The position numbers and the translations under genes are program-made. A stretch of DNA of 64,000 nt, from positions 2,046,001 through 2,110,000 of the forward strand of contig NZ_JANPVN010000001.1 in assembly GCF_026157085.1 (NCBI RefSeq), read 5' to 3'. The stretch is from Sphingomicrobium arenosum (GTDB lineage Bacteria > Pseudomonadota > Alphaproteobacteria > Sphingomonadales > Sphingomonadaceae). How positions within the stretch are numbered: position 1 is the first letter of the stretch; every line of letters begins with the position of its first letter. The notes below the pieces were generated by a model. The model did not search any database, had not been told where the DNA came from, and worked only from the letters and a program-made list of their open reading frames with translations. Positions 1 to 64,000 of this stretch are shown piece after piece.

Positions 1-571
1 GCACGAGGTCATAGCCTTTACGAACCCCATCATTGTTCATCGCGTTGAGGACGATCTCGCCCGCCCCCAGCGCCACCGCCTCGCGCGCCCAGTCGAGCGT
101 TTGCAGCCCCGCATCCTGCGTCGCTTCTGGCCGCCCGGTGAATTTCTTCACCCGCAGCACGCCGTCCGCATCGGTGAAACTGTCGATCCCCAGCACCACG
201 CACTGACGCCCGAAGGCCTCCGCCAGCCGGGTGATAAGGGCTGGATCGCGCAGCGCGGGCGAATTGACGCTGACCTTGTCGGCCCCTGCGCCGAGCACCG
301 CCGCCGCCTTCTCGACGCTGTCGATCCCGCCCGCCACGCTGAAGGGAATGTCGATCACCGCCGCCACCTTGTGAACCCAGTCCACATCGACGCTGCGACC
401 ATCCGCGCTGGCGGTGATGTCGTAGAAGACGAGCTCGTCGGCGCCTTCGCGCACATAACGCTCGGCATTCTCGACGATATCGCCAATCGCGCGATGGTCG
501 CGAAACTGCACGCCCTTCACGACTACCCCGTCGGCGACGTCGAGGCAGGGAATGATCCTAGCCGCGGGCAC
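1..571 (-). CDS. hisF: Imidazole glycerol phosphate synthase cyclase subunit HisF (C-terminus beyond window)
   Basis: HisF is the cyclase half of IGP synthase. It uses ammonia from HisH to turn PRFAR into imidazole glycerol phosphate and AICAR in the cytoplasm. The visible 190 residues have the family N-terminus ARIIPCLDV, with the catalytic aspartate at residue 11, and a second conserved aspartate in GIDS near residue 130. I chose the GTG at 571 because it puts RIIPCLDV at the usual distance from the start. It overlaps the hisA stop by 14 bases, so translation is probably coupled. The gene runs off the left edge at GYDLV. It is the last visible gene of the his operon; hisI and hisE are not in the window and may follow. 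Confidence 0.96.
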
Positions 572-1280
572 GCTCGATCCCCTCCGCCACGCTGAACGCG
601 CCTTCCCAGATCGCCTTGCCGGTGATCGCCGCCGCCGCGCCCGCTTCACGCAGCGCATCGAGATCCTCGAGCGTCGCGACGCCGCCCGACGCCTGCACCG
701 CCTTTTCGGGATAACGTTCGGCCAACGTAGCGTAGAGTTCGGTGTTGGGCCCGGCCATCATCCCGTCCTTGGCGATGTCGGTGACGAGCAGGTGTTGCAC
801 GCTCGGGAATTGCGCCAGCACCTCATCGAGCGCCATGCCGCTATCCTCGGCCCAGCCGTGCTTGGCCACCATCGGCACCCCGCCGCGCAGATTAACGTCA
901 AGCGCCAGCGTGATCCGATCGGGCCCGAAATAGCCAAGCATGTCGGCAAAGGCCCGCGGCTCGTTCAAGGCAAGGCTACCGACCACGACCCGCGCCACGC
1001 CTGCCTCGAACAGCGGCTTGGCATGCGCGGTCCCGCGAATGCCGCCCGCCACCTGCAAGGGAAGGATCGACGCCAGTTCCATCAACAGGTCGTGCTGCAC
1101 CGGGCTTTTCGCGCGCGTGCCGTCGAGATCGACGACATGCGCCATTACCGCCCCCGCGTCCCGGAATGCTTCGAGCGCTTCGCTGGGCGAGGGGTCGTAA
1201 TCGGTTCGCGCATCGAAATCGCCTTGGCGAAGGCGCACGGGTTTGCGGTCCATGAGGTCGAGGGCGGGCAGCAGGATCAT
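558..1280 (-). CDS. hisA: ProFAR isomerase HisA
   Basis: HisA isomerises ProFAR to PRFAR, the step before the HisH-HisF synthase. The 240-residue protein is a half-barrel duplication like HisF. The first catalytic aspartate lies in LLPALDL near the N-terminus and the second in ALDVNL in the C-terminal half; phosphate loops VAGGIRG and QASGGV are both present. The reading frame extends 24 codons further upstream, but the family begins at MILLPALDL. The ATG at 1280 also gives the 4-base ATGA overlap with the hisH stop that this operon uses repeatedly. It lies between hisH and hisF, the usual order. Confidence 0.96.
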
Positions 1281-1861
1281 GAGGTCAGGAAGGCTTTCAA
1301 AAAGGCCGCGCCGGGCGCGGAGGAACGTTCGGGATGGAATTGCGCACCCCAATAGGGGCCGCGGCGCACGATGACAGGAAACGTCCGGCCATAGGTCGCC
1401 GACGCCGCATCGGCCTCGCTCGGGGGACAGGCGAAACTATGCGCGAAATAGAGGTGGTCGCCGTCCTCGACCCCTAGCCCCGCCGCCACGTCGTGGAGCC
1501 GCGTCCAGCCCATATGCGGCACAGGGCGGCCGGGCGCGGGAGAAAGTGACGTCACTTTTCCCGGCAGGATGCCGAGCAGCGGCGTGTCGGTTTCGTCCGA
1601 CCCCTCGAACAAGAGCTGCATCCCGACGCAAATGCCGAGCGTCGGCCCGCTCCGTCCGCGCAGCACCTCGGCCAGCCCCGCTTGCTCGACCCGCTGCATC
1701 GCATAGCCGGCATGGCCAACACCGGGCAGGATCACCCGCTCGGCCTTGGCGATGACGTCAGGGTCGCGGGTACGCAGCGGCGGCGCCCCGATGCGCTCGA
1801 ACCCCAAACGCACCGATTCCACATTGCCATAGCCAAGATCGATCAGCGCAAGGTCGGTCAC
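1277..1861 (-). CDS. hisH: Imidazole glycerol phosphate synthase glutaminase subunit HisH
   Basis: HisH is a class I glutamine amidotransferase that hydrolyses glutamine and channels ammonia to HisF. The 194-residue protein carries the nucleophile Cys78 in GICVGMQLLFEGSDE and the His-Glu part of the triad in AQFHPERS. The oxyanion-strand motif LPGVGHAG lies near residues 45-52. The start is GTG at 1861, overlapping the stop of the upstream hisC-hisB gene by GTGA. Length and motifs match the family and nothing is missing. Confidence 0.96.
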   Translation of the reverse strand: MTDLALIDLGYGNVESVRLGFERIGAPPLRTRDPDVIAKAERVILPGVGHAGYAMQRVEQAGLAEVLRGRSGPTLGICVGMQLLFEGSDETDTPLLGILPGKVTSLSPAPGRPVPHMGWTRLHDVAAGLGVEDGDHLYFAHSFACPPSEADAASATYGRTFPVIVRRGPYWGAQFHPERSSAPGAAFLKAFLTS

Positions 1862-3504
1862 AGCGACCCCTTGGTCGAGGGAATGCCGCCCCCGCCGCCC
1901 GTGCTCAATCCCTGCCGCAGCGCGCGCCCGAACGCCTTGAAGGCGCCCTCGACCTTGTGATGGTCATTGTCGCCCTCGACCTTCACGTGGATCGCCGCGC
2001 GCATGCTATCGGCGAGGCTGCGGAACACGTGCGGGGTCATCTCGGTCGGAAATTCGCCCAGATGCTCGGCCTCGAACGATCCGTCGAACTTGGCGAAGGG
2101 CCGCCCCGACAGGTCGATCAGCACCTCGGCGCGCGTTTCGTCCATCGGCAACGCAAAGCCGAAGCGCCCGATGCCGGCGCGGTCGCCCAGCGCCTCGTCG
2201 AGCGCCGCGCCGAGCGCCAGTGCGACATCCTCGATCGTGTGATGCGGGTCGATATGCGTGTCGCCGGTGCAGGCGAGGGTGAGCGAAAAGCCGCCATGGC
2301 TCGCCACCTGGTCGAGCATATGGTCGAAAAAGCCGATCCCCGTGGCGATCGATCGTTCCGGCTCGGGCGCATCGAGGTCGATCGACAGCGCGATCTGCGT
2401 CTCGCTCGTATCGCGCGTGACGCTGGCGCGGCGGCGCTTGGGCCCATCCTCGCGGATCCCGAAGACGCTCAGCAGCGCGCGGTTTTCGGCCTCGGTGCCG
2501 ATCGTCACCCGCACGCCGCCCGGCGCGGCATTGGGTCGAAAGCGCACCTTGACCGCCGCCGCCTCGAGCCGCTTCGCCAGCGCTTGCGGGTCGGCGACGA
2601 CGAGGAACAGGTAATTGCCGCCCTCGTACAGCGCTTCGACCTCGTCCACACCGCGCAACAGCGCCGCAAGCCGCGCCCGCTCGGCGAGCAGCGTCTCGAC
2701 CCGCTCGGCATGGATCGGCATCCGCTCGGGCGCCAGCGCCGATAGCGCCGCGGCGATCGACGGCCCCGGCAGCGGATAAGGCGGCGACACGCGCGCCAGC
2801 CAGTCGATCACATTGGCATCGGCGATCGCACAGCCGATCCGCGCCCCCGCCAGCCCATAGGCCTTGGACAGCGTCCGCAAGACAATGAGATTGTCGAGAT
2901 TGCCGGCATCGGGCGCGAGGCTCGGCGCGTCCGAAAACTCACCATAGGCTTCGTCCGCCACCACCAGCGTGTCGGGCAGCGCGGCGGCGATCTCGCGCAC
3001 CGTGTCAACCGCAATGGGCGTACCGGTCGGGTTGTTGGGCGTGCACAGGAATAGGAGCTTCGGCGCGATACCGTCCTTCGCCGCCTTGAGCACCGCGCCC
3101 GGATCGAAAGCGAAATCCTCGCTCATCCGCACACTGTCGACCTTCGCCCCCTGGATGCGCGCGAATTGCGCATAAGCGGAAAAGGTCGGCTCGACGACGA
3201 GGATGCGATCCTCGCCCGGCCGCAGGAAGGCGCGGCACAACAGATCGATGGCGTCATCGCTGCCCCGCGTCACCCACAAGCGCTGCGGGAAGACGCCATA
3301 AAGCCCTGCCATCCGCCGCCGTAGCGCATCGGGTTGCGGCTCGGGATAGCGGTTGATGTCCTTGCCCCCCGCCAGCGGCGCAAAGGGGTTCTCGTTAGCG
3401 TCGAGCCGGATCGTCCCCGGCACCGGCGCGCCCGCAAGATCGGTGCTCGGCAGGCCCCGCAGCTCGGGCCGGGCGAGGCGATCGCCGATCGGTTGGTCGC
3501 TCAT
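1858..3504 (-). CDS. hisC-hisB: Fused histidinol-phosphate aminotransferase (HisC) - imidazoleglycerol-phosphate dehydratase (HisB)
   Basis: One uninterrupted 548-codon frame joins two histidine enzymes. Residues 1-350 are a class II PLP aminotransferase: LDANENP at 34-40, the CTPNNPTGTP loop near 154-163, DEAYGEF, and the PLP lysine Lys214 in TLSKAYGLAG. It converts imidazole acetol phosphate to histidinol phosphate. After about 10 charged linker residues, residues 360-548 are IGP dehydratase, with metal-site motifs DHMLDQVASHGG, HHTIEDVALALG and DHHKVEGAFKAFGRAL. The dehydratase step comes immediately before the aminotransferase step. I find no stop and no ATG, GTG or TTG in this frame at the junction (about 2419-2455). 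The start ATG at 3504 overlaps the hisD stop by ATGA. A sequencing indel joining two genes is unlikely because both domains are in one frame and complete, but it should be checked. Confidence 0.93.
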   Translation of the reverse strand: MSDQPIGDRLARPELRGLPSTDLAGAPVPGTIRLDANENPFAPLAGGKDINRYPEPQPDALRRRMAGLYGVFPQRLWVTRGSDDAIDLLCRAFLRPGEDRILVVEPTFSAYAQFARIQGAKVDSVRMSEDFAFDPGAVLKAAKDGIAPKLLFLCTPNNPTGTPIAVDTVREIAAALPDTLVVADEAYGEFSDAPSLAPDAGNLDNLIVLRTLSKAYGLAGARIGCAIADANVIDWLARVSPPYPLPGPSIAAALSALAPERMPIHAERVETLLAERARLAALLRGVDEVEALYEGGNYLFLVVADPQALAKRLEAAAVKVRFRPNAAPGGVRVTIGTEAENRALLSVFGIREDGPKRRRASVTRDTSETQIALSIDLDAPEPERSIATGIGFFDHMLDQVASHGGFSLTLACTGDTHIDPHHTIEDVALALGAALDEALGDRAGIGRFGFALPMDETRAEVLIDLSGRPFAKFDGSFEAEHLGEFPTEMTPHVFRSLADSMRAAIHVKVEGDNDHHKVEGAFKAFGRALRQGLSTGGGGGIPSTKGSL

Positions 3505-4796
3505 CGCACGCCCTCCTTCTCGCCCGCGCGGATCTCGGCGGCCCGCGCGTGCGCCTCGAGCCCCTCGAGGCGCGCGAGGATCGCCGCTGGCCCCGCCAGT
3601 CGCCGCGAGGCCTCGGTCGTCAAACGCTGCACGCTGATCGCCTTCAGATAGGTCAGCGCGGTGACACCGCCGGTGTAGCGCGCCGCGCCATCGGTCGGGA
3701 GCACGTGGGACGAGCCCGCCAGATAGTCGCCGAAGCTCTCCGCCGCGCCCTCGCCGACGAAGATCGCGCCGGCATTGGTCACGCTTTCGGCCAGCCGCGC
3801 GGCCTGTCCGTCCTCCAGCGCGATGCTGAGATGCTCGGGCGCATAGGCGTTGGCGATGGCGACAGCCTCGCCCAGGTCGGCACAACGGATCGCCCGCGTC
3901 GGCGCGAAGTTGCCTCCCATCGCGGCGGCCTGCGCGTCGACCTCGTCGAGCACGCGCTCCAGTATGCCCTCATCGGGGCTGACCACCAGCACCTGCGCAT
4001 CCGCGCCATGTTCGGCTTGGCTCAACAGGTCGGCCGCCACCCGCGCCGGATCGCTGTCCTTGTCCGCGATCACCAGCAATTCGCTCGGCCCCGCGGGCAG
4101 GTCGATACCGGGGCCGCCGGGCAGGCTCGCGACTTGCGCCTTGGCCGCCGCGACCCAAGCATTGCCGGGCCCGCAAATACGGTCGACGGCCTCGATCTCG
4201 CCCGCGCCAAAGGCCAGCGCGGCCACCGCCTGCGCCCCGCCGATCGTCCAGATCGCCTCGATCCCGCAATATTTGGCTGCCAGCGCCACCGCCGGGTCGA
4301 GCCCGCCTCCGGCACGCGGCGGCGTCACGACGGTCAATCGCTCGACCCCCGCAACCCGCGCCGGGATCGCCAGCATCAACAAGGTAGAAAAGAGCGGTGC
4401 CTTGCCGCCCGGCACATAAAGCCCCGCCGATCCCAGTGGCGCCCAGCGCTTCTCGACCGTCAGCCCCGGCACGGTCTCGACCGACACGGGGGCGGGCAGC
4501 GTCGCTTCGTGGAAGCGCCGGATATTCTCCGCCGCCATTTCGATCGCTGCCACTGCCTGCGCGGGCAGCTGCGCCCGCGCCTGTTCGGCATAAGGCGCCA
4601 CTGCGAGCCGCTCGGGTGCCGCGCCGTCGATCCGTTCGGCAATTTCGCACAGCGCGTCCCAGCCGCCGCCGCGGACCTTGGCGATGATGTCGCGCACCGC
4701 CTCCTGCATCGCGCCATCCTCGCGCCGCTCGGGCCGCGCCAGCGCGGCCTTGCGCCCCTGGGCGTCGAGCGCGCTCCAGTCGATCACCCGGTTCAC
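3501..4796 (-). CDS. hisD: Histidinol dehydrogenase HisD
   Basis: HisD carries out the last two steps, the NAD-dependent four-electron oxidation of L-histidinol to histidine, at a zinc site. The 431-residue protein has the family landmarks: YVPGGKAPL, RICGPGN, the Gln and His zinc ligands in LLSQAEHGADAQ, the catalytic Glu-His pair in APEHLSI, the aspartate ligand in GDYLAGSSHVLPT and the C-terminal histidine in LEAHARAAEIR. The start is GTG at 4796, overlapping the hisG stop by GTGA. Its own stop overlaps the hisC-hisB start, so the chain of coupled genes is unbroken. Confidence 0.97.
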   Translation of the reverse strand: MNRVIDWSALDAQGRKAALARPERREDGAMQEAVRDIIAKVRGGGWDALCEIAERIDGAAPERLAVAPYAEQARAQLPAQAVAAIEMAAENIRRFHEATLPAPVSVETVPGLTVEKRWAPLGSAGLYVPGGKAPLFSTLLMLAIPARVAGVERLTVVTPPRAGGGLDPAVALAAKYCGIEAIWTIGGAQAVAALAFGAGEIEAVDRICGPGNAWVAAAKAQVASLPGGPGIDLPAGPSELLVIADKDSDPARVAADLLSQAEHGADAQVLVVSPDEGILERVLDEVDAQAAAMGGNFAPTRAIRCADLGEAVAIANAYAPEHLSIALEDGQAARLAESVTNAGAIFVGEGAAESFGDYLAGSSHVLPTDGAARYTGGVTALTYLKAISVQRLTTEASRRLAGPAAILARLEGLEAHARAAEIRAGEKEGVR

Positions 4797-5680
4797 AGCA
4801 TCATCTTTTCGATGGGCATGACGAGAATGTCGCGCGCGCCAGCCGCTTTCAGCGCTTCCAGCGTTTCCCAGAAAACCGATTCTCGCGCCACCGCCTGCAC
4901 CGCGACATGACCGTCCATCCCCATCAGCGGCATCACCGTCGGCGCTTCGGCGCCCGGCAGGATGCGGGTGATGTCGGCGAGCGCCTCCTCAGGCGCATTG
5001 AGCACGATATATTTGCTCTCCGCCGTCGCGATGACGCCCAGCATTCGTGTTTTGAGCGCCTCGGCACGATCCACCATCGGCGGGGCCATCGCGGCGCGCG
5101 TACGGATGAGCACGCTTTCGGATTCGAGAATGGTGTGCACTGGTTTCAGGCCGTTCGCCTCTAGCGTCTGCCCGGTCGAGACGAGATCGCAGACATAATC
5201 GGCGATGCCCAGCCGCGGCGCCAGTTCGACCGCGCCATGCATGGTCACGACTTCGGCCTCGATCCCCTCGCGCGAGAGCCAGTCGCGGGTCAGCAGCGGA
5301 TAGCTGGTCGCGATGCGCTTGCCCTCGAGCATCGCGGGCGACCAATCGTCGACCACCGGAATGGCGATCTTGAGCGCGCAGCCGCCAAAGCCCAGCCGCG
5401 CCAGAACATCGACATCCTCGTTGGCCGGGTCGAGCCGATATTCCTCGAGCACGTTCAACCCCACGATGCCGAGATCGCATACCCCGTCGCCGACCAGCGT
5501 GGGAATGTCGTCATCGCGTACCAGCATGAGGTCCAAGGGGAAATTGGTCGCCCGCGCGGTCAGCTGTCCCTTGGCGCTGCGGATCTTGATCCCCGCCTTG
5601 GCCAGCAACCCGTCACCGGCATCCGCCAGCCGCCCCGATTTCTGCACCGCCATGCGCAGGCGGGTGATGGTCGTCGTCAT
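4793..5680 (-). CDS. hisG: ATP phosphoribosyltransferase HisG, long form
   Basis: HisG commits PRPP and ATP to histidine synthesis. At 295 residues this is the long, homohexameric form with a C-terminal ACT-like regulatory domain (roughly residues 225-295) that binds histidine. It therefore does not need HisZ, and no hisZ is seen. Residues 165-176 hold the PRPP-binding motif DLVSTGQTLEAN. The N-terminal lobe contains VQKSGRL and GIVGLNVLEEY. ATG at 5680 overlaps the stop of the upstream regulator gene by ATGA. It is the first biosynthetic gene of the operon. Confidence 0.96.
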   Translation of the reverse strand: MTTTITRLRMAVQKSGRLADAGDGLLAKAGIKIRSAKGQLTARATNFPLDLMLVRDDDIPTLVGDGVCDLGIVGLNVLEEYRLDPANEDVDVLARLGFGGCALKIAIPVVDDWSPAMLEGKRIATSYPLLTRDWLSREGIEAEVVTMHGAVELAPRLGIADYVCDLVSTGQTLEANGLKPVHTILESESVLIRTRAAMAPPMVDRAEALKTRMLGVIATAESKYIVLNAPEEALADITRILPGAEAPTVMPLMGMDGHVAVQAVARESVFWETLEALKAAGARDILVMPIEKMML

Positions 5681-6075
5681 TGCTCGTCCCTGTCGATTGT
5701 GGCCTCATTCGTGGCGGCCTCGTTCATCGCCGCCAGCGCGGTGCGATAGCCCCCCGCCGTGCCGCCCTTCAGGAATCGCGCGACGCGGGTGATGGTGGTG
5801 GTCGACACGCCGGTCAGCTCGTGAATCTGGCGATAGGTCCAGCGCTCCTCGTCCAGGAGCCGCGCGACGTGCCACCGTTCCGCCAGCGCGCGCCGTTCGG
5901 ACGGCGTGCACAGATCATCGAGCAGCATGGCGATCGCCGCCGGATCATCGAGCCGCGCCAATACGGCGCTCAATTGCCGCTCCGCCTCGACGGGCGACTC
6001 GGCCCCGCTTCCAGCTACCCGTTCCCTGATTTCTGCCATAAGCTTGTTCCAACGTGTTAAAACGCTGGAATGCAT
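5677..6075 (-). CDS. YerC/YecD-type TrpR-superfamily DNA-binding protein, head of his operon
   Basis: The protein is small and helical, with the TrpR-superfamily helix-turn-helix pattern. DDLCTPSERRALAERWHVARLL is followed by the recognition region TYRQIHELTGVSTTTITRVARFL. YerC-like proteins are TrpR relatives often found in or beside histidine genes, and I infer it regulates this operon. Its stop overlaps hisG by ATGA. Two starts are possible. ATG at 6075 (132 residues) has an AGAAGG sequence 8 bases upstream. ATG at 6039 (120 residues) lacks an obvious ribosome-binding site but would leave the palindrome at 6047-6070 outside the gene, as an operator should be. I list the longer form. The ligand is unknown; this is not the tryptophan repressor TrpR itself. 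Confidence 0.8.
   Translation of the reverse strand: MHSSVLTRWNKLMAEIRERVAGSGAESPVEAERQLSAVLARLDDPAAIAMLLDDLCTPSERRALAERWHVARLLDEERWTYRQIHELTGVSTTTITRVARFLKGGTAGGYRTALAAMNEAATNEATIDRDEQ
6047..6070. promoter_or_regulatory. Imperfect 24-base palindrome at the 5' end of the his operon
   Basis: The left arm TTCCAACGTG and the right arm AACGCTGGAA are inverted repeats matching at 8 of 10 positions around a short AT-rich centre. Its place at the start of the TrpR-superfamily regulator gene suggests an operator for that protein. On the minus strand a weak promoter can be drawn just upstream (TTGCAA, 16 bases, TAAATG), which would put the palindrome around the transcription start. Function is inferred. 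Confidence 0.4.
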
Positions 6076-6175
6076 TTAGCGGTCCTTCTGTCGATTGCAA
6101 GGGGCTCTTTGTCGAAACACGCTGAAGCGCGCGGCGGTCGGCGTCAGGCTACGCTGCGACGAAGGAGATCCTCTG

Positions 6176-7300
6176 ATGACCAGCCTCGCCCTATTGCTGT
6201 CGGCCAGCCTGCTCGATCCGGCCACCCCGACCCCGATCCACGCCGCGGGTCTGGACGATGTCGTCCTCTACGAGCCGCTCGGGCGCATCGATCCCGCGCA
6301 GATCGATGATCAGGGCATCCATGTTCTCAGCCTGATGGGTCGAGAGGATCTGGCCATCGCGCACCGCGACTATGAGCGCGGAACTTGCCCGACCGATCCC
6401 ACCGCAGACCCGATGGCCCTGATTCTGGAACGCGCTGCGCAAACGCGGATCGTCATCATCAACGAGCAGCACACCCGCTCGCGCTCACGCCTTACCACCG
6501 CGCAGCTCATTCCGGCGCTGCACGATCTTGGTTATCGCCATCTCGCGCTCGAGGCCTTCTCCAATCCGCCCTCGGACACAGGCTCCGTCACCCTAAAGGA
6601 TGGCAAGCCTCGCGAGTTAGACGGCGGCTATACGCGCGAGCCGACCTTTGCTGCCGTTCTGCGCGAGGCAGGCGAGCGCGGCTGGCAGTTTCACGCCTAT
6701 GAAATCATCCATGACGAGGAGAGCCTCGCGCTTTCACCCCTCGATCGAACCAATCGGCGCGAGCAGGCACAGGCCAACAATCTCGTCCGAGTGCTCGCCG
6801 CCATGCCCGCCGATGAAAAACTCCTCATCCATGTCGGCTACAGCCATGGCATGGAGACACCTTACGATCTCGGCGAGGATGGCACGATCCATTGGATGGG
6901 GCTTCGTCTCGCCGCCGCCACCGGCATCGACCCGCTAACGATCAGCCAGGTCGATTGCGTCCACGATGGCTCGGGCCTGCGCCTCGTCACCGATCCGGAT
7001 CGACAGCGCGAGGGCTATGACCTGACCGTCGCGATCCCCGCCGAACGGCTGGTCGAGGGCCGCCCTGCGCACCGCGTCGAAGCGATGGGCCTCGAACCGC
7101 GCGCCATCCCCACGGCCTGGCGCCCCGCCACCGGCTGGCATGTCATCGAGGTCCGCGGCCCGGGCATGGGGCTGGACGAAGTCCCTCTCGATCGCATCGC
7201 CATCCATGCCAGCGAGACCACGCTCCCCGCCTACCTCGTCCCGGCCGAAGGCGACCACGAGGTGCGCATCATCGCCGTAGCCGACGCGCCGGGCGACTGA
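6176..7300 (+). CDS. Predicted secreted protein, distantly ChaN/erythromycin-esterase-like
   Basis: I do not recognise a named protein. The 374 residues start at ATG 6176 behind a strong GAAGGAG site and begin with a short hydrophobic stretch (LALLLSASLL) that may be a signal peptide. The core has IVIINEQHTRSRSR, then LALEAF, GGYTREPTF, and LLIHVGYSHGME with conserved-looking His and Glu residues. This layout recalls the ChaN/EreA-like superfamily, which I offer only as a tentative fold. The C-terminal third looks like a separate beta-rich region. It lies alone between the divergent his operon and the trp leader, with no clear link to either pathway. A hydrolase is possible; no substrate can be proposed. 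Confidence 0.75.
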   Translation: MTSLALLLSASLLDPATPTPIHAAGLDDVVLYEPLGRIDPAQIDDQGIHVLSLMGREDLAIAHRDYERGTCPTDPTADPMALILERAAQTRIVIINEQHTRSRSRLTTAQLIPALHDLGYRHLALEAFSNPPSDTGSVTLKDGKPRELDGGYTREPTFAAVLREAGERGWQFHAYEIIHDEESLALSPLDRTNRREQAQANNLVRVLAAMPADEKLLIHVGYSHGMETPYDLGEDGTIHWMGLRLAAATGIDPLTISQVDCVHDGSGLRLVTDPDRQREGYDLTVAIPAERLVEGRPAHRVEAMGLEPRAIPTAWRPATGWHVIEVRGPGMGLDEVPLDRIAIHASETTLPAYLVPAEGDHEVRIIAVADAPGD

Positions 7301-7333
7301 ACGCCCGTCCGCCCGACCACGGCCTTTTTGCCG

Positions 7334-7370
7334 CTTGACGCGCGCGCCGAAATGCGGCTTCCTCGCGTGT
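7334..7370 (+). promoter_or_regulatory. Candidate trp operon promoter ending directly at the trpL start codon
   Basis: CTTGACG at 7334-7340 matches the alphaproteobacterial -35 consensus. Its TTGACG starts exactly 36 bases before the A of the trpL ATG, so transcription would begin at or next to the start codon. The -10 region (about 7358-7364, CTTCCTC) is a poor match. No Shine-Dalgarno sequence precedes the ATG, which agrees with a leaderless message. Confidence 0.55.
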
Positions 7371-7439
7371 ATGCGTAAGACCGCTCTCGTTTTGATCTCC
7401 TCGACCGCTGCCCTGCAGTGGTGGTGGCGTTCGTCCTGA
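7371..7439 (+). CDS. trpL: trp operon leader peptide TrpL (22 residues, three consecutive Trp)
   Basis: A 22-codon frame, beginning MRKTALVLISS, has three tandem TGG codons at 7419-7427 and ends at TGA 7437. A rho-independent terminator follows 36 bases later, and then the aroF-trpEGDCFBA genes. This is the arrangement of ribosome-mediated trp attenuation: stalling at the Trp codons when charged tRNA-Trp is scarce favours an antiterminator. There is no ribosome-binding site before the ATG and a -35 box sits 36 bases upstream, so it is probably translated from a leaderless RNA, as described for trpL in Sinorhizobium meliloti. The attenuation role is inferred from layout. Confidence 0.88.
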   Translation: MRKTALVLISSTAALQWWWRSS

Positions 7440-7474
7440 CGGCGGCGCCCGCGCTCACGCATCTGTGAACGACG

Positions 7475-7498
7475 AGCCCGCCACCGAGCGGGCTTTTT
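7475..7498 (+). terminator. trp attenuator terminator
   Basis: A perfect 7-base stem (AGCCCGC at 7475-7481, GCGGGCT at 7488-7494) with a 6-base loop is followed by a T-run to 7498. Upstream GGCGG at 7441-7445, just after the trpL stop, can pair with CCGCC at 7478-7482 inside the 5' arm. That would be a candidate, if short, antiterminator. Confidence 0.85.
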
Positions 7499-7561
7499 CA
7501 CGACCTACGATCAGGTCCGCTCTCTTCCCCTCTCCCTCCCGAGACCAAAGAGACCCCCGAC

Positions 7562-8575
7562 ATGATCATCGTGATGAAACCCGACGCCACCCAGGATACC
7601 ATCGACCGCCTCCTCGGGCGGATCGAGGAAAAAGGACTGAAGCCGCTCCACATGCCCGGCGCCGAACGCGTCGTGTTGGGCGCGCTGGGCGATGAACGCG
7701 TGCTCGCCGAACTCGCGCTGGAGGCCGATCCCTCGGTTGAGAGCGTCAAGCCCATCCTCGCCCCCTACAAGCTGGCCGCACGCGACCTTCACCCGCACGA
7801 CAGCCGGGTGAAGATCGGCGATGTCGCCGTCGGCGGCGGCCGCTTCGCACTCATCGCCGGTCCCTGCGCGGTCGAGAGCGAGGACCAGCTTCGCGCTTCG
7901 GCCAAGGCCGCCAAGGCGGGCGGCGCGCGCATCCTTCGCGGCGGCGCCTACAAGCCGCGCACCAGCCCCTACAGTTTCCAGGGCAAGGGCCCCGAGGGGC
8001 TCGACCTCCTGCGCGACATCGGCGCCGAACTGGACATGCCGGTGGTCACCGAACTGGTCGACACCAAGGATCTCGACCGCTTCCTCGACACCGCCGACGC
8101 CATTCAGATCGGCACCCGCAACATGCAGAATTTCGAATTGCTCAAAGCGGTCGGCCAATGCGGCAAGCCCGTCATCCTCAAGCGCGGCATGGCGGCGCGC
8201 ATCGACGACCTTCTCATGGCCGCCGAATATGTGCTCGCCGGGGGCAATGACGACGTCATCCTATGCGAACGCGGCATCCGCACCTTCGAGACCGCGACGC
8301 GCAACACGCTCGACCTCGCCGCCGTCCCGCTGCTCAAGGAAAAGACCCACCTCCCGGTCATCGTCGACCCCAGTCACGGCACGGGCAAGCGCAGCCTCGT
8401 CGCCCCCATGACGCTCGCCGCCGCCGCCGCCGGAGCCGATGGCGTGATGGTCGAGGTGCATATCGACCCCGCCACCGCGCTGTCCGACGGCCCGCAGTCG
8501 CTCTACCCCGAACAGATGGAGGCATTGGGCCACCAGCTGTCGCGCCTACTCCACGCGCTGGGCCGCGACTTGTGA
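7562..8575 (+). CDS. aroF: DAHP synthase, type I-beta with N-terminal ferredoxin-like domain
   Basis: The enzyme condenses PEP and erythrose 4-phosphate to DAHP, the first step of the shikimate pathway. At 337 residues it has the Thermotoga-type layout: an N-terminal ferredoxin-like regulatory domain (about 1-65) and a barrel with [14 protein letters not shown] (metal-ligand Cys102), [26 protein letters not shown] and DPSHGTGKR. It is the first structural gene behind the trp attenuator and its stop overlaps trpE by GTGA. Aromatic precursor supply should therefore follow tryptophan demand. A DAHP synthase inside the trp operon is uncommon. Confidence 0.94.
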
Positions 8576-10080
8576 GCCACCTCCGCCTCCTCTCCCGGCG
8601 CCTGCCAGGCGTGCACGACCCGGTCGCGCTCTTCGCCGCGCTCCATGCCGAGGGGCGTGCGCGCATGATCTTCCGCCGCACCGGCGGCACCGCCGCGATC
8701 TTGTGCGACAGCGCCATCGCGATCGATGCCAAGGGCAATGGCGCCGAGGTCCGGGTCGCGGGGGCGCAAGGGGCGGCGCTCCTCGCCCCGCTCCTCGCCC
8801 CGCTTGCCGCGCAGGTCGTCGAGCAGGACGCCGAATCCGCCCGCCTGTCCTTTCCCCCGCCCAGCGAGGATGGCGACGAGGCCGAGCGCGCCGCGCGCCC
8901 CACCGCGCTCCACTTGCTGCGCGCCGCCGCTGCGCTCGCGGGAGACGGCGAGGATGACAGCCACGCCTTGGCGCTCTTCACCCTCATCGGCTTCGATCAT
9001 GCCGACATGGTCGAACCGATCGGCGTCGCCGCGCCCGGCGGTCCGCTCCCCGACCTTCTCGCCCGGCTCGCAGAGACGCTCGTCGTCGTCGAACCTTCGG
9101 GCAGCGCACGTGTCCTCGCCATCGCCGCCGTCACCGGGCAGCAGGGCGAGGACCACCGCTTCCTCTGCCTCGCGCAGGAAAAGCTCGGCGCGCTCGCCGC
9201 CCGGATCGACCAGGCCCGCGCGCCCCGGCTCGACGAGGCCGCCGCCACGACCGTCACGACCGATGCGGACGATGCCGCCTTCGCTGCCACCGTCAAGGCG
9301 CTCAAGGACAATATCGCGGCGGGCGACATCTTCCAGGCGGTGCCCAGCCGCGCTTTCGCGCTGCCCTGTCCCGACCCGCTTGCGGCCTTCCGCCGCCTCG
9401 TCGCCGCCGACCCCTCGGCCTATCAGTATTATGCCCAGACCCGTCACGGCATCCTCTTCGGCGCCTCGCCCGAAAACGCCGTCCATCTCGCGCCGTCCGC
9501 CGACGGCCTGCGCCTCTCGGTCAGCCCGATCGCCGGCACCCGCCCGCGCGGCACCACTCCGGACGAGGACGACCGCCTCGAGGCCGAGCTTCGCCTCGAC
9601 ACCAAGGAGACCGCCGAGCATCTCATGCTGGTCGACTTGGCGCGCAACGACGTCGCCCGCATCGCCCGCCCCGGCACGCGCCGCGTCACCAGTCTGATGC
9701 GCGTCGAACGCTTCGCCCGCGTCATGCACATAGTCTCGACCGTCGAAGGGCTGCTCCCCGAGGGCGGCGATCTCGTCGATGCAATCCGCGCCTGTCTCAA
9801 CGTTGGCACCTTGTCGGGCGCGCCGAAGCTGCGCGCCATCGAGCTGATCCGCGCTCACGAGGCGCGCCAGCGCGGCTTCTACGGCGGCGCCATCGGCGTG
9901 CTTGGATCGCGCGGCGCCTTCGACAGCGCAGTGGTCATCCGCTCGGCCTTCGTCACGAACGGCATGGCCGAGGTGCGCGCGGGCGCGGGCGTCGTCGCTC
10001 ACTCCGACCCCGCCGCCGAGGCTGCCGAGACGCGCGCCAAGGCGAGCGCCGTCCTCGCCGCGCTGGGAGCCGCCGCATGA
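8572..10080 (+). CDS. trpE: Anthranilate synthase component I TrpE
   Basis: TrpE converts chorismate to anthranilate with ammonia from TrpG. The 502-residue protein has the chorismate-enzyme core: FQAVPSRAFALPCP, LFGASPEN, SPIAGTRPRG, HLMLVDLARND and GTLSGAPK near residue 412. It aligns by eye with enteric TrpE along its whole length, including the N-terminal domain. One deviation stands out. Where enteric TrpE has LLES for tryptophan feedback binding, this protein reads RMIFRR (residues 31-36), so inhibition may be altered. The start is GTG 8572 inside the aroF stop; the gene ends overlapping trpG by ATGA. Confidence 0.96.
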   Translation: MSHLRLLSRRLPGVHDPVALFAALHAEGRARMIFRRTGGTAAILCDSAIAIDAKGNGAEVRVAGAQGAALLAPLLAPLAAQVVEQDAESARLSFPPPSEDGDEAERAARPTALHLLRAAAALAGDGEDDSHALALFTLIGFDHADMVEPIGVAAPGGPLPDLLARLAETLVVVEPSGSARVLAIAAVTGQQGEDHRFLCLAQEKLGALAARIDQARAPRLDEAAATTVTTDADDAAFAATVKALKDNIAAGDIFQAVPSRAFALPCPDPLAAFRRLVAADPSAYQYYAQTRHGILFGASPENAVHLAPSADGLRLSVSPIAGTRPRGTTPDEDDRLEAELRLDTKETAEHLMLVDLARNDVARIARPGTRRVTSLMRVERFARVMHIVSTVEGLLPEGGDLVDAIRACLNVGTLSGAPKLRAIELIRAHEARQRGFYGGAIGVLGSRGAFDSAVVIRSAFVTNGMAEVRAGAGVVAHSDPAAEAAETRAKASAVLAALGAAA

Positions 10081-10676
10081 AGCTCCTCGTCATCGACAAT
10101 CGCGACAGCTTCACCTTCAACCTCGTCGAGGCCTTCCGCCTCGCAGGCGCCGATGTGCAAGTGCGCCGCAATAGCATCAGTGTCAGCGAAGCCCTTGAAA
10201 CTGCGAAAAATGGTGCGCTTCTCCTCTCACCTGGCCCCGGCGCACCCGCCGATGCCGGGAATATCCTGCCCCTCTGCAACGCCGCGCGGGGCCGCGTGCC
10301 GCTAATCGGCATCTGTCTTGGCCACCAAGCCATCGTCGAGGCTGCAGGCGGCACCGTCACCCGCGCCCTCGCTCCTGCCCATGCCCTCGCCCAGCCGATG
10401 CGCCATTCAGGGACCGGTCCTTTCGCCGATCTGCCCGACCCGCTCATCGTCGGGCGCTACCATTCGCTTTGCACCCCCTCCCGCGACCTCCCCGACCGCT
10501 TCACGGTCGATGCCGAACATGACGGCATGGCGATGGCAGTGCGCGACGAGGCCGGGCTCCAGCTCGGCCTCCAATTCCACCCCGAATCGATCCTCACCCC
10601 GCGCGGCGACCTTCTCGTCCGCAATCTCCTGACATGGGCCAAGGTCGCCCTCGACCGTCCTGCCCGCGCTGCCTGA
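10077..10676 (+). CDS. trpG: Anthranilate synthase glutamine amidotransferase TrpG
   Basis: TrpG releases ammonia from glutamine for TrpE. The 199-residue class I amidotransferase has LLVIDNRDSFTFNL, LSPGPGAP, the nucleophile Cys80 in GICLGHQAIVEA, and His168-Glu170 in FHPES. It is a separate gene, whereas in Escherichia coli TrpG is fused to TrpD, but GRYHSL and the following GMAMAVRDE resemble the enteric domain closely. It starts at ATG 10077, coupled to trpE; trpD begins 11 bases after its stop. Confidence 0.96.
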   Translation: MKLLVIDNRDSFTFNLVEAFRLAGADVQVRRNSISVSEALETAKNGALLLSPGPGAPADAGNILPLCNAARGRVPLIGICLGHQAIVEAAGGTVTRALAPAHALAQPMRHSGTGPFADLPDPLIVGRYHSLCTPSRDLPDRFTVDAEHDGMAMAVRDEAGLQLGLQFHPESILTPRGDLLVRNLLTWAKVALDRPARAA

Positions 10677-10687
10677 AAGACCCCCTC

Positions 10688-11728
10688 ATGATCGCTCAGC
10701 TTCCCGCCGACCACGGCCCCGTCCCCAATCCCCTGCCCAAGCTCCTGTCGGGCGAGGACCTTCCCGCCGAGGCAGCGTGCCACCTGTTCGAGCGCCTCGT
10801 CCTCGGCCGCCTGTCCGAAGCCGAGATTGCCAGCGTCCTCGTCGCGCTGCGCATGAAGGGCGAGACGGCGGCGGAAATGATCGGCGCCGCGCGTGCGCTC
10901 GCCGAGGCGGCCGAGGCCTTTCCCTCCCCCGACACGCTCTTCGCCGACTGCTGCGGTACCGGCGGCGATTCTTCGGGCATCATCAACGTCTCGACCGCCG
11001 CCGCCTTCGTCGCCGCCGCCTGCGGGCTACCCATTGCCAAGCATGGCAACCGTTCGGTCAGCTCCAAATGCGGCTCGGCCGACGTGCTCGAGGCGCTGGG
11101 CGCGCGCATCGACCTGCCCGCCGCCCAAGCGCGCGAGCTGCTCGACGACACCGGCTTCACCTTTCTCTATGCCCCCGCCTATCACCCCGGCATGCGCCAC
11201 GCGGGCCCCGTCCGCCGCCAGTTGGGCGTGCGCACGGTGATGAACCTCCTCGGCCCCTGCATCAATCCGGCGCGCCCAAAGGTGCAGTTGCTCGGCGTCG
11301 CCGACCCCACCCTCATGCGCCGCATCGCCCGCACGCTGGAAGCGATGGGCGTCGAAAAGGCGCTGGTCGTCCATGGCGCTGGGCTCGACGAACTCGCACT
11401 CCACGCCGACAGCCGCGCGCTGCGCCTCGACGATGGCACCCTCACCGAAGAGACCATCGTCCCCGAGGAACTCGGCCTCGACCCCGCGCCGCTGAAAGCG
11501 CTCGCGGGCGGCGACGCCGAGGACAATGCAAAACGCCTGCGCGCCATCCTTTCGGGCGAAGGGAGCAAGGCCGAGCGCGACATGGTCGCCCTGAATGCCG
11601 GTGCGCTGTTGCACCTTGCCGGATTGCACGCCACGCTCGCCGACGCGGTCGCCGCTGCCGGCGCGGCAATCGACGAGGGCAAGGCGGGGGCGGTGCTCCA
11701 GACCTATGTGGAGGCAAGCAATGCGTGA
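10688..11728 (+). CDS. trpD: Anthranilate phosphoribosyltransferase TrpD
   Basis: TrpD transfers the phosphoribosyl group of PRPP to anthranilate. The 346-residue protein has the PRPP loop CGTGGDSSGIIN at residues 89-100, KHGNRSVSSKCGSADVLEALG from 118, and MNLLGPCINPA. I chose ATG 10688 rather than the upstream in-frame ATG at 10634, which would lie inside trpG. Its stop overlaps the start of trpCF by 8 bases. The protein is complete and enteric-like. Confidence 0.95.
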   Translation: MIAQLPADHGPVPNPLPKLLSGEDLPAEAACHLFERLVLGRLSEAEIASVLVALRMKGETAAEMIGAARALAEAAEAFPSPDTLFADCCGTGGDSSGIINVSTAAAFVAAACGLPIAKHGNRSVSSKCGSADVLEALGARIDLPAAQARELLDDTGFTFLYAPAYHPGMRHAGPVRRQLGVRTVMNLLGPCINPARPKVQLLGVADPTLMRRIARTLEAMGVEKALVVHGAGLDELALHADSRALRLDDGTLTEETIVPEELGLDPAPLKALAGGDAEDNAKRLRAILSGEGSKAERDMVALNAGALLHLAGLHATLADAVAAAGAAIDEGKAGAVLQTYVEASNA

Positions 11729-13097
11729 CGTTCTTGGAGATATCGTAACCCGAAAGCGCCGCGAGGTGGCCGATCGCTTCGCCACGCGTCAGCCCAGCGC
11801 CCAACCGACCAGCCGCAGCCTTGCCGCCGCCCTGTCCAAGCCCGGCGCACGCTTCATCATGGAGGTGAAGCCCCGCTCCCCCTCGGGTCATGTTGCCAAG
11901 CACAGCCCCGAGGCCGCGCTCGCCGCATATCGCCCCGTCGCCGATGCCATCAGCATCCTCACCGACGAGGCCGACTTCGGAGGGTCGCTCGACCTCCTCT
12001 CGCGCCTCCGCAAGGATTATGGCGGACCCATCCTCGCCAAGGATTTCATCGTCGATCCGCGCCAGGTCACCGAAGCCCGCGCCGCGGGGGCCGATGCCGT
12101 CCTCGCCATGCTCTCGGTCCTGACCGACGATGAAACCCGCGCCGTCATCGACGAAGCGACCCGCCTCGGCATGGACGTGCTCGTCGAGACCCATGATGAA
12201 GAGGAGTTGGATCGCGCCCTCGGCCTCGGCGCCGCCCTCATCGGCATCAACAACCGCGACCTCAAGAGCCTCACCACCGACCTTGCCGTGACCGAGCGCC
12301 TCGCCCCCAAGGTACCGCGCGGCGTCACGCTGATCAGCGAGAGCGGCATCGCCACCTATGCCGATGCGCAGCGGCTCGCCCCCCATGTCGACGGCTTTCT
12401 CGTCGGCTCGGCACTGATGGCCGCCGACGACATCGCCTTTGCCGCCCGAACGCTCGTCCATGGCCCGGTCAAGCTATGCGGCATGACCCGCGTCGCCGAC
12501 GTCGCCCTCGCCGCCCGCCAGGGCGCCAGCCATGTCGGCTTCATCTTCGCTCCCGGCACGCCGCGCGCCATCGACGTCGAGCGCGCGCGCACGCTCACCA
12601 TGCTGGCCAGCGATTTCGGCATGAAAACCGTCGGCGTGTTCCGCGACATGACCGTCGATGCCATCGCCGAGGCGAGCCGCATCCTGCGCCTCGACGCGGT
12701 CCAGCTGCACGAGGCCGATGCCGACGCGAAAGTCTCGGCGCTGCGCGACAAACTGCGCCCCGGCACCGAGTGCTGGGCGCTCTCCAGCGTCGGCGAGAAC
12801 GGCCCCGCCCCCGTGCCGCAGGCCGACCGCACGCTGTTCGACAGCTTCGTCGGCGGCCAGTCGGGCGGCACCGGCATCGCCTTCGACTGGGCGCAGGTCG
12901 CGGGCCGCGACGATCTCACCCGCGCGTTCCTCGCGGGCGGCATCGGCCCCGACAATGTCCAGCTCGCCGCGCGGGCGGGCGCCTATGGCCTCGATATCTG
13001 CTCGGGCGTCGAAAGCGCGCCCGGGACCAAGGATCCCGCCAAGATCGAGGCGCTGTTTGCCGCGCTACGCCATCCCGACCGGAGGAGCGGCCAGTGA
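11721..13097 (+). CDS. trpCF: Fused indole-3-glycerol-phosphate synthase (TrpC) - phosphoribosylanthranilate isomerase (TrpF)
   Basis: A single 458-residue protein carries two consecutive barrels. Residues 1 to about 248 are Trp[13 protein letters not shown] (catalytic lysine), [34 protein letters not shown]. From residue 250, [12 protein letters not shown] (catalytic Cys), [21 protein letters not shown] and [10 protein letters not shown] mark TrpF. TrpF makes CdRP from phosphoribosyl anthranilate and TrpC turns it into indole glycerol phosphate. The fusion and the junction [14 protein letters not shown] resemble the E. coli TrpC-TrpF protein, whereas alphaproteobacteria usually keep trpC and trpF apart. 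Its stop overlaps trpB by GTGA. Confidence 0.95.
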
Positions 13098-14317
13098 AGC
13101 AGGACGGCCGTTTCGGCGATTTCGGCGGCGCTTATGTGCCCGAAATCCTCGTCCCCGCGATCGAGCAATTGGAAGGCGCCTATCTCGCCGCGGTTCGCGA
13201 CGAGGATTTCCTCGCCGAGCTCGATCATCTCCTGAGAACCTACGCCGGTCGCCCGACTGCGCTGACCCGCTGCCGCAACATCGGCGATGATCGCGTGCGC
13301 CTGTACTTGAAGCGCGAGGACCTGCTCCACGGCGGCGCGCACAAGACCAACCAGGTCATCGCGCAGGCGCTGCTCGCCAAGCGCATGGGCAAGACCCGCC
13401 TCATCGCCGAGACGGGCGCGGGCCAGCATGGCGTCGCCACCGCCATCGCGGGCGCGCTGTTCGGCATGGAAACGCGCATCTACATGGGCGCCCTCGACGT
13501 CGAGCGGCAGGCCTTGAACGTCTTTCGCATGCGCCTCATGGGCGCCGAGGTCGTGCCCGTCGAAATCGGCAGCCGCACGCTGAAGGACGCGGTCAACGAG
13601 GCCTTGCGCGACTGGACCGCCAGCTTCGCCGACACCCATTATCTCCTCGGCACCGTCGCCGGTCCCCACCCCTTCCCGCAGATGGTGCGCGACTTCCAGG
13701 CGGTGATCGGCAAGGAGGCGCGCGAACAGATGCTGGAGCGCGAGGGCCGCCTTCCCGACAGCGTCATCGCCTGCGTTGGCGGCGGCTCCAATGCCATCGG
13801 CATCTTCCACCACTTCGTGCCCGACGAGGGCGTCGCGCTGGTCGGCGTCGAGGCGGCGGGCAAGGGCATGGACAGCGGCGAGCATGGTGCCACCCTGCAA
13901 AAGGGAAAGCGTGGCATCCTCCACGGTGCAGAGACCTATCTGATGCAGGACGACCATGGCCAGGTCGGCGAAAGCTGGTCGGTCTCGGCAGGCCTCGACT
14001 ATCCCGCCGTCGGCCCCGAACATGCTCATCTCATGGCCTCGGGCCGCGCCACCTATGTCGGCGCGACCGACGCCGAAGCCATCGCCGCCTTCCAGCGCCT
14101 CGCGCGCGAGGAAGGCATCATTCCCGCCCTCGAGACCGCCCATGCGCTCGCCGAGGGGTTCAAGCAGGTCGAAGCCGCGCAAGCCGCGGGCGAGGAGAAG
14201 GTCATCCTCGTCAATCTCTCCGGTCGAGGCGATAAAGACATTGCGCAGGCACAAAAGCTTCTGGGGGAAGTTTTTGGCCAAGCACAGGCGATGCAGTTGG
14301 TAGGCCTCGCGTCATGA
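13094..14317 (+). CDS. trpB: Tryptophan synthase beta chain TrpB, enteric-like
   Basis: TrpB condenses indole with serine at a PLP site. The 407-residue protein has the PLP lysine Lys84 in [11 protein letters not shown] (77-87) and the phosphate loop [11 protein letters not shown]. From memory, alphaproteobacterial TrpB usually reads GRPSPL and LNHTGAHKIN at these sites. This one reads [10 protein letters not shown] (51-60) and [11 protein letters not shown], as in enterobacteria, which supports transfer. The start is GTG 13094 with GGAGGAG at 13081, overlapping the trpCF stop by GTGA. Its end overlaps trpA by ATGA. Confidence 0.96.
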
Positions 14318-15111
14318 GCAGTCAGCGCTACGGCAAGATGTTCGCCCGCCTCGATGCCGCGAACGAGGGCGCGCTGGGCGCCTTCCTCATGCTCGGCGAC
14401 CCCGACGCCGACACCAGCCTCGCGCTGCTCACCGCCTGTGTCGAGGGCGGGGCCGACATGCTCGAGGTCGGCATCGCCTTCTCCGATCCCGTCGCCGACG
14501 GCCCGGTGATCCAGGCCGCCGCCGACCGCGCGCTCGCCGCGGGCATGACGCCGCAGGCCTCGCTCGATCTCATCGCCGAGGTGCGCGCCGCGCATCCCGA
14601 CGTGCCGATCGGTATTCTCACCTACGCCAATCTCGTCGTCTCGCGCGGCATCGAGGCTTTCTGCCGTGCCGCCACCGAGGCGGGCGCCGACAGCCTGCTC
14701 GTCGCCGACGTGCCCAGCCTCGAAGCACCGCGCTTTGCCGCCGCCGCGCGCGCCGTCGGGCTCGACCCCGTGCTCATCGCCGCGCCAAACACCGGCGATG
14801 CCGCGCTCGAACGCATCGCCGACCTCGGGTCGGGCTATACCTATTGCGTTGCCCGCACGGGCGTGACGGGACAGCGAAGCGACATGGCGCTCGACCATGA
14901 CGCGCTGTTCGAGCGGCTTCGTGCCTTGGGCGCGCCGCCCCCTATCCTCGGCTTCGGCATCTCGACGCCCGAACAGGTTCGCGCCGGTATCGCGGCGGGC
15001 GCGGCTGGCGTCATCTCGGGCAGCGCCATCGTCGCCGCGGCGCAGGGTTCGGACGATCCGGTCGCCGCCGTTCGCGCCCTTGTCGCCGAGCTCAAGTCGG
15101 GAACGCGCTAG
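14314..15111 (+). CDS. trpA: Tryptophan synthase alpha chain TrpA
   Basis: TrpA cleaves indole glycerol phosphate and passes indole through the tunnel to TrpB. The 265-residue barrel has catalytic Glu51 and Asp62 in [40 protein letters not shown] and GFGIS. YANLV and VADVP again follow the enteric pattern. ATG 14314 is coupled to the trpB stop. It is the last gene of the operon and ends convergently on the next gene, sharing 4 bases, with no obvious terminator between them. Confidence 0.95.
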
Positions 15112-15620
15112 GCCGACGCCTCACCGTCCTTCTCGGCGATCTTGCGCGACAGTTCGCGGCTGTCGGCAAGGTTGCGCGTCGCCAGCGACGTCTCGCGAAG
15201 GAAGAAGGTCAGTGCCGCAAAGATCAGCCCCATCGCTCCGATCCACGCAATCGCGACCCACGTCCCCATCGCGGTGCGCACGAAGGCCGAGACGAACAGG
15301 AGCGCGACGACAAGGCAGATCATCAGCGCCGCCGCGGTCGACAGGTTGACCGCATGATGCGCATAGCGTTGGCGCCTCAGCAGCAGCGGCAATTGTTCGG
15401 CCAGCCGCACATTGTCGCGCTCTTCCAGCGCGCTCTCGATGAGATTCACCCGCTCGACCAGCCAGGTCAGTCGCCCGTTCATCACATTGAGAAACGCCCC
15501 GATCCCCGCCAGCAGGAACACCGGCGCAAGGCTCGTCTGCAAGATCCCCTGCACCTTCGGCGTCGACGCCGTCCGCGCGATGAGGTCGGATACCCCGACA
15601 CTCGCCAGCAATTCGATCAT
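15108..15620 (-). CDS. DUF2721 family membrane protein
   Basis: The 170-residue inner-membrane protein has an N-terminal hydrophobic segment (ILQTSLAPVFLLAGIGAFLNV), then the charged stretch RLTWLVERVNLIE, and two closely spaced hydrophobic helices in the C-terminal half. This is the pattern of the uncharacterised DUF2721 family. I chose ATG 15620 because AAGGGGAG precedes it at good spacing; frames starting further upstream would cross the tRNA gene. The function is not known, and it has no operon partner. Confidence 0.8.
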   Translation of the reverse strand: MIELLASVGVSDLIARTASTPKVQGILQTSLAPVFLLAGIGAFLNVMNGRLTWLVERVNLIESALEERDNVRLAEQLPLLLRRQRYAHHAVNLSTAAALMICLVVALLFVSAFVRTAMGTWVAIAWIGAMGLIFAALTFFLRETSLATRNLADSRELSRKIAEKDGEASA

Positions 15621-15696
15621 GAGGCTCCCCTTCATGCGCGACTGTAGCGCTACCCGGTCGAAGCAAAAACCAAAAACACCGAGGCGATTCGCCAAA

Positions 15697-15714
15697 GCCG
15701 GGGCCTGCCCCGGC
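15697..15714 (-). terminator. Possible terminator downstream of tRNA-Gly
   Basis: Perfect inverted arms GCCGGGGC (15697-15704) and GCCCCGGC (15707-15714) are separated by two bases. Read on the minus strand the hairpin is followed only by TTTGG, so the T-run is weak. It lies 80 bases downstream of the tRNA gene. A plain GC-rich repeat is equally possible. Confidence 0.4.
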
Positions 15715-15793
15715 GTCTCGACGAAAGACAAGCGATCGCCGCGCCCACGGAGCATCCGCGTCGCGACGTCATCGTCTGGTCGATTTAGGAAAA

Positions 15794-15868
15794 TGGAGCG
15801 GGCGAGGCGATTCGAACGCCCGACCCTCACCTTGGCAAGGTGATGCTCTACCCCTGAGCTACGCCCGC
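15794..15868 (-). tRNA. tRNA-Gly (GCC anticodon)
   Basis: Read on the minus strand the gene folds as a full cloverleaf. The acceptor stem is GCGGGCG with CGCCCGC, the D arm has GTAGCTCAGGGGTAGAGC, the anticodon loop TTGCCAA gives anticodon GCC, and the T arm contains GTTCGAATC. The discriminator is T and CCA is encoded at 15796-15794. Confidence 0.97.
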
Positions 15869-16038
15869 TCACTGGCGTGCCGGGAATCAGGCGCTTGGCG
15901 CTGTCTCCCGACTGGGTGGACGGGCAGATAGCGGGGACCGCCCATCGCTGCAACCCTAAATTTGCGTCCCGGTTGTGCAATGCCCCGCGAACCCCATATG
16001 ACGGACGAACCGAACATGAATTGATGGGGACGAGCACC

Positions 16039-16950
16039 ATGGCCACGCTGGGAATGACCGAGGACGACAAGGCGGCGCTCAAGCGTTTCGAGGAGGAGGT
16101 AATCAACCCCTCCATGTCCAAGCTGGTCATCCTCCAGTTCACCGCCAGCTGGTGCGGGCCGTGCAAGCAGCTGACCCCGATCCTGGAACAGGTCGCGGCC
16201 GATTATGCCGACAAGGGCGTCATCCTCGTGAAGGTCGATGTCGACGAGCAGAAATTCATCGCTGCCCAGTTCCGTATCCAGTCGGTGCCGACCGTCTATG
16301 CGATCTTCCAGGGCCAGCCGCTCGGCGACCTCACCCAATATCGTACCCCCGGCCAACTCGGCCAGGTATTGGACCAGATGGTCCGCCAGCTCCCGCTCGA
16401 GGGCGAAGCGCAGACGGTCGAACAGCAGCTCGAACCGCTCCTTGCGATGGGCGAAGAAGTACTCGAGGCAGGCGATGGCGAACGCGCCATGATCCTCTTT
16501 TCGCAGCTCATGGAAATGGCTTCCAACCATCCCAAGGTGGTCGCCGGCATGGCGCGCGCGCAAATCCTCGGCGGACAAGTCGAGGCGGCGAAGACACTCC
16601 TCGACGGGCTCGATGACAAGATCGCCGCCGACCCCGCCGTCGCGCAGGCCCGCGCCCAGCTGAAGATGGCGAGCATGGGCGAGGAGGCCGTCGACACCAG
16701 CCCCTATATCGCGCGATTGGAAGCCGACGCGAACGACCATGAAGCGCGCTACAAGCTCGCCGAGGCCGCCATGGCCGCGGGCCAGCGCGATGCCGCCGCC
16801 GACAACCTTCTCGAAATCATCGGGCGCGACAAGGATTGGGAAGAGGGCAAGGCACGCTCCACCTTCCTTGAACTGATCGAGGCCGCGGGGCTGGAAGACG
16901 ACTGGTCGCGCCAGCAGCGCCGCCGCCTCTCGGCCAAGCTCTTCACATGA
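16039..16950 (+). CDS. cnoX: CnoX/YbbN-type thioredoxin with TPR-like C-terminal region
   Basis: Residues 1 to about 115 are a thioredoxin fold with the complete redox motif WCGPC (Cys39, Cys42) and the cis-proline segment QSVPTVYAIF. Residues 120-303 form helical TPR-like repeats rich in alanine. CnoX proteins hold unfolded or oxidised clients and hand them to GroEL. The intact WCGPC suggests a redox-active form, unlike the E. coli protein, which lacks this motif. ATG 16039 is preferred to ATG 16024 because a GGGGACGAG stretch lies at suitable distance before it. The stop overlaps the next gene by ATGA. Confidence 0.9.
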   Translation: MATLGMTEDDKAALKRFEEEVINPSMSKLVILQFTASWCGPCKQLTPILEQVAADYADKGVILVKVDVDEQKFIAAQFRIQSVPTVYAIFQGQPLGDLTQYRTPGQLGQVLDQMVRQLPLEGEAQTVEQQLEPLLAMGEEVLEAGDGERAMILFSQLMEMASNHPKVVAGMARAQILGGQVEAAKTLLDGLDDKIAADPAVAQARAQLKMASMGEEAVDTSPYIARLEADANDHEARYKLAEAAMAAGQRDAAADNLLEIIGRDKDWEEGKARSTFLELIEAAGLEDDWSRQQRRRLSAKLFT

Positions 16951-17579
16951 TGGATGCCCGCCCCACCCGCGTGCGTATCTTTCCGCTCGCCGGGGCGATC
17001 CTCTTCCCGCGCGCGCAATTGCCGCTGCACATCTTCGAGGCGCGCTATCGCGACATGGTACGCGCCGCGATCGACGGGGATGGCCGCATCGCCATGATCC
17101 AGCCGCTCGATCCCGAGGACGACCAGCGCCTTCACCAGGTCGGCTGCATCGGCGACATCGTCGCGCTCGAGGAGCTGGACGACGGGCGCTTCAACATCAT
17201 CCTCGAAGGCGTCGAGCGCTTCCGCTTCATCCGCGAACCCGAAGTCGACACGCTCTACCGCCAGTTGGACGTCGACCTCGCCGCCTTCGATGACGACATC
17301 GTCGGCACGCTGGGCCCCGCCCGCCGGGTCAGCGTCGAGGAGGAAGCCCGCGCCTTCGGCACCGCATTGGGGCTCGATGTCGACTGGGAAGCGGTCAGCC
17401 AGCTCGACGACGAGACGCTGGTCAACGCCATCGCGCAGGTCGCCCCCTTCGACATCCCCTCCAAACAGGCGCTGCTCGAAGAAGCCAATCTTGCCGGCCG
17501 CGCCGACCTCCTCGTCCAGCTCATGCAGTTCCAGCGCATCGCGCCCGGCGGACCCGAGGCCGACCAGACCCTGCAATGA
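16947..17579 (+). CDS. LON N-terminal (substrate-binding) domain protein
   Basis: The 210 residues correspond to the N-terminal domain of Lon with no AAA or protease part: FPLAGAILFPRAQLPLHIFEARYRDM, then GCIGDIVALEELDDGRFNIILEGVERFRF. Stand-alone proteins of this family are common in proteobacteria and their function is poorly known; a role in substrate recognition is inferred. The start ATG 16947 overlaps the cnoX stop, and its own stop overlaps the next gene, so three genes form one unit. Linkage to a chaperone-like thioredoxin fits a protein quality-control theme. Confidence 0.9.
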   Translation: MMDARPTRVRIFPLAGAILFPRAQLPLHIFEARYRDMVRAAIDGDGRIAMIQPLDPEDDQRLHQVGCIGDIVALEELDDGRFNIILEGVERFRFIREPEVDTLYRQLDVDLAAFDDDIVGTLGPARRVSVEEEARAFGTALGLDVDWEAVSQLDDETLVNAIAQVAPFDIPSKQALLEEANLAGRADLLVQLMQFQRIAPGGPEADQTLQ

Positions 17580-17968
17580 GCGCCGACCTGTCGGGTCGCT
17601 GGACCGGCGCCTACTTTTACGGGCCCTCGATGCGCAGCTTCGGCTTCACGGCGCAGCTGCGCGACGCCGGTGGGGCGCTGTCGCTTCTCATCGACGACGA
17701 TCCCTCGCCCCTTCATCGCGGCGCAGCGCTCCTGAGCGCCACCGCCTCCGGATCGCGCGAGGGCAGCAGCGTCCGTTTCACCAAGATCTACGACGACCTC
17801 GTCCGCTTTCCCGATCCGGTGCACTATGAGGGAGAGGTCGACGCCGACGAGGCGGAGATCGCAGGCCGCTGGTCGATCCGCGGCGTGAGCGGCACCTTCA
17901 TCATGACCCGCCCGCGCCAACGGGCCGCCGTCCGCGAACGCGCCGTAGAAGAGTTGCTCCCTCGCTAG
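17576..17968 (+). CDS. Small conserved-looking hypothetical protein
   Basis: I do not recognise this 130-residue protein. It starts at ATG 17576, overlapping the Lon-domain gene by ATGA. The N-terminus LSGRWTGAYFYG and the repeated beta-strand pattern (VRFTKIYDD, IAGRWSIRGVSGTFIMTRP) suggest a small lipocalin- or calycin-like barrel. There is no signal peptide or membrane segment. The GRW tryptophan repeats resemble ligand-binding barrels, but this is only a shape argument. Confidence 0.7.
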   Translation: MSADLSGRWTGAYFYGPSMRSFGFTAQLRDAGGALSLLIDDDPSPLHRGAALLSATASGSREGSSVRFTKIYDDLVRFPDPVHYEGEVDADEAEIAGRWSIRGVSGTFIMTRPRQRAAVRERAVEELLPR

Positions 17969-18027
17969 GCGACCCGGCTTGCATCTGCGCGCGATCGCGG
18001 CGACACATGGCGACAGGGGGACGATCC

Positions 18028-18402
18028 ATGAAAACCGCATTCACGCTTTTTCGCATCGCTTATGGTGCCTGGTTCCTGTTCTGGGGCCTCGCGCCCTTCC
18101 TCGGGATCAAGCCGCCCGCGACGACGCAGCCCGACGCGGTGGCGCTGCTCGAGGCCAATCGCGCCGCTTTCCCGATGCAGCTCGCCTCCGCCAGTTTCAT
18201 CGTTGGCGGGGCCGCTCTCATCTGGAAGCGTACCGCGCCGCTGGGCGTCGCCATCCTCGCGCCGACCGTCGTGTGGATCTTCCTGTTCCATGTGACGCTC
18301 ACCGCCGATTATCCCTGGGCCGCCTTCTGGCTCGTCGGGCTGATCATTCTCGGTTTTCGCATGCGGAAAGCCTACCGCCCGCTCGTCACCTGGAAGGACT
18401 GA
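18028..18402 (+). CDS. Small four-helix membrane protein
   Basis: The 124-residue protein has about four hydrophobic segments: FRIAYGAWFLFWGLAPFLG, FPMQLASASFIVGGAALIW, GVAILAPTVVWIFLFHV and AFWLVGLIILGF. The start ATG 18028 follows CAGGGGGA. This size and helix pattern recall DoxX-like small membrane proteins, but no diagnostic motif is visible. It ends four bases before the convergent hydroxylase gene. Function unknown. Confidence 0.75.
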   Translation: MKTAFTLFRIAYGAWFLFWGLAPFLGIKPPATTQPDAVALLEANRAAFPMQLASASFIVGGAALIWKRTAPLGVAILAPTVVWIFLFHVTLTADYPWAAFWLVGLIILGFRMRKAYRPLVTWKD

Positions 18403-18406
18403 GTCT

Positions 18407-19618
18407 TCAGATCGGCAATCCGCGCAGCAGGAGCGGCAGGTCGCCAGAGGTGCCTTGCGCCTCGGCCTTCAGCCGTTCTTTCAGCGGGCCGATCCTATCG
18501 ATCAGCCCCATGCCCAGCCGCCGCACCGCCGACGCGGTGCGCCCCGGAACCCCGAACATGCGCACGAAACCATCGGTCGACAGCGCCACGCCCAAGGCAT
18601 CGACCCCGCGCCAGCGCGCATAACGCTCGAGCAGCGTCGCATCGCCGAGGTCCATCCCCAGCCTGCGCCCCTCGACCAGCACTTCAGCCAGCGCCGCCGC
18701 ATCGCGATAGCCAAGGTTCACCCCCTGCCCCGCGATCGGATGCACGCCATGGGCGGCATCGCCGATCAACACCAGCCGCTCGTCGGTCACCCGCGCGGTG
18801 CGGTGATAGCCGAGCGGATAGGTCGAGCGCGGGTTGAGCATCGCGAACTTGCCGAGGAAACCACCCGCCGCCGCCTGCGCCTCGCCTGCGAAATCCTCGT
18901 CCGAGAGCTTGAGCAGCCCCGCGCTATTCTCCTTGGGCACCGACCAGACGATCGCAGAGCGATGCGTCCCGTCTTCAAGATCGTTCATCGGCAAGAGCGC
19001 GAATGGGCCCTGCGGATAGAAAATCTCCCACGCCACGCCTTCGTGCGGCTTTTCGTGGCTCAACACCGAGACGATCGCGTCATGGTCATATTTCCAGGTC
19101 GCGACGCGAATGCCCGCCGCCGCACGGCTCGGCGAATTGCGCCCCTCGGCCGCGACCAGCAAGGGCGCGGCGATCTCGCTGCCATCGTCGAGCGTCATGC
19201 GCACGCCATGGGCATCGCGCACCGTCTGCACCGCATGGCGCCCGAAGCGCAGGTCGAGATGCTTGGCCGCGCGCGCCCGCGCGATCAGGGCCGAGCGCAA
19301 GTGTCTGTTTTCATGCATGAACCCCAGCGGCCCGTCCTCGTCTGCATCGAAAGACAGCGCGCCCGGCTGAAGGCCGTCGGCGACCCGGATCGTCTCGATC
19401 GGACAGCCGGGCTGCGGGAAATGGTCGGTGATGCCGACGACATCGAACATCCGCTGCGAGGAGGAACTGACCGCGCTGGTGCGCCCGTCGAAGGCGGTAT
19501 TGGCGCGCGCGTCGGGGTCGGCGGGGTCGACCAGCGTGGCCTTGAGGCCCGCGCTGTCGAGCGCGGCGGCGAAAGCGAGGCCGACGAGACCGCCGCCCTG
19601 GATGATGACATCGCTCAT
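18407..19618 (-). CDS. UbiH/UbiF/COQ6-family FAD-dependent hydroxylase
   Basis: The 403-residue flavoprotein monooxygenase of ubiquinone biosynthesis has the N-terminal dinucleotide motif VIIQGGGLVGLAFA, the mid DG-type segment VAAEGRNSPSR and the FAD ribityl motif GDAAHGVHPIAGQGVNLGYRDA. Alphaproteobacteria use UbiH-, UbiL- or UbiM-type members with different ring positions, and the sequence alone does not tell me which this is. ATG 19618 follows GAGAGGGCC; an in-frame extension upstream would run into the ftsK promoter region. It is divergent from ftsK. Confidence 0.92.
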   Translation of the reverse strand: MSDVIIQGGGLVGLAFAAALDSAGLKATLVDPADPDARANTAFDGRTSAVSSSSQRMFDVVGITDHFPQPGCPIETIRVADGLQPGALSFDADEDGPLGFMHENRHLRSALIARARAAKHLDLRFGRHAVQTVRDAHGVRMTLDDGSEIAAPLLVAAEGRNSPSRAAAGIRVATWKYDHDAIVSVLSHEKPHEGVAWEIFYPQGPFALLPMNDLEDGTHRSAIVWSVPKENSAGLLKLSDEDFAGEAQAAAGGFLGKFAMLNPRSTYPLGYHRTARVTDERLVLIGDAAHGVHPIAGQGVNLGYRDAAALAEVLVEGRRLGMDLGDATLLERYARWRGVDALGVALSTDGFVRMFGVPGRTASAVRRLGMGLIDRIGPLKERLKAEAQGTSGDLPLLLRGLPI

Positions 19619-19713
19619 GGCCCTCTCGATAGGCATTTTCGCGCGGGTGCGATAGGGCGTTGACCGCCCCCATGGCGCGCCCGCTATATTGGAGCGCACG
19701 AAGGGGAATGGGC

Positions 19714-22056
19714 ATGGCGACCAAGGCGACCAAGGCGGTCAAGGCAACGCGCGGCAAGAGCGCCGCGAAAGACACAAGTCCGGGATTCTTGAGCGTGATC
19801 GGACGGCGTCTGGGCGGGCTTGGCCTGCTCGGCGGCGGGGTCGCGCTCGCCTTGTCGCTCGCCAGTCACTCGCGGACCGACCCCTCGCTGTCGACCGCGG
19901 CGGGCGGTCCGGCGGACAATTGGCTCGGCGGGCTGGGCGCCTATGCCAGCGACATTGTCCTCCAGGCCTTCGGGCTCGCCGCCATCCTGTTCGTGCCCCT
20001 GCTCCTTGTCGGCGGCTGGCGCCACCTGCGCCTTGCCGAAACCGGCAGCGGCTGGCGCCCGGTCCTCCTCGGCATCGGGGCCGCGCTCGGTATCGGCACG
20101 GCCTTGTCGCTCTTGTCCGACAGCAACGTCAGCGAACTGCCTGCCGGCTGGGGCGGGCTCGGCGGCATGGGCGGCGCAGGACTGGTCGATGCCGGCGTCG
20201 CGCTGATTGGCGATGCCGTGATCGAAGGGCCGGTGCGCCTCTCGCTCCTCATCATTGCCGCGCTGGGCGGCATCGCACTGTTCCTCATGGCGCTTGCGCT
20301 GCGAGAGGAAGAACGCGAGACGCTCGCCGGACTGGTCCCCAGCCGCGATGCGCTCCCGACCCCCAGCCTGCGCCGCGAGAAGACCGTCAAGCCATTGAAA
20401 GAAAGGAAGAAAGAGCGAAAGACGGCGCGTCCGCCCCGCTCCGAGGTCGAGGTCGCCGAGCCTGCCGCGCCGGTCATCGCCGCCGCCAGCCCGCGCCCCA
20501 AACGCCCTGCCAGCGGCCAGCAGGCCAGCCTCGCCCTCGGCGATGGCTACGAACTCCCCGCGCTCGAACTGCTCGCGCCTCCGGGCGAGGCGGTCAACGC
20601 CAAGATCGACAAGGCCGCGCTCGAGCGCAACGCGCGCCTGCTCGAAAGCGTGCTCGAGGATTTCCACGTCCGCGGCGACATCGTCGAGGTAAAGCCCGGC
20701 CCCGTCGTCACCATGTATGAGCTCGAACCCGCCAGCGGCATCAAGGCCAGCCGCGTCATCCAGCTCGCCGACGACATCGCGCGCAACATGTCCGCCCTCT
20801 CGGCACGCGTCGCCACCATCCCCGGGCGCAGCGTCATCGGCATCGAACTGCCTAACAACGAACGCGACATGGTCAACATGCGCGAACTCCTGGCGTCCGA
20901 AGATTTTGCCGGCGACAATCGCTCGCTCCCCATCATTCTCGGCAAGAATATCGGCGGCGAGCCGGTCATCGCCGACCTCGCCCCCATGCCCCACCTGCTC
21001 GTCGCGGGCACCACCGGCTCGGGCAAGTCGGTCGGCCTCAACGCGATGATCATGAGCCTGCTCTATCGCCTGAGCCCCGACGAGTGCCGGATGATCATGA
21101 TCGATCCCAAGATGCTCGAACTGTCGATCTACGACGACATCCCGCATCTCCTCGCCCCCGTGGTGACCGAGCCGCAAAAGGCGATTCGCGCCCTCAAATG
21201 GACCGTCGAGCAGATGGAGGAACGCTATCGTATGATGGCCAGCCTGTCGGTGCGGCAGCTCTCAGGCTTCAACAAGAAGGTCGTCGAGGCCCGTGCCAAG
21301 GGCAAGCCATTGGAGCGCAAGGTGCAGACCGGTTACGACGCCGATACCGGCCAGCCGACCTACGAGATCGAGGAACTGGATTACGCGCCCTTGCCTCAGA
21401 TCGTCGTCGTCGTCGACGAACTTGCCGACCTCATGATGACCGCGGGCAAGGAAGTCGAATTCCTCATCCAGCGCCTCGCCCAGAAGGCGCGCGCCGCCGG
21501 CATCCACCTCATCATGGCGACGCAGCGCCCGTCGGTCGATGTCATCACCGGGGTCATCAAGGCGAACCTGCCGACCCGCATCAGCTTCGCCGTCACCAGC
21601 AAGATCGATTCGCGCACCATCCTCGGCGAGCAGGGCGCCGAACAGCTGCTCGGCAAGGGCGACATGCTCTACATGCCCGGCGGCAAGAAGATCGAGCGCG
21701 TCCACGGCCCCTTCGTGTCTGACGAGGAAGTGCGCGCGGTCGCCGATTTCTGGCGCGGCCAGGGCACGCCCGACTATATCCAGGCGGTCACCGAGGAGCC
21801 TGAGGACGGCGGGTTCAGCCTCGATGGCGAACCCACTGGCGACGAGGATCCCGAGACGCAACAGCTACGTCAGGCGATCCAGATCGTCGCCACCAGCCAG
21901 AAGGCCTCCACCTCCTACCTCCAGCGACAGCTGCGCGTCGGCTACAACACCGCCGCGCGCCTGATCGAGCGGATGGAGGATGAAGGCCTCGTCGGCCCGC
22001 CCGACCATGTCGGTCGGCGCGATGTCCTCATCGACCGCGACGGCCAGCCGATCTAG
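19714..22056 (+). CDS. ftsK: DNA translocase FtsK
   Basis: FtsK pumps chromosomal DNA through the closing septum and activates dimer resolution. The 780-residue protein has an N-terminal membrane region (about residues 25-210, four hydrophobic segments) and a basic-acidic linker. The motor has Walker A GTTGSGKS at 432-439 and Walker B VVVVDELADLMM near 566. A winged-helix gamma domain for KOPS recognition is present at the C-terminus (STSYLQRQLRVGYNTAARLIERME). The linker is short compared with E. coli FtsK. ATG 19714 has GAAGGGG at correct spacing; ATG 19708 is too close to it. Followed by lolA, a common alphaproteobacterial neighbour. Confidence 0.96.
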   Translation: MATKATKAVKATRGKSAAKDTSPGFLSVIGRRLGGLGLLGGGVALALSLASHSRTDPSLSTAAGGPADNWLGGLGAYASDIVLQAFGLAAILFVPLLLVGGWRHLRLAETGSGWRPVLLGIGAALGIGTALSLLSDSNVSELPAGWGGLGGMGGAGLVDAGVALIGDAVIEGPVRLSLLIIAALGGIALFLMALALREEERETLAGLVPSRDALPTPSLRREKTVKPLKERKKERKTARPPRSEVEVAEPAAPVIAAASPRPKRPASGQQASLALGDGYELPALELLAPPGEAVNAKIDKAALERNARLLESVLEDFHVRGDIVEVKPGPVVTMYELEPASGIKASRVIQLADDIARNMSALSARVATIPGRSVIGIELPNNERDMVNMRELLASEDFAGDNRSLPIILGKNIGGEPVIADLAPMPHLLVAGTTGSGKSVGLNAMIMSLLYRLSPDECRMIMIDPKMLELSIYDDIPHLLAPVVTEPQKAIRALKWTVEQMEERYRMMASLSVRQLSGFNKKVVEARAKGKPLERKVQTGYDADTGQPTYEIEELDYAPLPQIVVVVDELADLMMTAGKEVEFLIQRLAQKARAAGIHLIMATQRPSVDVITGVIKANLPTRISFAVTSKIDSRTILGEQGAEQLLGKGDMLYMPGGKKIERVHGPFVSDEEVRAVADFWRGQGTPDYIQAVTEEPEDGGFSLDGEPTGDEDPETQQLRQAIQIVATSQKASTSYLQRQLRVGYNTAARLIERMEDEGLVGPPDHVGRRDVLIDRDGQPI

Positions 22057-22068
22057 CCTTCGCTTCGG

Positions 22069-22096
22069 CTGAACGGCGCGGAACCGCGGGGTTCAG
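22069..22096. other. Hairpin in the ftsK-lolA gap
   Basis: CTGAAC (22069-22074) and GTTCAG (22091-22096) flank an inner CGCGG-AA-CCGCG stem (22077-22088), with a GG/GG internal mismatch. No T-run follows on either strand, so it is not a classical terminator. It may shape the ftsK 3' end or the lolA 5' leader. Confidence 0.4.
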
Positions 22097-22148
22097 AGCG
22101 CATTCAACCGTGGACGCCTATCAGGGCCTTTAGATTTTCAGGAGTTCC

Positions 22149-22766
22149 ATGCCGATGATGTCCATCGCCAAATATGCCGCGCTTCCCGTTGCCGCTCTCG
22201 CCGTGACCTTGACGGCGCCGGTCGACGCCCAGCGCGCCAAGCCGAGCATCGAACAGGTCGAGGGTCATCTCGCCGCGACCCGGTCGATGACCGCGACCTT
22301 CACCCAGACCGACGGCAAGAATCGCTCGGTCTCGGGCCAGCTCAGCCTCAAGCGCCCGGGCAAGGTGCGCTTCGATTATGGCAGCAACGCGAACATGCTG
22401 CTCGTCGGCGATGGCTCCAACCTCCACTTCATCGACTATGAAGTCGGCCAGAAATCGAGCTGGGAGATCAAGAATTCGCCGCTCTCGGTGCTCTTGGACA
22501 ACAATCCCGACCTTGGCCGCATCGCTCGCATCGTGCCGAGCCAGGATGATCGCGTCGTCATCGTGCGCGCCCGCGATGCGCGCCGCCCCGAATTCGGCAC
22601 GCTGATCCTCGCTTTCACCAAGAACCAGGCCTATCCGGGCGGCCTGCGCCTCGAAGGCTGGACCGCGATTGACGCGCAGAACAAGCGCACCGCGATCAGC
22701 CTCAAGAACCAGCGCTACAATGTCGCGATTGCCGACAGCAAATTCAGCTATCGCGATCCGGCATAA
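22149..22766 (+). CDS. lolA: Outer-membrane lipoprotein carrier protein LolA
   Basis: LolA ferries lipoproteins across the periplasm from LolCDE to the outer membrane. The 205-residue protein has a signal peptide (KYAALPVAALAVTLTAPVDA, cleavage about residue 27). The LolA fold follows: VEGHLAATRSMTATFTQTD, SGQLSLKRPGKVRFDYG and the C-terminal GWTAIDAQNKRTAISLKN. ATG 22149 follows CAGGAG. Its place after ftsK is usual for the class. Confidence 0.92.
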   Translation: MPMMSIAKYAALPVAALAVTLTAPVDAQRAKPSIEQVEGHLAATRSMTATFTQTDGKNRSVSGQLSLKRPGKVRFDYGSNANMLLVGDGSNLHFIDYEVGQKSSWEIKNSPLSVLLDNNPDLGRIARIVPSQDDRVVIVRARDARRPEFGTLILAFTKNQAYPGGLRLEGWTAIDAQNKRTAISLKNQRYNVAIADSKFSYRDPA

Positions 22767-22805
22767 GGATTTTTTCCGTTTCGAATGAAAATTTTGTTCA
22801 GCAAT

Positions 22806-22829
22806 TTGAAAGCAATCGACTCGTATAAA
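22806..22829 (+). promoter_or_regulatory. Weak promoter candidate for the ncRNA
   Basis: TTGAAA at 22806-22811 and a good -10-like TATAAA at 22824-22829 lie in an AT-rich island, but only 12 bases separate them, shorter than the usual 16-18. The TATAAA alone would place the start near 22835, where the hairpin begins. Confidence 0.35.
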
Positions 22830-22833
22830 AATA

Positions 22834-22946
22834 GGTGATCGTCGATATCCGGGGTTTCCCCCTGTTACCCGGGACAATCGACCATCGCCTTGCGTGACGA
22901 ACGCTAGGTCGGCCCTCGCTCCACGCCCCCGGAGCGGGGGCCTTTT
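22834..22946 (+). ncRNA. Candidate small RNA between lolA and xthA
   Basis: The region of about 113 bases has no plausible protein frame. It begins with a long hairpin: 22834-22846 pairs with 22877-22889 at 12 of 13 positions (one wobble, one mismatch), then an inner CCGGG/CCCGG stem (22849-22853 with 22868-22872). An unpaired linker and a strong terminator at 22925-22946 follow. A TATAAA element precedes it. The layout is that of an independent sRNA. It does not show the large central bubble of 6S RNA or the SRP RNA tetraloop motif, and I cannot assign a family. A leader of xthA that is mostly terminated is an alternative. Confidence 0.55.
22925..22946 (+). terminator. Rho-independent terminator of the candidate sRNA
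   Basis: The 7-base stem GCCCCCG (22925-22931) and CGGGGGC (22935-22941) has a 3-base loop and is followed by CTTTT. The opposite strand lacks a T-run, so it acts on plus-strand transcription. Confidence 0.8.
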
Positions 22947-23043
22947 GCATATGGGTCCGAGCCCCGCGGCGCGAAGGTTTGCGGGGGGCGAGCAGGACCG
23001 CTAAGGATCGCCGCAAATCTCCTTTTGCCAAGAAGGCCCCTTC

Positions 23044-23835
23044 GTGACCCGTCTCAAGATTGCCAGCTGGAACATCAACTCGGTGCGCGCGCGTCCCGAC
23101 CTCGTCAGCCGTTTCCTCGAACAGGCCGATCCCGATATCCTCTGCCTCCAGGAAACCAAGGCCGACAACACGGCCTTTCCGCAGGGCTTCTTCACCGAAC
23201 GCGGTTACGAGCATATCGCGCTCAACGGCCAGCGCATGCACCATGGCGTGGCCACCATTTCGAAGATCCCGCTCGAAGAGGACCTGCGCCACGACTGGCA
23301 GGACAATGGCGAGGCGCGCCATATCGGCGTGCGGATCGCAGGGACGTTCCGGCTCGAGAATGTCTACATTCCCGCCGGCGGCGACATTCCCGACCGCGAC
23401 GAGAATCCCAAATTCGGCCAGAAGCTCGATTTTCTTGAGCGCATGACGTCGTGGGCTCAAAAGTTGGCTGAGCCGACTTTGCTCGTGGGTGACTTCAATG
23501 TGGCACCTCTGGAGTGCGACGTGTGGAGCCACAAGGCGCTTCTCAAGGTCGTCAGCCACACGCCGATCGAGGTCGAGGCGCTCGCCCGTCTCCAGCAGGC
23601 GCATGACTTCGTCGACCTCGGCCGCCGATTCATCCCGGCGCCCGAGCGCTGCTACACCTGGTGGAGCTATCGCTCGAAGGATTACACCAAGAACGACCGC
23701 GGCCGCCGCCTCGACCATATGTGGGCCAGCCCCGCGCTCGCCGACAAGGTCGTCGCGCACGAAGTGCACGAACCCGTGCGCGGATGGGAAAAGCCGTCGG
23801 ACCATGTGCCGCTCGTTTGCGAGGTCGAGCTTTGA
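23044..23835 (+). CDS. xthA: Exodeoxyribonuclease III XthA
   Basis: XthA is an AP endonuclease and 3'-5' exonuclease of base excision repair. The 263-residue endonuclease/exonuclease/phosphatase fold has KIASWNINSVRAR, the metal-ligand glutamate in LCLQETKA, VYIPAGGD, GDFNVAPLECDVW and the C-terminal RRLDHMWAS and PSDHVPL. The start is GTG 23044 after AAGAAGG. Its stop overlaps ribA by TTGA, so the two are co-translated although their pathways differ. Confidence 0.95.
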   Translation: MTRLKIASWNINSVRARPDLVSRFLEQADPDILCLQETKADNTAFPQGFFTERGYEHIALNGQRMHHGVATISKIPLEEDLRHDWQDNGEARHIGVRIAGTFRLENVYIPAGGDIPDRDENPKFGQKLDFLERMTSWAQKLAEPTLLVGDFNVAPLECDVWSHKALLKVVSHTPIEVEALARLQQAHDFVDLGRRFIPAPERCYTWWSYRSKDYTKNDRGRRLDHMWASPALADKVVAHEVHEPVRGWEKPSDHVPLVCEVEL

Positions 23836-24875
23836 GCGACCCGCTCTCCCTCGACCGCGCGGTCGCCCGGCTCCGGCTCGGCATGCCCGTCGCCATCGAG
23901 GGCCAGGGCGCGACGCTCGCCATCCTTCCACTGGAAACCGCCAGCGCCGCGATCCGTGATGAGCTGGACGCCGATACCGCCGCGCTCCTGCTTAGCGGCG
24001 AACGCGCCGCCGCGCTCGGCCTTGCGAACCAGAAGGCAGTCTCGGGCGAAGCGGCGACCCGCATCGCTCCCGGCGCTAGCTTTGACCACCAAAGCGCCCT
24101 GTTGCTCGTCGATCCCGCGAAGGATTTCGAGCGCGCTCCCTCAGGGCCCTTCGAGACCACGGCCGCCGGCCCTCTAGATGCGGCCGCTCTGGCGCTGCTC
24201 CGCTTTGCCGGGCTCATGCCCGCCGCACGTATCCTTGCCCGATCGCACGACCTTCCCGTTGTCTCGCTCGCCGCCTTCGCGGAAGCGCGCCGCAGCGTCA
24301 CGCTCGTCAGCCGCGCACAAATTCCCATGCACGACCTCCCGCCCTCGCAGATGGCGGTCTTCCGCGATGGGCAGACCGGCGCCGAACATGCCGCGATGAT
24401 CGTCGGCGCCTTCGCCGGCCAGCCCCCGCTCGTCCGCCTGCATTCGGAATGCCTCACCGGCGATGTGTTCGGCAGTCTCAAATGCGACTGCGGTCCCCAG
24501 CTCGACGAGGCGCTCCGCCTCATCGGCGTCTCGGGCGGTGGCATTCTCCTCTACTTGCGCCAGGAAGGGCGCGGCATCGGCCTCGCCAACAAGCTGCGCG
24601 CCTATGCGCTCCAGGATCGTGGTCTCGATACGGTCGATGCCAATAGGCGCCTCGGCTTTGCCGACGATGCGCGAGATTACGGCCTCGCCGCCGCCATGCT
24701 GGAGGCCCTGGGCGTGCGCGAGGTGCGCCTCCTCACCAACAATCCCGCCAAGATGGCCGGGCTGGAGGCCGAAGGGATCAAAGTGTGCGAACGCGTCGCG
24801 CATCACCTGCCGACCAACCCGCACAATGCCGACTATATCGCGACCAAGAAGGCGCGCTCAGGCCACCTCGACTAA
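23832..24875 (+). CDS. ribA: GTP cyclohydrolase II (RibA) with extra N-terminal domain
   Basis: RibA opens GTP in the first step of riboflavin synthesis. The catalytic domain (about residues 150-347) has zinc ligands Cys207, Cys218 and Cys220 in CLTGDVFGSLKCDC and the active-site motif RQEGRGIGLANK. About 140 N-terminal residues resemble a degenerate DHBP-synthase-like domain lacking the acidic RibB active-site motifs, so I expect only the cyclohydrolase to be active. The start is TTG 23832, supported by the 4-base overlap with xthA; no closer ATG fits. It is not in a rib cluster here. Confidence 0.9.
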   Translation: MSDPLSLDRAVARLRLGMPVAIEGQGATLAILPLETASAAIRDELDADTAALLLSGERAAALGLANQKAVSGEAATRIAPGASFDHQSALLLVDPAKDFERAPSGPFETTAAGPLDAAALALLRFAGLMPAARILARSHDLPVVSLAAFAEARRSVTLVSRAQIPMHDLPPSQMAVFRDGQTGAEHAAMIVGAFAGQPPLVRLHSECLTGDVFGSLKCDCGPQLDEALRLIGVSGGGILLYLRQEGRGIGLANKLRAYALQDRGLDTVDANRRLGFADDARDYGLAAAMLEALGVREVRLLTNNPAKMAGLEAEGIKVCERVAHHLPTNPHNADYIATKKARSGHLD

Positions 24876-24880
24876 ATTTG

Positions 24881-25528
24881 TCAGCCGCGCGGCCCGAACA
24901 GTGCGGTGCCGATACGCACGATCGTCGCCCCCTGCATTACCGCTTGCTCGACATCGTGGGTCATTCCCATCGACAAGCCCGCTACCTCGTGGCGCCGCGC
25001 CAATTCGGCGAGCAGGGCGAAAAAGGGCGAACTTTCAAGATCGGCGGGCGGAATGCACATCAGGCCTGCGATTTCGAGCCCTTGGTCCTGCGCCAGCGCG
25101 AGCAAGTCGCCCAGATCGGCGGTCGAAACCCCACCCTTCTGCGCCTCCGCCCCAATATTGACCTGGACGTAGAGCTCGGGCTGCCTGCCGAGCTTGGTCT
25201 TGGCCGCCGCGATGGCCTTCACCAGCGACGGGCGATCGACCGAGTGAATCGCGTCGAACAGCCGCACCGCATCCTCGGCCTTGTTCGACTGCAGCTGGCC
25301 GACCATGTGCAGCCGAACATCGGGATATTCCTCGCGCAGCGCGGGCCATTTGGCCTCCGCTTCCTGCACGCGATTTTCGCCAAAGTCGCGCTGCCCCGCC
25401 TCGAGGAGCGGGCGGATGTCGTCGGCCTCGCGCGTCTTCGAGACGGCGACCAGCGTCGGCCGCACCTCGCGCCCGGCGCGCTTCGCCGCCAGCGCGATCC
25501 GCGCCTTCATCTCTTCCAGTCTGTCCAT
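24881..25528 (-). CDS. YggS-family PLP homeostasis protein
   Basis: The 215-residue single-barrel PLP-binding protein of the YggS/PROSC family has the PLP lysine in LVAVSKTREADD, then FGENRVQEA, MVGQLQSNKA, the GLMCIPP loop and LSMGMTHDVEQAV. These proteins have no known catalysis and control free PLP and vitamin B6 balance. I chose ATG 25528 over an earlier in-frame ATG because it matches the family start and leaves 22 bases to the divergent gene. It converges on ribA with a 5-base gap. Confidence 0.93.
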   Translation of the reverse strand: MDRLEEMKARIALAAKRAGREVRPTLVAVSKTREADDIRPLLEAGQRDFGENRVQEAEAKWPALREEYPDVRLHMVGQLQSNKAEDAVRLFDAIHSVDRPSLVKAIAAAKTKLGRQPELYVQVNIGAEAQKGGVSTADLGDLLALAQDQGLEIAGLMCIPPADLESSPFFALLAELARRHEVAGLSMGMTHDVEQAVMQGATIVRIGTALFGPRG

Positions 25529-25550
25529 GCGCCGCGCTATAGGAGAGGCG

Positions 25551-26069
25551 ATGCATCCCCGCCAGACCCTCTTCACCGACGAGCGATTGGGCGCGCACCT
25601 TTGGCGCTCGCTCCTTGCCTTGCCGCGCGGCAGCGGAATCGTCCTGCGCCACGATGCGCTAGCGCCGCCCGAGCGGTACGCATTGGCGTTTCGTATCGCG
25701 CGCCTCGCCGCCGCGCGCGGCCATCTCTTCTCCGTCGCGGGCGATGTCGCGCTAGCCCATGCGGTCGGCGCGGCGATGGTTCACCGGCCGGGCGGCCCGA
25801 CCGGCGGCCTGCCGTTCAGCCTCCCCGTTCATGACAGCGCCGAGGCCCTTGCCGCGCGGCGTCTCGGCGCAGCGCTGGTCTATGTGTCGCCCGTCCACGC
25901 CACGGCCTCGCATCCGAGCGCGGCGCCTCTTGGGACAAGCGCGGCGATCCGCTTGGCGCGGCTCGCCGCCTGCCCTGCCGTGGCGCTGGGCGGCATGAAT
26001 GAAGGGCGCTATCGCCCACTGCGCGCGCACTTCCTCGGATGGGCAGGCATCAGCGCACTAAAAGTGTAA
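25551..26069 (+). CDS. ThiE/TenI-like thiamine phosphate synthase family protein
   Basis: The short (172-residue) barrel protein begins LFTDERLG, like thiamine phosphate synthase (usually LVTD), and ends with the phosphate-site type pattern VALGGMNEGRYR. The middle YVSPVHATASHP corresponds to the family's GPxxxTxTK region but lacks the lysine, and the usual second-half loops are shortened. Family membership is likely, but activity as a true TMP synthase is doubtful. ATG 25551 follows GGAGAGG. It has no thi neighbours. Confidence 0.7.
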   Translation: MHPRQTLFTDERLGAHLWRSLLALPRGSGIVLRHDALAPPERYALAFRIARLAAARGHLFSVAGDVALAHAVGAAMVHRPGGPTGGLPFSLPVHDSAEALAARRLGAALVYVSPVHATASHPSAAPLGTSAAIRLARLAACPAVALGGMNEGRYRPLRAHFLGWAGISALKV

Positions 26070-26087
26070 TAATTTCAACGGCTTGGT

Positions 26088-26846
26088 CTAGAAGCGAAGC
26101 TTCGTGCCGACATAGACAGCCTGGCTGTCGTAGCGGCGACCGTCCACATCGGGCTCGGGCAGGCGTTCTTGGTCGACGCGATAGCGCACGCCGCCGGTGA
26201 TCGCGATATTGTTGGTGATGCGCACCGCGCCGCCGACGTCGAGCGCATAACTGTCGGTCGCGCGAATGCCTGGCACGGCCCGGCTCGTCTCGCGATCCGC
26301 CGACACGGCGACCTGCCCGCTCACCCGCGTGCCATAGGACAGGCCCACGCGCGCACGGCCACGATCGACCAGCGCGGCGCCGCCCTGGTTATTCTCTTCG
26401 GCCACTTCGGTCGACAGGCGGAAACGCTTCCAGCCGACATCGACCCCGAGATCGTAATCGCTCGGCGTCAGTGTCGCGGTCCGGCGCTGCGTATCGACCG
26501 CCTCGGCGACCCGGCGCGTCGGCGCGGGTGTCGGCGCCGCGCTCGAGGAACCGCGCACGGCGACTTCGACACGACGCGCTTCCTTGCGTTCGGCACCGGC
26601 GGGCGTGAAGCTAATCGCCTCGCGTTTCTTGTCGGCAAAGGCCGCCGCGAGGCGCGGATCGGCACCAGCCGGCGTGAAGCGCCCGGCGACCGTGCGCGAG
26701 GACGGCGGCGGCGCACCGGCCCCGTCGGCGATGCTCGCGGCGATCGCGGGAATCGAGGTCGTGGCCATGCCAAGGGCGAGCGCCAGCCCGAGCATCGCGC
26801 CTGCGCGCTTGCCCTTCGCGGTGCTGATGATCCCCTGCTTCGACAC
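26088..26846 (-). CDS. Predicted outer-membrane beta-barrel protein
   Basis: The 252-residue exported protein has a signal peptide (AMLGLALALGMATTSIPAIAA) and a long linker with two repeats of RFTPAGA/SFTPAGA type near residues 56 and 80. The C-terminal half has alternating amphipathic strands (LGVDVGWKRFRLSTEVAE, VGLSYGTRVSGQVAVSAD, AITGGVRYRV) ending in KLRF. The terminal phenylalanine is the usual barrel-assembly signal. The start is GTG 26846, preceded by GGAG at 9 bases; an in-frame ATG further up has no ribosome site. Short porin-like barrels of unknown substrate occur in sphingomonads. Confidence 0.7.
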   Translation of the reverse strand: MSKQGIISTAKGKRAGAMLGLALALGMATTSIPAIAASIADGAGAPPPSSRTVAGRFTPAGADPRLAAAFADKKREAISFTPAGAERKEARRVEVAVRGSSSAAPTPAPTRRVAEAVDTQRRTATLTPSDYDLGVDVGWKRFRLSTEVAEENNQGGAALVDRGRARVGLSYGTRVSGQVAVSADRETSRAVPGIRATDSYALDVGGAVRITNNIAITGGVRYRVDQERLPEPDVDGRRYDSQAVYVGTKLRF

Positions 26847-27021
26847 TTGGTACGACTCCAATCCTTCACCGATACATAGCGTGGGCAACGTGATCGTTCC
26901 ATGACTCAGAATCCGCTTTCATGCGAACTGTGTCATTCGTCCCACAATGATCCGCCTTCACAAGGGGCGGCGAGGGGGCTAGTCACCGTTCCGAAGACCA
27001 ATATCGATGAGGCCTATCGTC

Positions 27022-27465
27022 ATGAAATTCCCCTTGATCCCCGCTGCCCTTGCCGCCAGCGCGCTCGCGCTCACCGCCTGTGGCGGTGGCAACCGGGCGA
27101 TGGCCCCGGTCGCGGTCGCGCCGAGCCAGATGACCCAGATCGGCGTCAACGCCTATCTCTATCAGGCCGCGATCGACACGCTCAGCTTCGCGCCGCTGCT
27201 CCAGGCCGACGCCGGCAACGGCATCGTGCTGACCGACTGGTATGCCGATCCCAATACGCCGGGCGAGCGCATCAAGCTCACCGCCGCGATTCTCGATGCG
27301 AGCCTGCGCGCCGATGCCGTGCGCGTCACCGCGATCCGTGAAGTGAACAACAATGGCGTCTGGACCGTCGCCCCGGTCGAGGCCGCCACGGTGCAGAAGC
27401 TCGAGGACATCATCCTCACCCGCGCCCGCGACATTCGCCGCACCACCATCGCCCCTGCAGGATAA
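27022..27465 (+). CDS. DUF3576 domain lipoprotein
   Basis: The 147-residue predicted lipoprotein has a signal (FPLIPAALAASALALTAC) with the lipobox cysteine followed by GGG. The mature part matches the DUF3576 pattern: IGVNAYLYQAAIDTLSFAPL, VLTDWYADPNTPGERIKLTA and VRVTAIREVNNNGVW. Function is unknown. It sits 3 bases upstream of leuS and close to lptE, both conserved neighbours in alphaproteobacteria. ATG 27022 is chosen over ATG 27007 because it starts the signal peptide directly. Confidence 0.87.
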   Translation: MKFPLIPAALAASALALTACGGGNRAMAPVAVAPSQMTQIGVNAYLYQAAIDTLSFAPLLQADAGNGIVLTDWYADPNTPGERIKLTAAILDASLRADAVRVTAIREVNNNGVWTVAPVEAATVQKLEDIILTRARDIRRTTIAPAG

Positions 27466-27468
27466 ATC

Positions 27469-29991
27469 ATGACCGACCGCTTCGACTCGGCGGCCGCCGA
27501 GCGGCGCTGGCAGGACAAATGGGACAGTGAAAGCACCTTCGAGGCGGACAGCGCGTCTGCCCGCCCGAAGGCCTATGTCCTCGAGATGTTCCCCTATCCC
27601 TCGGGGCGCATCCACATGGGCCATGTCCGCAATTACACGATGGGTGACGTCCTTGCGCGCTACAAGCGCAAGCAGGGCTTCGAAGTCCTCCACCCGATGG
27701 GGTGGGACGCCTTCGGCATGCCCGCCGAAAATGCCGCGATGGAGCGCAAGGTCCATCCGGGCGCCTGGACCTATGAGAATATCGCGGCCATGCGCGCGCA
27801 GCTGAAGCGTCTCGGTTTCGCGCTCGACTGGAGCCGCGAGCTCGCGACCTGCGATCCCGACTATTACGGCCACGAACAAGCGCTGTTCCTCGCACTCTAC
27901 GAGGCCGGCCTCGTCTTCCGCAAGGAAAGCGAAGTGAACTGGGACCCCGTCGACATGACCGTGCTCGCCAACGAGCAGGTCATCGACGGCAAGGGCTGGC
28001 GCTCGGGCGCGCCGGTCGAGCGCAAGAAGCTCTCGCAGTGGTTCTTCCGCATTACCGACTTCGCCGAGGAACTGCTCGACGGCCTCGGCAGCCTCGATCG
28101 CTGGCCCGACAAGGTTCGGCTGATGCAGGAAAACTGGATCGGCAAGTCGGTCGGCATGCAATTCGACTTCCAGCTCGACGCCAAGGCCGGCGAGGAAGAC
28201 AAGGTCACCGTCTTCACCACGCGCCCCGACACTATCTTCGGGTCGAGCTTCGTCGCCGTCGCCGCCGACCATCCACTTGCGCAGGCCATCGCTAAGGACA
28301 ATCCCGAAGCCGCCGCCTTCATCACCAAGGTCAAGCAGGGTGGCACCAGCGCCGCCGAGATCGAGACGGCCGAGAAAGAGGGCTACAACACCGGGCTTGG
28401 CGCGGTGCATCCCTTTGATCCGGAATGGAAACTCCCGGTTTTCATCGCCAATTTCGTCCTCATGGACTATGGCACCGGCGCCGTCTTCGGCGTCCCCGGC
28501 CATGATCAGCGCGACTTCGAATTCGCCACCAAATACGGCCTGCCCATCACCCGCGTCGTTGCCGCATCCCCCGATGCGGCCGACCAGCCCATCGAGGGGG
28601 AGGCGGACACCGATCCCGGTGTCGCGGTCAATTCGCGCTTTCTCGACGGGATGGACACCGCCGCCGCCAAGGCCGAAGTGATCGCCCGCGCCCAGCAGCA
28701 ACGCTGGGGCGAAGCGAAGACGACCTATCGCCTGCGCGACTGGGGCGTCAGTCGCCAGCGCTACTGGGGCACCCCCATCCCGATCATCCACTGCGAGGAT
28801 TGCGGCCCGCAGCCGGTGCCGAAAGACCAGCTCCCGGTCGTGCTGCCCGAGGACGTCAGTTTCGACGTCCCAGGCAACCCGCTCGACCGCCACGCACAAT
28901 GGCAGGCGACAACCTGCCCCAAGTGCGGCAGCGCGGCGCGCCGCGAGACCGATACGCTCGACACCTTCGTCGATTCGAGCTGGTACTATATCCGCTTCGC
29001 CTCGCAGCCGACCGACAAGCCGTTCGATGCCGCCGAGGCCAATCAGTGGCTCCCCGTCGGTCAATATATCGGCGGGGTCGAGCATGCGATCCTGCATCTC
29101 CTCTACGCCCGCTTCATCGCCCGCGCGCTGTCCAAGGTCACCGACCTCGAGGCGCCCGAGCCCTTCGCCGGCCTGTTCACGCAGGGCATGGTCACCCACG
29201 AGACCTACAAGAGCCTCGATGGGCGTTGGCTCGCTCCCGAGGAACTGGGCGTCGGCGAGGATGGCGCGCTGGTCGAGCGCGCCAACGGGGCTGAAGTCGC
29301 CCGCGGCCGCGTCGAGAAAATGAGCAAATCCAAGCGCAACGTGGTCGATCCCGACCCGATGATCGAACGCTACGGCGCCGATGCGGTGCGCTGGTTCATG
29401 CTCTCCGATTCTCCCCCCGAACGCGACCTCGAATGGTCCGAGGGCGGAATCGAGGGTGCCAATCGCTTCGTCCAGCGCGTGTGGAAGCTCGCAGGCGCGC
29501 CGCGCCGGGCCACCGGCGAGGACAAGGATCTCGACGTCAAGCGCCACCAGGCCATCGCCGCCGTCTCTGCCGCGATCGAGGGCTTGCAGTTCAACAAAGC
29601 CATCGCGGCCCTCTACGAACTCGTGGCCGCCGTGGAAAAAGCGCGCGAATCCGCCACTCGTGACAGCGTCATCGACACGCTCCTCCACCTCATCGCGCCG
29701 ATGGCCCCGCACCTTGCCGAGGAAGCCCATGCGCTGCGCGGCGGGGAGGGGCTCATCGCCACCAGCGTCTGGCCGAGCCACGATCCCGCCAAGCTCGTCA
29801 GCGACGAGGCCATCATCGTCGTCCAGGTCAACGGCAAGCTTCGCGACAAGATGAGCATCGCGCGCGGCACCCCCAAGGACGAGGTCGAGGCACAGGCGCT
29901 CGCGCTCGACAAGATCCAGGCGCAGTTGCAGGGCGCGGCCCCGCGCAAAGTCATCGTCGTGCCCGATCGCCTCGTGAACATCGTCGCGTGA
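27469..29991 (+). CDS. leuS: Leucyl-tRNA synthetase LeuS
   Basis: The 840-residue class I synthetase has the HIGH-type motif IHMGH at 48-52 and KMSKS at 617-621. A CP1 editing domain lies between them, with the conserved TTRPDT and [22 protein letters not shown] segments. CxxC pairs (CEDCG, CPKCG) mark a zinc site. The C-terminal anticodon-binding region ends [10 protein letters not shown]. It begins 3 bases after the lipoprotein gene and its stop overlaps lptE by GTGA. Confidence 0.97.
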
Positions 29992-30494
29992 CCCGCACGC
30001 TCGCCCTCCTGCTCCTCGGCGCGTCGCTGCCGCTCGCCTCGTGCGGGCTGCGGCCGCTCTACGGGGCAGGGGCGAGCTCGGCGACCGCTCAGTCGCTCGG
30101 CATGATCGAGGTCACGCCAATCGACGAGCGTTCGGGCTGGCTGCTACGCAACGCACTCGTTGACCGCCTGGCAGTGGCTGGCGGCGCCGACAGCCCGCGC
30201 TATCGCCTCGACGTCCTCATCGACGACGATATCACCAAATTCGGCCTGCGCGGCGATGCCGGAGCCACGCGCGAGCGGCGCACGCTGCGCGCGCGCTACC
30301 AGCTCATCGACCTCGCCACCGGCGAGACGCTGGTCGACGCCACCGCCGGCTCGGACGCGGGCATCGACATCACCTCGTCGCCCTATGCGACCGTCGCCGC
30401 CGAGCAGAGCGCGGTGGAGCGGCTGAGCATGGAGGTCGCCGACGACATCGTCGCCCGACTCGCGCTTTATTTCGACCGTACGGCGCGCCGGTGA
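29988..30494 (+). CDS. lptE: LPS assembly lipoprotein LptE
   Basis: The 168-residue outer-membrane lipoprotein plugs LptD during LPS insertion. The signal [22 protein letters not shown] contains the lipobox cysteine and the family-typical CG(F/L)RPLYG. The rest has the alternating strands and terminal helix of the LptE fold. The start is GTG 29988 within the leuS stop; its own stop overlaps holA. The leuS-lptE-holA order is widely conserved in proteobacteria, which supports the call. Confidence 0.92.
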
Positions 30495-31498
30495 AGGGTA
30501 AAGCTTCGGAGATCGCCCAATATCTGAAGCGTGACCCGCTTCGCCTCTACCTGTTCCACGGCGTCGACGTCGCCGGATCGCGCGGTGCCGCCGCGCGCCT
30601 CGCCAGCCATCTGGGTGGCGAGCGCAACAGCCTCGATCCCTCGGGCTTCAAGGGCGATCCCGGCCGTCTCGTCGACGAAGCCGCGAGCGCGGGGCTTTTC
30701 GGCGATAGCAAGCTCTTCTGGCTCGAACCCGTCGGCAACGAATTCACACCTGCAGCCGAGGCGCTCCTCGGCGCTCCGGCCACCGAACATCCGGTCATCG
30801 CCATCGCCGGCGCGCTAACCAAGGCCAGCAAGCTGTTGAAATTGGTGGAAAGTTCGAACGAGGCCACCGCGCTCATCAGCTACGAACCCTCGCTGCGCGA
30901 CATGGTACGCGAGGTCGGCCTCCTCCTCGGAGCGCGCGGCCTCTCCGCCGATGAAGGCGTTGCCGAGCGAATCGCCGAAAGCTGCGATCTCAACCGCGAC
31001 ATCGCCTCCAGCGAGGTCGAGAAGATCGCGCTCTTCATGCATCCCGACACCCATGTCGACCATGCTGCCGTCGATGCCATTGGCGCCGCTTATGGCGCGA
31101 CCGAATGGATGGGGGTGGGGGACAGCGCCATGGATGGCGATATCGCTGCCGTGGAAGCCGCGCTCGCCGCCCTGTCGCCACAGGCGACCGAGTCGGTGCT
31201 CGTCTGGCGCGCGGTGCAGCGCCGCGTGCAGCAACTCCTGCCGCTGGCAGCGCGGGTCGCGGGCGGCGAATCCAGCCAGCAGGTCATTGCGTCGCAGGGC
31301 AGGGCGCTCTTCTGGAAGGACAAGCCGCTCGTCTCGCGGCTGCTCGTCAAATGGCCCGTCCCCCAGCTCGACCGCCTCGCAGCGCGCGCCATGAGCGCCG
31401 AGCGCGCCGTCATGCTCAAGCCGGGCGACAAGCGCGCGGCGCTGGGCGAGGAATTGCTCACCATCGCGCGCGCCGCCAAGCAGCCAGTCCGGCGTTGA
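30491..31498 (+). CDS. holA: DNA polymerase III delta subunit HolA
   Basis: HolA is the clamp-loader wrench that opens the beta clamp. The 335-residue protein has the family pattern from the N-terminus (LRLYLFHGVDVAGSR, where other members often have a P-loop-like site), the lid motif AERIAESCDLNRDIASSEVEKIALF and the C-terminal collar helices. The start is GTG 30491, coupled to lptE. It ends 16 bases before the convergent parB. Confidence 0.93.
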   Translation: MKGKASEIAQYLKRDPLRLYLFHGVDVAGSRGAAARLASHLGGERNSLDPSGFKGDPGRLVDEAASAGLFGDSKLFWLEPVGNEFTPAAEALLGAPATEHPVIAIAGALTKASKLLKLVESSNEATALISYEPSLRDMVREVGLLLGARGLSADEGVAERIAESCDLNRDIASSEVEKIALFMHPDTHVDHAAVDAIGAAYGATEWMGVGDSAMDGDIAAVEAALAALSPQATESVLVWRAVQRRVQQLLPLAARVAGGESSQQVIASQGRALFWKDKPLVSRLLVKWPVPQLDRLAARAMSAERAVMLKPGDKRAALGEELLTIARAAKQPVRR

Positions 31499-31514
31499 GT
31501 CCTTGTGATAGCGA

Positions 31515-32381
31515 CTAGATCGCTTCGCCCGAGAGGCGCTGGCAAATCATGTCGAGCTGGTCGAGCGTGCGATAGCCGAGTTGCACCTTGCCTCCATTGG
31601 CCCCGTGGCTCACACTGACCTTGAGACCCAGAAGGTCGCCAAGCTGTCGCTCGAGCGCGGCTATGTCGGGATTGGTCTGCCCACCGCCGCCCGGCGTCGC
31701 GGCCTTGCCGCTTTTGGGCGCACGATCGCCGCGGACCAGCGCTTCGGTGTCGCGAACCGAAAGTTCGTCGCCGATCACCACATCGACCAGCTTGCTCGCG
31801 TCGGGATGACCGATCAGCGCGCGTGCATGACCCATGCTGATGAAACCTTCCATCAGCGCCTGCTGGACATGCTCGGGCAGGTCGAGAAGTCGGACGAGAT
31901 TGGCGACATGGCTCCGGGACTTGCCGACTTTCTTGGCGATATCCCCTTGGGAATATTCGAAATTCTCGGCGAGCGCGGCATAGGCACGCGCTTCTTCGAG
32001 CGCGTTGAGATCCTCGCGCTGTACATTTTCGACGATCGCCATTTCGGCGACCGCCGCATCGTCGCTGTCGCGCACGATCGCGGGAATTTCATGCAGTTGC
32101 GCCATCTGGCTGGCGCGCCACCGCCGTTCGCCGGCGATGATCTGGAACCTGTCGCCGACCGGACGAACAAGGATCGGCTGCAGGACACCGCGCTCGCTGA
32201 TCGAGGCGGCAAGCTCTCCGAGCGATTCCTGGTCGAACGTACGACGCGGCTGATCGGGATTGGGGCCGATCTTGTCGACTGCGATCGTACGGATGCCTTT
32301 GTCGCTGCTCCCGCTCGCGGCGGTGGGGCTATCTTCCAGCAATGCCGAAAGACCACGGCCAAGACCGCTCGGACGGGCCAT
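31515..32381 (-). CDS. parB: Chromosome-partitioning protein ParB
   Basis: ParB is a CTP-dependent clamp that loads at parS and spreads. The 288 residues contain the N-terminal ParA-interacting segment (RGLSALLED), the CTPase motif AGERRWRAS with the ENVQREDL box, and a helix-turn-helix region SQGDIAKKVGKSRSHVANLVRLL. A glycine-rich linker leads to the C-terminal dimer domain. Two perfect parS sites lie 1.4 and 3.2 kb upstream. ATG 32381 overlaps the parA stop by one base. Confidence 0.97.
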   Translation of the reverse strand: MARPSGLGRGLSALLEDSPTAASGSSDKGIRTIAVDKIGPNPDQPRRTFDQESLGELAASISERGVLQPILVRPVGDRFQIIAGERRWRASQMAQLHEIPAIVRDSDDAAVAEMAIVENVQREDLNALEEARAYAALAENFEYSQGDIAKKVGKSRSHVANLVRLLDLPEHVQQALMEGFISMGHARALIGHPDASKLVDVVIGDELSVRDTEALVRGDRAPKSGKAATPGGGGQTNPDIAALERQLGDLLGLKVSVSHGANGGKVQLGYRTLDQLDMICQRLSGEAI

Positions 32382-33166
32382 TATGCGGCCTCCTTCGCCA
32401 AGGCGGGCAGCCGATTGATGACTTCGCGTGCCAGGCTCAAATAGGCCGCGCTACCGGGGCATTTGAGGTCGTAGACCAACGCCGGAATGCCATGGCTCGG
32501 CGCCTCCGAGACGCGAACGTTACGCGGGATGATGGTGTTGAGCACCTTCTCGCCAAGGCACGCACGCACGTCGTCAGCAACATGCTGCGACAGCTTGTTG
32601 CGGCGATCGTACATGGTCAACGCGATGCCGAGGATCTCCAACTCGCTATTCACACCGCCACGCACCCGGTCGACCGTCTTCAAGAGCTGCGACAGCCCTT
32701 CCAGTGCGAAAAACTCGCATTGCAGCGGCACGATCAATTGCTTTGCAGCCACCATCGCGTTGACCGTCAGCAACCCGAGCGAGGGAGGGCAGTCGATCAG
32801 GCAAATGTCCCATTTTCCCGTAGGAATCTGTGAAAACTTGTCGCGAAGCCGGGTCACCCGGTCGCTCATCTCGACCATCTCGATCTCGGCACCCGACAAA
32901 TCGACGGTGGCGGGCACGATGTCGAGTCGCGGCACCTTGGTGGGGATCGCGAGGCTCCCCACATCGTCGTCGCCGACGAGCAGGTCATAGCTCGACCGAT
33001 CGCGCTCCCCCGCGCCGATCCCGAGCCCCGTGCTCGCATTTCCCTGCGGATCAAGGTCCACCAGCAGGACTTTCCAGCCGATGGCGGCCAATGCTGTCGC
33101 AAGGTTGATCGCGGTCGTGGTCTTGCCGACCCCTCCCTTCTGATTTGCGATGGCGATTGTGATCAT
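32381..33166 (-). CDS. parA: Chromosome-partitioning ATPase ParA
   Basis: The 261-residue deviant Walker ATPase drives origin segregation with ParB. KGGVGKTT at residues 10-17 has the signature lysine; LVDLDPQGNAS and LIDCPPSLG are switch and Walker B motifs. The C-terminus is typical of chromosomal ParA with no added N-terminal DNA-binding domain. It overlaps rsmG by 4 bases (ATGA) and parB by one, forming rsmG-parA-parB on one transcript. Confidence 0.97.
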   Translation of the reverse strand: MITIAIANQKGGVGKTTTAINLATALAAIGWKVLLVDLDPQGNASTGLGIGAGERDRSSYDLLVGDDDVGSLAIPTKVPRLDIVPATVDLSGAEIEMVEMSDRVTRLRDKFSQIPTGKWDICLIDCPPSLGLLTVNAMVAAKQLIVPLQCEFFALEGLSQLLKTVDRVRGGVNSELEILGIALTMYDRRNKLSQHVADDVRACLGEKVLNTIIPRNVRVSEAPSHGIPALVYDLKCPGSAAYLSLAREVINRLPALAKEAA

Positions 33167-33795
33167 GGCCGGCCCCTCCGCTTGCGCTGTGCCTTGTCGA
33201 CGATCAGGATGCGGGCATCCGCGTCGGTCAGGCTTTCCTCCACTCGAACATCAAGGTGCCAGAAGCGTCGCGCCTCTTCCAGTTCCTCCAACGCTTTTTT
33301 CCCCTTGGGGAGCACCCAGCGTGTTTTTTCTGTGGATAGATGGTGGGACAGGTCGATGAATTTCGTGAGCGACGCGACAGCGCGACCGGTGATTACCTCG
33401 AATCGTCCCTCCGCTGCAGACGCCTTGCCCCCCACGACCGTCGCGTTGGAGATATCGAGCGCCGTGATCACTCCGTGGAGGAATGCGACGCGGAGACTAC
33501 GTGGCTCCACAAGCGTCACGGGACCTTTGTGTAGGAGGGCGAGCACGATCCCCGGAAGGCCCGGACCCGAGCCGATGTCGACCCAACTGGCCTCCCGCCG
33601 AGGATCTTGCCGAACCAGTTGAGCGCCATCGAGGATATGGCGCTCGAACAGATCGGCTTCGGTCGCCTTGGAGATCAAATTCTGCGTTTGATTGGCCTCC
33701 AAGAGCATTGCTTCGAAGGCAGCGATTTTATCGGATGTTTCACGTGAAACAGGCCTACCGGTGGCGAGGTCCAGGGCGGAGAGCCTATCGAGCAT
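33163..33795 (-). CDS. rsmG: 16S rRNA m7G527 methyltransferase RsmG
   Basis: RsmG (GidB) methylates G527 of 16S rRNA using SAM. The 210-residue Rossmann protein has the SAM loop WVDIGSGPGLPGIVLALL and the downstream RAVASL segment. The residues PVSRET near the N-terminus are encoded by a perfect parS site. ATG 33795 is chosen because it matches the family start (MLDRL); it overlaps mnmG by 11 bases. It belongs to the origin-proximal mnmG-rsmG-parA-parB operon. Confidence 0.94.
   Translation of the reverse strand: MLDRLSALDLATGRPVSRETSDKIAAFEAMLLEANQTQNLISKATEADLFERHILDGAQLVRQDPRREASWVDIGSGPGLPGIVLALLHKGPVTLVEPRSLRVAFLHGVITALDISNATVVGGKASAAEGRFEVITGRAVASLTKFIDLSHHLSTEKTRWVLPKGKKALEELEEARRFWHLDVRVEESLTDADARILIVDKAQRKRRGRP
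33736..33751. promoter_or_regulatory. parS site 1 (inside rsmG)
   Basis: TGTTTCACGTGAAACA is a perfect copy of the bacterial parS palindrome. It lies within rsmG and encodes VSRET on the minus strand, about 7 kb from the proposed oriC. Confidence 0.95.
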
Positions 33796-35572
33796 GGCGT
33801 AGCGCAAAATGCAGCGAGGTGAGGGCGGTCGGCGTAATTCCCTGGACGCGCGATGCACGGTCCAGGGTCTCAGGCCGCGCCACGGAAAGGCGTTCTATCA
33901 TCTCTGCAGATAGCCCCGGAACGTTGGCGAAGTCGAACTGCGACGGGATTGCAACCTCGAGATCGCGGTGGACCGAGGCCCAATCTCGTTCTTGCCGCTC
34001 GATATATGGGGCATAATATACATCTTGGCCGACCTCACGGGACGCAGCACCGCTGCCGAGCGCCTCAAGCGCTTTCTCCCGCGTGTCACTTCGGGTCAGC
34101 CAGTAGCGCAACGGGCGTGCGCTCGACGCGCTCTCTAGTATGATTGACTCATCTGTACGCCGCGAAGCCTCAGCCTTGGCATCGAGATGGGACCGGATTC
34201 GATCTGCCTGTCGGGAGGAGATACCACTATTCATCGCGGTGCTGCCCAAGCGTGCAACGGCGTTGTCCGCACGCAAATGAAGTCGTCGTTCGGCACGGGC
34301 GGTCATCATGCGATAGGGCTCGGTGACGCCCTGCAGGGTGAGGTCATCGACGAGCACGCCGATATAGCTCTCGCGACGGTCGAACGTGATCGGTGCGAGA
34401 TCACAGGCGAGCGCCGCAGCGTTCAGGCCAGCGACAAGACCGAGCGCGCTCGCTTCTTCGTAGCCCGTCGTCCCGTTGATCTGGCCGGCGAGAAACAATC
34501 CGCCAATCTCGCGATGCTCCAGCGTCGGGGAGAGGGCGCGCGGATCGGAGTAGGCGTATTCGACAGCATAGCCCGGCTTTACGATCCGGCAGGCCTCGAG
34601 CCCCGCGATCGTCGCCATCATTTCCTCCTGCGCGTCGAGCGGGAGCGAGGTGGAGATGCCATTAGGATAGACGAGATGCGTGTCGAGCCCTTCGGGCTCG
34701 AGAAAGAGTTGGTGCCCGTCTCGATCGGAAAAGCGCCGCACCTTATCTTCGATCGAGGGGCAATAGCGTGGGCCGCGTCCACCGATATCACCCGCATAGA
34801 GCGGGGAGCGGTCTGCATGCCTGGCAATGACATCGTGGGTGGCGGGGTTCGTACGCGTAATTGCACAGGCTAGCTGGGGCGGACGCGAGGACCCGTCGGA
34901 TTGGATTGACATGGTCCAGGCGTGGCGGTCGCTGGGCTGAGGCTCGAGCCTTGCCCAGTCGATGGTGCGACCATCGAGGCGTGGAGGCGTTCCCGTCTTC
35001 AGGCGACCTGACAACAAGGCGAGGTCGGCGAATTGCTCGCCGAGCTCGCTTGCCGCCCGCTCTTCGATCCGCCCGCCTTCCTGTGTTTCCATTCCGCGAA
35101 AAAGCTTGCCACCGAGGAACGTCCCCGTGGCGACGACGACACCGCGGCATGCAATTCGCTGATGGTCCGCAAGGGTGACCGCAACGATGTGACCACCTTC
35201 GATTTGGAGCCTGCTGACCTCTCCAGCGATGAACGTCACGCCGGAACCCGCCAGCCGCTCACGCACCGCGGCAGCGAATAGTCGACGGTCGGCTTGGAGC
35301 CGGGGGCCATGAACTGCCGCGCCCTTGCTGCGGTTGAGCAGGCGATAGTGGATCGCGGCGCGGTCGGCGGCCCAAGGCTGGACGCCTTCGAAAACGTCGA
35401 CCTCGCGGACGAGGTGGCCCTTGCCGACTCCCCCGATCGAGGGATTACACGACATTTGCCCAATGTTATCGGTAGCGAAGCTTACCAAAGCGACAGACGC
35501 GCCGCGGCGGGACGCGGCGAGGGCCGCTTCTACACCCGCGTGACCGGCCCCAATGACAAGAACATCAACCAT
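33785..35572 (-). CDS. mnmG: tRNA uridine-5-carboxymethylaminomethyl modification enzyme MnmG
   Basis: MnmG (GidA) with MnmE modifies wobble U34 of several tRNAs, using FAD and methylene-THF. The 595-residue protein has the FAD motif VLVIGAGHAGVEAALA, SCNPSIGGVGKGHLVREVD, GTFLGG, LKTGTPPRL and AGQINGTTGYEEA. The C-terminal helical domain binds MnmE. ATG 35572 is preferred to earlier in-frame ATGs because GAGGGC precedes it and the protein then starts at MVDVLVIG. Its partner mnmE lies directly upstream, across a parS site. Confidence 0.95.
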   Translation of the reverse strand: MVDVLVIGAGHAGVEAALAASRRGASVALVSFATDNIGQMSCNPSIGGVGKGHLVREVDVFEGVQPWAADRAAIHYRLLNRSKGAAVHGPRLQADRRLFAAAVRERLAGSGVTFIAGEVSRLQIEGGHIVAVTLADHQRIACRGVVVATGTFLGGKLFRGMETQEGGRIEERAASELGEQFADLALLSGRLKTGTPPRLDGRTIDWARLEPQPSDRHAWTMSIQSDGSSRPPQLACAITRTNPATHDVIARHADRSPLYAGDIGGRGPRYCPSIEDKVRRFSDRDGHQLFLEPEGLDTHLVYPNGISTSLPLDAQEEMMATIAGLEACRIVKPGYAVEYAYSDPRALSPTLEHREIGGLFLAGQINGTTGYEEASALGLVAGLNAAALACDLAPITFDRRESYIGVLVDDLTLQGVTEPYRMMTARAERRLHLRADNAVARLGSTAMNSGISSRQADRIRSHLDAKAEASRRTDESIILESASSARPLRYWLTRSDTREKALEALGSGAASREVGQDVYYAPYIERQERDWASVHRDLEVAIPSQFDFANVPGLSAEMIERLSVARPETLDRASRVQGITPTALTSLHFALRHAR

Positions 35573-35610
35573 CGCGGCGATGTGCCCTCGCGACATGGCC
35601 AAAACAAGGC

Positions 35611-35626
35611 TGTTTCACGTGAAACA
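35611..35626. promoter_or_regulatory. parS site 2 (mnmE-mnmG gap)
   Basis: A second perfect TGTTTCACGTGAAACA lies in the short gap between the mnmE stop (whose last base is 35627) and the mnmG start, about 5 kb from the proposed oriC. Confidence 0.96.
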
Positions 35627-36895
35627 TCACTTACCGAGGCAGAATTTTCCGAATATGCGATCGAGCACTGCGTCGACACTATCCTGACCCTTAAACCTAG
35701 CAAGCGCAGCCCGGCCTTCACGCAATTGTTCGGCAAGGAGGATGGGGTCGTCGCCACCCTCTAGAGCTTGCGCCAGCTGCAGCAGCTCGCTGCGCTGACG
35801 CCGGTTGAGTGTTCCCTGATCCTCTTGGGGGAGGATCTTCCGAGCTTCAGTCGCGATCGCCGCTAGCAGATCTTCAAGGCCACGTCCGTCCACCGAGGAC
35901 ACCGGAATGGCATGGGGGTGTAGGGCCGGCTCGAGATCGGCCTTCGACGTCACGATGAGACACTGAGGGTGGGGGGGCGCGTCTGCGACCGGGCCCATCC
36001 ACAACAGTACGTCTGCTTCCTTCACCGCACGATGGGCTCGGTCGATGCCCTCTGCCTCGATCAAACCCGCGCCCTCTCGCCAACCTGCCGTATCAACGAG
36101 CGTATAAGCGATCCCACCGATCCGCAGTGGTAATTCGATCGTATCACGGGTCGTTCCCGCCTCGGCGCTGGTGATGGCGCGGTCGAAACCTGCAAGACGG
36201 TTGAAAAGGCTCGACTTGCCCGCGTTGACCGGTCCGGCAAGGACTAATCGGATGCCATCCTGCAGGACACGACGTTCGGGCAGTTCGAGAAGCTTCTCGA
36301 CATCACGTCGAAGATCGATGATTGCCAAGGCGAGATGCGAGGTTCGACCAGTCTCCTCCTCATCGTCGACATAATCGATGGCGGCTTCGGCCTCTGCCGA
36401 TAGGTCGAGCAGGCGCTCTTCGATCTTGGCCAACGCCGTCCCGAAACCGGATCGATATTGGCGGAGTGCCACCTTGCGCTGCGTTTCAGTTTCGGCGTGA
36501 AGGAGATCGCCGAGCGCTTCGGCAGCGATAAGGTCCATCTTTCCCGCGAGCATGGCGCGGCGCGTGAATTCTCCAGGATCGGCAAGGCGGGCCCTTCCCG
36601 TTGCAGTAAGCGTGCCGAGCAATTTGTCGACGACCGCGCGGCTTCCATGGACATGGTATTCGACGACATCCTCGCCGGTGGCGCTGCGTGGCGCCTCGAA
36701 GCCCAGCACCAGCGCCTCGTCGATGAGATCATGATCGCCAGGGGCCCGAAGCCGGGCATAGACAGTCTGGCCATGCAGGGGAGTGACACCCATGGCACGC
36801 GCCAGTGCGAACGCATCGGGACCAGACGTGCGGACGATCGCGATAGCGGCGGGCAGGGCCCCCGACGACAGTGCCGCGATCGTCTCCACGACCAT
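35627..36895 (-). CDS. mnmE: tRNA modification GTPase MnmE
   Basis: The 422-residue GTPase partners MnmG. The N-terminal tetrahydrofolate-binding domain has TIAALSSGALPAAIAIVRTSGP and DPGEFTRRAMLAGKMDL. The G domain has GPVNAGKSSLFNRLAG (G1), GTTRDTIE (G2/G3 region), DTAGWR and TSKADL (in place of NKxDL). The C-terminus ends CLGK, the family CxGK motif with the catalytic cysteine. It overlaps the TerC gene by one base. Confidence 0.96.
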   Translation of the reverse strand: MVVETIAALSSGALPAAIAIVRTSGPDAFALARAMGVTPLHGQTVYARLRAPGDHDLIDEALVLGFEAPRSATGEDVVEYHVHGSRAVVDKLLGTLTATGRARLADPGEFTRRAMLAGKMDLIAAEALGDLLHAETETQRKVALRQYRSGFGTALAKIEERLLDLSAEAEAAIDYVDDEEETGRTSHLALAIIDLRRDVEKLLELPERRVLQDGIRLVLAGPVNAGKSSLFNRLAGFDRAITSAEAGTTRDTIELPLRIGGIAYTLVDTAGWREGAGLIEAEGIDRAHRAVKEADVLLWMGPVADAPPHPQCLIVTSKADLEPALHPHAIPVSSVDGRGLEDLLAAIATEARKILPQEDQGTLNRRQRSELLQLAQALEGGDDPILLAEQLREGRAALARFKGQDSVDAVLDRIFGKFCLGK

Positions 36896-37629
36896 CAGGC
36901 GAGGAGGGTGCCGACCCCGACGTTCGGATCGACGATCCCGTCATAGATCATGTTGCCAGCGACCCACAGGATGACCAACAGCCCGATATAGGCGATCCAT
37001 TTGTAGCGCTCGATATATTTGGCGATGATATTCGCCGCGACGCCCATGAGCGCCACCGACAGGATGAGGCCGACGATGAGGATCCCCGGATGGTCCTTGG
37101 CCGCGCCCGCGACCGCAAGCACATTGTCGAGGCTCATCGACACGTCGGCAACCGCGACCGCCCAGGCGGCGGCGGCGAAGCTCTTCACCGGCTTCACGCC
37201 CGAATGTTCATCGCCTTCGACTTCGGGACTGCCGGGGCTCTCGCCCATGTGGTGGAGCTCGCGCCACATCTTCCACGCGACCCACAGGAGGAGCAGGCCA
37301 CCAGCGAAGATAAGTCCAACGATTTGAAGGAGTTGGACGACGATCAGCGCAAAGAGGATGCGCAGAACCAGCGCCGCGACGACGCCGATGACGATGACCT
37401 TCTTGCGCTGTTCGGGCGGCAGGCCCGCGGCCAGTGCGCCGACGACGATGGCATTGTCGCCCGCCAGCACGAGATCGATCGCGAGGACCGACAGGAAGGC
37501 GGCCATCGCCTCGGGCGTTCCGATATTGGAAAAGTCCTTGACGATCGCGGCCCAGATATCAGCCGGGCCGCCGAGCGATAGTGCATCGGAGCTCGCCGCA
37601 GCGAGCAGTAGAAAAAGCTGTTCGATCAT
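36895..37629 (-). CDS. TerC-family integral membrane protein
   Basis: The 244-residue inner-membrane protein has about seven hydrophobic segments and the family's acidic pairs: LAIDLVLAGDNAIVVGALAAG in the N-terminal half and VADVSMSLDNVLAVAGAA in the C-terminal half, with the conserved D-N. TerC-family (YjbE-like) proteins have been linked to metal, chiefly manganese, export; the substrate here is not determined. It is translationally joined to mnmE by a one-base overlap, which may be incidental. Confidence 0.9.
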   Translation of the reverse strand: MIEQLFLLLAAASSDALSLGGPADIWAAIVKDFSNIGTPEAMAAFLSVLAIDLVLAGDNAIVVGALAAGLPPEQRKKVIVIGVVAALVLRILFALIVVQLLQIVGLIFAGGLLLLWVAWKMWRELHHMGESPGSPEVEGDEHSGVKPVKSFAAAAWAVAVADVSMSLDNVLAVAGAAKDHPGILIVGLILSVALMGVAANIIAKYIERYKWIAYIGLLVILWVAGNMIYDGIVDPNVGVGTLLA

Positions 37630-37652
37630 GCTCGGCTAACCCCTCAAGCGGC

Positions 37653-38912
37653 CTACTGGTTCATCGAGGCGAAGAAGTCCTCGTTCGACTTGGCATCCTT
37701 CATCTTGTCGAGAAGGAACTGCATGGCATCGACCGTACCCATCTGCATGAGGATGCGGCGCAGGACCCACATCTTGGACAGCGTGGCCTGGTCGACCAGC
37801 AGCTCTTCCTTACGCGTGCCCGACTTACCGACGTCGAGCGAGGGGAAGATGCGCTTGTCGGCGACCTTGCGATCGAGGACGATTTCGCTGTTACCGGTCC
37901 CCTTGAACTCTTCGAAGATGACTTCGTCCATTTTGGAGCCGGTGTCGATCAGCGCAGTGGCAATGATCGAGAGCGAGCCGCCTTCCTCGATGTTACGCGC
38001 GGCGCCGAAGAAGCGCTTCGGACGCTGGAGCGCATTGGCGTCAACACCGCCGGTCAGCACCTTGCCCGAGGAGGGCACGGTCGTGTTGTAAGCGCGGCCC
38101 AAGCGGGTGATCGAGTCCAAGAGGATGACGACATCCTTCTTGTGCTCGACCAGGCGCTTGGCCTTTTCGATCACCATTTCAGCGACTTGCACGTGACGCG
38201 AGGCGGGTTCGTCGAAGGTCGAAGAAACGACTTCGCCCTTCACCGAGCGCTGCATGTCGGTGACTTCCTCGGGCCGCTCGTCGATGAGCAGGACGAGGAG
38301 GAAGACCTCGGGGTGGTTTTCGGTGATCGCCTTGGCGATGTTCTGGAGAAGGACGGTCTTACCCGTGCGCGGCGGTGCGACGATCAGCGCGCGCTGGCCC
38401 TTGCCAAGCGGCGACACGATGTCGATCACGCGTGCCGACTTGTCCTTCTCGGTCGGATCACTGCTGTCGAGCGTGAGCTTCTCGTCCGGATAGAGCGGGG
38501 TGAGATTGTCGAAGTTGACGCGGTGACGCACGGCGTCGGGTTCGTCGAAATTGACCTGCGTGACCTTGGTCAGCGCGAAATAGCGTTCGCCATCCTTGGG
38601 GGCGCGGATCTCGCCTTCGACCGTGTCGCCAGTGCGCAGGCCCATCTTGCGGACGATAGAGGGGGCGACATAGATGTCGTCGGGCCCGGCGAGGAAGTTC
38701 GCTTCGGGGCTACGCAGGAAGCCGAACCCGTCATTGAGCACTTCGATGGTGCCCATGCCCATGATCTGCTCGCCCTCTTCGGCGTGCTCCTTGAGAATGG
38801 CGAACATGAGGTCCTGCTTGCGCAGGGTCGAGGCGCCTTCGACGCCGAGTTCTTCGGCCATGGCGACGAGTTCTGCCGGGGGTTTGGCCTTGAGTTCCTG
38901 AAGGTGCATCAT
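37653..38912 (-). CDS. rho: Transcription termination factor Rho
   Basis: The 419-residue hexameric RNA helicase ends transcription. The N-terminal domain ([22 protein letters not shown]) is followed by the RNA-binding OSB fold ([23 protein letters not shown]). The ATPase core has PRTGKT at 181-186, the Q-loop region [24 protein letters not shown] and the R-loop [20 protein letters not shown]. It starts ATG-ATG at 38912 and 38909; either could be used. A two-tier hairpin lies in its leader. Its place beside hemJ-hemE is conserved near alphaproteobacterial origins. Confidence 0.97.
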
Positions 38913-38949
38913 GGGCTTTGGCTGCCTTTGGTATCTGGGTCTGGGAAAC

Positions 38950-38993
38950 CCGGTACGCGGGGTCGCAGGACGCGACGGGAAAATGCGTACCGG
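38950..38993 (-). other. Two-tier hairpin in the rho leader
   Basis: A perfect 9-base outer stem (CCGGTACGC at 38950-38958 with its complement at 38985-38993) encloses a 5-base GTCGC/GCGAC stem (38962-38966 with 38972-38976) and an AGGAC loop. It lies about 38 bases before the rho start, in the probable 5' leader. There is no T-run, so it is not a terminator. Rho genes are often autoregulated and this element may take part. The rest of the 172-base rho-hemJ gap shows nothing notable. Confidence 0.5.
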
Positions 38994-39084
38994 CGCGGCG
39001 AGGAAATGCCGCGCATCGTGACTTCAAGCCGGTAAGCCCGAGCCGTCGCCTAGTCAACCGGTGAGCGCGGCGCGGCGTTCCCTC

Positions 39085-39537
39085 TCAAAAGGGTCGGACG
39101 ACCGCGAGGATGACGATGAGGATGGTGGCGATGCCGGGCACTTCGTTGAGGATGCGCAGGGTGCGGCCCTCGAGTGGCCGCTGGCCCGCGGCGAGTTTCT
39201 TGCCAAAGGAGACGACCCAACCGTGATAGCCCGACAGGGCAAGCACGAGCAGCAGTTTGGCGTGAAACCAGCCAGCGATGAAATAGCCGCCGTTGACGGC
39301 GAGGCTCAGGCCCAGCGCCCATGTAACGAGCATCGCGGGCAGGAGGATGACGGTGCGGGCGCGGTCCTCGCGCTCGATCCAGGCGCGATCCTCGGCCGAG
39401 CCGGGGGTCGTTTCATGGTGATGGACATAATAGCGCGGGACGATGAACAACCCCGCGATCCAGAAAATGACGAAGATGACATGGGCGGCCTTGACCCAGA
39501 TGGCCGCGGCGCCGAGCCAACCGATCATGCCGTCCAT
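39085..39537 (-). CDS. hemJ: Protoporphyrinogen oxidase HemJ
   Basis: The 150-residue four-helix membrane protein of the HemJ (former UPF0093) family oxidises protoporphyrinogen IX. Conserved features are WVKAAHVIFVIFWIAGLFIVPRYYVHH with essential histidine and arginine, and GWFHAKLLLVLALSGYHGW in the second half. It follows hemE by 2 bases on the same strand, so two haem enzymes share a transcript. ATG 39537 is the only close start. Confidence 0.93.
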   Translation of the reverse strand: MDGMIGWLGAAAIWVKAAHVIFVIFWIAGLFIVPRYYVHHHETTPGSAEDRAWIEREDRARTVILLPAMLVTWALGLSLAVNGGYFIAGWFHAKLLLVLALSGYHGWVVSFGKKLAAGQRPLEGRTLRILNEVPGIATILIVILAVVRPF

Positions 39538-39539
39538 CG

Positions 39540-40565
39540 CTATTCCCCTCTCACCCGCGCGATCATCGTCTCGACATTAGCGATGGGGGTCGACTTGTCG
39601 ATGCCGTGGCCGAGGTTGAAGATGTGGGGGCGGCCCGCGAAAGCGTTCTTCACCCGATCGACGGCGGCTTCGAGCCGTTCGCCGCCTGCAATGAGAAGCA
39701 GCGGGTCGAGATTGCCCTGGACGGGGAGGTTCGCGGGCAGGTTGGCGTGGGCCCAGTCGGGATCGATGGTCTCATCGATGCCGACCGCGTCGACCCCGGT
39801 CCCCGCGACATAAGCGGGGAGCTTTTCGCCGGCGCCCTTGGGGAAGCCGATGACGGGCACGTCCGGATGGCGCGCCTTGAAGGCGGAGACGATGCGGGCA
39901 TTGGGTTCGATAACCCAGCGCGCGAATTCTTCAGGCGCGAGGCTGCCCGACCAGCTGTCGAAAAGTTGTACCGCATCGGCGCCAGCTTCGACTTGGCCCG
40001 ACAGATAGTCGACGGTCATCTCCCCGATTGCTTCGATCAGCGCGGCGAAGCGCTCCCGGTCCGTATAAGCCATCACACGGGCCGCCATCTGGTCCTTCGA
40101 GCCCTGACCCGCCACCATGTAGGTCGCGACCGTCCACGGGCTTCCTGCGAAGCCTAAAAGGGTGATCGAGGGGTCGAGGGCGGCCTTCACCAGACGGACG
40201 GTCTCGTAAATGGGGTCAAGGCGCTCGGCATGGCGGGTGAGGTTGCCGAGGTCGGTGGTGTCGAGCGTGGGCGAGAGGCGGGGACCTTCGCCAGCGACGA
40301 AGCGAAGATCCTGGCCGAGCGCATAAGGGACGATCAGGATGTCGGAAAAGAGGATCGCGGCCTCAAAGGGGAAGCGGCGCAGCGGCTGGAGCGTAATCTC
40401 GGCGGCGGCCTCGGGGTCGTAGACGAGATCGAGGAAGCCGCCCTTGTCGGCACGCAGCGCGCGATACTCGGGCAGATAACGGCCAGCCTGGCGCATCATC
40501 CAGGCGGGAGGTGGATCGTGTCGCTCACCCTTGAGCACGCCAAGCAGGCGCTTGTTCGTCGGCAT
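39540..40565 (-). CDS. hemE: Uroporphyrinogen decarboxylase HemE
   Basis: HemE removes four carboxyl groups from uroporphyrinogen III. The 341-residue barrel has the signature PPPAWMMRQAGRYLPEYR, FSDILIVPYALGQ, GFAGSPWTVATYM, DSWSGSLAPEEF and NLGHGIDKSTP. ATG 40565 matches the family start (NKRLLGVLKGE). Frames extending upstream would enter the AT-rich part of the proposed oriC. In Caulobacter and Rickettsia the origin also lies beside hemE, so this gene anchors that call. Confidence 0.96.
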   Translation of the reverse strand: MPTNKRLLGVLKGERHDPPPAWMMRQAGRYLPEYRALRADKGGFLDLVYDPEAAAEITLQPLRRFPFEAAILFSDILIVPYALGQDLRFVAGEGPRLSPTLDTTDLGNLTRHAERLDPIYETVRLVKAALDPSITLLGFAGSPWTVATYMVAGQGSKDQMAARVMAYTDRERFAALIEAIGEMTVDYLSGQVEAGADAVQLFDSWSGSLAPEEFARWVIEPNARIVSAFKARHPDVPVIGFPKGAGEKLPAYVAGTGVDAVGIDETIDPDWAHANLPANLPVQGNLDPLLLIAGGERLEAAVDRVKNAFAGRPHIFNLGHGIDKSTPIANVETMIARVRGE

Positions 40566-40580
40566 GGACGCCACCCTCTC

Positions 40581-40863
40581 TTCTCTCATTCTTATATATT
40601 TAGAATAGGATTGAAGTACGTAATTGGTCGGTTGGCAGCGGGATTTAGGCGGGGATACCGCTTTTGCCAACAGGCGCGCGTGATTCAGGGCGCGATGAGT
40701 CGCGGTGTGAATCGCGCCGAGTCATGCACGCTATCCACAGGATTCCACCCCGGCGGCCCGGCTGTGGATGAAGCCCGGGGTTGAATCGATGAAAGCGGGC
40801 GCGGAATCGCCGATTGGCGCGGCTCACAGTTTCGCGCTAGGCCGGGCCACAGACTTTTCCACA
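40581..40863. other. Proposed chromosomal replication origin (oriC) between hemE and maf
   Basis: This 283-base stretch carries no gene. It starts with an AT-rich tract at 40587-40625 (30 of 39 bases A or T) that could be the unwinding element and contains an ATTCT...AGAAT inverted repeat. Three DnaA boxes with one mismatch from TTATCCACA follow: CTATCCACA 40731-40739, TGTGGATGA 40763-40771 (reverse) and TTTTCCACA 40855-40863. Seven GANTC sites start at 40682, 40697, 40709, 40719, 40741, 40783 and 40804. Genes diverge from here, two parS sites lie 5-7 kb away, and base skew changes direction. Origins beside hemE are established for Caulobacter and Rickettsia. Confidence 0.82.
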
Positions 40864-40874
40864 GAAAGGCACCC

Positions 40875-41450
40875 ATGACCCTCATCCTCGCCTCCACGAG
40901 CCCCATCAGGCGCGCCATGCTCGACCAGGCGGGGGTCGATTACGATACAATGCGCCCCGCGGTCGACGAGGATGTCGTGAAGGCCCGGCACAAGGGCGAT
41001 GTCGAGGAGCTGGCGATCAAGCTGGCCGAGGCCAAGGCCATGTCGGTCGATGCCGAGGGCTATGCAATCGGCTCGGACAGCGTGGTGAGCGTCAACGGGC
41101 GCCTGTTCGACAAGCCCGAGAGCCGCGATGCCGCGGCCGAGCATCTGCGCTTTTTCTCCGGCAAGGTCATGCATCTGTCGAGCGCGGTGGCCTTGGCGAG
41201 GGGCGGGGCGGTCGACTGGGTGCATGGCGAGACCGCGCGGCTGAAAGTTCGCGAGTTGTCGGACGCGTATATCGAGGCGTATCTCGCGGAGGAGTGGCCC
41301 GAGGTCGCTTATTGCGTCGGCGTGTTTCGGATGGAGGGACCGGGAGTGAATCTGTTCGAGCGGATGGAAGGCGATTATTTCGCCATTCTCGGCATGCCGC
41401 TGCTGCCGCTGCTCGGCGCATTGCGCGCCCGCAACGTGATGCCGGCATGA
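40875..41450 (+). CDS. maf: Maf-like nucleotide pyrophosphatase
   Basis: The 191-residue Maf/Ham1-fold protein probably hydrolyses modified or canonical nucleoside triphosphates to monophosphates. It has LILASTSPIRRAML (the family S/T-S-x-R-R loop), VDEDVVKARHKGD, the catalytic acid in AIGSDSVVSVNGRLFDKPES, and MEGDYFAILGMPLLPLL. It is the first gene right of the proposed oriC, followed by aroE with a 4-base overlap. A DUF299 (PpsR-type) gene, which I recall between the origin and maf in relatives, is not present here. Confidence 0.92.
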   Translation: MTLILASTSPIRRAMLDQAGVDYDTMRPAVDEDVVKARHKGDVEELAIKLAEAKAMSVDAEGYAIGSDSVVSVNGRLFDKPESRDAAAEHLRFFSGKVMHLSSAVALARGGAVDWVHGETARLKVRELSDAYIEAYLAEEWPEVAYCVGVFRMEGPGVNLFERMEGDYFAILGMPLLPLLGALRARNVMPA

Positions 41451-42298
41451 GCAAGGACGAGGAAGCTGCACCGGCGCCCCTGCCGGACAATGCGTATGCC
41501 GAAGTGATCGGGTCGCCGATCGAACAGTCGAAATCGCCGCTCATCCATGCTCATTGGCTGAAAGAGCTGGGGCTGGCGGCCGATTATCGGCGGCGCGAGG
41601 TCGGGAAGGACGGGCTCCACGCCTATCTTGCCGAGAAGCGGGTCGATCCGGCGTGGCTCGGCTGCAATGTCACGATGCCGGTCAAACTCGAGGCGATTAG
41701 GCTGGCCGACGAGGCGACGGACCGGGCGGTGACGACGGGGGCGGCCAACATGCTGGTGCCGCGCGATGGCAAGATCGTGGCGGGCAACAGCGATGTCGGG
41801 GCGGTGATGCTGCTCCTCGCGCGGCTGCACGAGGCGGGGCGGCCGATGGCACGGATTCACCTTTACGGCACCGGGGGCGCGGCGCGCGCGGTGCTCGTGG
41901 CGGCAGCCTCGCTCGGCCACAATGGCATCGTCATCCATGCGCGCGACGTGCAGAAAGCGGTCAAGTTGGCGGTGCAGTTCGGGCTTGCCTATGCGCCGGT
42001 GCCGCTCGACACCCCGCCGCAGGGCGATGGCATCATCAATGCGACCCCGCTCGGCATGGTCGGGCATGAATGCCTCAATTGCGACGTGTCGGGTCTCGGT
42101 GAGAATGGCTGGGTGTTCGACATGGTATCGGCACCCGTCGAAACGATGCTCCTCAAAGCTGCGAAGGCGAAGGGGCTGGGGATCGTCGATGGGATCGACA
42201 TGCTCGTCGAACAGGCCGCGTCGAGTTTCGAGCTGTTCTTCGGCCAGCCACCCAAAAGGGCCGACGACGAGGCGCTGTTTGCGAGGCTCCGCTCATGA
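41447..42298 (+). CDS. aroE: Shikimate dehydrogenase AroE
   Basis: AroE reduces 3-dehydroshikimate with NADPH. The 283-residue protein has the substrate motif VIGSPIEQSKSPLIH, catalytic Lys80 in NVTMPVK, and Asp116 in GNSDVGA, where the usual text is GxNTD. The nucleotide loop is YGTGGAARAV, and NATPLGM follows. The Ser at the NTD position is a mild departure. ATG 41447 overlaps maf and its stop overlaps coaE. Together with aroF this window holds two shikimate steps, in unlinked operons. Confidence 0.93.
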   Translation: MSKDEEAAPAPLPDNAYAEVIGSPIEQSKSPLIHAHWLKELGLAADYRRREVGKDGLHAYLAEKRVDPAWLGCNVTMPVKLEAIRLADEATDRAVTTGAANMLVPRDGKIVAGNSDVGAVMLLLARLHEAGRPMARIHLYGTGGAARAVLVAAASLGHNGIVIHARDVQKAVKLAVQFGLAYAPVPLDTPPQGDGIINATPLGMVGHECLNCDVSGLGENGWVFDMVSAPVETMLLKAAKAKGLGIVDGIDMLVEQAASSFELFFGQPPKRADDEALFARLRS

Positions 42299-42888
42299 AG
42301 AAGCTCGCCATCACCGGCTCCATCGGTATGGGCAAGTCGACCGTCGCAGCGATGTTCGAGAAGCGCGGCATACCCGTGTTCGATGCCGATGCCGTGGTGC
42401 GACGCTTGCAGGGGCCGGGCGGCGCGCTGGTACGCGAGGTCGAACGGCTGTTTCCGGGCACGACCGGTCCGGAGGGCGTCGATCGCGGTGCGCTCGGGCG
42501 GATGGTGCTGGGCGACGGCGAGAAGCTGGCGCGGCTGGAAGCGCTGGTCCATCCGGCGGTGCATCACGAGCGCACGCGCTTCATCCTCGAACATCAGGAC
42601 AGCCCCGCGCTTTTATTTGATATCCCTTTATTGTTCGAGACCCATGGCGAGGGGCAGTTCGATTCGGTAATCGTGGTGTCTGCGCCCGCTGCGGTGCAGG
42701 AAGAGCGCGTGCTGGCGCGGCCCGGCATGACGGCGGAGAAATTCGCCGCGATCCGCGCCCGGCAGCTACCCGATGCCGAAAAAAGGCGGCGCGCCGACCA
42801 TGTGGTCGATACCGGTGTCTCGCTCCAGGAAACCGAGCGGCAGGTCGACGCGATCCTCGCTTGCATGGGGCTGGCGGCAGGCGCATAA
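42295..42888 (+). CDS. coaE: Dephospho-CoA kinase CoaE
   Basis: CoaE makes the last step of coenzyme A synthesis. The 197-residue P-loop kinase has GSIGMGKST (8-16), [18 protein letters not shown], and DIPLLFE as the conserved substrate motif. A lid region with [18 protein letters not shown] follows. It overlaps aroE by ATGA and precedes dnaQ by 8 bases; the aroE-coaE-dnaQ order is conserved in the class. Confidence 0.95.
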
Positions 42889-42896
42889 CACTGCCC

Positions 42897-43607
42897 ATGC
42901 GGGAAATCATCTTCGATACCGAGACCACGGGCCTGTCACCCGCGGGGGGCGACCGCATGGTCGAGATCGGCTGCGTGGAGATGATCGGCAGGGTCGAGAC
43001 CGGCCGCACCTTTCACGCCTATTTCAACCCCGAACGCTCGATGCCGTCCGAAGCCGAGGCAGTGCACGGCCTGTCGGAAGCTTTTCTGTCGGGCCAGCCG
43101 CTGTTCGCCGAAAAAGTCGAAGAGCTCTTGGAGTTCATCGCTGGCGATCCGTTGGTGGCGCATAATGCCAGCTTCGATTTCGGATTCCTCAATCACGAAC
43201 TTGGCCTGTGCGCGCGCGAGGCGGTGTGCATGACCCGCATGGTCGATACGCTGCCGCTGGCGCGTTCCAAGTTTCCCGGGGCCAAGCATAGCCTCGATGC
43301 GTTGTGCAGCCGCTTCGGCGTCGACCGCTCGGCGCGTGTAAAGCATGGCGCGCTCTTGGACGCCGAGCTGCTGGCGCAGGTTTATATCGAGCTGACCGGC
43401 GGACGGCAGATCGGGCTTGGGCTCGACCCGGCCGAACTGGCGGGCGAGGCGGCCCCGATCGCGATCGCCGTTGCCGCCCCCGCGCCGGGGATCGAGGCGC
43501 GCGCCCCGCGCCCGCACGAGCCGACGGAACAAGAAGCCGAGGCGCATCGTAATTTCATCGCCAAGATGGCCGAGCCCTTGTGGAACAAGGTGCGACGCGC
43601 CAGCTAG
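42897..43607 (+). CDS. dnaQ: DNA polymerase III epsilon (proofreading) subunit DnaQ
   Basis: The 236-residue 3'-5' exonuclease of the DEDDh type has Exo I FDTETTG (Asp7, Glu9), Exo [19 protein letters not shown], and Exo III with [15 protein letters not shown]. After about residue 180 an Ala/Pro-rich linker leads to a short C-terminal segment that usually binds the polymerase alpha subunit. ATG 42897 starts exactly at the family [12 protein letters not shown]. It is placed right of the origin as in other alphaproteobacteria. Confidence 0.95.
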
Positions 43608-43659
43608 GCAAGACGACCCCGCCGAATTTCGCGTGGCGGGCATAAAAGAGGAGGAGCGC

Positions 43660-44226
43660 ATGGATATCCGTGTCGCCGGCCACCAGGTCGATACCGGAAC
43701 CGCCCTGCAACATCATGTGGCGGATCGGATCGAGACGATGACCGAGAAATATTTTTCACGGGCAGTGGCCGCCAATGTGACGTTCGGACGCGCTCCTCAC
43801 GACCAGTTTCGCTGCGATATTGTCGCCCCGGTGTCGAACGGGCATGTGCTGAAGGCTTCCAACCGCGCGGGCGATGCGCATATCGCCTTCGAAGGCGCCG
43901 CCGACAAGATCGAGCGCCAGTTGAAACGCTATGCCGAGCGGCTGCGCGAACGGCGCTCGGAGCCGATGTCCGAATTGCCGGCCGAGGCCGATTATCGAGT
44001 CCTCGATATCGGCAGTGACGAGGAGACCCCTGCGAGCGAAGCGCCCGCGATCGTCGCCGAAACGCATACCGACATCCCTAAGGCGAGTGTCGGCGATGCG
44101 GTGATGATGCTCGACCTTCGCAACGCCAATGCGCTCATGTTCAGGAATAACAAATCCAACGAATTGAACATGGTGTATCGGCGCGACGATGGCACCATCG
44201 GATGGGTCGAACCGGGACGAGGCTGA
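43660..44226 (+). CDS. hpf: Long-form ribosome hibernation promoting factor
   Basis: The 188-residue HPF has an N-terminal ribosome-binding domain (1 to about 105, DIRVAGHQVDTGTALQHHVADRI). An acidic linker leads to a C-terminal dimerisation domain (VGDAVMMLDLRNANALMF, NELNMVYRRDDGTIGWVEP). The long form makes 100S dimers by itself, without RMF. ATG 43660 follows GAGGAG at good spacing. It sits just upstream of ptsN, as in many proteobacteria, but rpoN is not next to it. Confidence 0.94.
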   Translation: MDIRVAGHQVDTGTALQHHVADRIETMTEKYFSRAVAANVTFGRAPHDQFRCDIVAPVSNGHVLKASNRAGDAHIAFEGAADKIERQLKRYAERLRERRSEPMSELPAEADYRVLDIGSDEETPASEAPAIVAETHTDIPKASVGDAVMMLDLRNANALMFRNNKSNELNMVYRRDDGTIGWVEPGRG

Positions 44227-44284
44227 CAAAGCGCCCAAGTCCCGCTAAAGAGCCCCCCGCCAGGGAGGGCAAAAGAGTATTGTG

Positions 44285-44749
44285 ATGAATTTGAGTGATT
44301 TCATCGACTTGTCGTCGATCCGTCTCGACGTGGCCGCCAAGGACAAGCGCGCACTGCTCCAGCAGATGGGGCAGATTGCGGGGCTGAAACTGGGCGTCGA
44401 GCCTGCGCGCGTGGTCGAGGCGCTGGTCGAGCGCGAGCGCCTCGGCAGCACTGGATTCGGCGGCGGGATCGCCATTCCCCACGGCAAGATCGCCGGGCTC
44501 GATCATGTCTTCGGCATGGTGCTGCGACTCGATTCGCCGGTCGATTACAAAGCCATCGACAAGATGCCGGTGGACCTGTTGTTCCTCCTCCTTTCGCCGC
44601 CCGACCGCGGTGCTGAGCATCTGCGCGCGCTGGCGGCAGTGAGCCGGGCAGTGCGCGACGGGGCGACGCTCGAACGACTGCGCGGCGCGCGCGATCGCGA
44701 TGCCTTTGCCGCGGTGCTGATGAACTGCGATGAACGCACCGCTGCCTGA
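44285..44749 (+). CDS. ptsN: Nitrogen PTS EIIA protein PtsN
   Basis: The 154-residue EIIA-Ntr regulator has the phosphorylated histidine His66 in GFGGGIAIPHGKI and the RLGSTG segment before it. It relays nitrogen or potassium status through phosphorylation and has no transport role. ATG 44285 is chosen; an adjacent GTG at 44282 is also in frame. The gene overlaps the following thioesterase gene by 20 bases. Confidence 0.94.
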   Translation: MNLSDFIDLSSIRLDVAAKDKRALLQQMGQIAGLKLGVEPARVVEALVERERLGSTGFGGGIAIPHGKIAGLDHVFGMVLRLDSPVDYKAIDKMPVDLLFLLLSPPDRGAEHLRALAAVSRAVRDGATLERLRGARDRDAFAAVLMNCDERTAA

Positions 44750-45209
44750 GGGCGCACACCCGAGCGGGCTCGAGGCACATCTGCGTGGGCTCGAGGCGCT
44801 TTATGCCGCCGCTCCCATCAACCAGCGCTTCGTCTCCACCCTGTCGCTGGCCGAGGCGGGCCGGGCGAGGATCGATTTCACCGTCGAGGCCAAGCATTTC
44901 CACGCCGCGGGTGCGGCCCATGGTTCGGTCTATTTCAAGATGCTCGACGATGCGGCCTTTTTCGCGGCCAACGGGCTGGTGAGCGATCGCTTCCTCCTGA
45001 CCACCGCTTTCAATTTGCACTTTACCCGGCCGATGGCCGAAGGGCCCGCAGTCGCCGAAGGCACTTGGATCTCCGGCAAAAGGCGCGTCCTGGTCGCCGA
45101 GGCACGGATCGTCGATGCCGACGGCGAAGAATGCGCCCGCGGAACGGGCACCTTCATGCGTAGCCGCATCCCGCTGGCCGGGCTCGACGGCTATCGGGTG
45201 CAGGGTTGA
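44730..45209 (+). CDS. PaaI-type hotdog-fold thioesterase
   Basis: The 159-residue hotdog-fold protein has the central helix segment HAAGAAHGSVYFKMLDDAAFFAAN, where the aspartate is the likely catalytic acid. The strand TTAFNLHFTRPMAEG and the dimer-edge strands follow. Family members hydrolyse acyl- or aryl-CoA; the substrate is unknown. It overlaps ptsN by 20 bases and the next gene by 4, suggesting one transcript. Confidence 0.88.
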   Translation: MNAPLPEGAHPSGLEAHLRGLEALYAAAPINQRFVSTLSLAEAGRARIDFTVEAKHFHAAGAAHGSVYFKMLDDAAFFAANGLVSDRFLLTTAFNLHFTRPMAEGPAVAEGTWISGKRRVLVAEARIVDADGEECARGTGTFMRSRIPLAGLDGYRVQG

Positions 45210-45547
45210 ACGATCGCCTGCCCGCGGGGCTCGAGGCGCGCGGGCTGATGCGTGCCGCCGAGGGCGCCGGCGGCATGGCGATGGTGTTGCATAAAGGCGA
45301 TGAAGAGCGCGGATCGCTGATGATCCTGCTCCTCGAAAGGGGCCGGGCGCAGCGACTCCTCGGCCGCGAACTGTCCCGCACGGGGACATATGAATGGACG
45401 GATGTCGGCCCCGCCGATCTCGGCAATCCCTCTGAATTGCAAGAGTTTCTTGCCAAATGCCGGCGCTACGACCCCGATCTGTGGGTCGTCGAGATTGATG
45501 TCCCCGACGCCGACCTTTTCCGGAAAGAAACCATTTTCGTTTCTTGA
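45206..45547 (+). CDS. DUF1491 family protein
   Basis: The 113-residue cytoplasmic protein matches the DUF1491 pattern. It starts RLPAGLEARGLMRAAEGAGGMAMVLHKGDEERGSLMILL, continues with a WTDVG segment, and ends in RRYDPDLWVVEIDVPDADLF. The function is unknown; it is found widely in alphaproteobacteria. The TTG at 45206, within the TGA of the thioesterase gene, is the best start because it gives a 4-base overlap and the expected N-terminus. Confidence 0.85.
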   Translation: MNDRLPAGLEARGLMRAAEGAGGMAMVLHKGDEERGSLMILLLERGRAQRLLGRELSRTGTYEWTDVGPADLGNPSELQEFLAKCRRYDPDLWVVEIDVPDADLFRKETIFVS

Positions 45548-45715
45548 TTTTGCCATTTTTAGCGTACATTGGCCCCCGGGATTGAAGCGGAGGGTGCGGC
45601 AAAAGGCGCGCATCACGCAGTCGGGGTTGCAAGCTTTTCGAGATTTTTTCGACGTGCGGACGCATGAGTGTCCGGGTCTCGAAACGGCAAGCGCACCGCC
45701 AAGACCGGGATGGGA

Positions 45716-46405
45716 ATGAAGTTCAGTCTGCGCATCGCCGCTTTCGCGCTTGCGGCCACGGCGACCACGGCGGTCGCCCCCGCGCGCGATGTGCCCGAAA
45801 TGGCAAGCCTGCCTATGGTCGGATCGGCCGTGGTACCGATCGTGGCCCTGCCCGAAGTGACCCTTCCGGCGACCGAACAATTGCTCGACCAGGGTGAATT
45901 GCTGAGCGGCGACGCCGAAGCGCTCGAAGCGCTGCTCGCCCCTGAGGCCGAGCCGATGACCGATATCGCGGACGTTCCGGCGCTGCCCGACGACCTCAAG
46001 GCGCTGGTCAAGCATTTCGCGGGCACCGAGCCCGCCAACCAGCAGATGGATTGCCTCGCGCGCGCCGTCTATTTCGAAACCCGCGGCGAACCGCTCGATG
46101 GTCAGTTGGCGGTGGCGGAGGTCATCCTCAACCGCGCCGACCATCACCGTTTCCCGAACAGCTATTGCGCGGTGGTCAAGCAGCATCGCCAGTTCAGCTT
46201 CGTGCGCGGCGGGCGAATCCCGCAGCCCAATCGCGACAGTCGCGCCTGGCGCACGGCGGTGGCGGTGGCACGGATCGCCGATGCGGGCCATGCCGAGACG
46301 GCGATGGGCGATGCGCTCTTCTTCCACGCCAATTATGTGCGGCCCAAGTGGCGGCTGAAGCGCATGGGCGCGATCGGCAACCACATTTTCTACCAATATC
46401 ACTAG
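45716..46405 (+). CDS. SleB/CwlJ-type cell wall hydrolase
   Basis: The 229-residue exported protein has a signal peptide (FSLRIAAFALAATATTAVAPA), an acidic spacer (to about 115) and a C-terminal Hydrolase_2 domain: CLARAVYFETRGEPLDGQLAVAEVILNR (catalytic glutamate in FETRGE), FPNSYCAVVKQ and the DALFFHANYVRPKW segment. These enzymes cut peptidoglycan; in alphaproteobacteria they are cell-cycle or remodelling enzymes, not spore proteins. ATG 45716 has GGGATGGGA before it. The 168-base gap upstream contains an AT-rich promoter-like stretch near 45540-45575. Confidence 0.9.
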   Translation: MKFSLRIAAFALAATATTAVAPARDVPEMASLPMVGSAVVPIVALPEVTLPATEQLLDQGELLSGDAEALEALLAPEAEPMTDIADVPALPDDLKALVKHFAGTEPANQQMDCLARAVYFETRGEPLDGQLAVAEVILNRADHHRFPNSYCAVVKQHRQFSFVRGGRIPQPNRDSRAWRTAVAVARIADAGHAETAMGDALFFHANYVRPKWRLKRMGAIGNHIFYQYH

Positions 46406-46469
46406 GCGACAGGCCGCCGGGCAGGGCTCGGTGGTCGCCTTTTGTTCTCGCGGCCGCTAGGGTGCGGGG

Positions 46470-46937
46470 ATGGACTGCCTATCCGATTCGCCGCCGGTTG
46501 CGCTCGACGTCGCCCGCGGGGTGACGCGCCTGTTCGCGCGCGCTTCGACCTTCATGATCTGCGAGGTGCCGCTGCCCAACGGGCGGCGCGCCGACCTGAT
46601 GGGGCTCGACGCCAAAGGCAAGCTGGTGATCGTCGAGGTCAAAGTGGCAAAGGCCGATCTCACCACCGACGCCAAGTGGCGCGACTATCTCGACTATTGC
46701 GACCGATTCTATTGGGCGGTGACGCCCGAATTGGCCTGGATCTGCGAGGGCGAGGACTATCTGCCCGGCACGTCGGGGTTGATCGTGGCCGACCGTTATG
46801 ATGCCGCGATCCGGCGCGAGGCGGCGGAAGCGGCGCTGGCCCCGGCGCGGCGCAAGGCCGAGACGGCGCGCTTCGCCCGGCGTGCGGCACGGCGGTTGGC
46901 GGCGGGGCTCGACCCGAGCCTTGGTGACGAGCGCTAG
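46470..46937 (+). CDS. mmcB: MmcB family DNA repair protein
   Basis: The 155-residue protein of the MmcB (DUF1052) family has a PD-(D/E)xK nuclease-like core. RRADLMGLDAKGKLVIVEVKVAKADLTTDAKW provides the acidic residue, then E-V-K, and YLDYCDRFYWAV follows. In Caulobacter mmcAB is induced by DNA damage independently of SOS. An MmcA partner is not seen here. Its stop overlaps the convergent ankyrin gene. Confidence 0.88.
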   Translation: MDCLSDSPPVALDVARGVTRLFARASTFMICEVPLPNGRRADLMGLDAKGKLVIVEVKVAKADLTTDAKWRDYLDYCDRFYWAVTPELAWICEGEDYLPGTSGLIVADRYDAAIRREAAEAALAPARRKAETARFARRAARRLAAGLDPSLGDER

Positions 46938-47566
46938 CGCAGGATGGGGCCGAAGGTGAGGCCCTCTTCCTCTTCCTCCGCGACCTCTTGCTCGGGGCGC
47001 TCCGACGCCTCGATCATCGCGAGGAAGACGGGGTTGCGCGTGTCGCGGCGCGCATAGTCGCGCGCGCTGAGGCCAGCGCTATTGTCGGTGATGTCGGGAT
47101 TGGCGCCCCTATCGAGCAGCATCGCGACCATGTCCTTGTTGCGCAGCCGCACGGCGAGGTTGAGCGGCGTCTCGCCGGCACGATTGGTGGCATTGGGGTT
47201 GGCGCGTGCGCGAAGGAGCGCCTCCATGCTCTGCAGGTCCTGGCGCTCGGCGGCGATCAGGATGGGCGGGGTGCCGTCGGCGCGGGCCAGATTGGGATCG
47301 GCGCCGCGCTGGAGCAGCAACACGGCCCAGCTCGGCCTTTTGTCATCGAGCGCGACGTGAAGCGCGGTCTCGCCCGACGTGCTGCGAAAGTTGATGGCGC
47401 GAAAATCGGGTCGGTCGAGATATTCGAACACCTTGCCGGCATCGACCTCGCGCACCGCGGCGATGAAGCTTTCGCCCTCCGACAAACGGCCCGCCTGTGC
47501 CGAGGCCGGCATGGGGTCGAAGAAAAGCGCCGTGAGGCCGAGCAGGGGGAGGAGCAGACGAAACAT
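46934..47566 (-). CDS. Exported ankyrin-repeat protein
   Basis: The 210-residue protein has a signal peptide (LLLPLLGLTALFFDPMPASA) and about four ankyrin repeats, seen as SGETALHVALDDKR, DGTPPILIAAERQ, AGETPLNLAVRLRN and SARDYARRD, each with the following LLxRGANP-type helix. The C-terminal tail is acidic (EEEEEG). Such proteins bind other proteins in the periplasm; no partner is evident. Confidence 0.88.
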   Translation of the reverse strand: MFRLLLPLLGLTALFFDPMPASAQAGRLSEGESFIAAVREVDAGKVFEYLDRPDFRAINFRSTSGETALHVALDDKRPSWAVLLLQRGADPNLARADGTPPILIAAERQDLQSMEALLRARANPNATNRAGETPLNLAVRLRNKDMVAMLLDRGANPDITDNSAGLSARDYARRDTRNPVFLAMIEASERPEQEVAEEEEEGLTFGPILR

Positions 47567-47626
47567 GAAACGACCCTATTACTTGCAGCTTGAACATGGG
47601 GGCGATCACGCCCTAGCAGTGCGGTG

Positions 47627-48064
47627 ATGAATAGCAAAAAACCGTTCTGGGAAAAGCCCTTGGGCGAATTGGACGCCGGACAGTGGGAGGCGCTGTGCGA
47701 CGGCTGCGGGCGCTGCTGCTTGCACAAGGCCGAGGATGCCGACACCGGCGACTATTATGCGACCAACGTGGCGTGTCGGTTGCTCGACCTCGAGACCGCG
47801 CGGTGCAGCGATTATGCGGGGCGCAAGGCCAAGGTGCCCGACTGTCTGCAGCTCAGCGCGGACAAGGTGGCCGACACGCGATGGCTGCCTTCGACCTGCG
47901 CCTATCGCCTGCGCGCCGAGGGCAAGCCCTTGCCCGAATGGCACTATCTCGTCTGCGGCGATCCCGAGCGGGTCCATCGCGTGGGCGAATCGGTGCGCGG
48001 CTGGACGGTGAGCGAGGACGAGGCGGGCGATATCGAGCATCACCTCATCGATCGTGCCCTCTGA
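47627..48064 (+). CDS. UPF0260 (YcgN-type) cysteine-cluster protein
   Basis: The 145-residue protein begins KKPFWEKPLGELDAGQWEALCDGCGRCCLHK, with the CxxCxxCC cluster, and has further cysteines in the middle part that may bind a metal. The UPF0260/YcgN family has no firm function. ATG 47627 is chosen over the adjacent in-frame GTG. It overlaps the YgjP-type gene by 11 bases. Confidence 0.9.
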   Translation: MNSKKPFWEKPLGELDAGQWEALCDGCGRCCLHKAEDADTGDYYATNVACRLLDLETARCSDYAGRKAKVPDCLQLSADKVADTRWLPSTCAYRLRAEGKPLPEWHYLVCGDPERVHRVGESVRGWTVSEDEAGDIEHHLIDRAL

Positions 48065-48758
48065 GCTGCTGATCGAAGGCCTCGACCCGCCGATCGCGGT
48101 CGACGTGGTGCGCCATGCGCGGGCGAAGCGTTTCTCGCTGCGCTACGATGCGGCGCGCGACCGGGTGCGGTTGGTGGTGCCCAAGCGTGGATCGGCCCGC
48201 AGCGCGCTGTCATGGGCATCACACCAGCGCGACTGGATCGCGCGGCAGCGGGCCGGGCGACCCGAGGCGCTGCCGTTTGCGCCGAACGCGATCATCCCCT
48301 TTCGTGGCGAGCAGCTTCGCCTCATCCATCAGCCCGATGCGCCGCGCACGCCTGTCTTCGACGATGGCGCGCTGCTGGTCGGCGGCCCGGTGGAAGGATT
48401 CGCACGGCGCGTCGCGACGTTCCTGAAGGATGAGGCAAGGCGGCTGTTGCGCGAGGATGCGGCACATTATGCAGGGCGTGCGGGGGTCGAAATTGGCGCG
48501 ATCAGCGTCGGCGATGCGAAAAGCCGCTGGGGCAGTTGTTCGGCCGATGGGCGCCTGCGTTTTTCTTGGCGGCTGGTGCTGGTGTCCGATGCCGTGCGCC
48601 GATATGTCGCCGCTCATGAGGTGGCGCATCGGCTCCACATGGACCATTCGCCCGATTTCTACGCTGCGCAGGACCGAATCTACGACGGCGATGCGCGCGC
48701 GGCACGGGCCGAGCTGAAGCGCCTAGCGCCGGGGCTGCGGCTGGTCGGCGGGGACTGA
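48054..48758 (+). CDS. YgjP/DUF45-type zinc metalloprotease
   Basis: The 234-residue SprT-like protein ends with the zinc motif HEVAHRLHMDHSPDFY and the preceding DAKSRWGSCSADGRLRFSWRLVLV signature of the DUF45 family. The N-terminal half (RAKRFSLRYDAARDRVRLVVPKRGS) is the usual basic region. Substrates are unknown; relatives are associated with restriction or repair loci in some genomes, but not here. GTG 48054 is the start. The 3' end overlaps the convergent PBP1A gene by 36 bases. Confidence 0.88.
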   Translation: MPSELLIEGLDPPIAVDVVRHARAKRFSLRYDAARDRVRLVVPKRGSARSALSWASHQRDWIARQRAGRPEALPFAPNAIIPFRGEQLRLIHQPDAPRTPVFDDGALLVGGPVEGFARRVATFLKDEARRLLREDAAHYAGRAGVEIGAISVGDAKSRWGSCSADGRLRFSWRLVLVSDAVRRYVAAHEVAHRLHMDHSPDFYAAQDRIYDGDARAARAELKRLAPGLRLVGGD

Positions 48759-50870
48759 GGGCGGCGGCGCCAGCGGTTCGACCCGCACCATGTCGGGATT
48801 GTCGCGCGGGCGTGGCTGGGGTTGCGGCTGGGGCGCGGGCGCGGGTTCGAGCGGATCGCGGCGCGGCTGGCTGGGGCGCTGGAGCGGGTCGCCGCGCGGC
48901 TGGTCGCGGCGCAGCACGCCATCGAGCCATTCGTCATCGACCGGCGGCGTCGCGCCATCAGGCAGCGGCGCGAGCGGGTCGAGCGGATCGCCCTCGATCG
49001 GATTACCGTAGGGATCGAGCATCGGATCGCCGTTCATCCAGGCTTCGTCGTCGGGCTCGAGCTGCCAGTCGGGCAATTCGCTGCCGATATCGAAGGATTC
49101 GACCGGGCGATTGGCGACGGCCTTGGACATGAAGTCGCGGAAGGCACGCGCCGGGGCCGTGCCGCCCTGGAGCCCGCGCACGGGGCTGTTGTCGTCATTG
49201 CCCATCCACACGCCGGTGGTGAGCCCCGAGGAGAAACCGATGAACCAGCCGTCGCGGTTGGACTGGGTGGTGCCGGTCTTGCCCGCAGTCGGGCGGCCGA
49301 TGTTGGCGGCGCGCCCGGTGCCCGACATGACGCCGGTCTGGAGGAGGTCGGTCATGTCGCTGGCGACCCAAGGGGCGACGAGGACGCGTGGGGGCGCGGG
49401 CTCGTGGCTGTAGAGGAGGCGTCCCTCGGCGGTGACGACCTTCGTAATGGCGTAGGGCGGGACCGAGACGCCGCCGCGCGATACGGCGGCATAGGCTCGG
49501 GTCATGTCGAGCAATCGCACTTCGGAGGTGCCGAGCACCATCGAGGGATAGGTGTCGATCTGGTCCGATATGCCGAAGCGGTTGGCCATGGAGGCGATGG
49601 TGCCGAAGCCCATGTTCTGGCCGATCTGCGCGCTGACGGTGTTGATCGAGCGAGCAAAGGCCTCGCGCAGTGTGACGGGGCCGAGGAAGGTGCGGTTGGA
49701 GTTGCGCGGGGTCCAGCCGTCGATGGTGACCTGTTCGTCCATCACCATGTCGTCGGGGCGAAGTCCCTGTTCGAGCGCGGTCAGGTAAACGAACAGCTTG
49801 AAGGAGGAGCCGGGCTGGCGCTTGGCGACGGTGGCGCGGTTGTAGATCGATTCGACATAATCCTTGCCGCCGACCAGCGCGCGCACGGCCCCGTCGCGGT
49901 CGATGGCGACCAGTGCGCCCTGTGCGCCGCCGGGGGCATGGGCGTTGATCGCGTCGGACGCCCATTGCTGCATGTCGGGATCGAGCGTGGTGTAGACGTC
50001 GATCGCCTCCGACGTTTCGCGGATGAGCGTGTCGAGCTGTGGTAGTGCCCAATCGACGAAATAGCGCGCGGCATTGCCGCCGGTGGGCTTCTGGATGACG
50101 ATCTCGGCGGGATCGACCATCGCGGCTTCCTGGGCCGAGAGGAAGCCGTATCGGACCATCGAATCGAGCACCACGCCGGCGCGGCCGCGCGCCGCTTCGG
50201 GATCGGCGGTGGGCGAATAGTTGGAGGGCGCCTTGACGAGCCCGGCGATGATCGTCGCCTCGCCCAGCGTCATCTCGGTCGCAGGATGACCGAAGAAGGT
50301 GTTGGAGGCCGCATCGATGCCATAGGCACCGCCGCCGAAATAGACGCGGTTGAGATAGAGCTCGAGGATCTGGTCCTTGGAGAATTTCTGCTCGAGCGCG
50401 AGCGCGATGACGCCTTCGCGCGCCTTGCGGATCATGTTGCGGTCGGGGGTGAGGAAGATGTTGCGTGCGACCTGCTGGGTAATGGTCGAGACGCCGCGCG
50501 CCCCGCCGAGGCCATCGCCGGCCTTCAGCGAGATCCACATGCCGCGGGCGATGCCGATCGGATCGACGCCGGGATGCGAGCGGAAGCGGCGATCCTCGAC
50601 CGCGACCATCGAGGTGCGCATGACCTCGGGAATCTGTTCGTAGTCGAGCCAGCGCCCGAAACTGGGGCCCATCGAGACGAGGATGCTGTCGTCATCGGCG
50701 CGCACGCGGATCGTCTGGCCAAGGTCGGTGCGGGTGCGCAGCTGTTCGTAGCTGGGCAACGACTGATAGGCGATGAAGACGGCGACGGCGAGGGCGAGGA
50801 CGCCCAGCGCGGCCAAGGCGGCGCCCCATTTGGCGATGCGGAAAGCGATTTTCCTGATCTTCTGGCTCAT
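48723..50870 (-). CDS. mrcA: Class A penicillin-binding protein 1A
   Basis: The 715-residue bifunctional peptidoglycan synthase has a membrane anchor at about residues 15-38 and a glycosyltransferase domain with Glu92 in VAVEDRRFRSHPGVD and GGSTITQQ-like VSTITQQVARN. The transpeptidase domain has Ser355 in PGSSFKLF (SxxK), SIN and the AGKTGTT box. The last 100 residues form a Pro/Asp/Arg-rich tail (DPLEPAPAPQPQ, PRPRDNPDM) of low complexity. ATG 50870 follows CCGGAGG. Confidence 0.94.
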   Translation of the reverse strand: MSQKIRKIAFRIAKWGAALAALGVLALAVAVFIAYQSLPSYEQLRTRTDLGQTIRVRADDDSILVSMGPSFGRWLDYEQIPEVMRTSMVAVEDRRFRSHPGVDPIGIARGMWISLKAGDGLGGARGVSTITQQVARNIFLTPDRNMIRKAREGVIALALEQKFSKDQILELYLNRVYFGGGAYGIDAASNTFFGHPATEMTLGEATIIAGLVKAPSNYSPTADPEAARGRAGVVLDSMVRYGFLSAQEAAMVDPAEIVIQKPTGGNAARYFVDWALPQLDTLIRETSEAIDVYTTLDPDMQQWASDAINAHAPGGAQGALVAIDRDGAVRALVGGKDYVESIYNRATVAKRQPGSSFKLFVYLTALEQGLRPDDMVMDEQVTIDGWTPRNSNRTFLGPVTLREAFARSINTVSAQIGQNMGFGTIASMANRFGISDQIDTYPSMVLGTSEVRLLDMTRAYAAVSRGGVSVPPYAITKVVTAEGRLLYSHEPAPPRVLVAPWVASDMTDLLQTGVMSGTGRAANIGRPTAGKTGTTQSNRDGWFIGFSSGLTTGVWMGNDDNSPVRGLQGGTAPARAFRDFMSKAVANRPVESFDIGSELPDWQLEPDDEAWMNGDPMLDPYGNPIEGDPLDPLAPLPDGATPPVDDEWLDGVLRRDQPRGDPLQRPSQPRRDPLEPAPAPQPQPQPRPRDNPDMVRVEPLAPPPSVPADQPQPRR

Positions 50871-50912
50871 GCGCCTCCGGGGGTAGGGCGGCACCGGGTC
50901 GGGAGCAAGCGA

Positions 50913-51320
50913 TTAGGCGTCGCCATCGTCCTCGGGGGTGAAGTCGAGGCTGGCCGAATTGACGCAGTAGCGCAGTCCCGTCGGGCCGGGGCCGTCGGGA
51001 AAGACATGGCCAAGATGGCTGTCGCAAGCTGAACAGCGGATTTCCACGCGCTCCATGCCGTGCGAGCTGTCGCGATGCTCGTCGACCGCGTCGCCTTCGG
51101 CAGGGGCGGTGAAACTGGGCCAGCCCGAGCCCGAATTATATTTGGCGCCGCTTTTGAAAAGCTCTTCGCCGCATGCGGCGCAGCGGAAGGTGCCGGGGCG
51201 CTTTTCATCGTTGAGCGCTCCCGAAAAGGGCGGCTCGGTCCCGCCTTCGCGCAGGATGCGATATTGTTCGGGGGTCAGGCGATCGCGCCATTCGGCGTCG
51301 GTGAGATGCTTGTCGGCCAT
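50913..51320 (-). CDS. msrB: Methionine-R-sulfoxide reductase MsrB
   Basis: MsrB repairs R-methionine sulfoxide in proteins. The 135-residue protein has the zinc cysteine pairs CAACG and CSACD, and the catalytic cysteine in [11 protein letters not shown]. It carries [10 protein letters not shown] and HLGHVFPDG. No signal peptide is present, so it is cytoplasmic. ATG 51320 is the family start ([11 protein letters not shown]); an upstream in-frame ATG would overlap the tRNA gene. Confidence 0.95.
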
Positions 51321-51374
51321 GGGCTGACAACCGCCGGACAGGCGGGTTGGTTTCCTGACTGTCCGGGAGGAAAA

Positions 51375-51461
51375 TGGTGCGGTCGAGAAGACTCGAACTT
51401 CCACGGCCTTTCGGCCACAACGACCTCAACGTTGCGCGTCTACCAGTTCCGCCACGACCGC
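51375..51461 (-). tRNA. tRNA-Leu (GAG anticodon)
   Basis: An 87-base class II tRNA: acceptor GCGGTCG with CGACCGC, D arm GTGGCGGAACTGGTAGACGC, anticodon loop TTGAGGT giving GAG, a long variable arm (GTGGCCGAAAGGCCGTGG) and T loop GTTCGAGTC. CCA is encoded at 51377-51375. Confidence 0.97.
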
Positions 51462-51563
51462 ACCCGGAGCATCGCGGATCGAAGCGATCCACGCTGGTAA
51501 GGCGCGCCCTCTAGCAGGCGAATCAGAGGCCCGCAAGGGCCGATCGCACGGCTTTTCGGGGCA

Positions 51564-52466
51564 TTAGTCGGCAAAGGTCAGGCTGAGGTCGCGCGCGGCC
51601 TCGGGAATGTCGGCCTCGGCGCTGTTGAAACTGGCGCTTTCGCCGGGCGCGAGGCGATCGGCGGGGCGGGCGATGGTCCAGCTGTAGACCACGCTGCCGG
51701 CATCGTCGATGAGCTCGGCACGGATCGGCGGCACGTCCTGTGCCTCCGCCGAGCTGTTGACGACGCGCCCGCCGAAGGTGAGCAGCTCGTTGCCGCTCGG
51801 CAGCTTGGTGCGCGACTGGCTGGTCAGCAGCAATTCGAGCGGACTGTCGCTCGCGGGGCCGGCCTCGGCGAGGCCGAGCTGGTCCTTCCACTGCGGCGGC
51901 GCGAACAGCGCGGCGCCCGCGACAGCGGCGGCAATCAATGCGAGGAGAAGCAGCCACGGCCACCAGCGACGGCGCGCCTCGGGCTCATCCTCTTCCTCGA
52001 TGCCGGTAAAGCCGATGTCATGGACCTGCGTGTCATGGTCGAAGGGGTCGGCGACCTGTTCCTCGGCGATGGCCTCTTCCTGGTGCGCGGCCTGTTCTTC
52101 GGCCTCGGCGACGACCTCGGGGTCGATGTCGTCGGCTTCGAACGCCGGTTCGTCGGTCGCGGGTTCGGGTTCGGCGTCGTGCTCCGGCTCGGGCGGCGGC
52201 GGGGGCGGCGGGATGTCCTCGGCCTCCGGCATGGCAGGAGGCGCGGGCTCGCTCGCCACCGGCTCGGCGGGAGGCGCGGGCTCGGGCGGAGGCGGCGCAG
52301 CGACGGGCGGCGCCGCTTCGGGGGCCTCGGCAGCCTCCGGCGCCGGGTCGGGATCGGCGTGCCACTTGTGGCCGCAATTGGCGCAGCGCACGGTTCGGCC
52401 TTCGGGGGGGATGGCCCCCGGCTTGATGTTGTAGCGCGTCGCGCAGGCAGGACAGGTCAGGATCAT
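51564..52466 (-). CDS. Zinc-ribbon (MJ0042-type) membrane protein with Pro/Glu-rich spacer
   Basis: The 300-residue protein begins with a zinc ribbon (LTCPACATRYNI, VRCANCGHKWH). A Pro/Ala/Glu-rich, strongly acidic spacer spans about residues 40-165, and one transmembrane segment (WWPWLLLLALIAAAVAGAALF) is near 170-195. The periplasmic domain (about 210-300) resembles DUF3426. The MJ0042-DUF3426 architecture is common in proteobacteria but of unknown function. It is divergent from ftsEX. Confidence 0.85.
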   Translation of the reverse strand: MILTCPACATRYNIKPGAIPPEGRTVRCANCGHKWHADPDPAPEAAEAPEAAPPVAAPPPPEPAPPAEPVASEPAPPAMPEAEDIPPPPPPPEPEHDAEPEPATDEPAFEADDIDPEVVAEAEEQAAHQEEAIAEEQVADPFDHDTQVHDIGFTGIEEEDEPEARRRWWPWLLLLALIAAAVAGAALFAPPQWKDQLGLAEAGPASDSPLELLLTSQSRTKLPSGNELLTFGGRVVNSSAEAQDVPPIRAELIDDAGSVVYSWTIARPADRLAPGESASFNSAEADIPEAARDLSLTFAD

Positions 52467-52580
52467 GGTTTCCCTACTCGACTTTTAAGGACGAAAGCGC
52501 AACATGGCGCGGATGGCAAGTTTTGGCGGTAATCGGGGGAGTCGGATCGGGGCGACGATGCGACGGGGCGAGCGCGCGGC

Positions 52581-53282
52581 ATGATCGCGTCGTTCGATCA
52601 TGTCGGTTTGCGTTACGGGACGGGCGCCGAAGTGCTCCACGATCTCGACTTCAAGCTCGCCAAGGGCGGCTTCTATTATCTCACCGGGCCGTCGGGTGCG
52701 GGCAAGACGAGCCTGCTGAAGCTGCTTTATCTCGCGCAAAAGCCGACGCGCGGGCGGCTGACGCTGTTCGACGAGGATATCATGGAGCTACCGCGACGCG
52801 CGCTGCCCGCGCTGCGGCGACGGATCGGTATCGTCTACCAGGATTTCCGGCTGGTCAACGAACTGTCGGCCTATGACAATGTCGCGCTGCCCTTGCGGAT
52901 CATGGGGCATCACGAAGAAGAGATCGCCGGACCGGTGGGCGAGATGCTCGACTGGGTCGGGCTGTCGGATCGCGCCGGGGCGCGGCCGCCGACGCTGTCG
53001 GGGGGCGAACAGCAGCGCGTCGCCATCGCCCGTGCGGTGATCGCCAAGCCCGAATTGCTGGTGGCCGACGAGCCCACGGGCAACGTCGATGCCGAGATGG
53101 CGGGACGCTTGCTGTCGCTGTTCAGCGGCCTCAATCGGCTCGGCACGACAGTGTTCGTTGCAACGCACGACCTGTCGCTGGTGAAGCAGACGCCGGGGGC
53201 GACGCTGCTTCGGCTCGACAAGGGAACGTTGAAGGACCCGACGGGTGCCTTGCGCAACCCGCCGCGGCGCGAGGCGCGCTAG
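52581..53282 (+). CDS. ftsE: Cell division ATP-binding protein FtsE
   Basis: The 233-residue ABC ATPase of the FtsEX complex activates periplasmic amidases at the septum. It has Walker A GPSGAGKT (36-43), Q-loop YQDFRLV, signature LSGGEQQRVAIAR, Walker B LLVADEPTGNVD and H-loop ATHDL. It is followed by ftsX one base after its stop. There is no ftsY upstream, unlike gammaproteobacteria. Confidence 0.95.
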   Translation: MIASFDHVGLRYGTGAEVLHDLDFKLAKGGFYYLTGPSGAGKTSLLKLLYLAQKPTRGRLTLFDEDIMELPRRALPALRRRIGIVYQDFRLVNELSAYDNVALPLRIMGHHEEEIAGPVGEMLDWVGLSDRAGARPPTLSGGEQQRVAIARAVIAKPELLVADEPTGNVDAEMAGRLLSLFSGLNRLGTTVFVATHDLSLVKQTPGATLLRLDKGTLKDPTGALRNPPRREAR

Positions 53283-53283
53283 G

Positions 53284-54138
53284 GTGGCGCGCGAGACGAG
53301 CCTGCTGCCGGGGCTGCGCGGCAAGGGTGCGGGGGCGACCGGCTACCTCCTCGCGATCATGCTGTTCGTCATGACGGTGACGGGCGCGGCGGGGCTCGCG
53401 CTTAACAATGGCAGCCGCATGGTCGCGGCGGCGAGCGCCGGCGATTATGTCGTGCAATTGCCGGGCGGGGCCGATCAGGCCGCGGCGCTCGAGGCGTTCG
53501 TTGCGGCGCAGGACGGGGTCGCCGAGGCAGCAGCGGTGCCGCAGGAGGATGTCGACGCGCTGCTCAGTCGCTGGCTGGGGCCGGCGGCGCAGGAGGCCGA
53601 CCTGCCGCTGCCCGCGCTGATCGAGGTACGGATGGACGGCGAGGCGGCGGCGCTGCGTTCGGCATTGGCCGAGGAATATCCCGAGGCGGGGTTGGCGGCG
53701 CAGGCGGAGACGCTGGCGCCGCTGCTGGGCGCCTTGCGCGCGGTGGCGCTGGCGGGGCTCGGCCTCGTGCTGGCGATCGCGCTGGCGGCGGCGGCGGCGG
53801 TGGTGCTGGCGACCCGCGCGGCGCTGGCGGCCAATCGCGCGACGATCGCGACGCTTCATGGCATGGGCGCGACCGATCGTCAGGTGTCGCGCCAGTTCGA
53901 CCAGCGGATCGCGCGCGAGGCGCTGACCGGCGGAACGCTCGGCAGCCTCCTCGCCTTGATGGTGCTGTTCGCGGTCTCGCGCACCGGGGGAGCGAGCCTG
54001 TCCTTCCTCGTCGGCGGGGCGAGCCTGTTAGGCTGGCCCGAGTTTCTCGTCCTGTTTGCGCTTCCGCCCATCGCGGCGGGGATCGCTTATGTGGTTGCGC
54101 GCGCGACGATCCTGCGCGATCTGCATCGCGAACCATGA
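53284..54138 (+). CDS. ftsX: Cell division protein FtsX
   Basis: The 284-residue permease-like partner of FtsE has four transmembrane segments: about residues 20-40, then three in the C-terminal half (VALAGLGLVLAIALAAAAAVVLA, LGSLLALMVLFAV, FLVLFALPPIAAGIAYVV). A periplasmic domain (40-155) contacts amidase activators. The GTG at 53284, directly after the ftsE TAG, is the start. The gene is very G-rich in wobble positions. Its stop overlaps the DUF218 gene by ATGA. Confidence 0.92.
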   Translation: MARETSLLPGLRGKGAGATGYLLAIMLFVMTVTGAAGLALNNGSRMVAAASAGDYVVQLPGGADQAAALEAFVAAQDGVAEAAAVPQEDVDALLSRWLGPAAQEADLPLPALIEVRMDGEAAALRSALAEEYPEAGLAAQAETLAPLLGALRAVALAGLGLVLAIALAAAAAVVLATRAALAANRATIATLHGMGATDRQVSRQFDQRIAREALTGGTLGSLLALMVLFAVSRTGGASLSFLVGGASLLGWPEFLVLFALPPIAAGIAYVVARATILRDLHREP

Positions 54139-54668
54139 TCCTTCGCCTCTTCTCCCTCCTCGTCGCGCTTTATGCGCTGGGCTTCATCCTCTTCGCGATC
54201 AGCCTCGGCACCCCCGCGCCCGCCGACCGGACCACGGTCGCGGCGGTGGTGCTGACGGGGGGCAGCGGACGGATCGAGCAGGGAATCGAGCGATTGGAGC
54301 AAGGCCGCGCCGAGCAATTGCTCATCGCCGGCGCCGATCCGCTGGTGACTCAGGCGGACCTCGTCGAGGTCACGGGTGCGCGAAAGCGACTGTTCGACTG
54401 CTGCATCACCATCGGGTCGGAATCGGTCGACACCATCACCAATGCCGAAGAGGCGAAGGCGTGGGTCCAGAAGAACGGCTATGCGGAATTGCTGCTGGTC
54501 ACGAGCGACTGGCACATGCGCCGCGCCGCCTTCGAGTTTCGCGAGACGCTGGGCAGCGAGGTCACCATCATCGAGGATGCGGTGCCGAGCGAGCCGAGCC
54601 TGCTTACCCTGTTCGGCGAATATAACAAATATGTGCTGCGCCGGATCGGCATCTGGGTAGGGCTGTAG
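54135..54668 (+). CDS. DUF218 (YdcF/SanA-type) protein
   Basis: The 177-residue protein has an N-terminal membrane anchor (LFSLLVALYALGFILFAISLG) and a DUF218 domain: VAAVVLTGGSGRIEQGIERL, LLIAGADPLV, SVDTITNAEEAKAW and LLLVTSDWHMRRA. The family includes envelope proteins SanA and ElyC. Linked to ftsEX and plsC in one transcript, it probably acts in envelope biogenesis; its reaction is unknown. Confidence 0.9.
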   Translation: MILRLFSLLVALYALGFILFAISLGTPAPADRTTVAAVVLTGGSGRIEQGIERLEQGRAEQLLIAGADPLVTQADLVEVTGARKRLFDCCITIGSESVDTITNAEEAKAWVQKNGYAELLLVTSDWHMRRAAFEFRETLGSEVTIIEDAVPSEPSLLTLFGEYNKYVLRRIGIWVGL

Positions 54669-54671
54669 ACG

Positions 54672-55388
54672 ATGATATTCCTGCGCAATCTGTTGTTCGT
54701 GCTCATCTTCTACCCGGCGACGATCCTGGTGTGCATCACCGGGCTGCTGGTCGCGCCGATCGGGGCGAAGCCTTTGCGCGCGGTGGTTCGTTTCTGGGCG
54801 GTGCTGCACCGCTGGCTGGTCAAATATGTGCTCGGCATCCGCTTCAAGTGGAATCGCGAGGTGCCCGAGGGGGCGTATCTGATCGCGGTGAAGCACCATG
54901 CCATGCTCGAGGCGGTCGATACGCTGCGTTTTGCGCGCACGCCCATCGTGGTGATGAAGCAGGAGCTGGTCGACCTGCCCCTATGGGGTTGGGTGACGCG
55001 CGTGTTCGGGGTGATCGGGGTGGATCGCTCGGCGGGCGCCAAGGCGCTCAGGGACATGGTCAAGCGCGGCAAGAAAGCGCAGGCCGACGGGCGCCCCATC
55101 GTCATCTTCCCCGAAGGCACGCGCGTGCCCGCGGGCGCTGCGCCCGAGCTGGGGTCGGGGTTCGCAGGGCTCTACCGGATGCTCGGCATGCCGGTCGTGC
55201 CGATCGCGCATGATTCGATCTACGTCTGGCCCAAGGGTTTCATCAAGAAGCCGGGCGTGGTGCGTTTCCATGTCGGCGAGATCATCCCGCCCGGCCTGTC
55301 GCGCAAGGAGATCGAGCGCGAGGTGCACGAGGCGATCAACCGCTTCGTCGCCGAGGAACGGGTCGCCCCGCGCGACGAAGCGGAATAA
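54672..55388 (+). CDS. PlsC-type 1-acylglycerol-3-phosphate acyltransferase
   Basis: The 238-residue membrane acyltransferase has two N-terminal hydrophobic segments, the catalytic histidine in KHHAMLEAVD (an HX4E variant of HX4D, frequent in the class), GVIGVDRSAGAKALRDM and the substrate motif FPEGTRVPAG. It should acylate lysophosphatidic acid in phospholipid synthesis. It follows the DUF218 gene by 3 bases and ends directly against the convergent pheT. Confidence 0.9.
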   Translation: MIFLRNLLFVLIFYPATILVCITGLLVAPIGAKPLRAVVRFWAVLHRWLVKYVLGIRFKWNREVPEGAYLIAVKHHAMLEAVDTLRFARTPIVVMKQELVDLPLWGWVTRVFGVIGVDRSAGAKALRDMVKRGKKAQADGRPIVIFPEGTRVPAGAAPELGSGFAGLYRMLGMPVVPIAHDSIYVWPKGFIKKPGVVRFHVGEIIPPGLSRKEIEREVHEAINRFVAEERVAPRDEAE

Positions 55389-57761
55389 TCAACCGCGCAG
55401 CTTCGCGCCTTTGGCCTCGGCCGCCGTCACGATCTTCTGCGAGATTTCGGAGAGCTCTTCCTCGGTGAAGCTCTTGTCACCCGGCTGGAGCGTCACCTCG
55501 ATGGCGAGGCTCAACCCGTCCTTGCCTTCGAAGCGGTCGAAGATGCGGGTCGCGACGATCCGCTTCTTGTCGGCACCGGCGACGGCGCGTTCGAGCTGGA
55601 TGGCATTGAGGTCTGCCGGCACGATGAAGGCGAAGTCGCGGCTGACCGGCTGGAGCGCGGGCGGCGCAAAAGCGGCGCGGGCGCGGTCCGTGTTGCGCGG
55701 CGCGGGAATGGCATCGAGATAGATTTCCGCCGCGACCGTGCCTTCGGGTAGGTCTAGCGTCTTCAAGAGCGCCGGGTGGAGCTCGCCGAAGCGGGCGAGG
55801 ATCTTCTTGGGACCCAGGCCGAGCGCGGCCGAGCGACCCGGGTGCCAGTCCTCGCCCGCACCCTCGAAGATCGAGAGATTGGCGGTGGGGGCACCGGCGG
55901 CATCGAGCAACGCATAGGCTTCGGCCTTGGCGTCATAGGCGGTGAAGCCGCGCGCCTTGCCCGCCTGCCAGCCGCGAGGGAGCGCGTCGCCGACCATCAG
56001 CAGCGTGGCGGTCGGCTTCTCCCCTTCGGCGAGGTAGCGGCGGCCGAGTTCGAACAGGCGGACCGAGGACTGGCCGCGATCGAGGTTGCGGCGCGCCGCG
56101 GCGGCAAGGCCGGGGAGGAGCGAGGGGCGCATGACCTTCAAATCCTCGCTGATCGGGTTGGCTAGCTTGTGCGCACCGCCGCCGAAGGGCTCGGCCTGCT
56201 TTTCGGAAATGAAGCTCCAGGTTATCGCCTCGTGGAGACCGCGCGCGGCGGCGGTGCGTCGCAGGCGGCGCTCGGCGATCTGGCCGCGCGTGGCGGTCGG
56301 CTCGGCAACGCCGAAGTCGCGCGGCAGCGCGGTGGAGGGAATCTTGTCGAAGCCGTGAAGGCGGGCGATTTCCTCGACCACGTCGGCCTCGCCCTCGATG
56401 TCGGGGCGCCAGGTGGGAAGCGCGAGTTGCCAGCTGGCCTGACTGTCGCCATCGGTGGCGATGATCGAAAGGCGGGCCAAGATGGCGCGCTGTTCCTCGT
56501 CGGCAAGCTGGATCCCTGCAAGTTCGGCAAGCCGCTGCGGGCGGTAGGTGATGGTACGCGTTTTATGGTCGCGCACCTCCGTCAGCCGCGCCGCGCCCGC
56601 GACGCCGCCGGCATGGGCGATCATCATCGCGACGGGGGCTTCGACGCCCATCGCGTTGGTCGCGGGATCGACGCCGCGTTCGAAGCGCATGCGCGCGTCG
56701 GTCACGAGATTATGCCGCTGGCCGGTCTTGGCGACCGTCTCGGGGTCGAACCAGGCGGATTCGACGAGGAGCGCGGTGGTGGTCTCGTCGACCCCCGTCG
56801 CCTCACCGCCCATGACGCCGCCCAGCCCGATCGCGCCGCGATCGTCGGCGATGACGATGTCGGCTTCGGTCGGGACATATTCCTTGTCGTTCAATCCCAT
56901 GAAGCGGTCGGCTTCGCCGCGCCCGGCGCGCACGACGATATCGCCCTGGAGTTTTGCAAGGTCGTAGACGTGCAAGGGACGGGCGCGGTCGATGGTGAAG
57001 AAATTGGTGACGTCGACGAGCGCGCTGATCGGTTTCTGGCCGATCGCTTTCAGGCGGCGCTGCAGCCAGGCGGGGCTCTGGCCGTTCTTCACGCCGTGGA
57101 TTTCGCGCGCCCAGAAGCTGGTGCAGCGCGGATCCTCAATGGTGACGCCGACCGAGGGGGCCTCGGTGCCGGGGGGCAGCGCGGGGGCATCGGGGGTCTT
57201 CAAGCTACCGAGCCCGGCGGCAGCGAGATCGCGCGCGATGCCGTGGACGCCCATGCAATCAGGCCGGTTGGCGAGCACGTTCACGTCGAAGACGGGATCG
57301 TCGAGATCGGCATAATCGGCGTAGCTTTGGCCGACCGGCGCGTCTTCGGGCAGTTCGATGATGCCGTCATGGTCCTCGCCAAGCTGGAGCTCGCGCGCCG
57401 AGCACATCATGCCGAAGCTGTCGACGCCGCGGATGGTCGCTTCGCCCAAGGTGAAGTCGGGGCCGGGGACGTGCGTGCCGGGGCCGCCGAACACGCCGAC
57501 GAGGCCTTCACGGGCATTGGGTGCGCCGCAAACGACTTGCAGCTGTTCGCTGCCATTATCGACGGTCAGGACCTGCAGCTTGTCGGCCTGCGGGTGGGGT
57601 TCGGCGGAAACGACGCGTGCGACCTTGAAGGGCCGGATCGCCTCGCCGGGGTTGGAGACCTCCTCGACCTCTAGGCCGATGGCGGTCAGCGTGGCGGCGA
57701 TCTCGTCGACCGAGGCGTCGGTGTCGAGATGATCCTTGAGCCAGGACAAAGTGAACTTCAT
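55389..57761 (-). CDS. pheT: Phenylalanyl-tRNA synthetase beta subunit PheT
   Basis: The 790-residue large subunit starts [15 protein letters not shown]. It has the tRNA-binding OB domain ([24 protein letters not shown]), the B3/B4 editing domain, and a B5 domain ([11 protein letters not shown] lies just before it). The C-terminal ferredoxin-like FDX-ACB domain runs from about 700, with [18 protein letters not shown] 57761 overlaps the pheS stop by ATGA. Confidence 0.96.
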
Positions 57762-58834
57762 GCGCCGACTCCCGCCGACAGTGTGGGGGTGTCGAGCATG
57801 CCGAATCCATAATGTTTGAGCCAGCGAAGGTCGCCGTCGAAGAAGGCACGCAAATCGTCCATGCCATATTTGAGCATGGCGAGGCGGTCGATGCCGCAGC
57901 CGAAGGCAAAGCCCTGCCATACATCGGGGTCTAGCCCGCAATTGGCGATGACCTTGGGGTGGACCATGCCGCTGCCCAGCACTTCCATCCAGCCTTCGGA
58001 CCCGCCGACGACGCGGCGGCCCTTCACCTGCGACCAGCCGACATCGACCTCGGCCGATGGCTCGGTGAAGGGGAAATAGCTGGGACGCAGTCTGAGCACG
58101 ATGTCGTCGCGCTCGAAAAATGCCTTGAGGAAGGTCTCGAGCGTCCACTTGAGATGGCCCATGTGGATGTTGCGGTCGATGACGAGGCCCTCGACTTGGT
58201 GGAACATGGGGGTGTGGGTGGCGTCGCTGTCCGAGCGATAGACGCGGCCCGGCGCGATGATGCGGATGGGCGGCTGCTCGCGCATCATGGTGCGGATCTG
58301 GACGGGCGAGGTGTGGGTGCGCAGCACCGGCGGGGCGCCCTCTTCACCGGTGGCCAAGTAGAAGGTGTCCTGCATGGCGCGCGCGGGGTGCGCCTCGGGA
58401 ATGTTGAGCGCCTCGAAATTGTGCCAATCGTCCTCGATCTCAGGCCCTTCGGCGACAGCGAAGCCCATGTCGGCGAAGATCTCAGACAGTTCGTCCATCA
58501 CTTGGCTGACCGGGTGCACGCTGCCGAGCGGGGTTTCGTCGACGGGCAGCGAGAGGTCGAGCTTTTCGCTGGCAAGGCGGGCTTCGAGGGCCTCGTTTTC
58601 GAGCGCGGCCTTGCGCGCCTCGATGGCATCGGCGACGGCCATGCGCGCGCCCTGGATCTTGGGCCCTTCCGCCTTGCGCGTGTCGGGGTCCATCTTGCCC
58701 AGCGTCTTGAGCAGCTGGGTGATTTCCCCCTGCTTGCCGAGGGCTTCGACGCGGACGGCGTCGAGGGCGGCGAGGTCGCCGGCCTTGGCCACTTTGTCGC
58801 TGTAAAGCGTTACGAGTTCATCAGGTGCGGGCAT
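57758..58834 (-). CDS. pheS: Phenylalanyl-tRNA synthetase alpha subunit PheS
   Basis: The 358-residue catalytic subunit has an N-terminal coiled coil (about 1-90), then the class II core: motif 1 [32 protein letters not shown], motif 2 [23 protein letters not shown], and motif 3 [14 protein letters not shown]. It is separated from rplT by a divergent DUF5996 gene, breaking the usual rplT-pheS neighbourhood. Confidence 0.96.
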
Positions 58835-58896
58835 GTTTCTTCCTTTGGAGCCTCGCCTAGCCGCTCAGGGCGGTTTTTTTCAAGGAGGGAAAGAGG

Positions 58897-59802
58897 ATGC
58901 ATTGGCCTGAGCTCAGCGCGGAACGCGACGGATCGACTTGGGAACGGCTCCATTTGGCGAGCCAGATGATCGGCAAGGTGAAGCTCGCGAACAGCGTTTG
59001 GACCAACCATGGCTGGCATATCGCGCTGCAGCCGGTGCCCGAGGGTCTCGTCACGCTGCCGGTCGATACGGGCGGGCGGCGCTTCACGCTGGGGCTGGAC
59101 CTTTGCCGCCATGCCGTGGCGCTGGCGACCGACAATGGCACACGCGATGCGGTGGCGCTGGGCGACGGGACAATCGCCGACCTGCACGGGGCGCTGGTCG
59201 GGATGCTCGACCGGCATGGATTGCCGAGCGGTTTTCATGGCGTGCCCAACGAGGTCGAGGAAGCGATGGCCTTTGCGAAAGACGACCGCGCGCTGCCTTA
59301 TGACGAGGATGCGGCGATGCGGCTGCGACAGGCGCTGGTGGCGATGCTGCCCGTGTTCGACCGTTATCGCGCTGGGTTCATCGGCAAGTCGAGCCCGGTG
59401 CATTTCTTCTGGGGCAGCTTCGACCTCGCGGTGACGCGCTTTTCAGGGGCCGAGGCGCCGACGCATATCGGCGGTGTACCGGGGCTGCCCGATGCCGTGA
59501 CCCGCGAAGCCTATAGTCACGAAGTGGCGAGCGCGGGCTTCTGGGCGGGCGGCGCGGCGCGGGCCGAGCCCCTGTTCTACGCTTATGCCTATCCCTCGCC
59601 GGAGGGATATGCGGGGAGCAGCCTGTCGGTCGGCGGCTGGTCGGACGAACTGTCCGAATATGTGCTCGCCTATGACGAAGTGCGCGGCGCGAGCGATCCC
59701 GAAGCGATGCTGAAGCGCTTTCTCGAGGAGAGCTATGCGCTGGCGGCCGACAAGGCGGGGTGGGATCGCGAGGCGCTCGAACGCGCGCCGGTCGCGCCAT
59801 AG
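58897..59802 (+). CDS. DUF5996 family protein
   Basis: The 301-residue soluble protein starts WPELSAERDGSTWERLHLASQMIGKVKLA and has NHGWHIALQPVPEGL, FIGKSSPVHFFWGSFDLAVTRFSG and the C-terminal FYAYAYPSPEGY, characteristic of DUF5996. The family has no established function. No signal peptide. A GGAGGG site precedes ATG 58897. It lies alone, opposite to its neighbours, within the normally continuous rpmI-rplT-pheS-pheT block. Confidence 0.85.
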   Translation: MHWPELSAERDGSTWERLHLASQMIGKVKLANSVWTNHGWHIALQPVPEGLVTLPVDTGGRRFTLGLDLCRHAVALATDNGTRDAVALGDGTIADLHGALVGMLDRHGLPSGFHGVPNEVEEAMAFAKDDRALPYDEDAAMRLRQALVAMLPVFDRYRAGFIGKSSPVHFFWGSFDLAVTRFSGAEAPTHIGGVPGLPDAVTREAYSHEVASAGFWAGGAARAEPLFYAYAYPSPEGYAGSSLSVGGWSDELSEYVLAYDEVRGASDPEAMLKRFLEESYALAADKAGWDREALERAPVAP

Positions 59803-59835
59803 AAAAAGGCGCCGGAGCGAGTGCTCCGACGCCTT
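59803..59835 (-). terminator. Terminator after rplT
   Basis: AAGGCG/CGCCTT and CGGAGC/GCTCCG stems separated by one mismatch and closed by a GAGT loop form a strong hairpin (59806-59835). On the minus strand it is followed by TTTTT, so it terminates the rpmI-rplT transcript. It could also act weakly on the convergent DUF5996 gene. Confidence 0.85.
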
Positions 59836-59859
59836 CGTCTGTTCGGTGTGAGAAATCGC

Positions 59860-60231
59860 TTAGGCGGCGGCTTCGGCCGGGAGCGACTTCTTGACCTGCG
59901 CGATCAGCGAGCTGAACGCTTCGCCTTCGTGCATCGCCATGTCGGCGAGGACCTTGCGGTCGAGCTCGATGCCGGCAAGCTTGAGGCCATGCATGAAGCG
60001 ACCGTAGGTCAGGCCTTCGGCGCGGACCGCAGCGTTGATGCGCTGGATCCAGAGCGCGCGGAAGTTGCGCTTCTTCACCTTGCGATCGCGGTAGGCGTAC
60101 TGGCCGGCCTTTTCGACGGCCTGACGAGCGATGCGGATGGTGTTCTTGCGACGACCGTAATAACCGCGGGCTTCCTTGAGGATCCGCTTATGCTTGGCCT
60201 TGGTGGTCACACCACGTTTGACGCGTGCCAT
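59860..60231 (-). CDS. rplT: 50S ribosomal protein L20
   Basis: The 123-residue L20 starts [20 protein letters not shown] and has [32 protein letters not shown], the long basic helical extension. The globular C-terminal domain ([34 protein letters not shown]) follows. L20 helps 50S assembly and may regulate its own operon. It follows rpmI by 21 bases. Confidence 0.98.
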
Positions 60232-60252
60232 AGTCTATATCCTTCCTGATCC

Positions 60253-60453
60253 TTAGAGCCCGTAGGGCGCCCACTGCTTGAGACGCTTGGCGTCGCAGGC
60301 GGGCAGCACTTCGGTGCCGCGGTTCTGGCGGATGTACTTGGCATTGTGGCTGATCAGGCGGTGGCGCTTGCCAGCGACACCATGCTTGACCTTGCCCGAA
60401 GCGGTCATCTTGAAGCGTTTCTTGACGCCGCTCTTGGTCTTCATCTTCGGCAT
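60253..60453 (-). CDS. rpmI: 50S ribosomal protein L35
   Basis: The 66-residue L35 starts [22 protein letters not shown] and contains [22 protein letters not shown] 60453 follows CGGAG. The first gene of its operon; infC, often upstream, is absent. The 161-base upstream gap has a plausible promoter (TTGCAG, 17 bases, TAAACG) near 60545-60575 on the minus strand, and no other gene. Confidence 0.97.
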
Positions 60454-60614
60454 TTTCGTCTCCGTTTGTTGTCGCGACTGAAGGCGCGACGACGATTTGC
60501 AACCTGCCACGGCAGCCTAGGTGGCCGGACCGGTCGGATTTCCAATGATTTGGAAGATCGGGGGCGCGTTTAGCGGGGCAGAGGTGATTCTGCAAGGAAA
60601 AGAGGGGCGCGCCC

Positions 60615-61160
60615 TCAGAGGAGCCCGAGGTGGTCGAAGAGGATGCGGGTCCCGAGCAGGATGAGGATCGCGCCGCCGCCGATTTCCGCCCGCTTTCCAA
60701 AGCGTGTCCCGATGCGCGCGCCAATGGCGACGCCCACCAGCGAAAGGGCGAAGGTCACGAGGCCGATGGTGAGGAGCGACGTGGGCAACGGCACGTCGAA
60801 GAGGTCGAGCGTCAGCCCCGCCACGGCGGCGTCCACGCTCGTCGCCACCGCGGTGACGACGATGGCGCGGAGCGAAAGACGGGCAAGCGTGGGCTCGGCG
60901 GCGTCCAGCCCCTCGCGGATCATCTGCACGCCGATATAGCCGAGCAGCGTGAAGGCGAGCCAATGGTCGATGCGATCGATCACGCCGGCGAATAGGTCGC
61001 CGAACCCGACGCCGATCAGGGGCATCGCGCCCTGAAACAAGCCGAATGCCAGCGCCAGAAGAAGCCCGTCGCGCCAGCCGATGCGGGCGGCACCGCGGGC
61101 AACGGCGGCGGCAAAGGCGTCCATCGCCAGCCCGATGGCGAGCAGCAGGACAGCAATCAT
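60615..61160 (-). CDS. mntP: Manganese efflux pump MntP
   Basis: The 181-residue six-helix transporter exports manganese. It has the typical starting helix LLLAIGLAMDAFAAAVARGA with conserved aspartate, GVGFGDLF, and AVATSVDAAVAGL in the fourth helix. ATG 61160 is 7 bases after the prs stop on the same strand. No yybP-ykoY-like riboswitch fits between them, so expression may depend on prs. Confidence 0.92.
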   Translation of the reverse strand: MIAVLLLAIGLAMDAFAAAVARGAARIGWRDGLLLALAFGLFQGAMPLIGVGFGDLFAGVIDRIDHWLAFTLLGYIGVQMIREGLDAAEPTLARLSLRAIVVTAVATSVDAAVAGLTLDLFDVPLPTSLLTIGLVTFALSLVGVAIGARIGTRFGKRAEIGGGAILILLGTRILFDHLGLL

Positions 61161-61167
61161 CGCTCGA

Positions 61168-62100
<933 letters not shown>

Positions 62101-62202
62101 GCGCGTGGGAGCCCCCATGAAGAAGATGTGACGTTTCTTTAGCGGGCCGGAGACAGGAAGCACAACCTTGTGAGTGCCCGAAATGCGCCTTAAGCGGGCC
62201 GG

Positions 62203-63861
62203 ATGAACTTTCGCCTCGCGCTGTGCCAGATGAACCAGAAGGTCGGCGATCTTGCCGGCAATGTCGAACGGATGCTGGAGTGGCGCCAACGCGCCGCCGA
62301 AGCGGGGGCGGACATCGTCATGTTCCCCGAGATGCAGGTCACCGGCTATCCGACCGAAGACCTTGTCATGAAACCCGCGTTCGTGCGGCGCGCGATGGCG
62401 GCCAACGAGAAGCTCGCCGACGCGACGGCGGACGGCGGCCCGCCGATCATCTTCGGCTCGATCCACGAGCATGACGGCGCGCTCTACAATGCCAGTTTCC
62501 TTGCCGAAACGGGCGGGATCGCGGCGTGGCGGGCCAAGCATGAACTGCCCAATTACGGGACTTTCGACGAGCATCGCATCTTCGACGCGGGCCCGTTGCC
62601 CGATCCCGTGGAATGGAATGGCGTCAAGTTGGGGCTGCCGATTTGCGAGGATATCTGGCTGGAGAAGGTGTGCGATCATCTGTCGGACCAGGGGGCCGAG
62701 ATCCTGCTGGTGATGAACGGCAGCCCGTATGAGCTGGACAAGGACGAGACGCGCCAGAAGATGGTGCGCGAGCGGATGAACGAGAGCGGATTGCCGCTGG
62801 CCTATCTCAACCGCGTCGGCGGGCAGGACGAACTGGCCTTCGACGGGTCGAGCTTCGTCATGAACACCGGCGGCGGGATCGCGGTGCAATTGCCCGACTG
62901 GGACGAGAAAATGGTGATCGTCGACTGGGAGAAGACCGACGACGGCTGGGTCTGCGCGGAGGGGGCGAAGACCCCGCTCGATCCCTACCCCGAGGATGTC
63001 TATCACGCGATGATGGTCGGGCTGGCCGAATATGTCGACGGCAACGGCTTTCCCGGCGTCATTCTCGGCCTGTCGGGCGGGATCGACAGTGCGCTGAGCG
63101 CGGCGGTGGCGGTCGATGCGCTGGGTGCCGACCGGGTTTGGTGCGTGATGCTGCCGAGCGATTACACGAGCTCGGAAAGCCTCGAGGACGCCAAGGCCTG
63201 CGCCGAGATGCTGGGGTGCCGCTATGACATCATCCCGATTCTGCCCGGCACCGATGCGCTGCACGAGATGTTGGGGCCGAGTTTCGAAGGCAAAGAGGCG
63301 GACACCACCGAGGAGAATATCCAGTCGCGCCTTCGCATGGTGACTCTGATGGCGCTGTCGAACAAGTTCGGGCCGATGCTGCTGACCACCGGCAACAAGA
63401 GCGAGATGAGCGTGGGCTATGCGACGCTCTATGGCGACATGGCGGGCGGCTACAACGTGCTGAAGGACGCCTATAAGACGACCTGCTTCCAGCTGTCGCG
63501 CTGGCGCAACCGGCACAAGCCGCGCTTGGCCAAGGGGCCCGACGGGCCGGTCATGCCGATGAACATCATCACCAAGCCGCCGACCGCCGAATTGCGCCAC
63601 GACCAGAAGGACGAGGACAGCCTGCCGCCCTACAAATTGCTCGATCGCATTCTCGAGAGCCTGATCGAGGAAGAGAATAGCGTGGCAAAGACGGCGCGGC
63701 AGACGGGAGCGGCAGAGGAACTTGTCGCGGATATCGAGAAGCTGGTGCTGCGTTCGGAATATAAGCGCCGCCAGGCGCCCATCGGGGTCAAAATCGGCAG
63801 CCGGAACTTCGGGCGCGATCGGCGTTATCCCATGACCAACGCTTTCAGGACTGGAAATTGA
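62203..63861 (+). CDS. nadE: Glutamine-dependent NAD+ synthetase NadE
   Basis: The 552-residue enzyme amidates deamido-NAD. The N-terminal nitrilase-type glutaminase has the triad Glu43 (FPEMQ), Lys112 (AKHELPNYG) and Cys148 (PICEDIW). The C-terminal synthetase (about residue 275 on) has the ATP-pyrophosphatase P-loop SGGIDS at 291-296 and [25 protein letters not shown] 62203 lies directly in an 11-base repeat, AGCGGGCCGGA, whose other copy is at 62141. It is divergent from prs. Confidence 0.96.
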
Positions 63862-63863
63862 CG

Positions 63864-64000
63864 ATGAAGACATTGTTCGCGCTCTCGATCGCGCTGCCGC
63901 TCATGCTGGCCGCCTGCGCCGATGCCGAGGCGCCCGAGGATGCCGATGTACAGGACCCGGCGGCGCTCGATGAGGCGCCCGAGGAGAAGGCCGCACTCGA
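63864..64000 (+). CDS. N-terminus of a predicted lipoprotein (runs off the window)
   Basis: Only 45 codons are visible. [17 protein letters not shown] is a lipoprotein signal with a lipobox cysteine near residue 17, followed by an acidic mature start ([14 protein letters not shown]). It begins 3 bases after the nadE stop, so it is probably co-transcribed. No family can be named from this fragment. Confidence 0.75.

Follow-up and report, generated by a model that had tools for sequence, protein, structure and literature searches.

How did a compact trp operon resembling that of E. coli, with trpC and trpF fused, come to stand in the alphaproteobacterium Sphingomicrobium? In the window, the whole 64,000-nucleotide stretch of Sphingomicrobium DNA that was analysed, reading of the sequence and its translation places aroF-trpE-trpG-trpD-trpCF-trpB-trpA in a single operon at 7562-15111. 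The genes are aroF (7562-8575), trpE (8572-10080, GTG start), trpG (10077-10676), trpD (10688-11728), trpCF (11721-13097), trpB (13094-14317, GTG start) and trpA (14314-15111), all on the plus strand. Five of the six junctions overlap and the trpG-trpD gap is 11 nt, bearing out the original prediction of one compact seven-gene operon. AroF belongs to the type I-beta DAHP synthases, those of B. subtilis and Thermotoga (NF006421, 465 bits against a cut-off of 335; TIGR01361, 370 bits against 268), and TrpE is anthranilate synthase component I. The NCBIfam cut-offs are passed by TrpG (anthranilate synthase amidotransferase, TrpG-type amidotransferase model), TrpD (anthranilate phosphoribosyltransferase), TrpB (tryptophan synthase beta) and TrpA (tryptophan synthase alpha). 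The GC content is 69.9% in the operon and 66.5% in the whole window. Outside the operon, hisG and a TrpR-related gene of the YerC/YecD family (5677-6075), together at 4793-6075 on the minus strand, are divergent neighbours and give the insertion-site context; yerC-hisG adjoins the operon at loci from both Sphingomicrobium and Sphingosinicella, the latter assigned by tree. The ORF list of the window holds a further plus-strand frame (6095-7300) between this pair and the leader discussed below.

The gene content and the fusion, like the trees and the conservation of leader and terminator, are computed results. The trpCF gene encodes 458 aa without an internal stop, and its indole-3-glycerol-phosphate synthase (IGPS) and phosphoribosylanthranilate isomerase (PRAI) domains share one uninterrupted ORF. 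Residues 14-450 align with 1pii, and the NCBIfam model of the bifunctional TrpC-TrpF protein, NF006945 (PRK09427), scores 464.4 bits against a cut-off of 380, so the predicted fusion is real. The search for a second, native trp set returned one PRAI and one IGPS match in the genome, both inside the trpCF ORF, so that neither trpC nor trpF turned up a second time; TrpE gave one match and one weak second match genome-wide.

A full-length TrpCF match in one open frame is present in 62 of 71 Sphingomicrobium genomes. Across 298 genomes of the family, the full-length fusion occurs outside the genus only in four of six genomes of one group, Sphingosinicella by tree, among the matches listed; the other two have no match. 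A class survey (240 genomes, 181 with a match, one of them with a stop inside the matching region) added no further alphaproteobacterial genus with the fusion among the matches listed. The trpCF fusion, whose wide presence in Sphingomonadales had been named as the counter-case, extends through the genus and one other, with none beyond among the matches listed. In ten native sphingomonad genomes, trpF-B-A and trpG-D-C lie at separate places; trpE was located near trpG-D-C in eight of them, and the four sampled for AroF gave no match.

In the trees, all of them quick trees except that of AroF, the TrpE, TrpG, TrpD, TrpC, TrpF, TrpB and TrpA domains of the window group with E. coli-kind fused-type operons and one Gemmatimonadetes MAG (L111), and native sphingomonad and other alphaproteobacterial rows fall apart from them. 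The joint clade (starred) has a support of 99 for TrpC and 100 for the other six Trp domains, in TrpE with reference to the rows listed. Alphaproteobacterial monophyly was rejected by the AU test for the two proteins TrpB (p-AU 4e-05) and TrpC (p-AU 0.0054), on alignments that left out Bacillota, Chloroflexota and Acidobacteriota rows. Because of this grouping, the AU rejection and the limitation of the fusion to two genera among the matches listed, the trp operon is supported as having reached Sphingomicrobium through an old transfer from outside the Alphaproteobacteria. The original prediction had also seen an enterobacterial resemblance, and here the trees agree only in part. Taking gamma to mean same-phylum genomes outside the Alphaproteobacteria, a label based on kinship and on grouping with E. 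coli, the sphingomonad operon rows are sister to the sampled gamma clade and are not nested in it. A strictly enterobacterial donor is thus unsupported.

We infer a one-step transfer and assign it a probability of roughly 85%. The common ancestor of Sphingomicrobium and Sphingosinicella would have taken up the trp leader and attenuator, aroF and trpE-G-D-CF-B-A as a single piece from a donor outside the Alphaproteobacteria, of gammaproteobacterial type. The native split sets, trpE..G-D-C and trpF-B-A, would have been displaced, and the acquired operon would work as an attenuated biosynthetic operon. The donor could instead have been another lineage with the same cassette, for example one related to L111 within the Gemmatimonadota, or a lineage outside the sample, so that the gamma and sphingomonad operons would be two recipients or cousins. 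L111 has the order leader-aroF-trpE-G-D-CF-B-A with TrpC and TrpF in one ORF, clusters with the sphingomonad rows for TrpD (support 81), and its TrpE is 44.8% identical to that of the window, against at most 42.9% for the gamma rows. However, L111 is one MAG contig that forms a long third branch; the TrpG tree places it with gamma locus L241 (support 81), and the other trees leave it unplaced. We consider such a donor unlikely, though worth keeping in view.

A second alternative is that the fusion and the compact operon formed inside the sphingomonads by regrouping of native genes, the enteric likeness being convergence. The mean identities would allow this, since TrpC is 44.9% identical to gamma and 46.1% to native sphingomonads, and TrpG 45.5% and 45.6%, respectively. 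The shared clade of all seven proteins and the AU rejections speak against it, as does the identical leader-aroF-trpE-G-D-CF-B-A order at the gamma loci L230 and L241 and at L111, and we regard it as highly improbable. A de novo fusion from native genes is rejected by the trees and AU tests. This layout, shared by L230, L241 and L111, indicates that, in the single-piece transfer we prefer, the attenuator probably moved together with the operon. Among 18 gamma fused-type loci just 2 begin with aroF, and therefore aroF could have joined separately. The AroF tree (17 rows, with L318 as the sole extra outgroup on a very long branch) does not show which AroFs are closest to those of the sphingomonads.

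The operon had been taken to start at 7562, which is too late, since a leader and a terminator upstream of aroF belong to it. The leader peptide ORF (7371-7439, plus strand), MRKTALVLISSTAALQWWWRSS, has three tandem Trp codons at 7419-7427, and an intrinsic terminator follows at 7475-7498 (stem 7475-7481 / 7488-7494, U-run to 7498; fold and sequence reading). As read from the sequence, the leader with three tandem Trp codons and the terminator before aroF form a putative trp attenuator of the classical type. Rfam at gathering thresholds gave no trp leader within the window and one tRNA only, and the promoter/terminator pattern scan called no promoter and did not include 7475-7498 among its terminators. 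The leader was recognised by reading the sequence.

A leader ORF with adjacent Trp codons lies 5' of aroF at 34 of 35 loci, a count that includes L111 and genomes entered twice (L110/L330, L091/L361, L095/L358), against 6 of 700 shuffles, whereas the same test succeeds 5' of trpE, trpG, trpB and trpA at 2/35, 2/37, 1/39 and 0/28 loci. In 32 aroF leaders, 96.1% of the terminator cells pair, and the covariation score was equalled by none of 500 shuffles; the number of pairs with two-sided change is 2, equalled in 245 of 500. That the leaders are chance Trp-rich ORFs and the hairpin an ordinary terminator is extremely improbable, since the frequency of UGG in GC-rich sequence and the pairing of region 3 in 0.62 of bases with shuffled spacers are outweighed by the leader counts and the covariation score. 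A model built from sphingomonad aroF leaders only (R1) detects E. coli trpL (E 0.0012) as well as L230 (8.8e-5) and L241 (7.7e-7, 9e-6); it was applied to 42 sources, in which the six native loci represent the trpG-D-C side only.

We infer the switching of the attenuator from fold predictions. When Trp-tRNA is scarce, a ribosome would stall at the tandem UGG codons, and GGCGG of region 2 (7441-7445) would pair with CCGCC (7478-7482) in the 5' arm of the terminator, forming a predicted antiterminator (7441-7482, plus strand) upon stalling at the first Trp codon and letting transcription proceed to aroF and the trp genes behind it. With abundant Trp, a ribosome at the leader stop would cover region 2 and the terminator would form. 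In folds of the aroF leaders, upstream pairing of region 3 is 0.82 in the stalled state and 0.33 with the ribosome at the stop, with the shuffled-spacer value between them. In the stalled state this pairing is at least 0.8 in 22 of 33 aroF leaders and in 20 of 28 leaders found at trpD, compared with 38% and 40% of shuffled spacers. The antiterminator signal in the leaders is of moderate strength.

The TrpE protein had been described as enteric-like. Its best model is indeed the enteric-type NF010079, yet the score stays under the cut-off (436.8 bits against 471), and the TIGR00565 cut-off is also missed. At the position of the E. coli LLES block the alignment has IFRR followed by six missing residues, and at M293 and C465 it has Q and A. 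We take the LLES block, M293 and C465 (E. coli numbering) to be the Trp feedback residues of TrpE. The altered block suggests that attenuation may carry more control here than in E. coli.

Relatives have the operon in several stages: compact, with an inner second attenuator, with convergent, divergent or distant halves, with the front part gone, and without TrpCF altogether. Where it is interrupted or split after trpG, trpD mostly has its own predicted attenuator. Five non-compact loci (L099, L105, L106, L112 and L360) failed the strict trpD-leader test, and their leaders were detected by the model or a looser pattern. Covariation is weaker in the trpD terminator than in the aroF terminator. 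On a quick tree of 61 rows, the distribution of the trpD leader required eight changes as first scored, seven with L105 scored as having a leader, five without L040, L046 and L105, and four when L050 and L096 were also removed. AroF is absent from 31 of the 66 congeners with TrpCF, and TrpE from all 19 AroF-less congeners searched; one MAG (L108) has a TrpE remnant. The TrpE-less members, among them isolates of Sphingomonas edaphi, Sphingomonas alba and Sphingomicrobium nitratireducens, are predicted to require anthranilate or Trp. A kynurenine route for every one of them is not supported by the loci examined, in which kynureninase adjoins trpD just once (L098).

One acquisition can thus be traced through many congeners at several stages, and these visible stages make two questions testable, namely whether attenuation in cis renders an operon portable, and how an operon can split and keep its control. 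The cassette would be portable because attenuator control requires no trans-acting regulator. Tentatively, and with somewhat less than even confidence, we suggest that leader-attenuator-aroF-trpE-G-D-CF-B-A moves between distant lineages as a unit, owing to its cis-acting control. The attenuator may then have become a module of its own, with a second copy at trpD, and loss of the front would leave an attenuated anthranilate-to-tryptophan half fed by outside anthranilate or kynurenine. The sequences support that some small-genome relatives of Sphingomonas have one complete self-regulating trp operon from outside their class instead of the usual scattered genes. By titles, the literature covered, which left subscription papers mostly outside its scope, gave no paper on tryptophan biosynthesis in Sphingomicrobium and no such operon in the clade.

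The operon resembles trpL-trpE-G-D-CF-B-A of E. coli K-12 (NC_000913) in gene order, the TrpC-TrpF fusion, and a leader with Trp codons followed by a terminator. It differs in that aroF stands first, trpG and trpD are separate where E. coli has them fused, the TrpE feedback block is altered, and the Trp proteins branch as sister to the gamma clade. Xie et al. reportedly described the lateral transfer of entire trp operons in 2003 (MMBR) and 2004 (BMC Biology 2:15). As in those transfers, a whole-pathway operon would have displaced a native set, but the recipient clade is another one, and aroF, an accompanying attenuator, a later second attenuator and the loss of the front part are particular to this case. 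Of the three trp operons in Sinorhizobium meliloti, just one, trpE(G), is under attenuation, through the trpL-trpE(G) attenuator (PMC7298713). Ribosome-mediated Trp attenuation in an alphaproteobacterium would be shared with the window, where it is predicted; here the whole acquired operon would be attenuated, and in split relatives both halves have a predicted leader. Chlamydia caviae, felis and pecorum have a trp operon without anthranilate synthase and with kynU (PMC3937554), and the TrpE-less congeners likewise retain trpD-C-F-B-A without anthranilate synthase, with kynureninase next to trpD in L098. Unlike these Chlamydia, the congeners are not intracellular pathogens, the kynU adjacency is confined to that one locus, and L108 keeps its TrpE remnant. 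The transfer of trp operons is already known, and this operon adds a new version of such transfer.

The window carries aroF-trpE-trpG-trpD-trpCF-trpB-trpA as seven tightly packed genes (7562-15111), and gene reading and translation bore out the compact trp operon of the original prediction. The genes overlap at five of the six junctions, and trpG and trpD are spaced by 11 nt. The predicted TrpC-TrpF fusion was likewise recovered as a single 458-aa ORF, which passes the NCBIfam bifunctional model and aligns with 1pii over residues 14-450. The only PRAI match and the only IGPS match in the genome both lie within this ORF. Because a class II DAHP synthase is encoded elsewhere, AroF is not the sole DAHP synthase of this genome.

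Quick trees were built for TrpC, TrpF, TrpB, TrpA, TrpE, TrpD, and TrpG with 47-63 rows per protein. In all seven, Sphingomicrobium, Sphingosinicella, the gamma fused-type rows, and the Gemmatimonadetes MAG locus L111 form one clade (quick-tree support 99 for TrpC and 100 for the other six), and the native split-gene sphingomonad, other alphaproteobacterial, and unfused rows fall outside it. AU tests rejected a single alphaproteobacterial clade for TrpB and TrpC. The joint clade is the grouping with gammaproteobacteria and away from native alphaproteobacteria that the original prediction had named as a sign of transfer; in it, the sphingomonad rows stand beside the gamma rows as their sister group. 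These sequence comparisons support lateral transfer of the window operon from outside the Alphaproteobacteria. The donor may have been of the gammaproteobacterial type or, less probably, another lineage with the same cassette, for example a Gemmatimonadota relative of L111; TrpC and TrpF of L111 are not in different frames, a slight point in favor of the latter. The window AroF is 60.2% identical to that of L111 and on average 59.6% to two gamma trp-operon AroFs, against 54% and 48% for the next best proteobacterial matches, and the AroF tree (17 rows) singled out no nearest kin. An AroF search of four sampled native sphingomonads gave no match.

In the family, 292 of the 298 genomes drawn gave a TrpCF match, and among the matches listed the full-length fusion occurs only in Sphingomicrobium and in a second genus, g24 (4/6 genomes), a distribution that speaks against a fusion widespread in Sphingomonadales. 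A quick tree of 61 rows places g24 with the named Sphingosinicella loci. Within Sphingomicrobium, 66/71 genomes have a match, full-length in one open frame in 62 and in pieces in 4. At class level (240 genomes, 181 matching), no further fusion was found among the matches listed; one match (G715) covers both the TrpC and TrpF parts but has an internal stop. Among the matches listed for the phylum (349 genomes), 42 outside the class are full-length (36-47% identity), although a single internal stop was counted in three of these, and three more with a stop have 38% identity. The gamma label of out-of-class matches is based on grouping with E. coli.

Upstream of aroF are a leader peptide, MRKTALVLISSTAALQWWWRSS (7371-7439), and a terminator (7475-7498). 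A Trp leader precedes aroF in 34/35 loci vs 6/700 shuffles, and internal genes in few (trpE 2/35, trpG 2/37, trpB 1/39, trpA 0/28). The native loci gave 0/13 for trpE, 0/16 for trpG, 0/14 for trpA, 4/16 for trpD, 1/16 each for trpC and trpF, and 1/14 for trpB. In the terminator helix, 96.1% of cells are paired with 16 two-sided changes, and no shuffle reached its covariation score; the number of pairs with two-sided change was no better than in shuffles. Folds were predicted for two ribosome positions. A ribosome stalled at the first Trp codon leaves region 3, the 5' arm of the terminator, paired with upstream sequence at a mean of 0.82 in aroF leaders and 0.84 in trpD leaders, and one that has reached the stop leaves it largely free (0.33 and 0.23); shuffled spacers gave 0.62 for both. 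The window is predicted to pair GGCGG (7441-7445) with CCGCC (7478-7482) when stalled, and to form the terminator with the ribosome at the stop. A model from 32 sphingomonad aroF leaders matches E. coli trpL and gamma loci L230, L236, L233, L231, and L241, matches L111 weakly (E 0.034), and found nothing below E 0.1 in six native loci. Because the model has only 10 pairs, shared Trp codons and the terminator carry much of these cross-lineage matches. One gamma genome has a tandem pair of trp-type attenuators ahead of aroF (L241, 3364-3453 and 3500-3598).

In the window TrpE, IFRR followed by a six-residue gap aligns with E. coli LLES (37-40), and Q and A replace M293 and C465 (E. coli numbering); in E. 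coli, these positions are taken to bind feedback Trp. LLES is retained in L111 and the eight gamma rows shown; Sphingosinicella has LLER (L106) and LLQR (L107). From these replacements we infer that Trp feedback may be weaker in the window TrpE. A TrpR-related gene of the YerC/YecD family (5677-6075, minus strand) adjoins hisG, and it may, as a HisR, regulate his instead of trp genes.

The front part of the operon is often missing. AroF (E < 1e-50) was found in 36/71 genus genomes and is absent from 31 of the 66 with TrpCF. A TrpE search in 19 of these 31 gave no match in 10 and only a weak one in the other nine (E 1e-26 to 1e-32, 240-290 residues), presumably PabB. In the low-coverage MAG locus L108, a probable C-terminal TrpE remnant at 4891-5073 aligns with residues 442-502 at 51% identity (E 1.4e-9) and immediately precedes an intact trpG, followed by a leader and trpD; the locus has no other significant TrpE part and no aroF. 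The leader before trpD in G236 and 'Sphingomonas' edaphi scores like an aroF leader, above that of the window itself, and that of G154 resembles one by eye. Compact members and the TrpE-less Sphingomicrobium nitratireducens (L091) alike retain the site next to yerC-hisG, so the front part of the latter was probably lost in place. The TrpCF search gave no match in 5/71 genus genomes, including three with a completeness of 99% or more (G120, G166, G303); these three and the near-complete g24 genomes G173 and G453, also with no TrpCF match, have a weak or absent TrpE match and are predicted from gene content to be Trp auxotrophs. At the MAG locus L098, which has no trpE and whose genome has no AroF, a kynureninase gene (7467-8696, minus strand; TIGR01814 269 bits, cut-off 246) adjoins and diverges from the trpD leader, and kynurenine-to-tryptophan salvage as in Chlamydia caviae is possible. 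Separately, 10/26 genus genomes searched had no class II DAHP synthase match; seven of these also have no AroF (two <80% complete), which leaves them with a match to neither DAHP synthase.

A leader ahead of trpD was found in 28/48 loci by a strict test, and the aroF-leader model matches 28/28 of the trpD-leader loci supplied (E 1.5e-10 to 0.005). The trpD leader is missing where the gap between the trpG and trpD matches is 14-111 nt (window, L090, L093, L097, L110, L323-L331) but occurs at gaps of 274-431 nt (L094, L106, L107, L108), as well as in convergent (L112, L337), divergent (L356), or separated halves. The inner leader may be old with frequent loss, or may have been gained repeatedly.

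Lateral transfer of the trp operon is reportedly a known kind of event, described by Xie et al. To this kind, the present case seems to add that aroF and the attenuator were part of the moving unit, and that an attenuator was reused during operon break-up.
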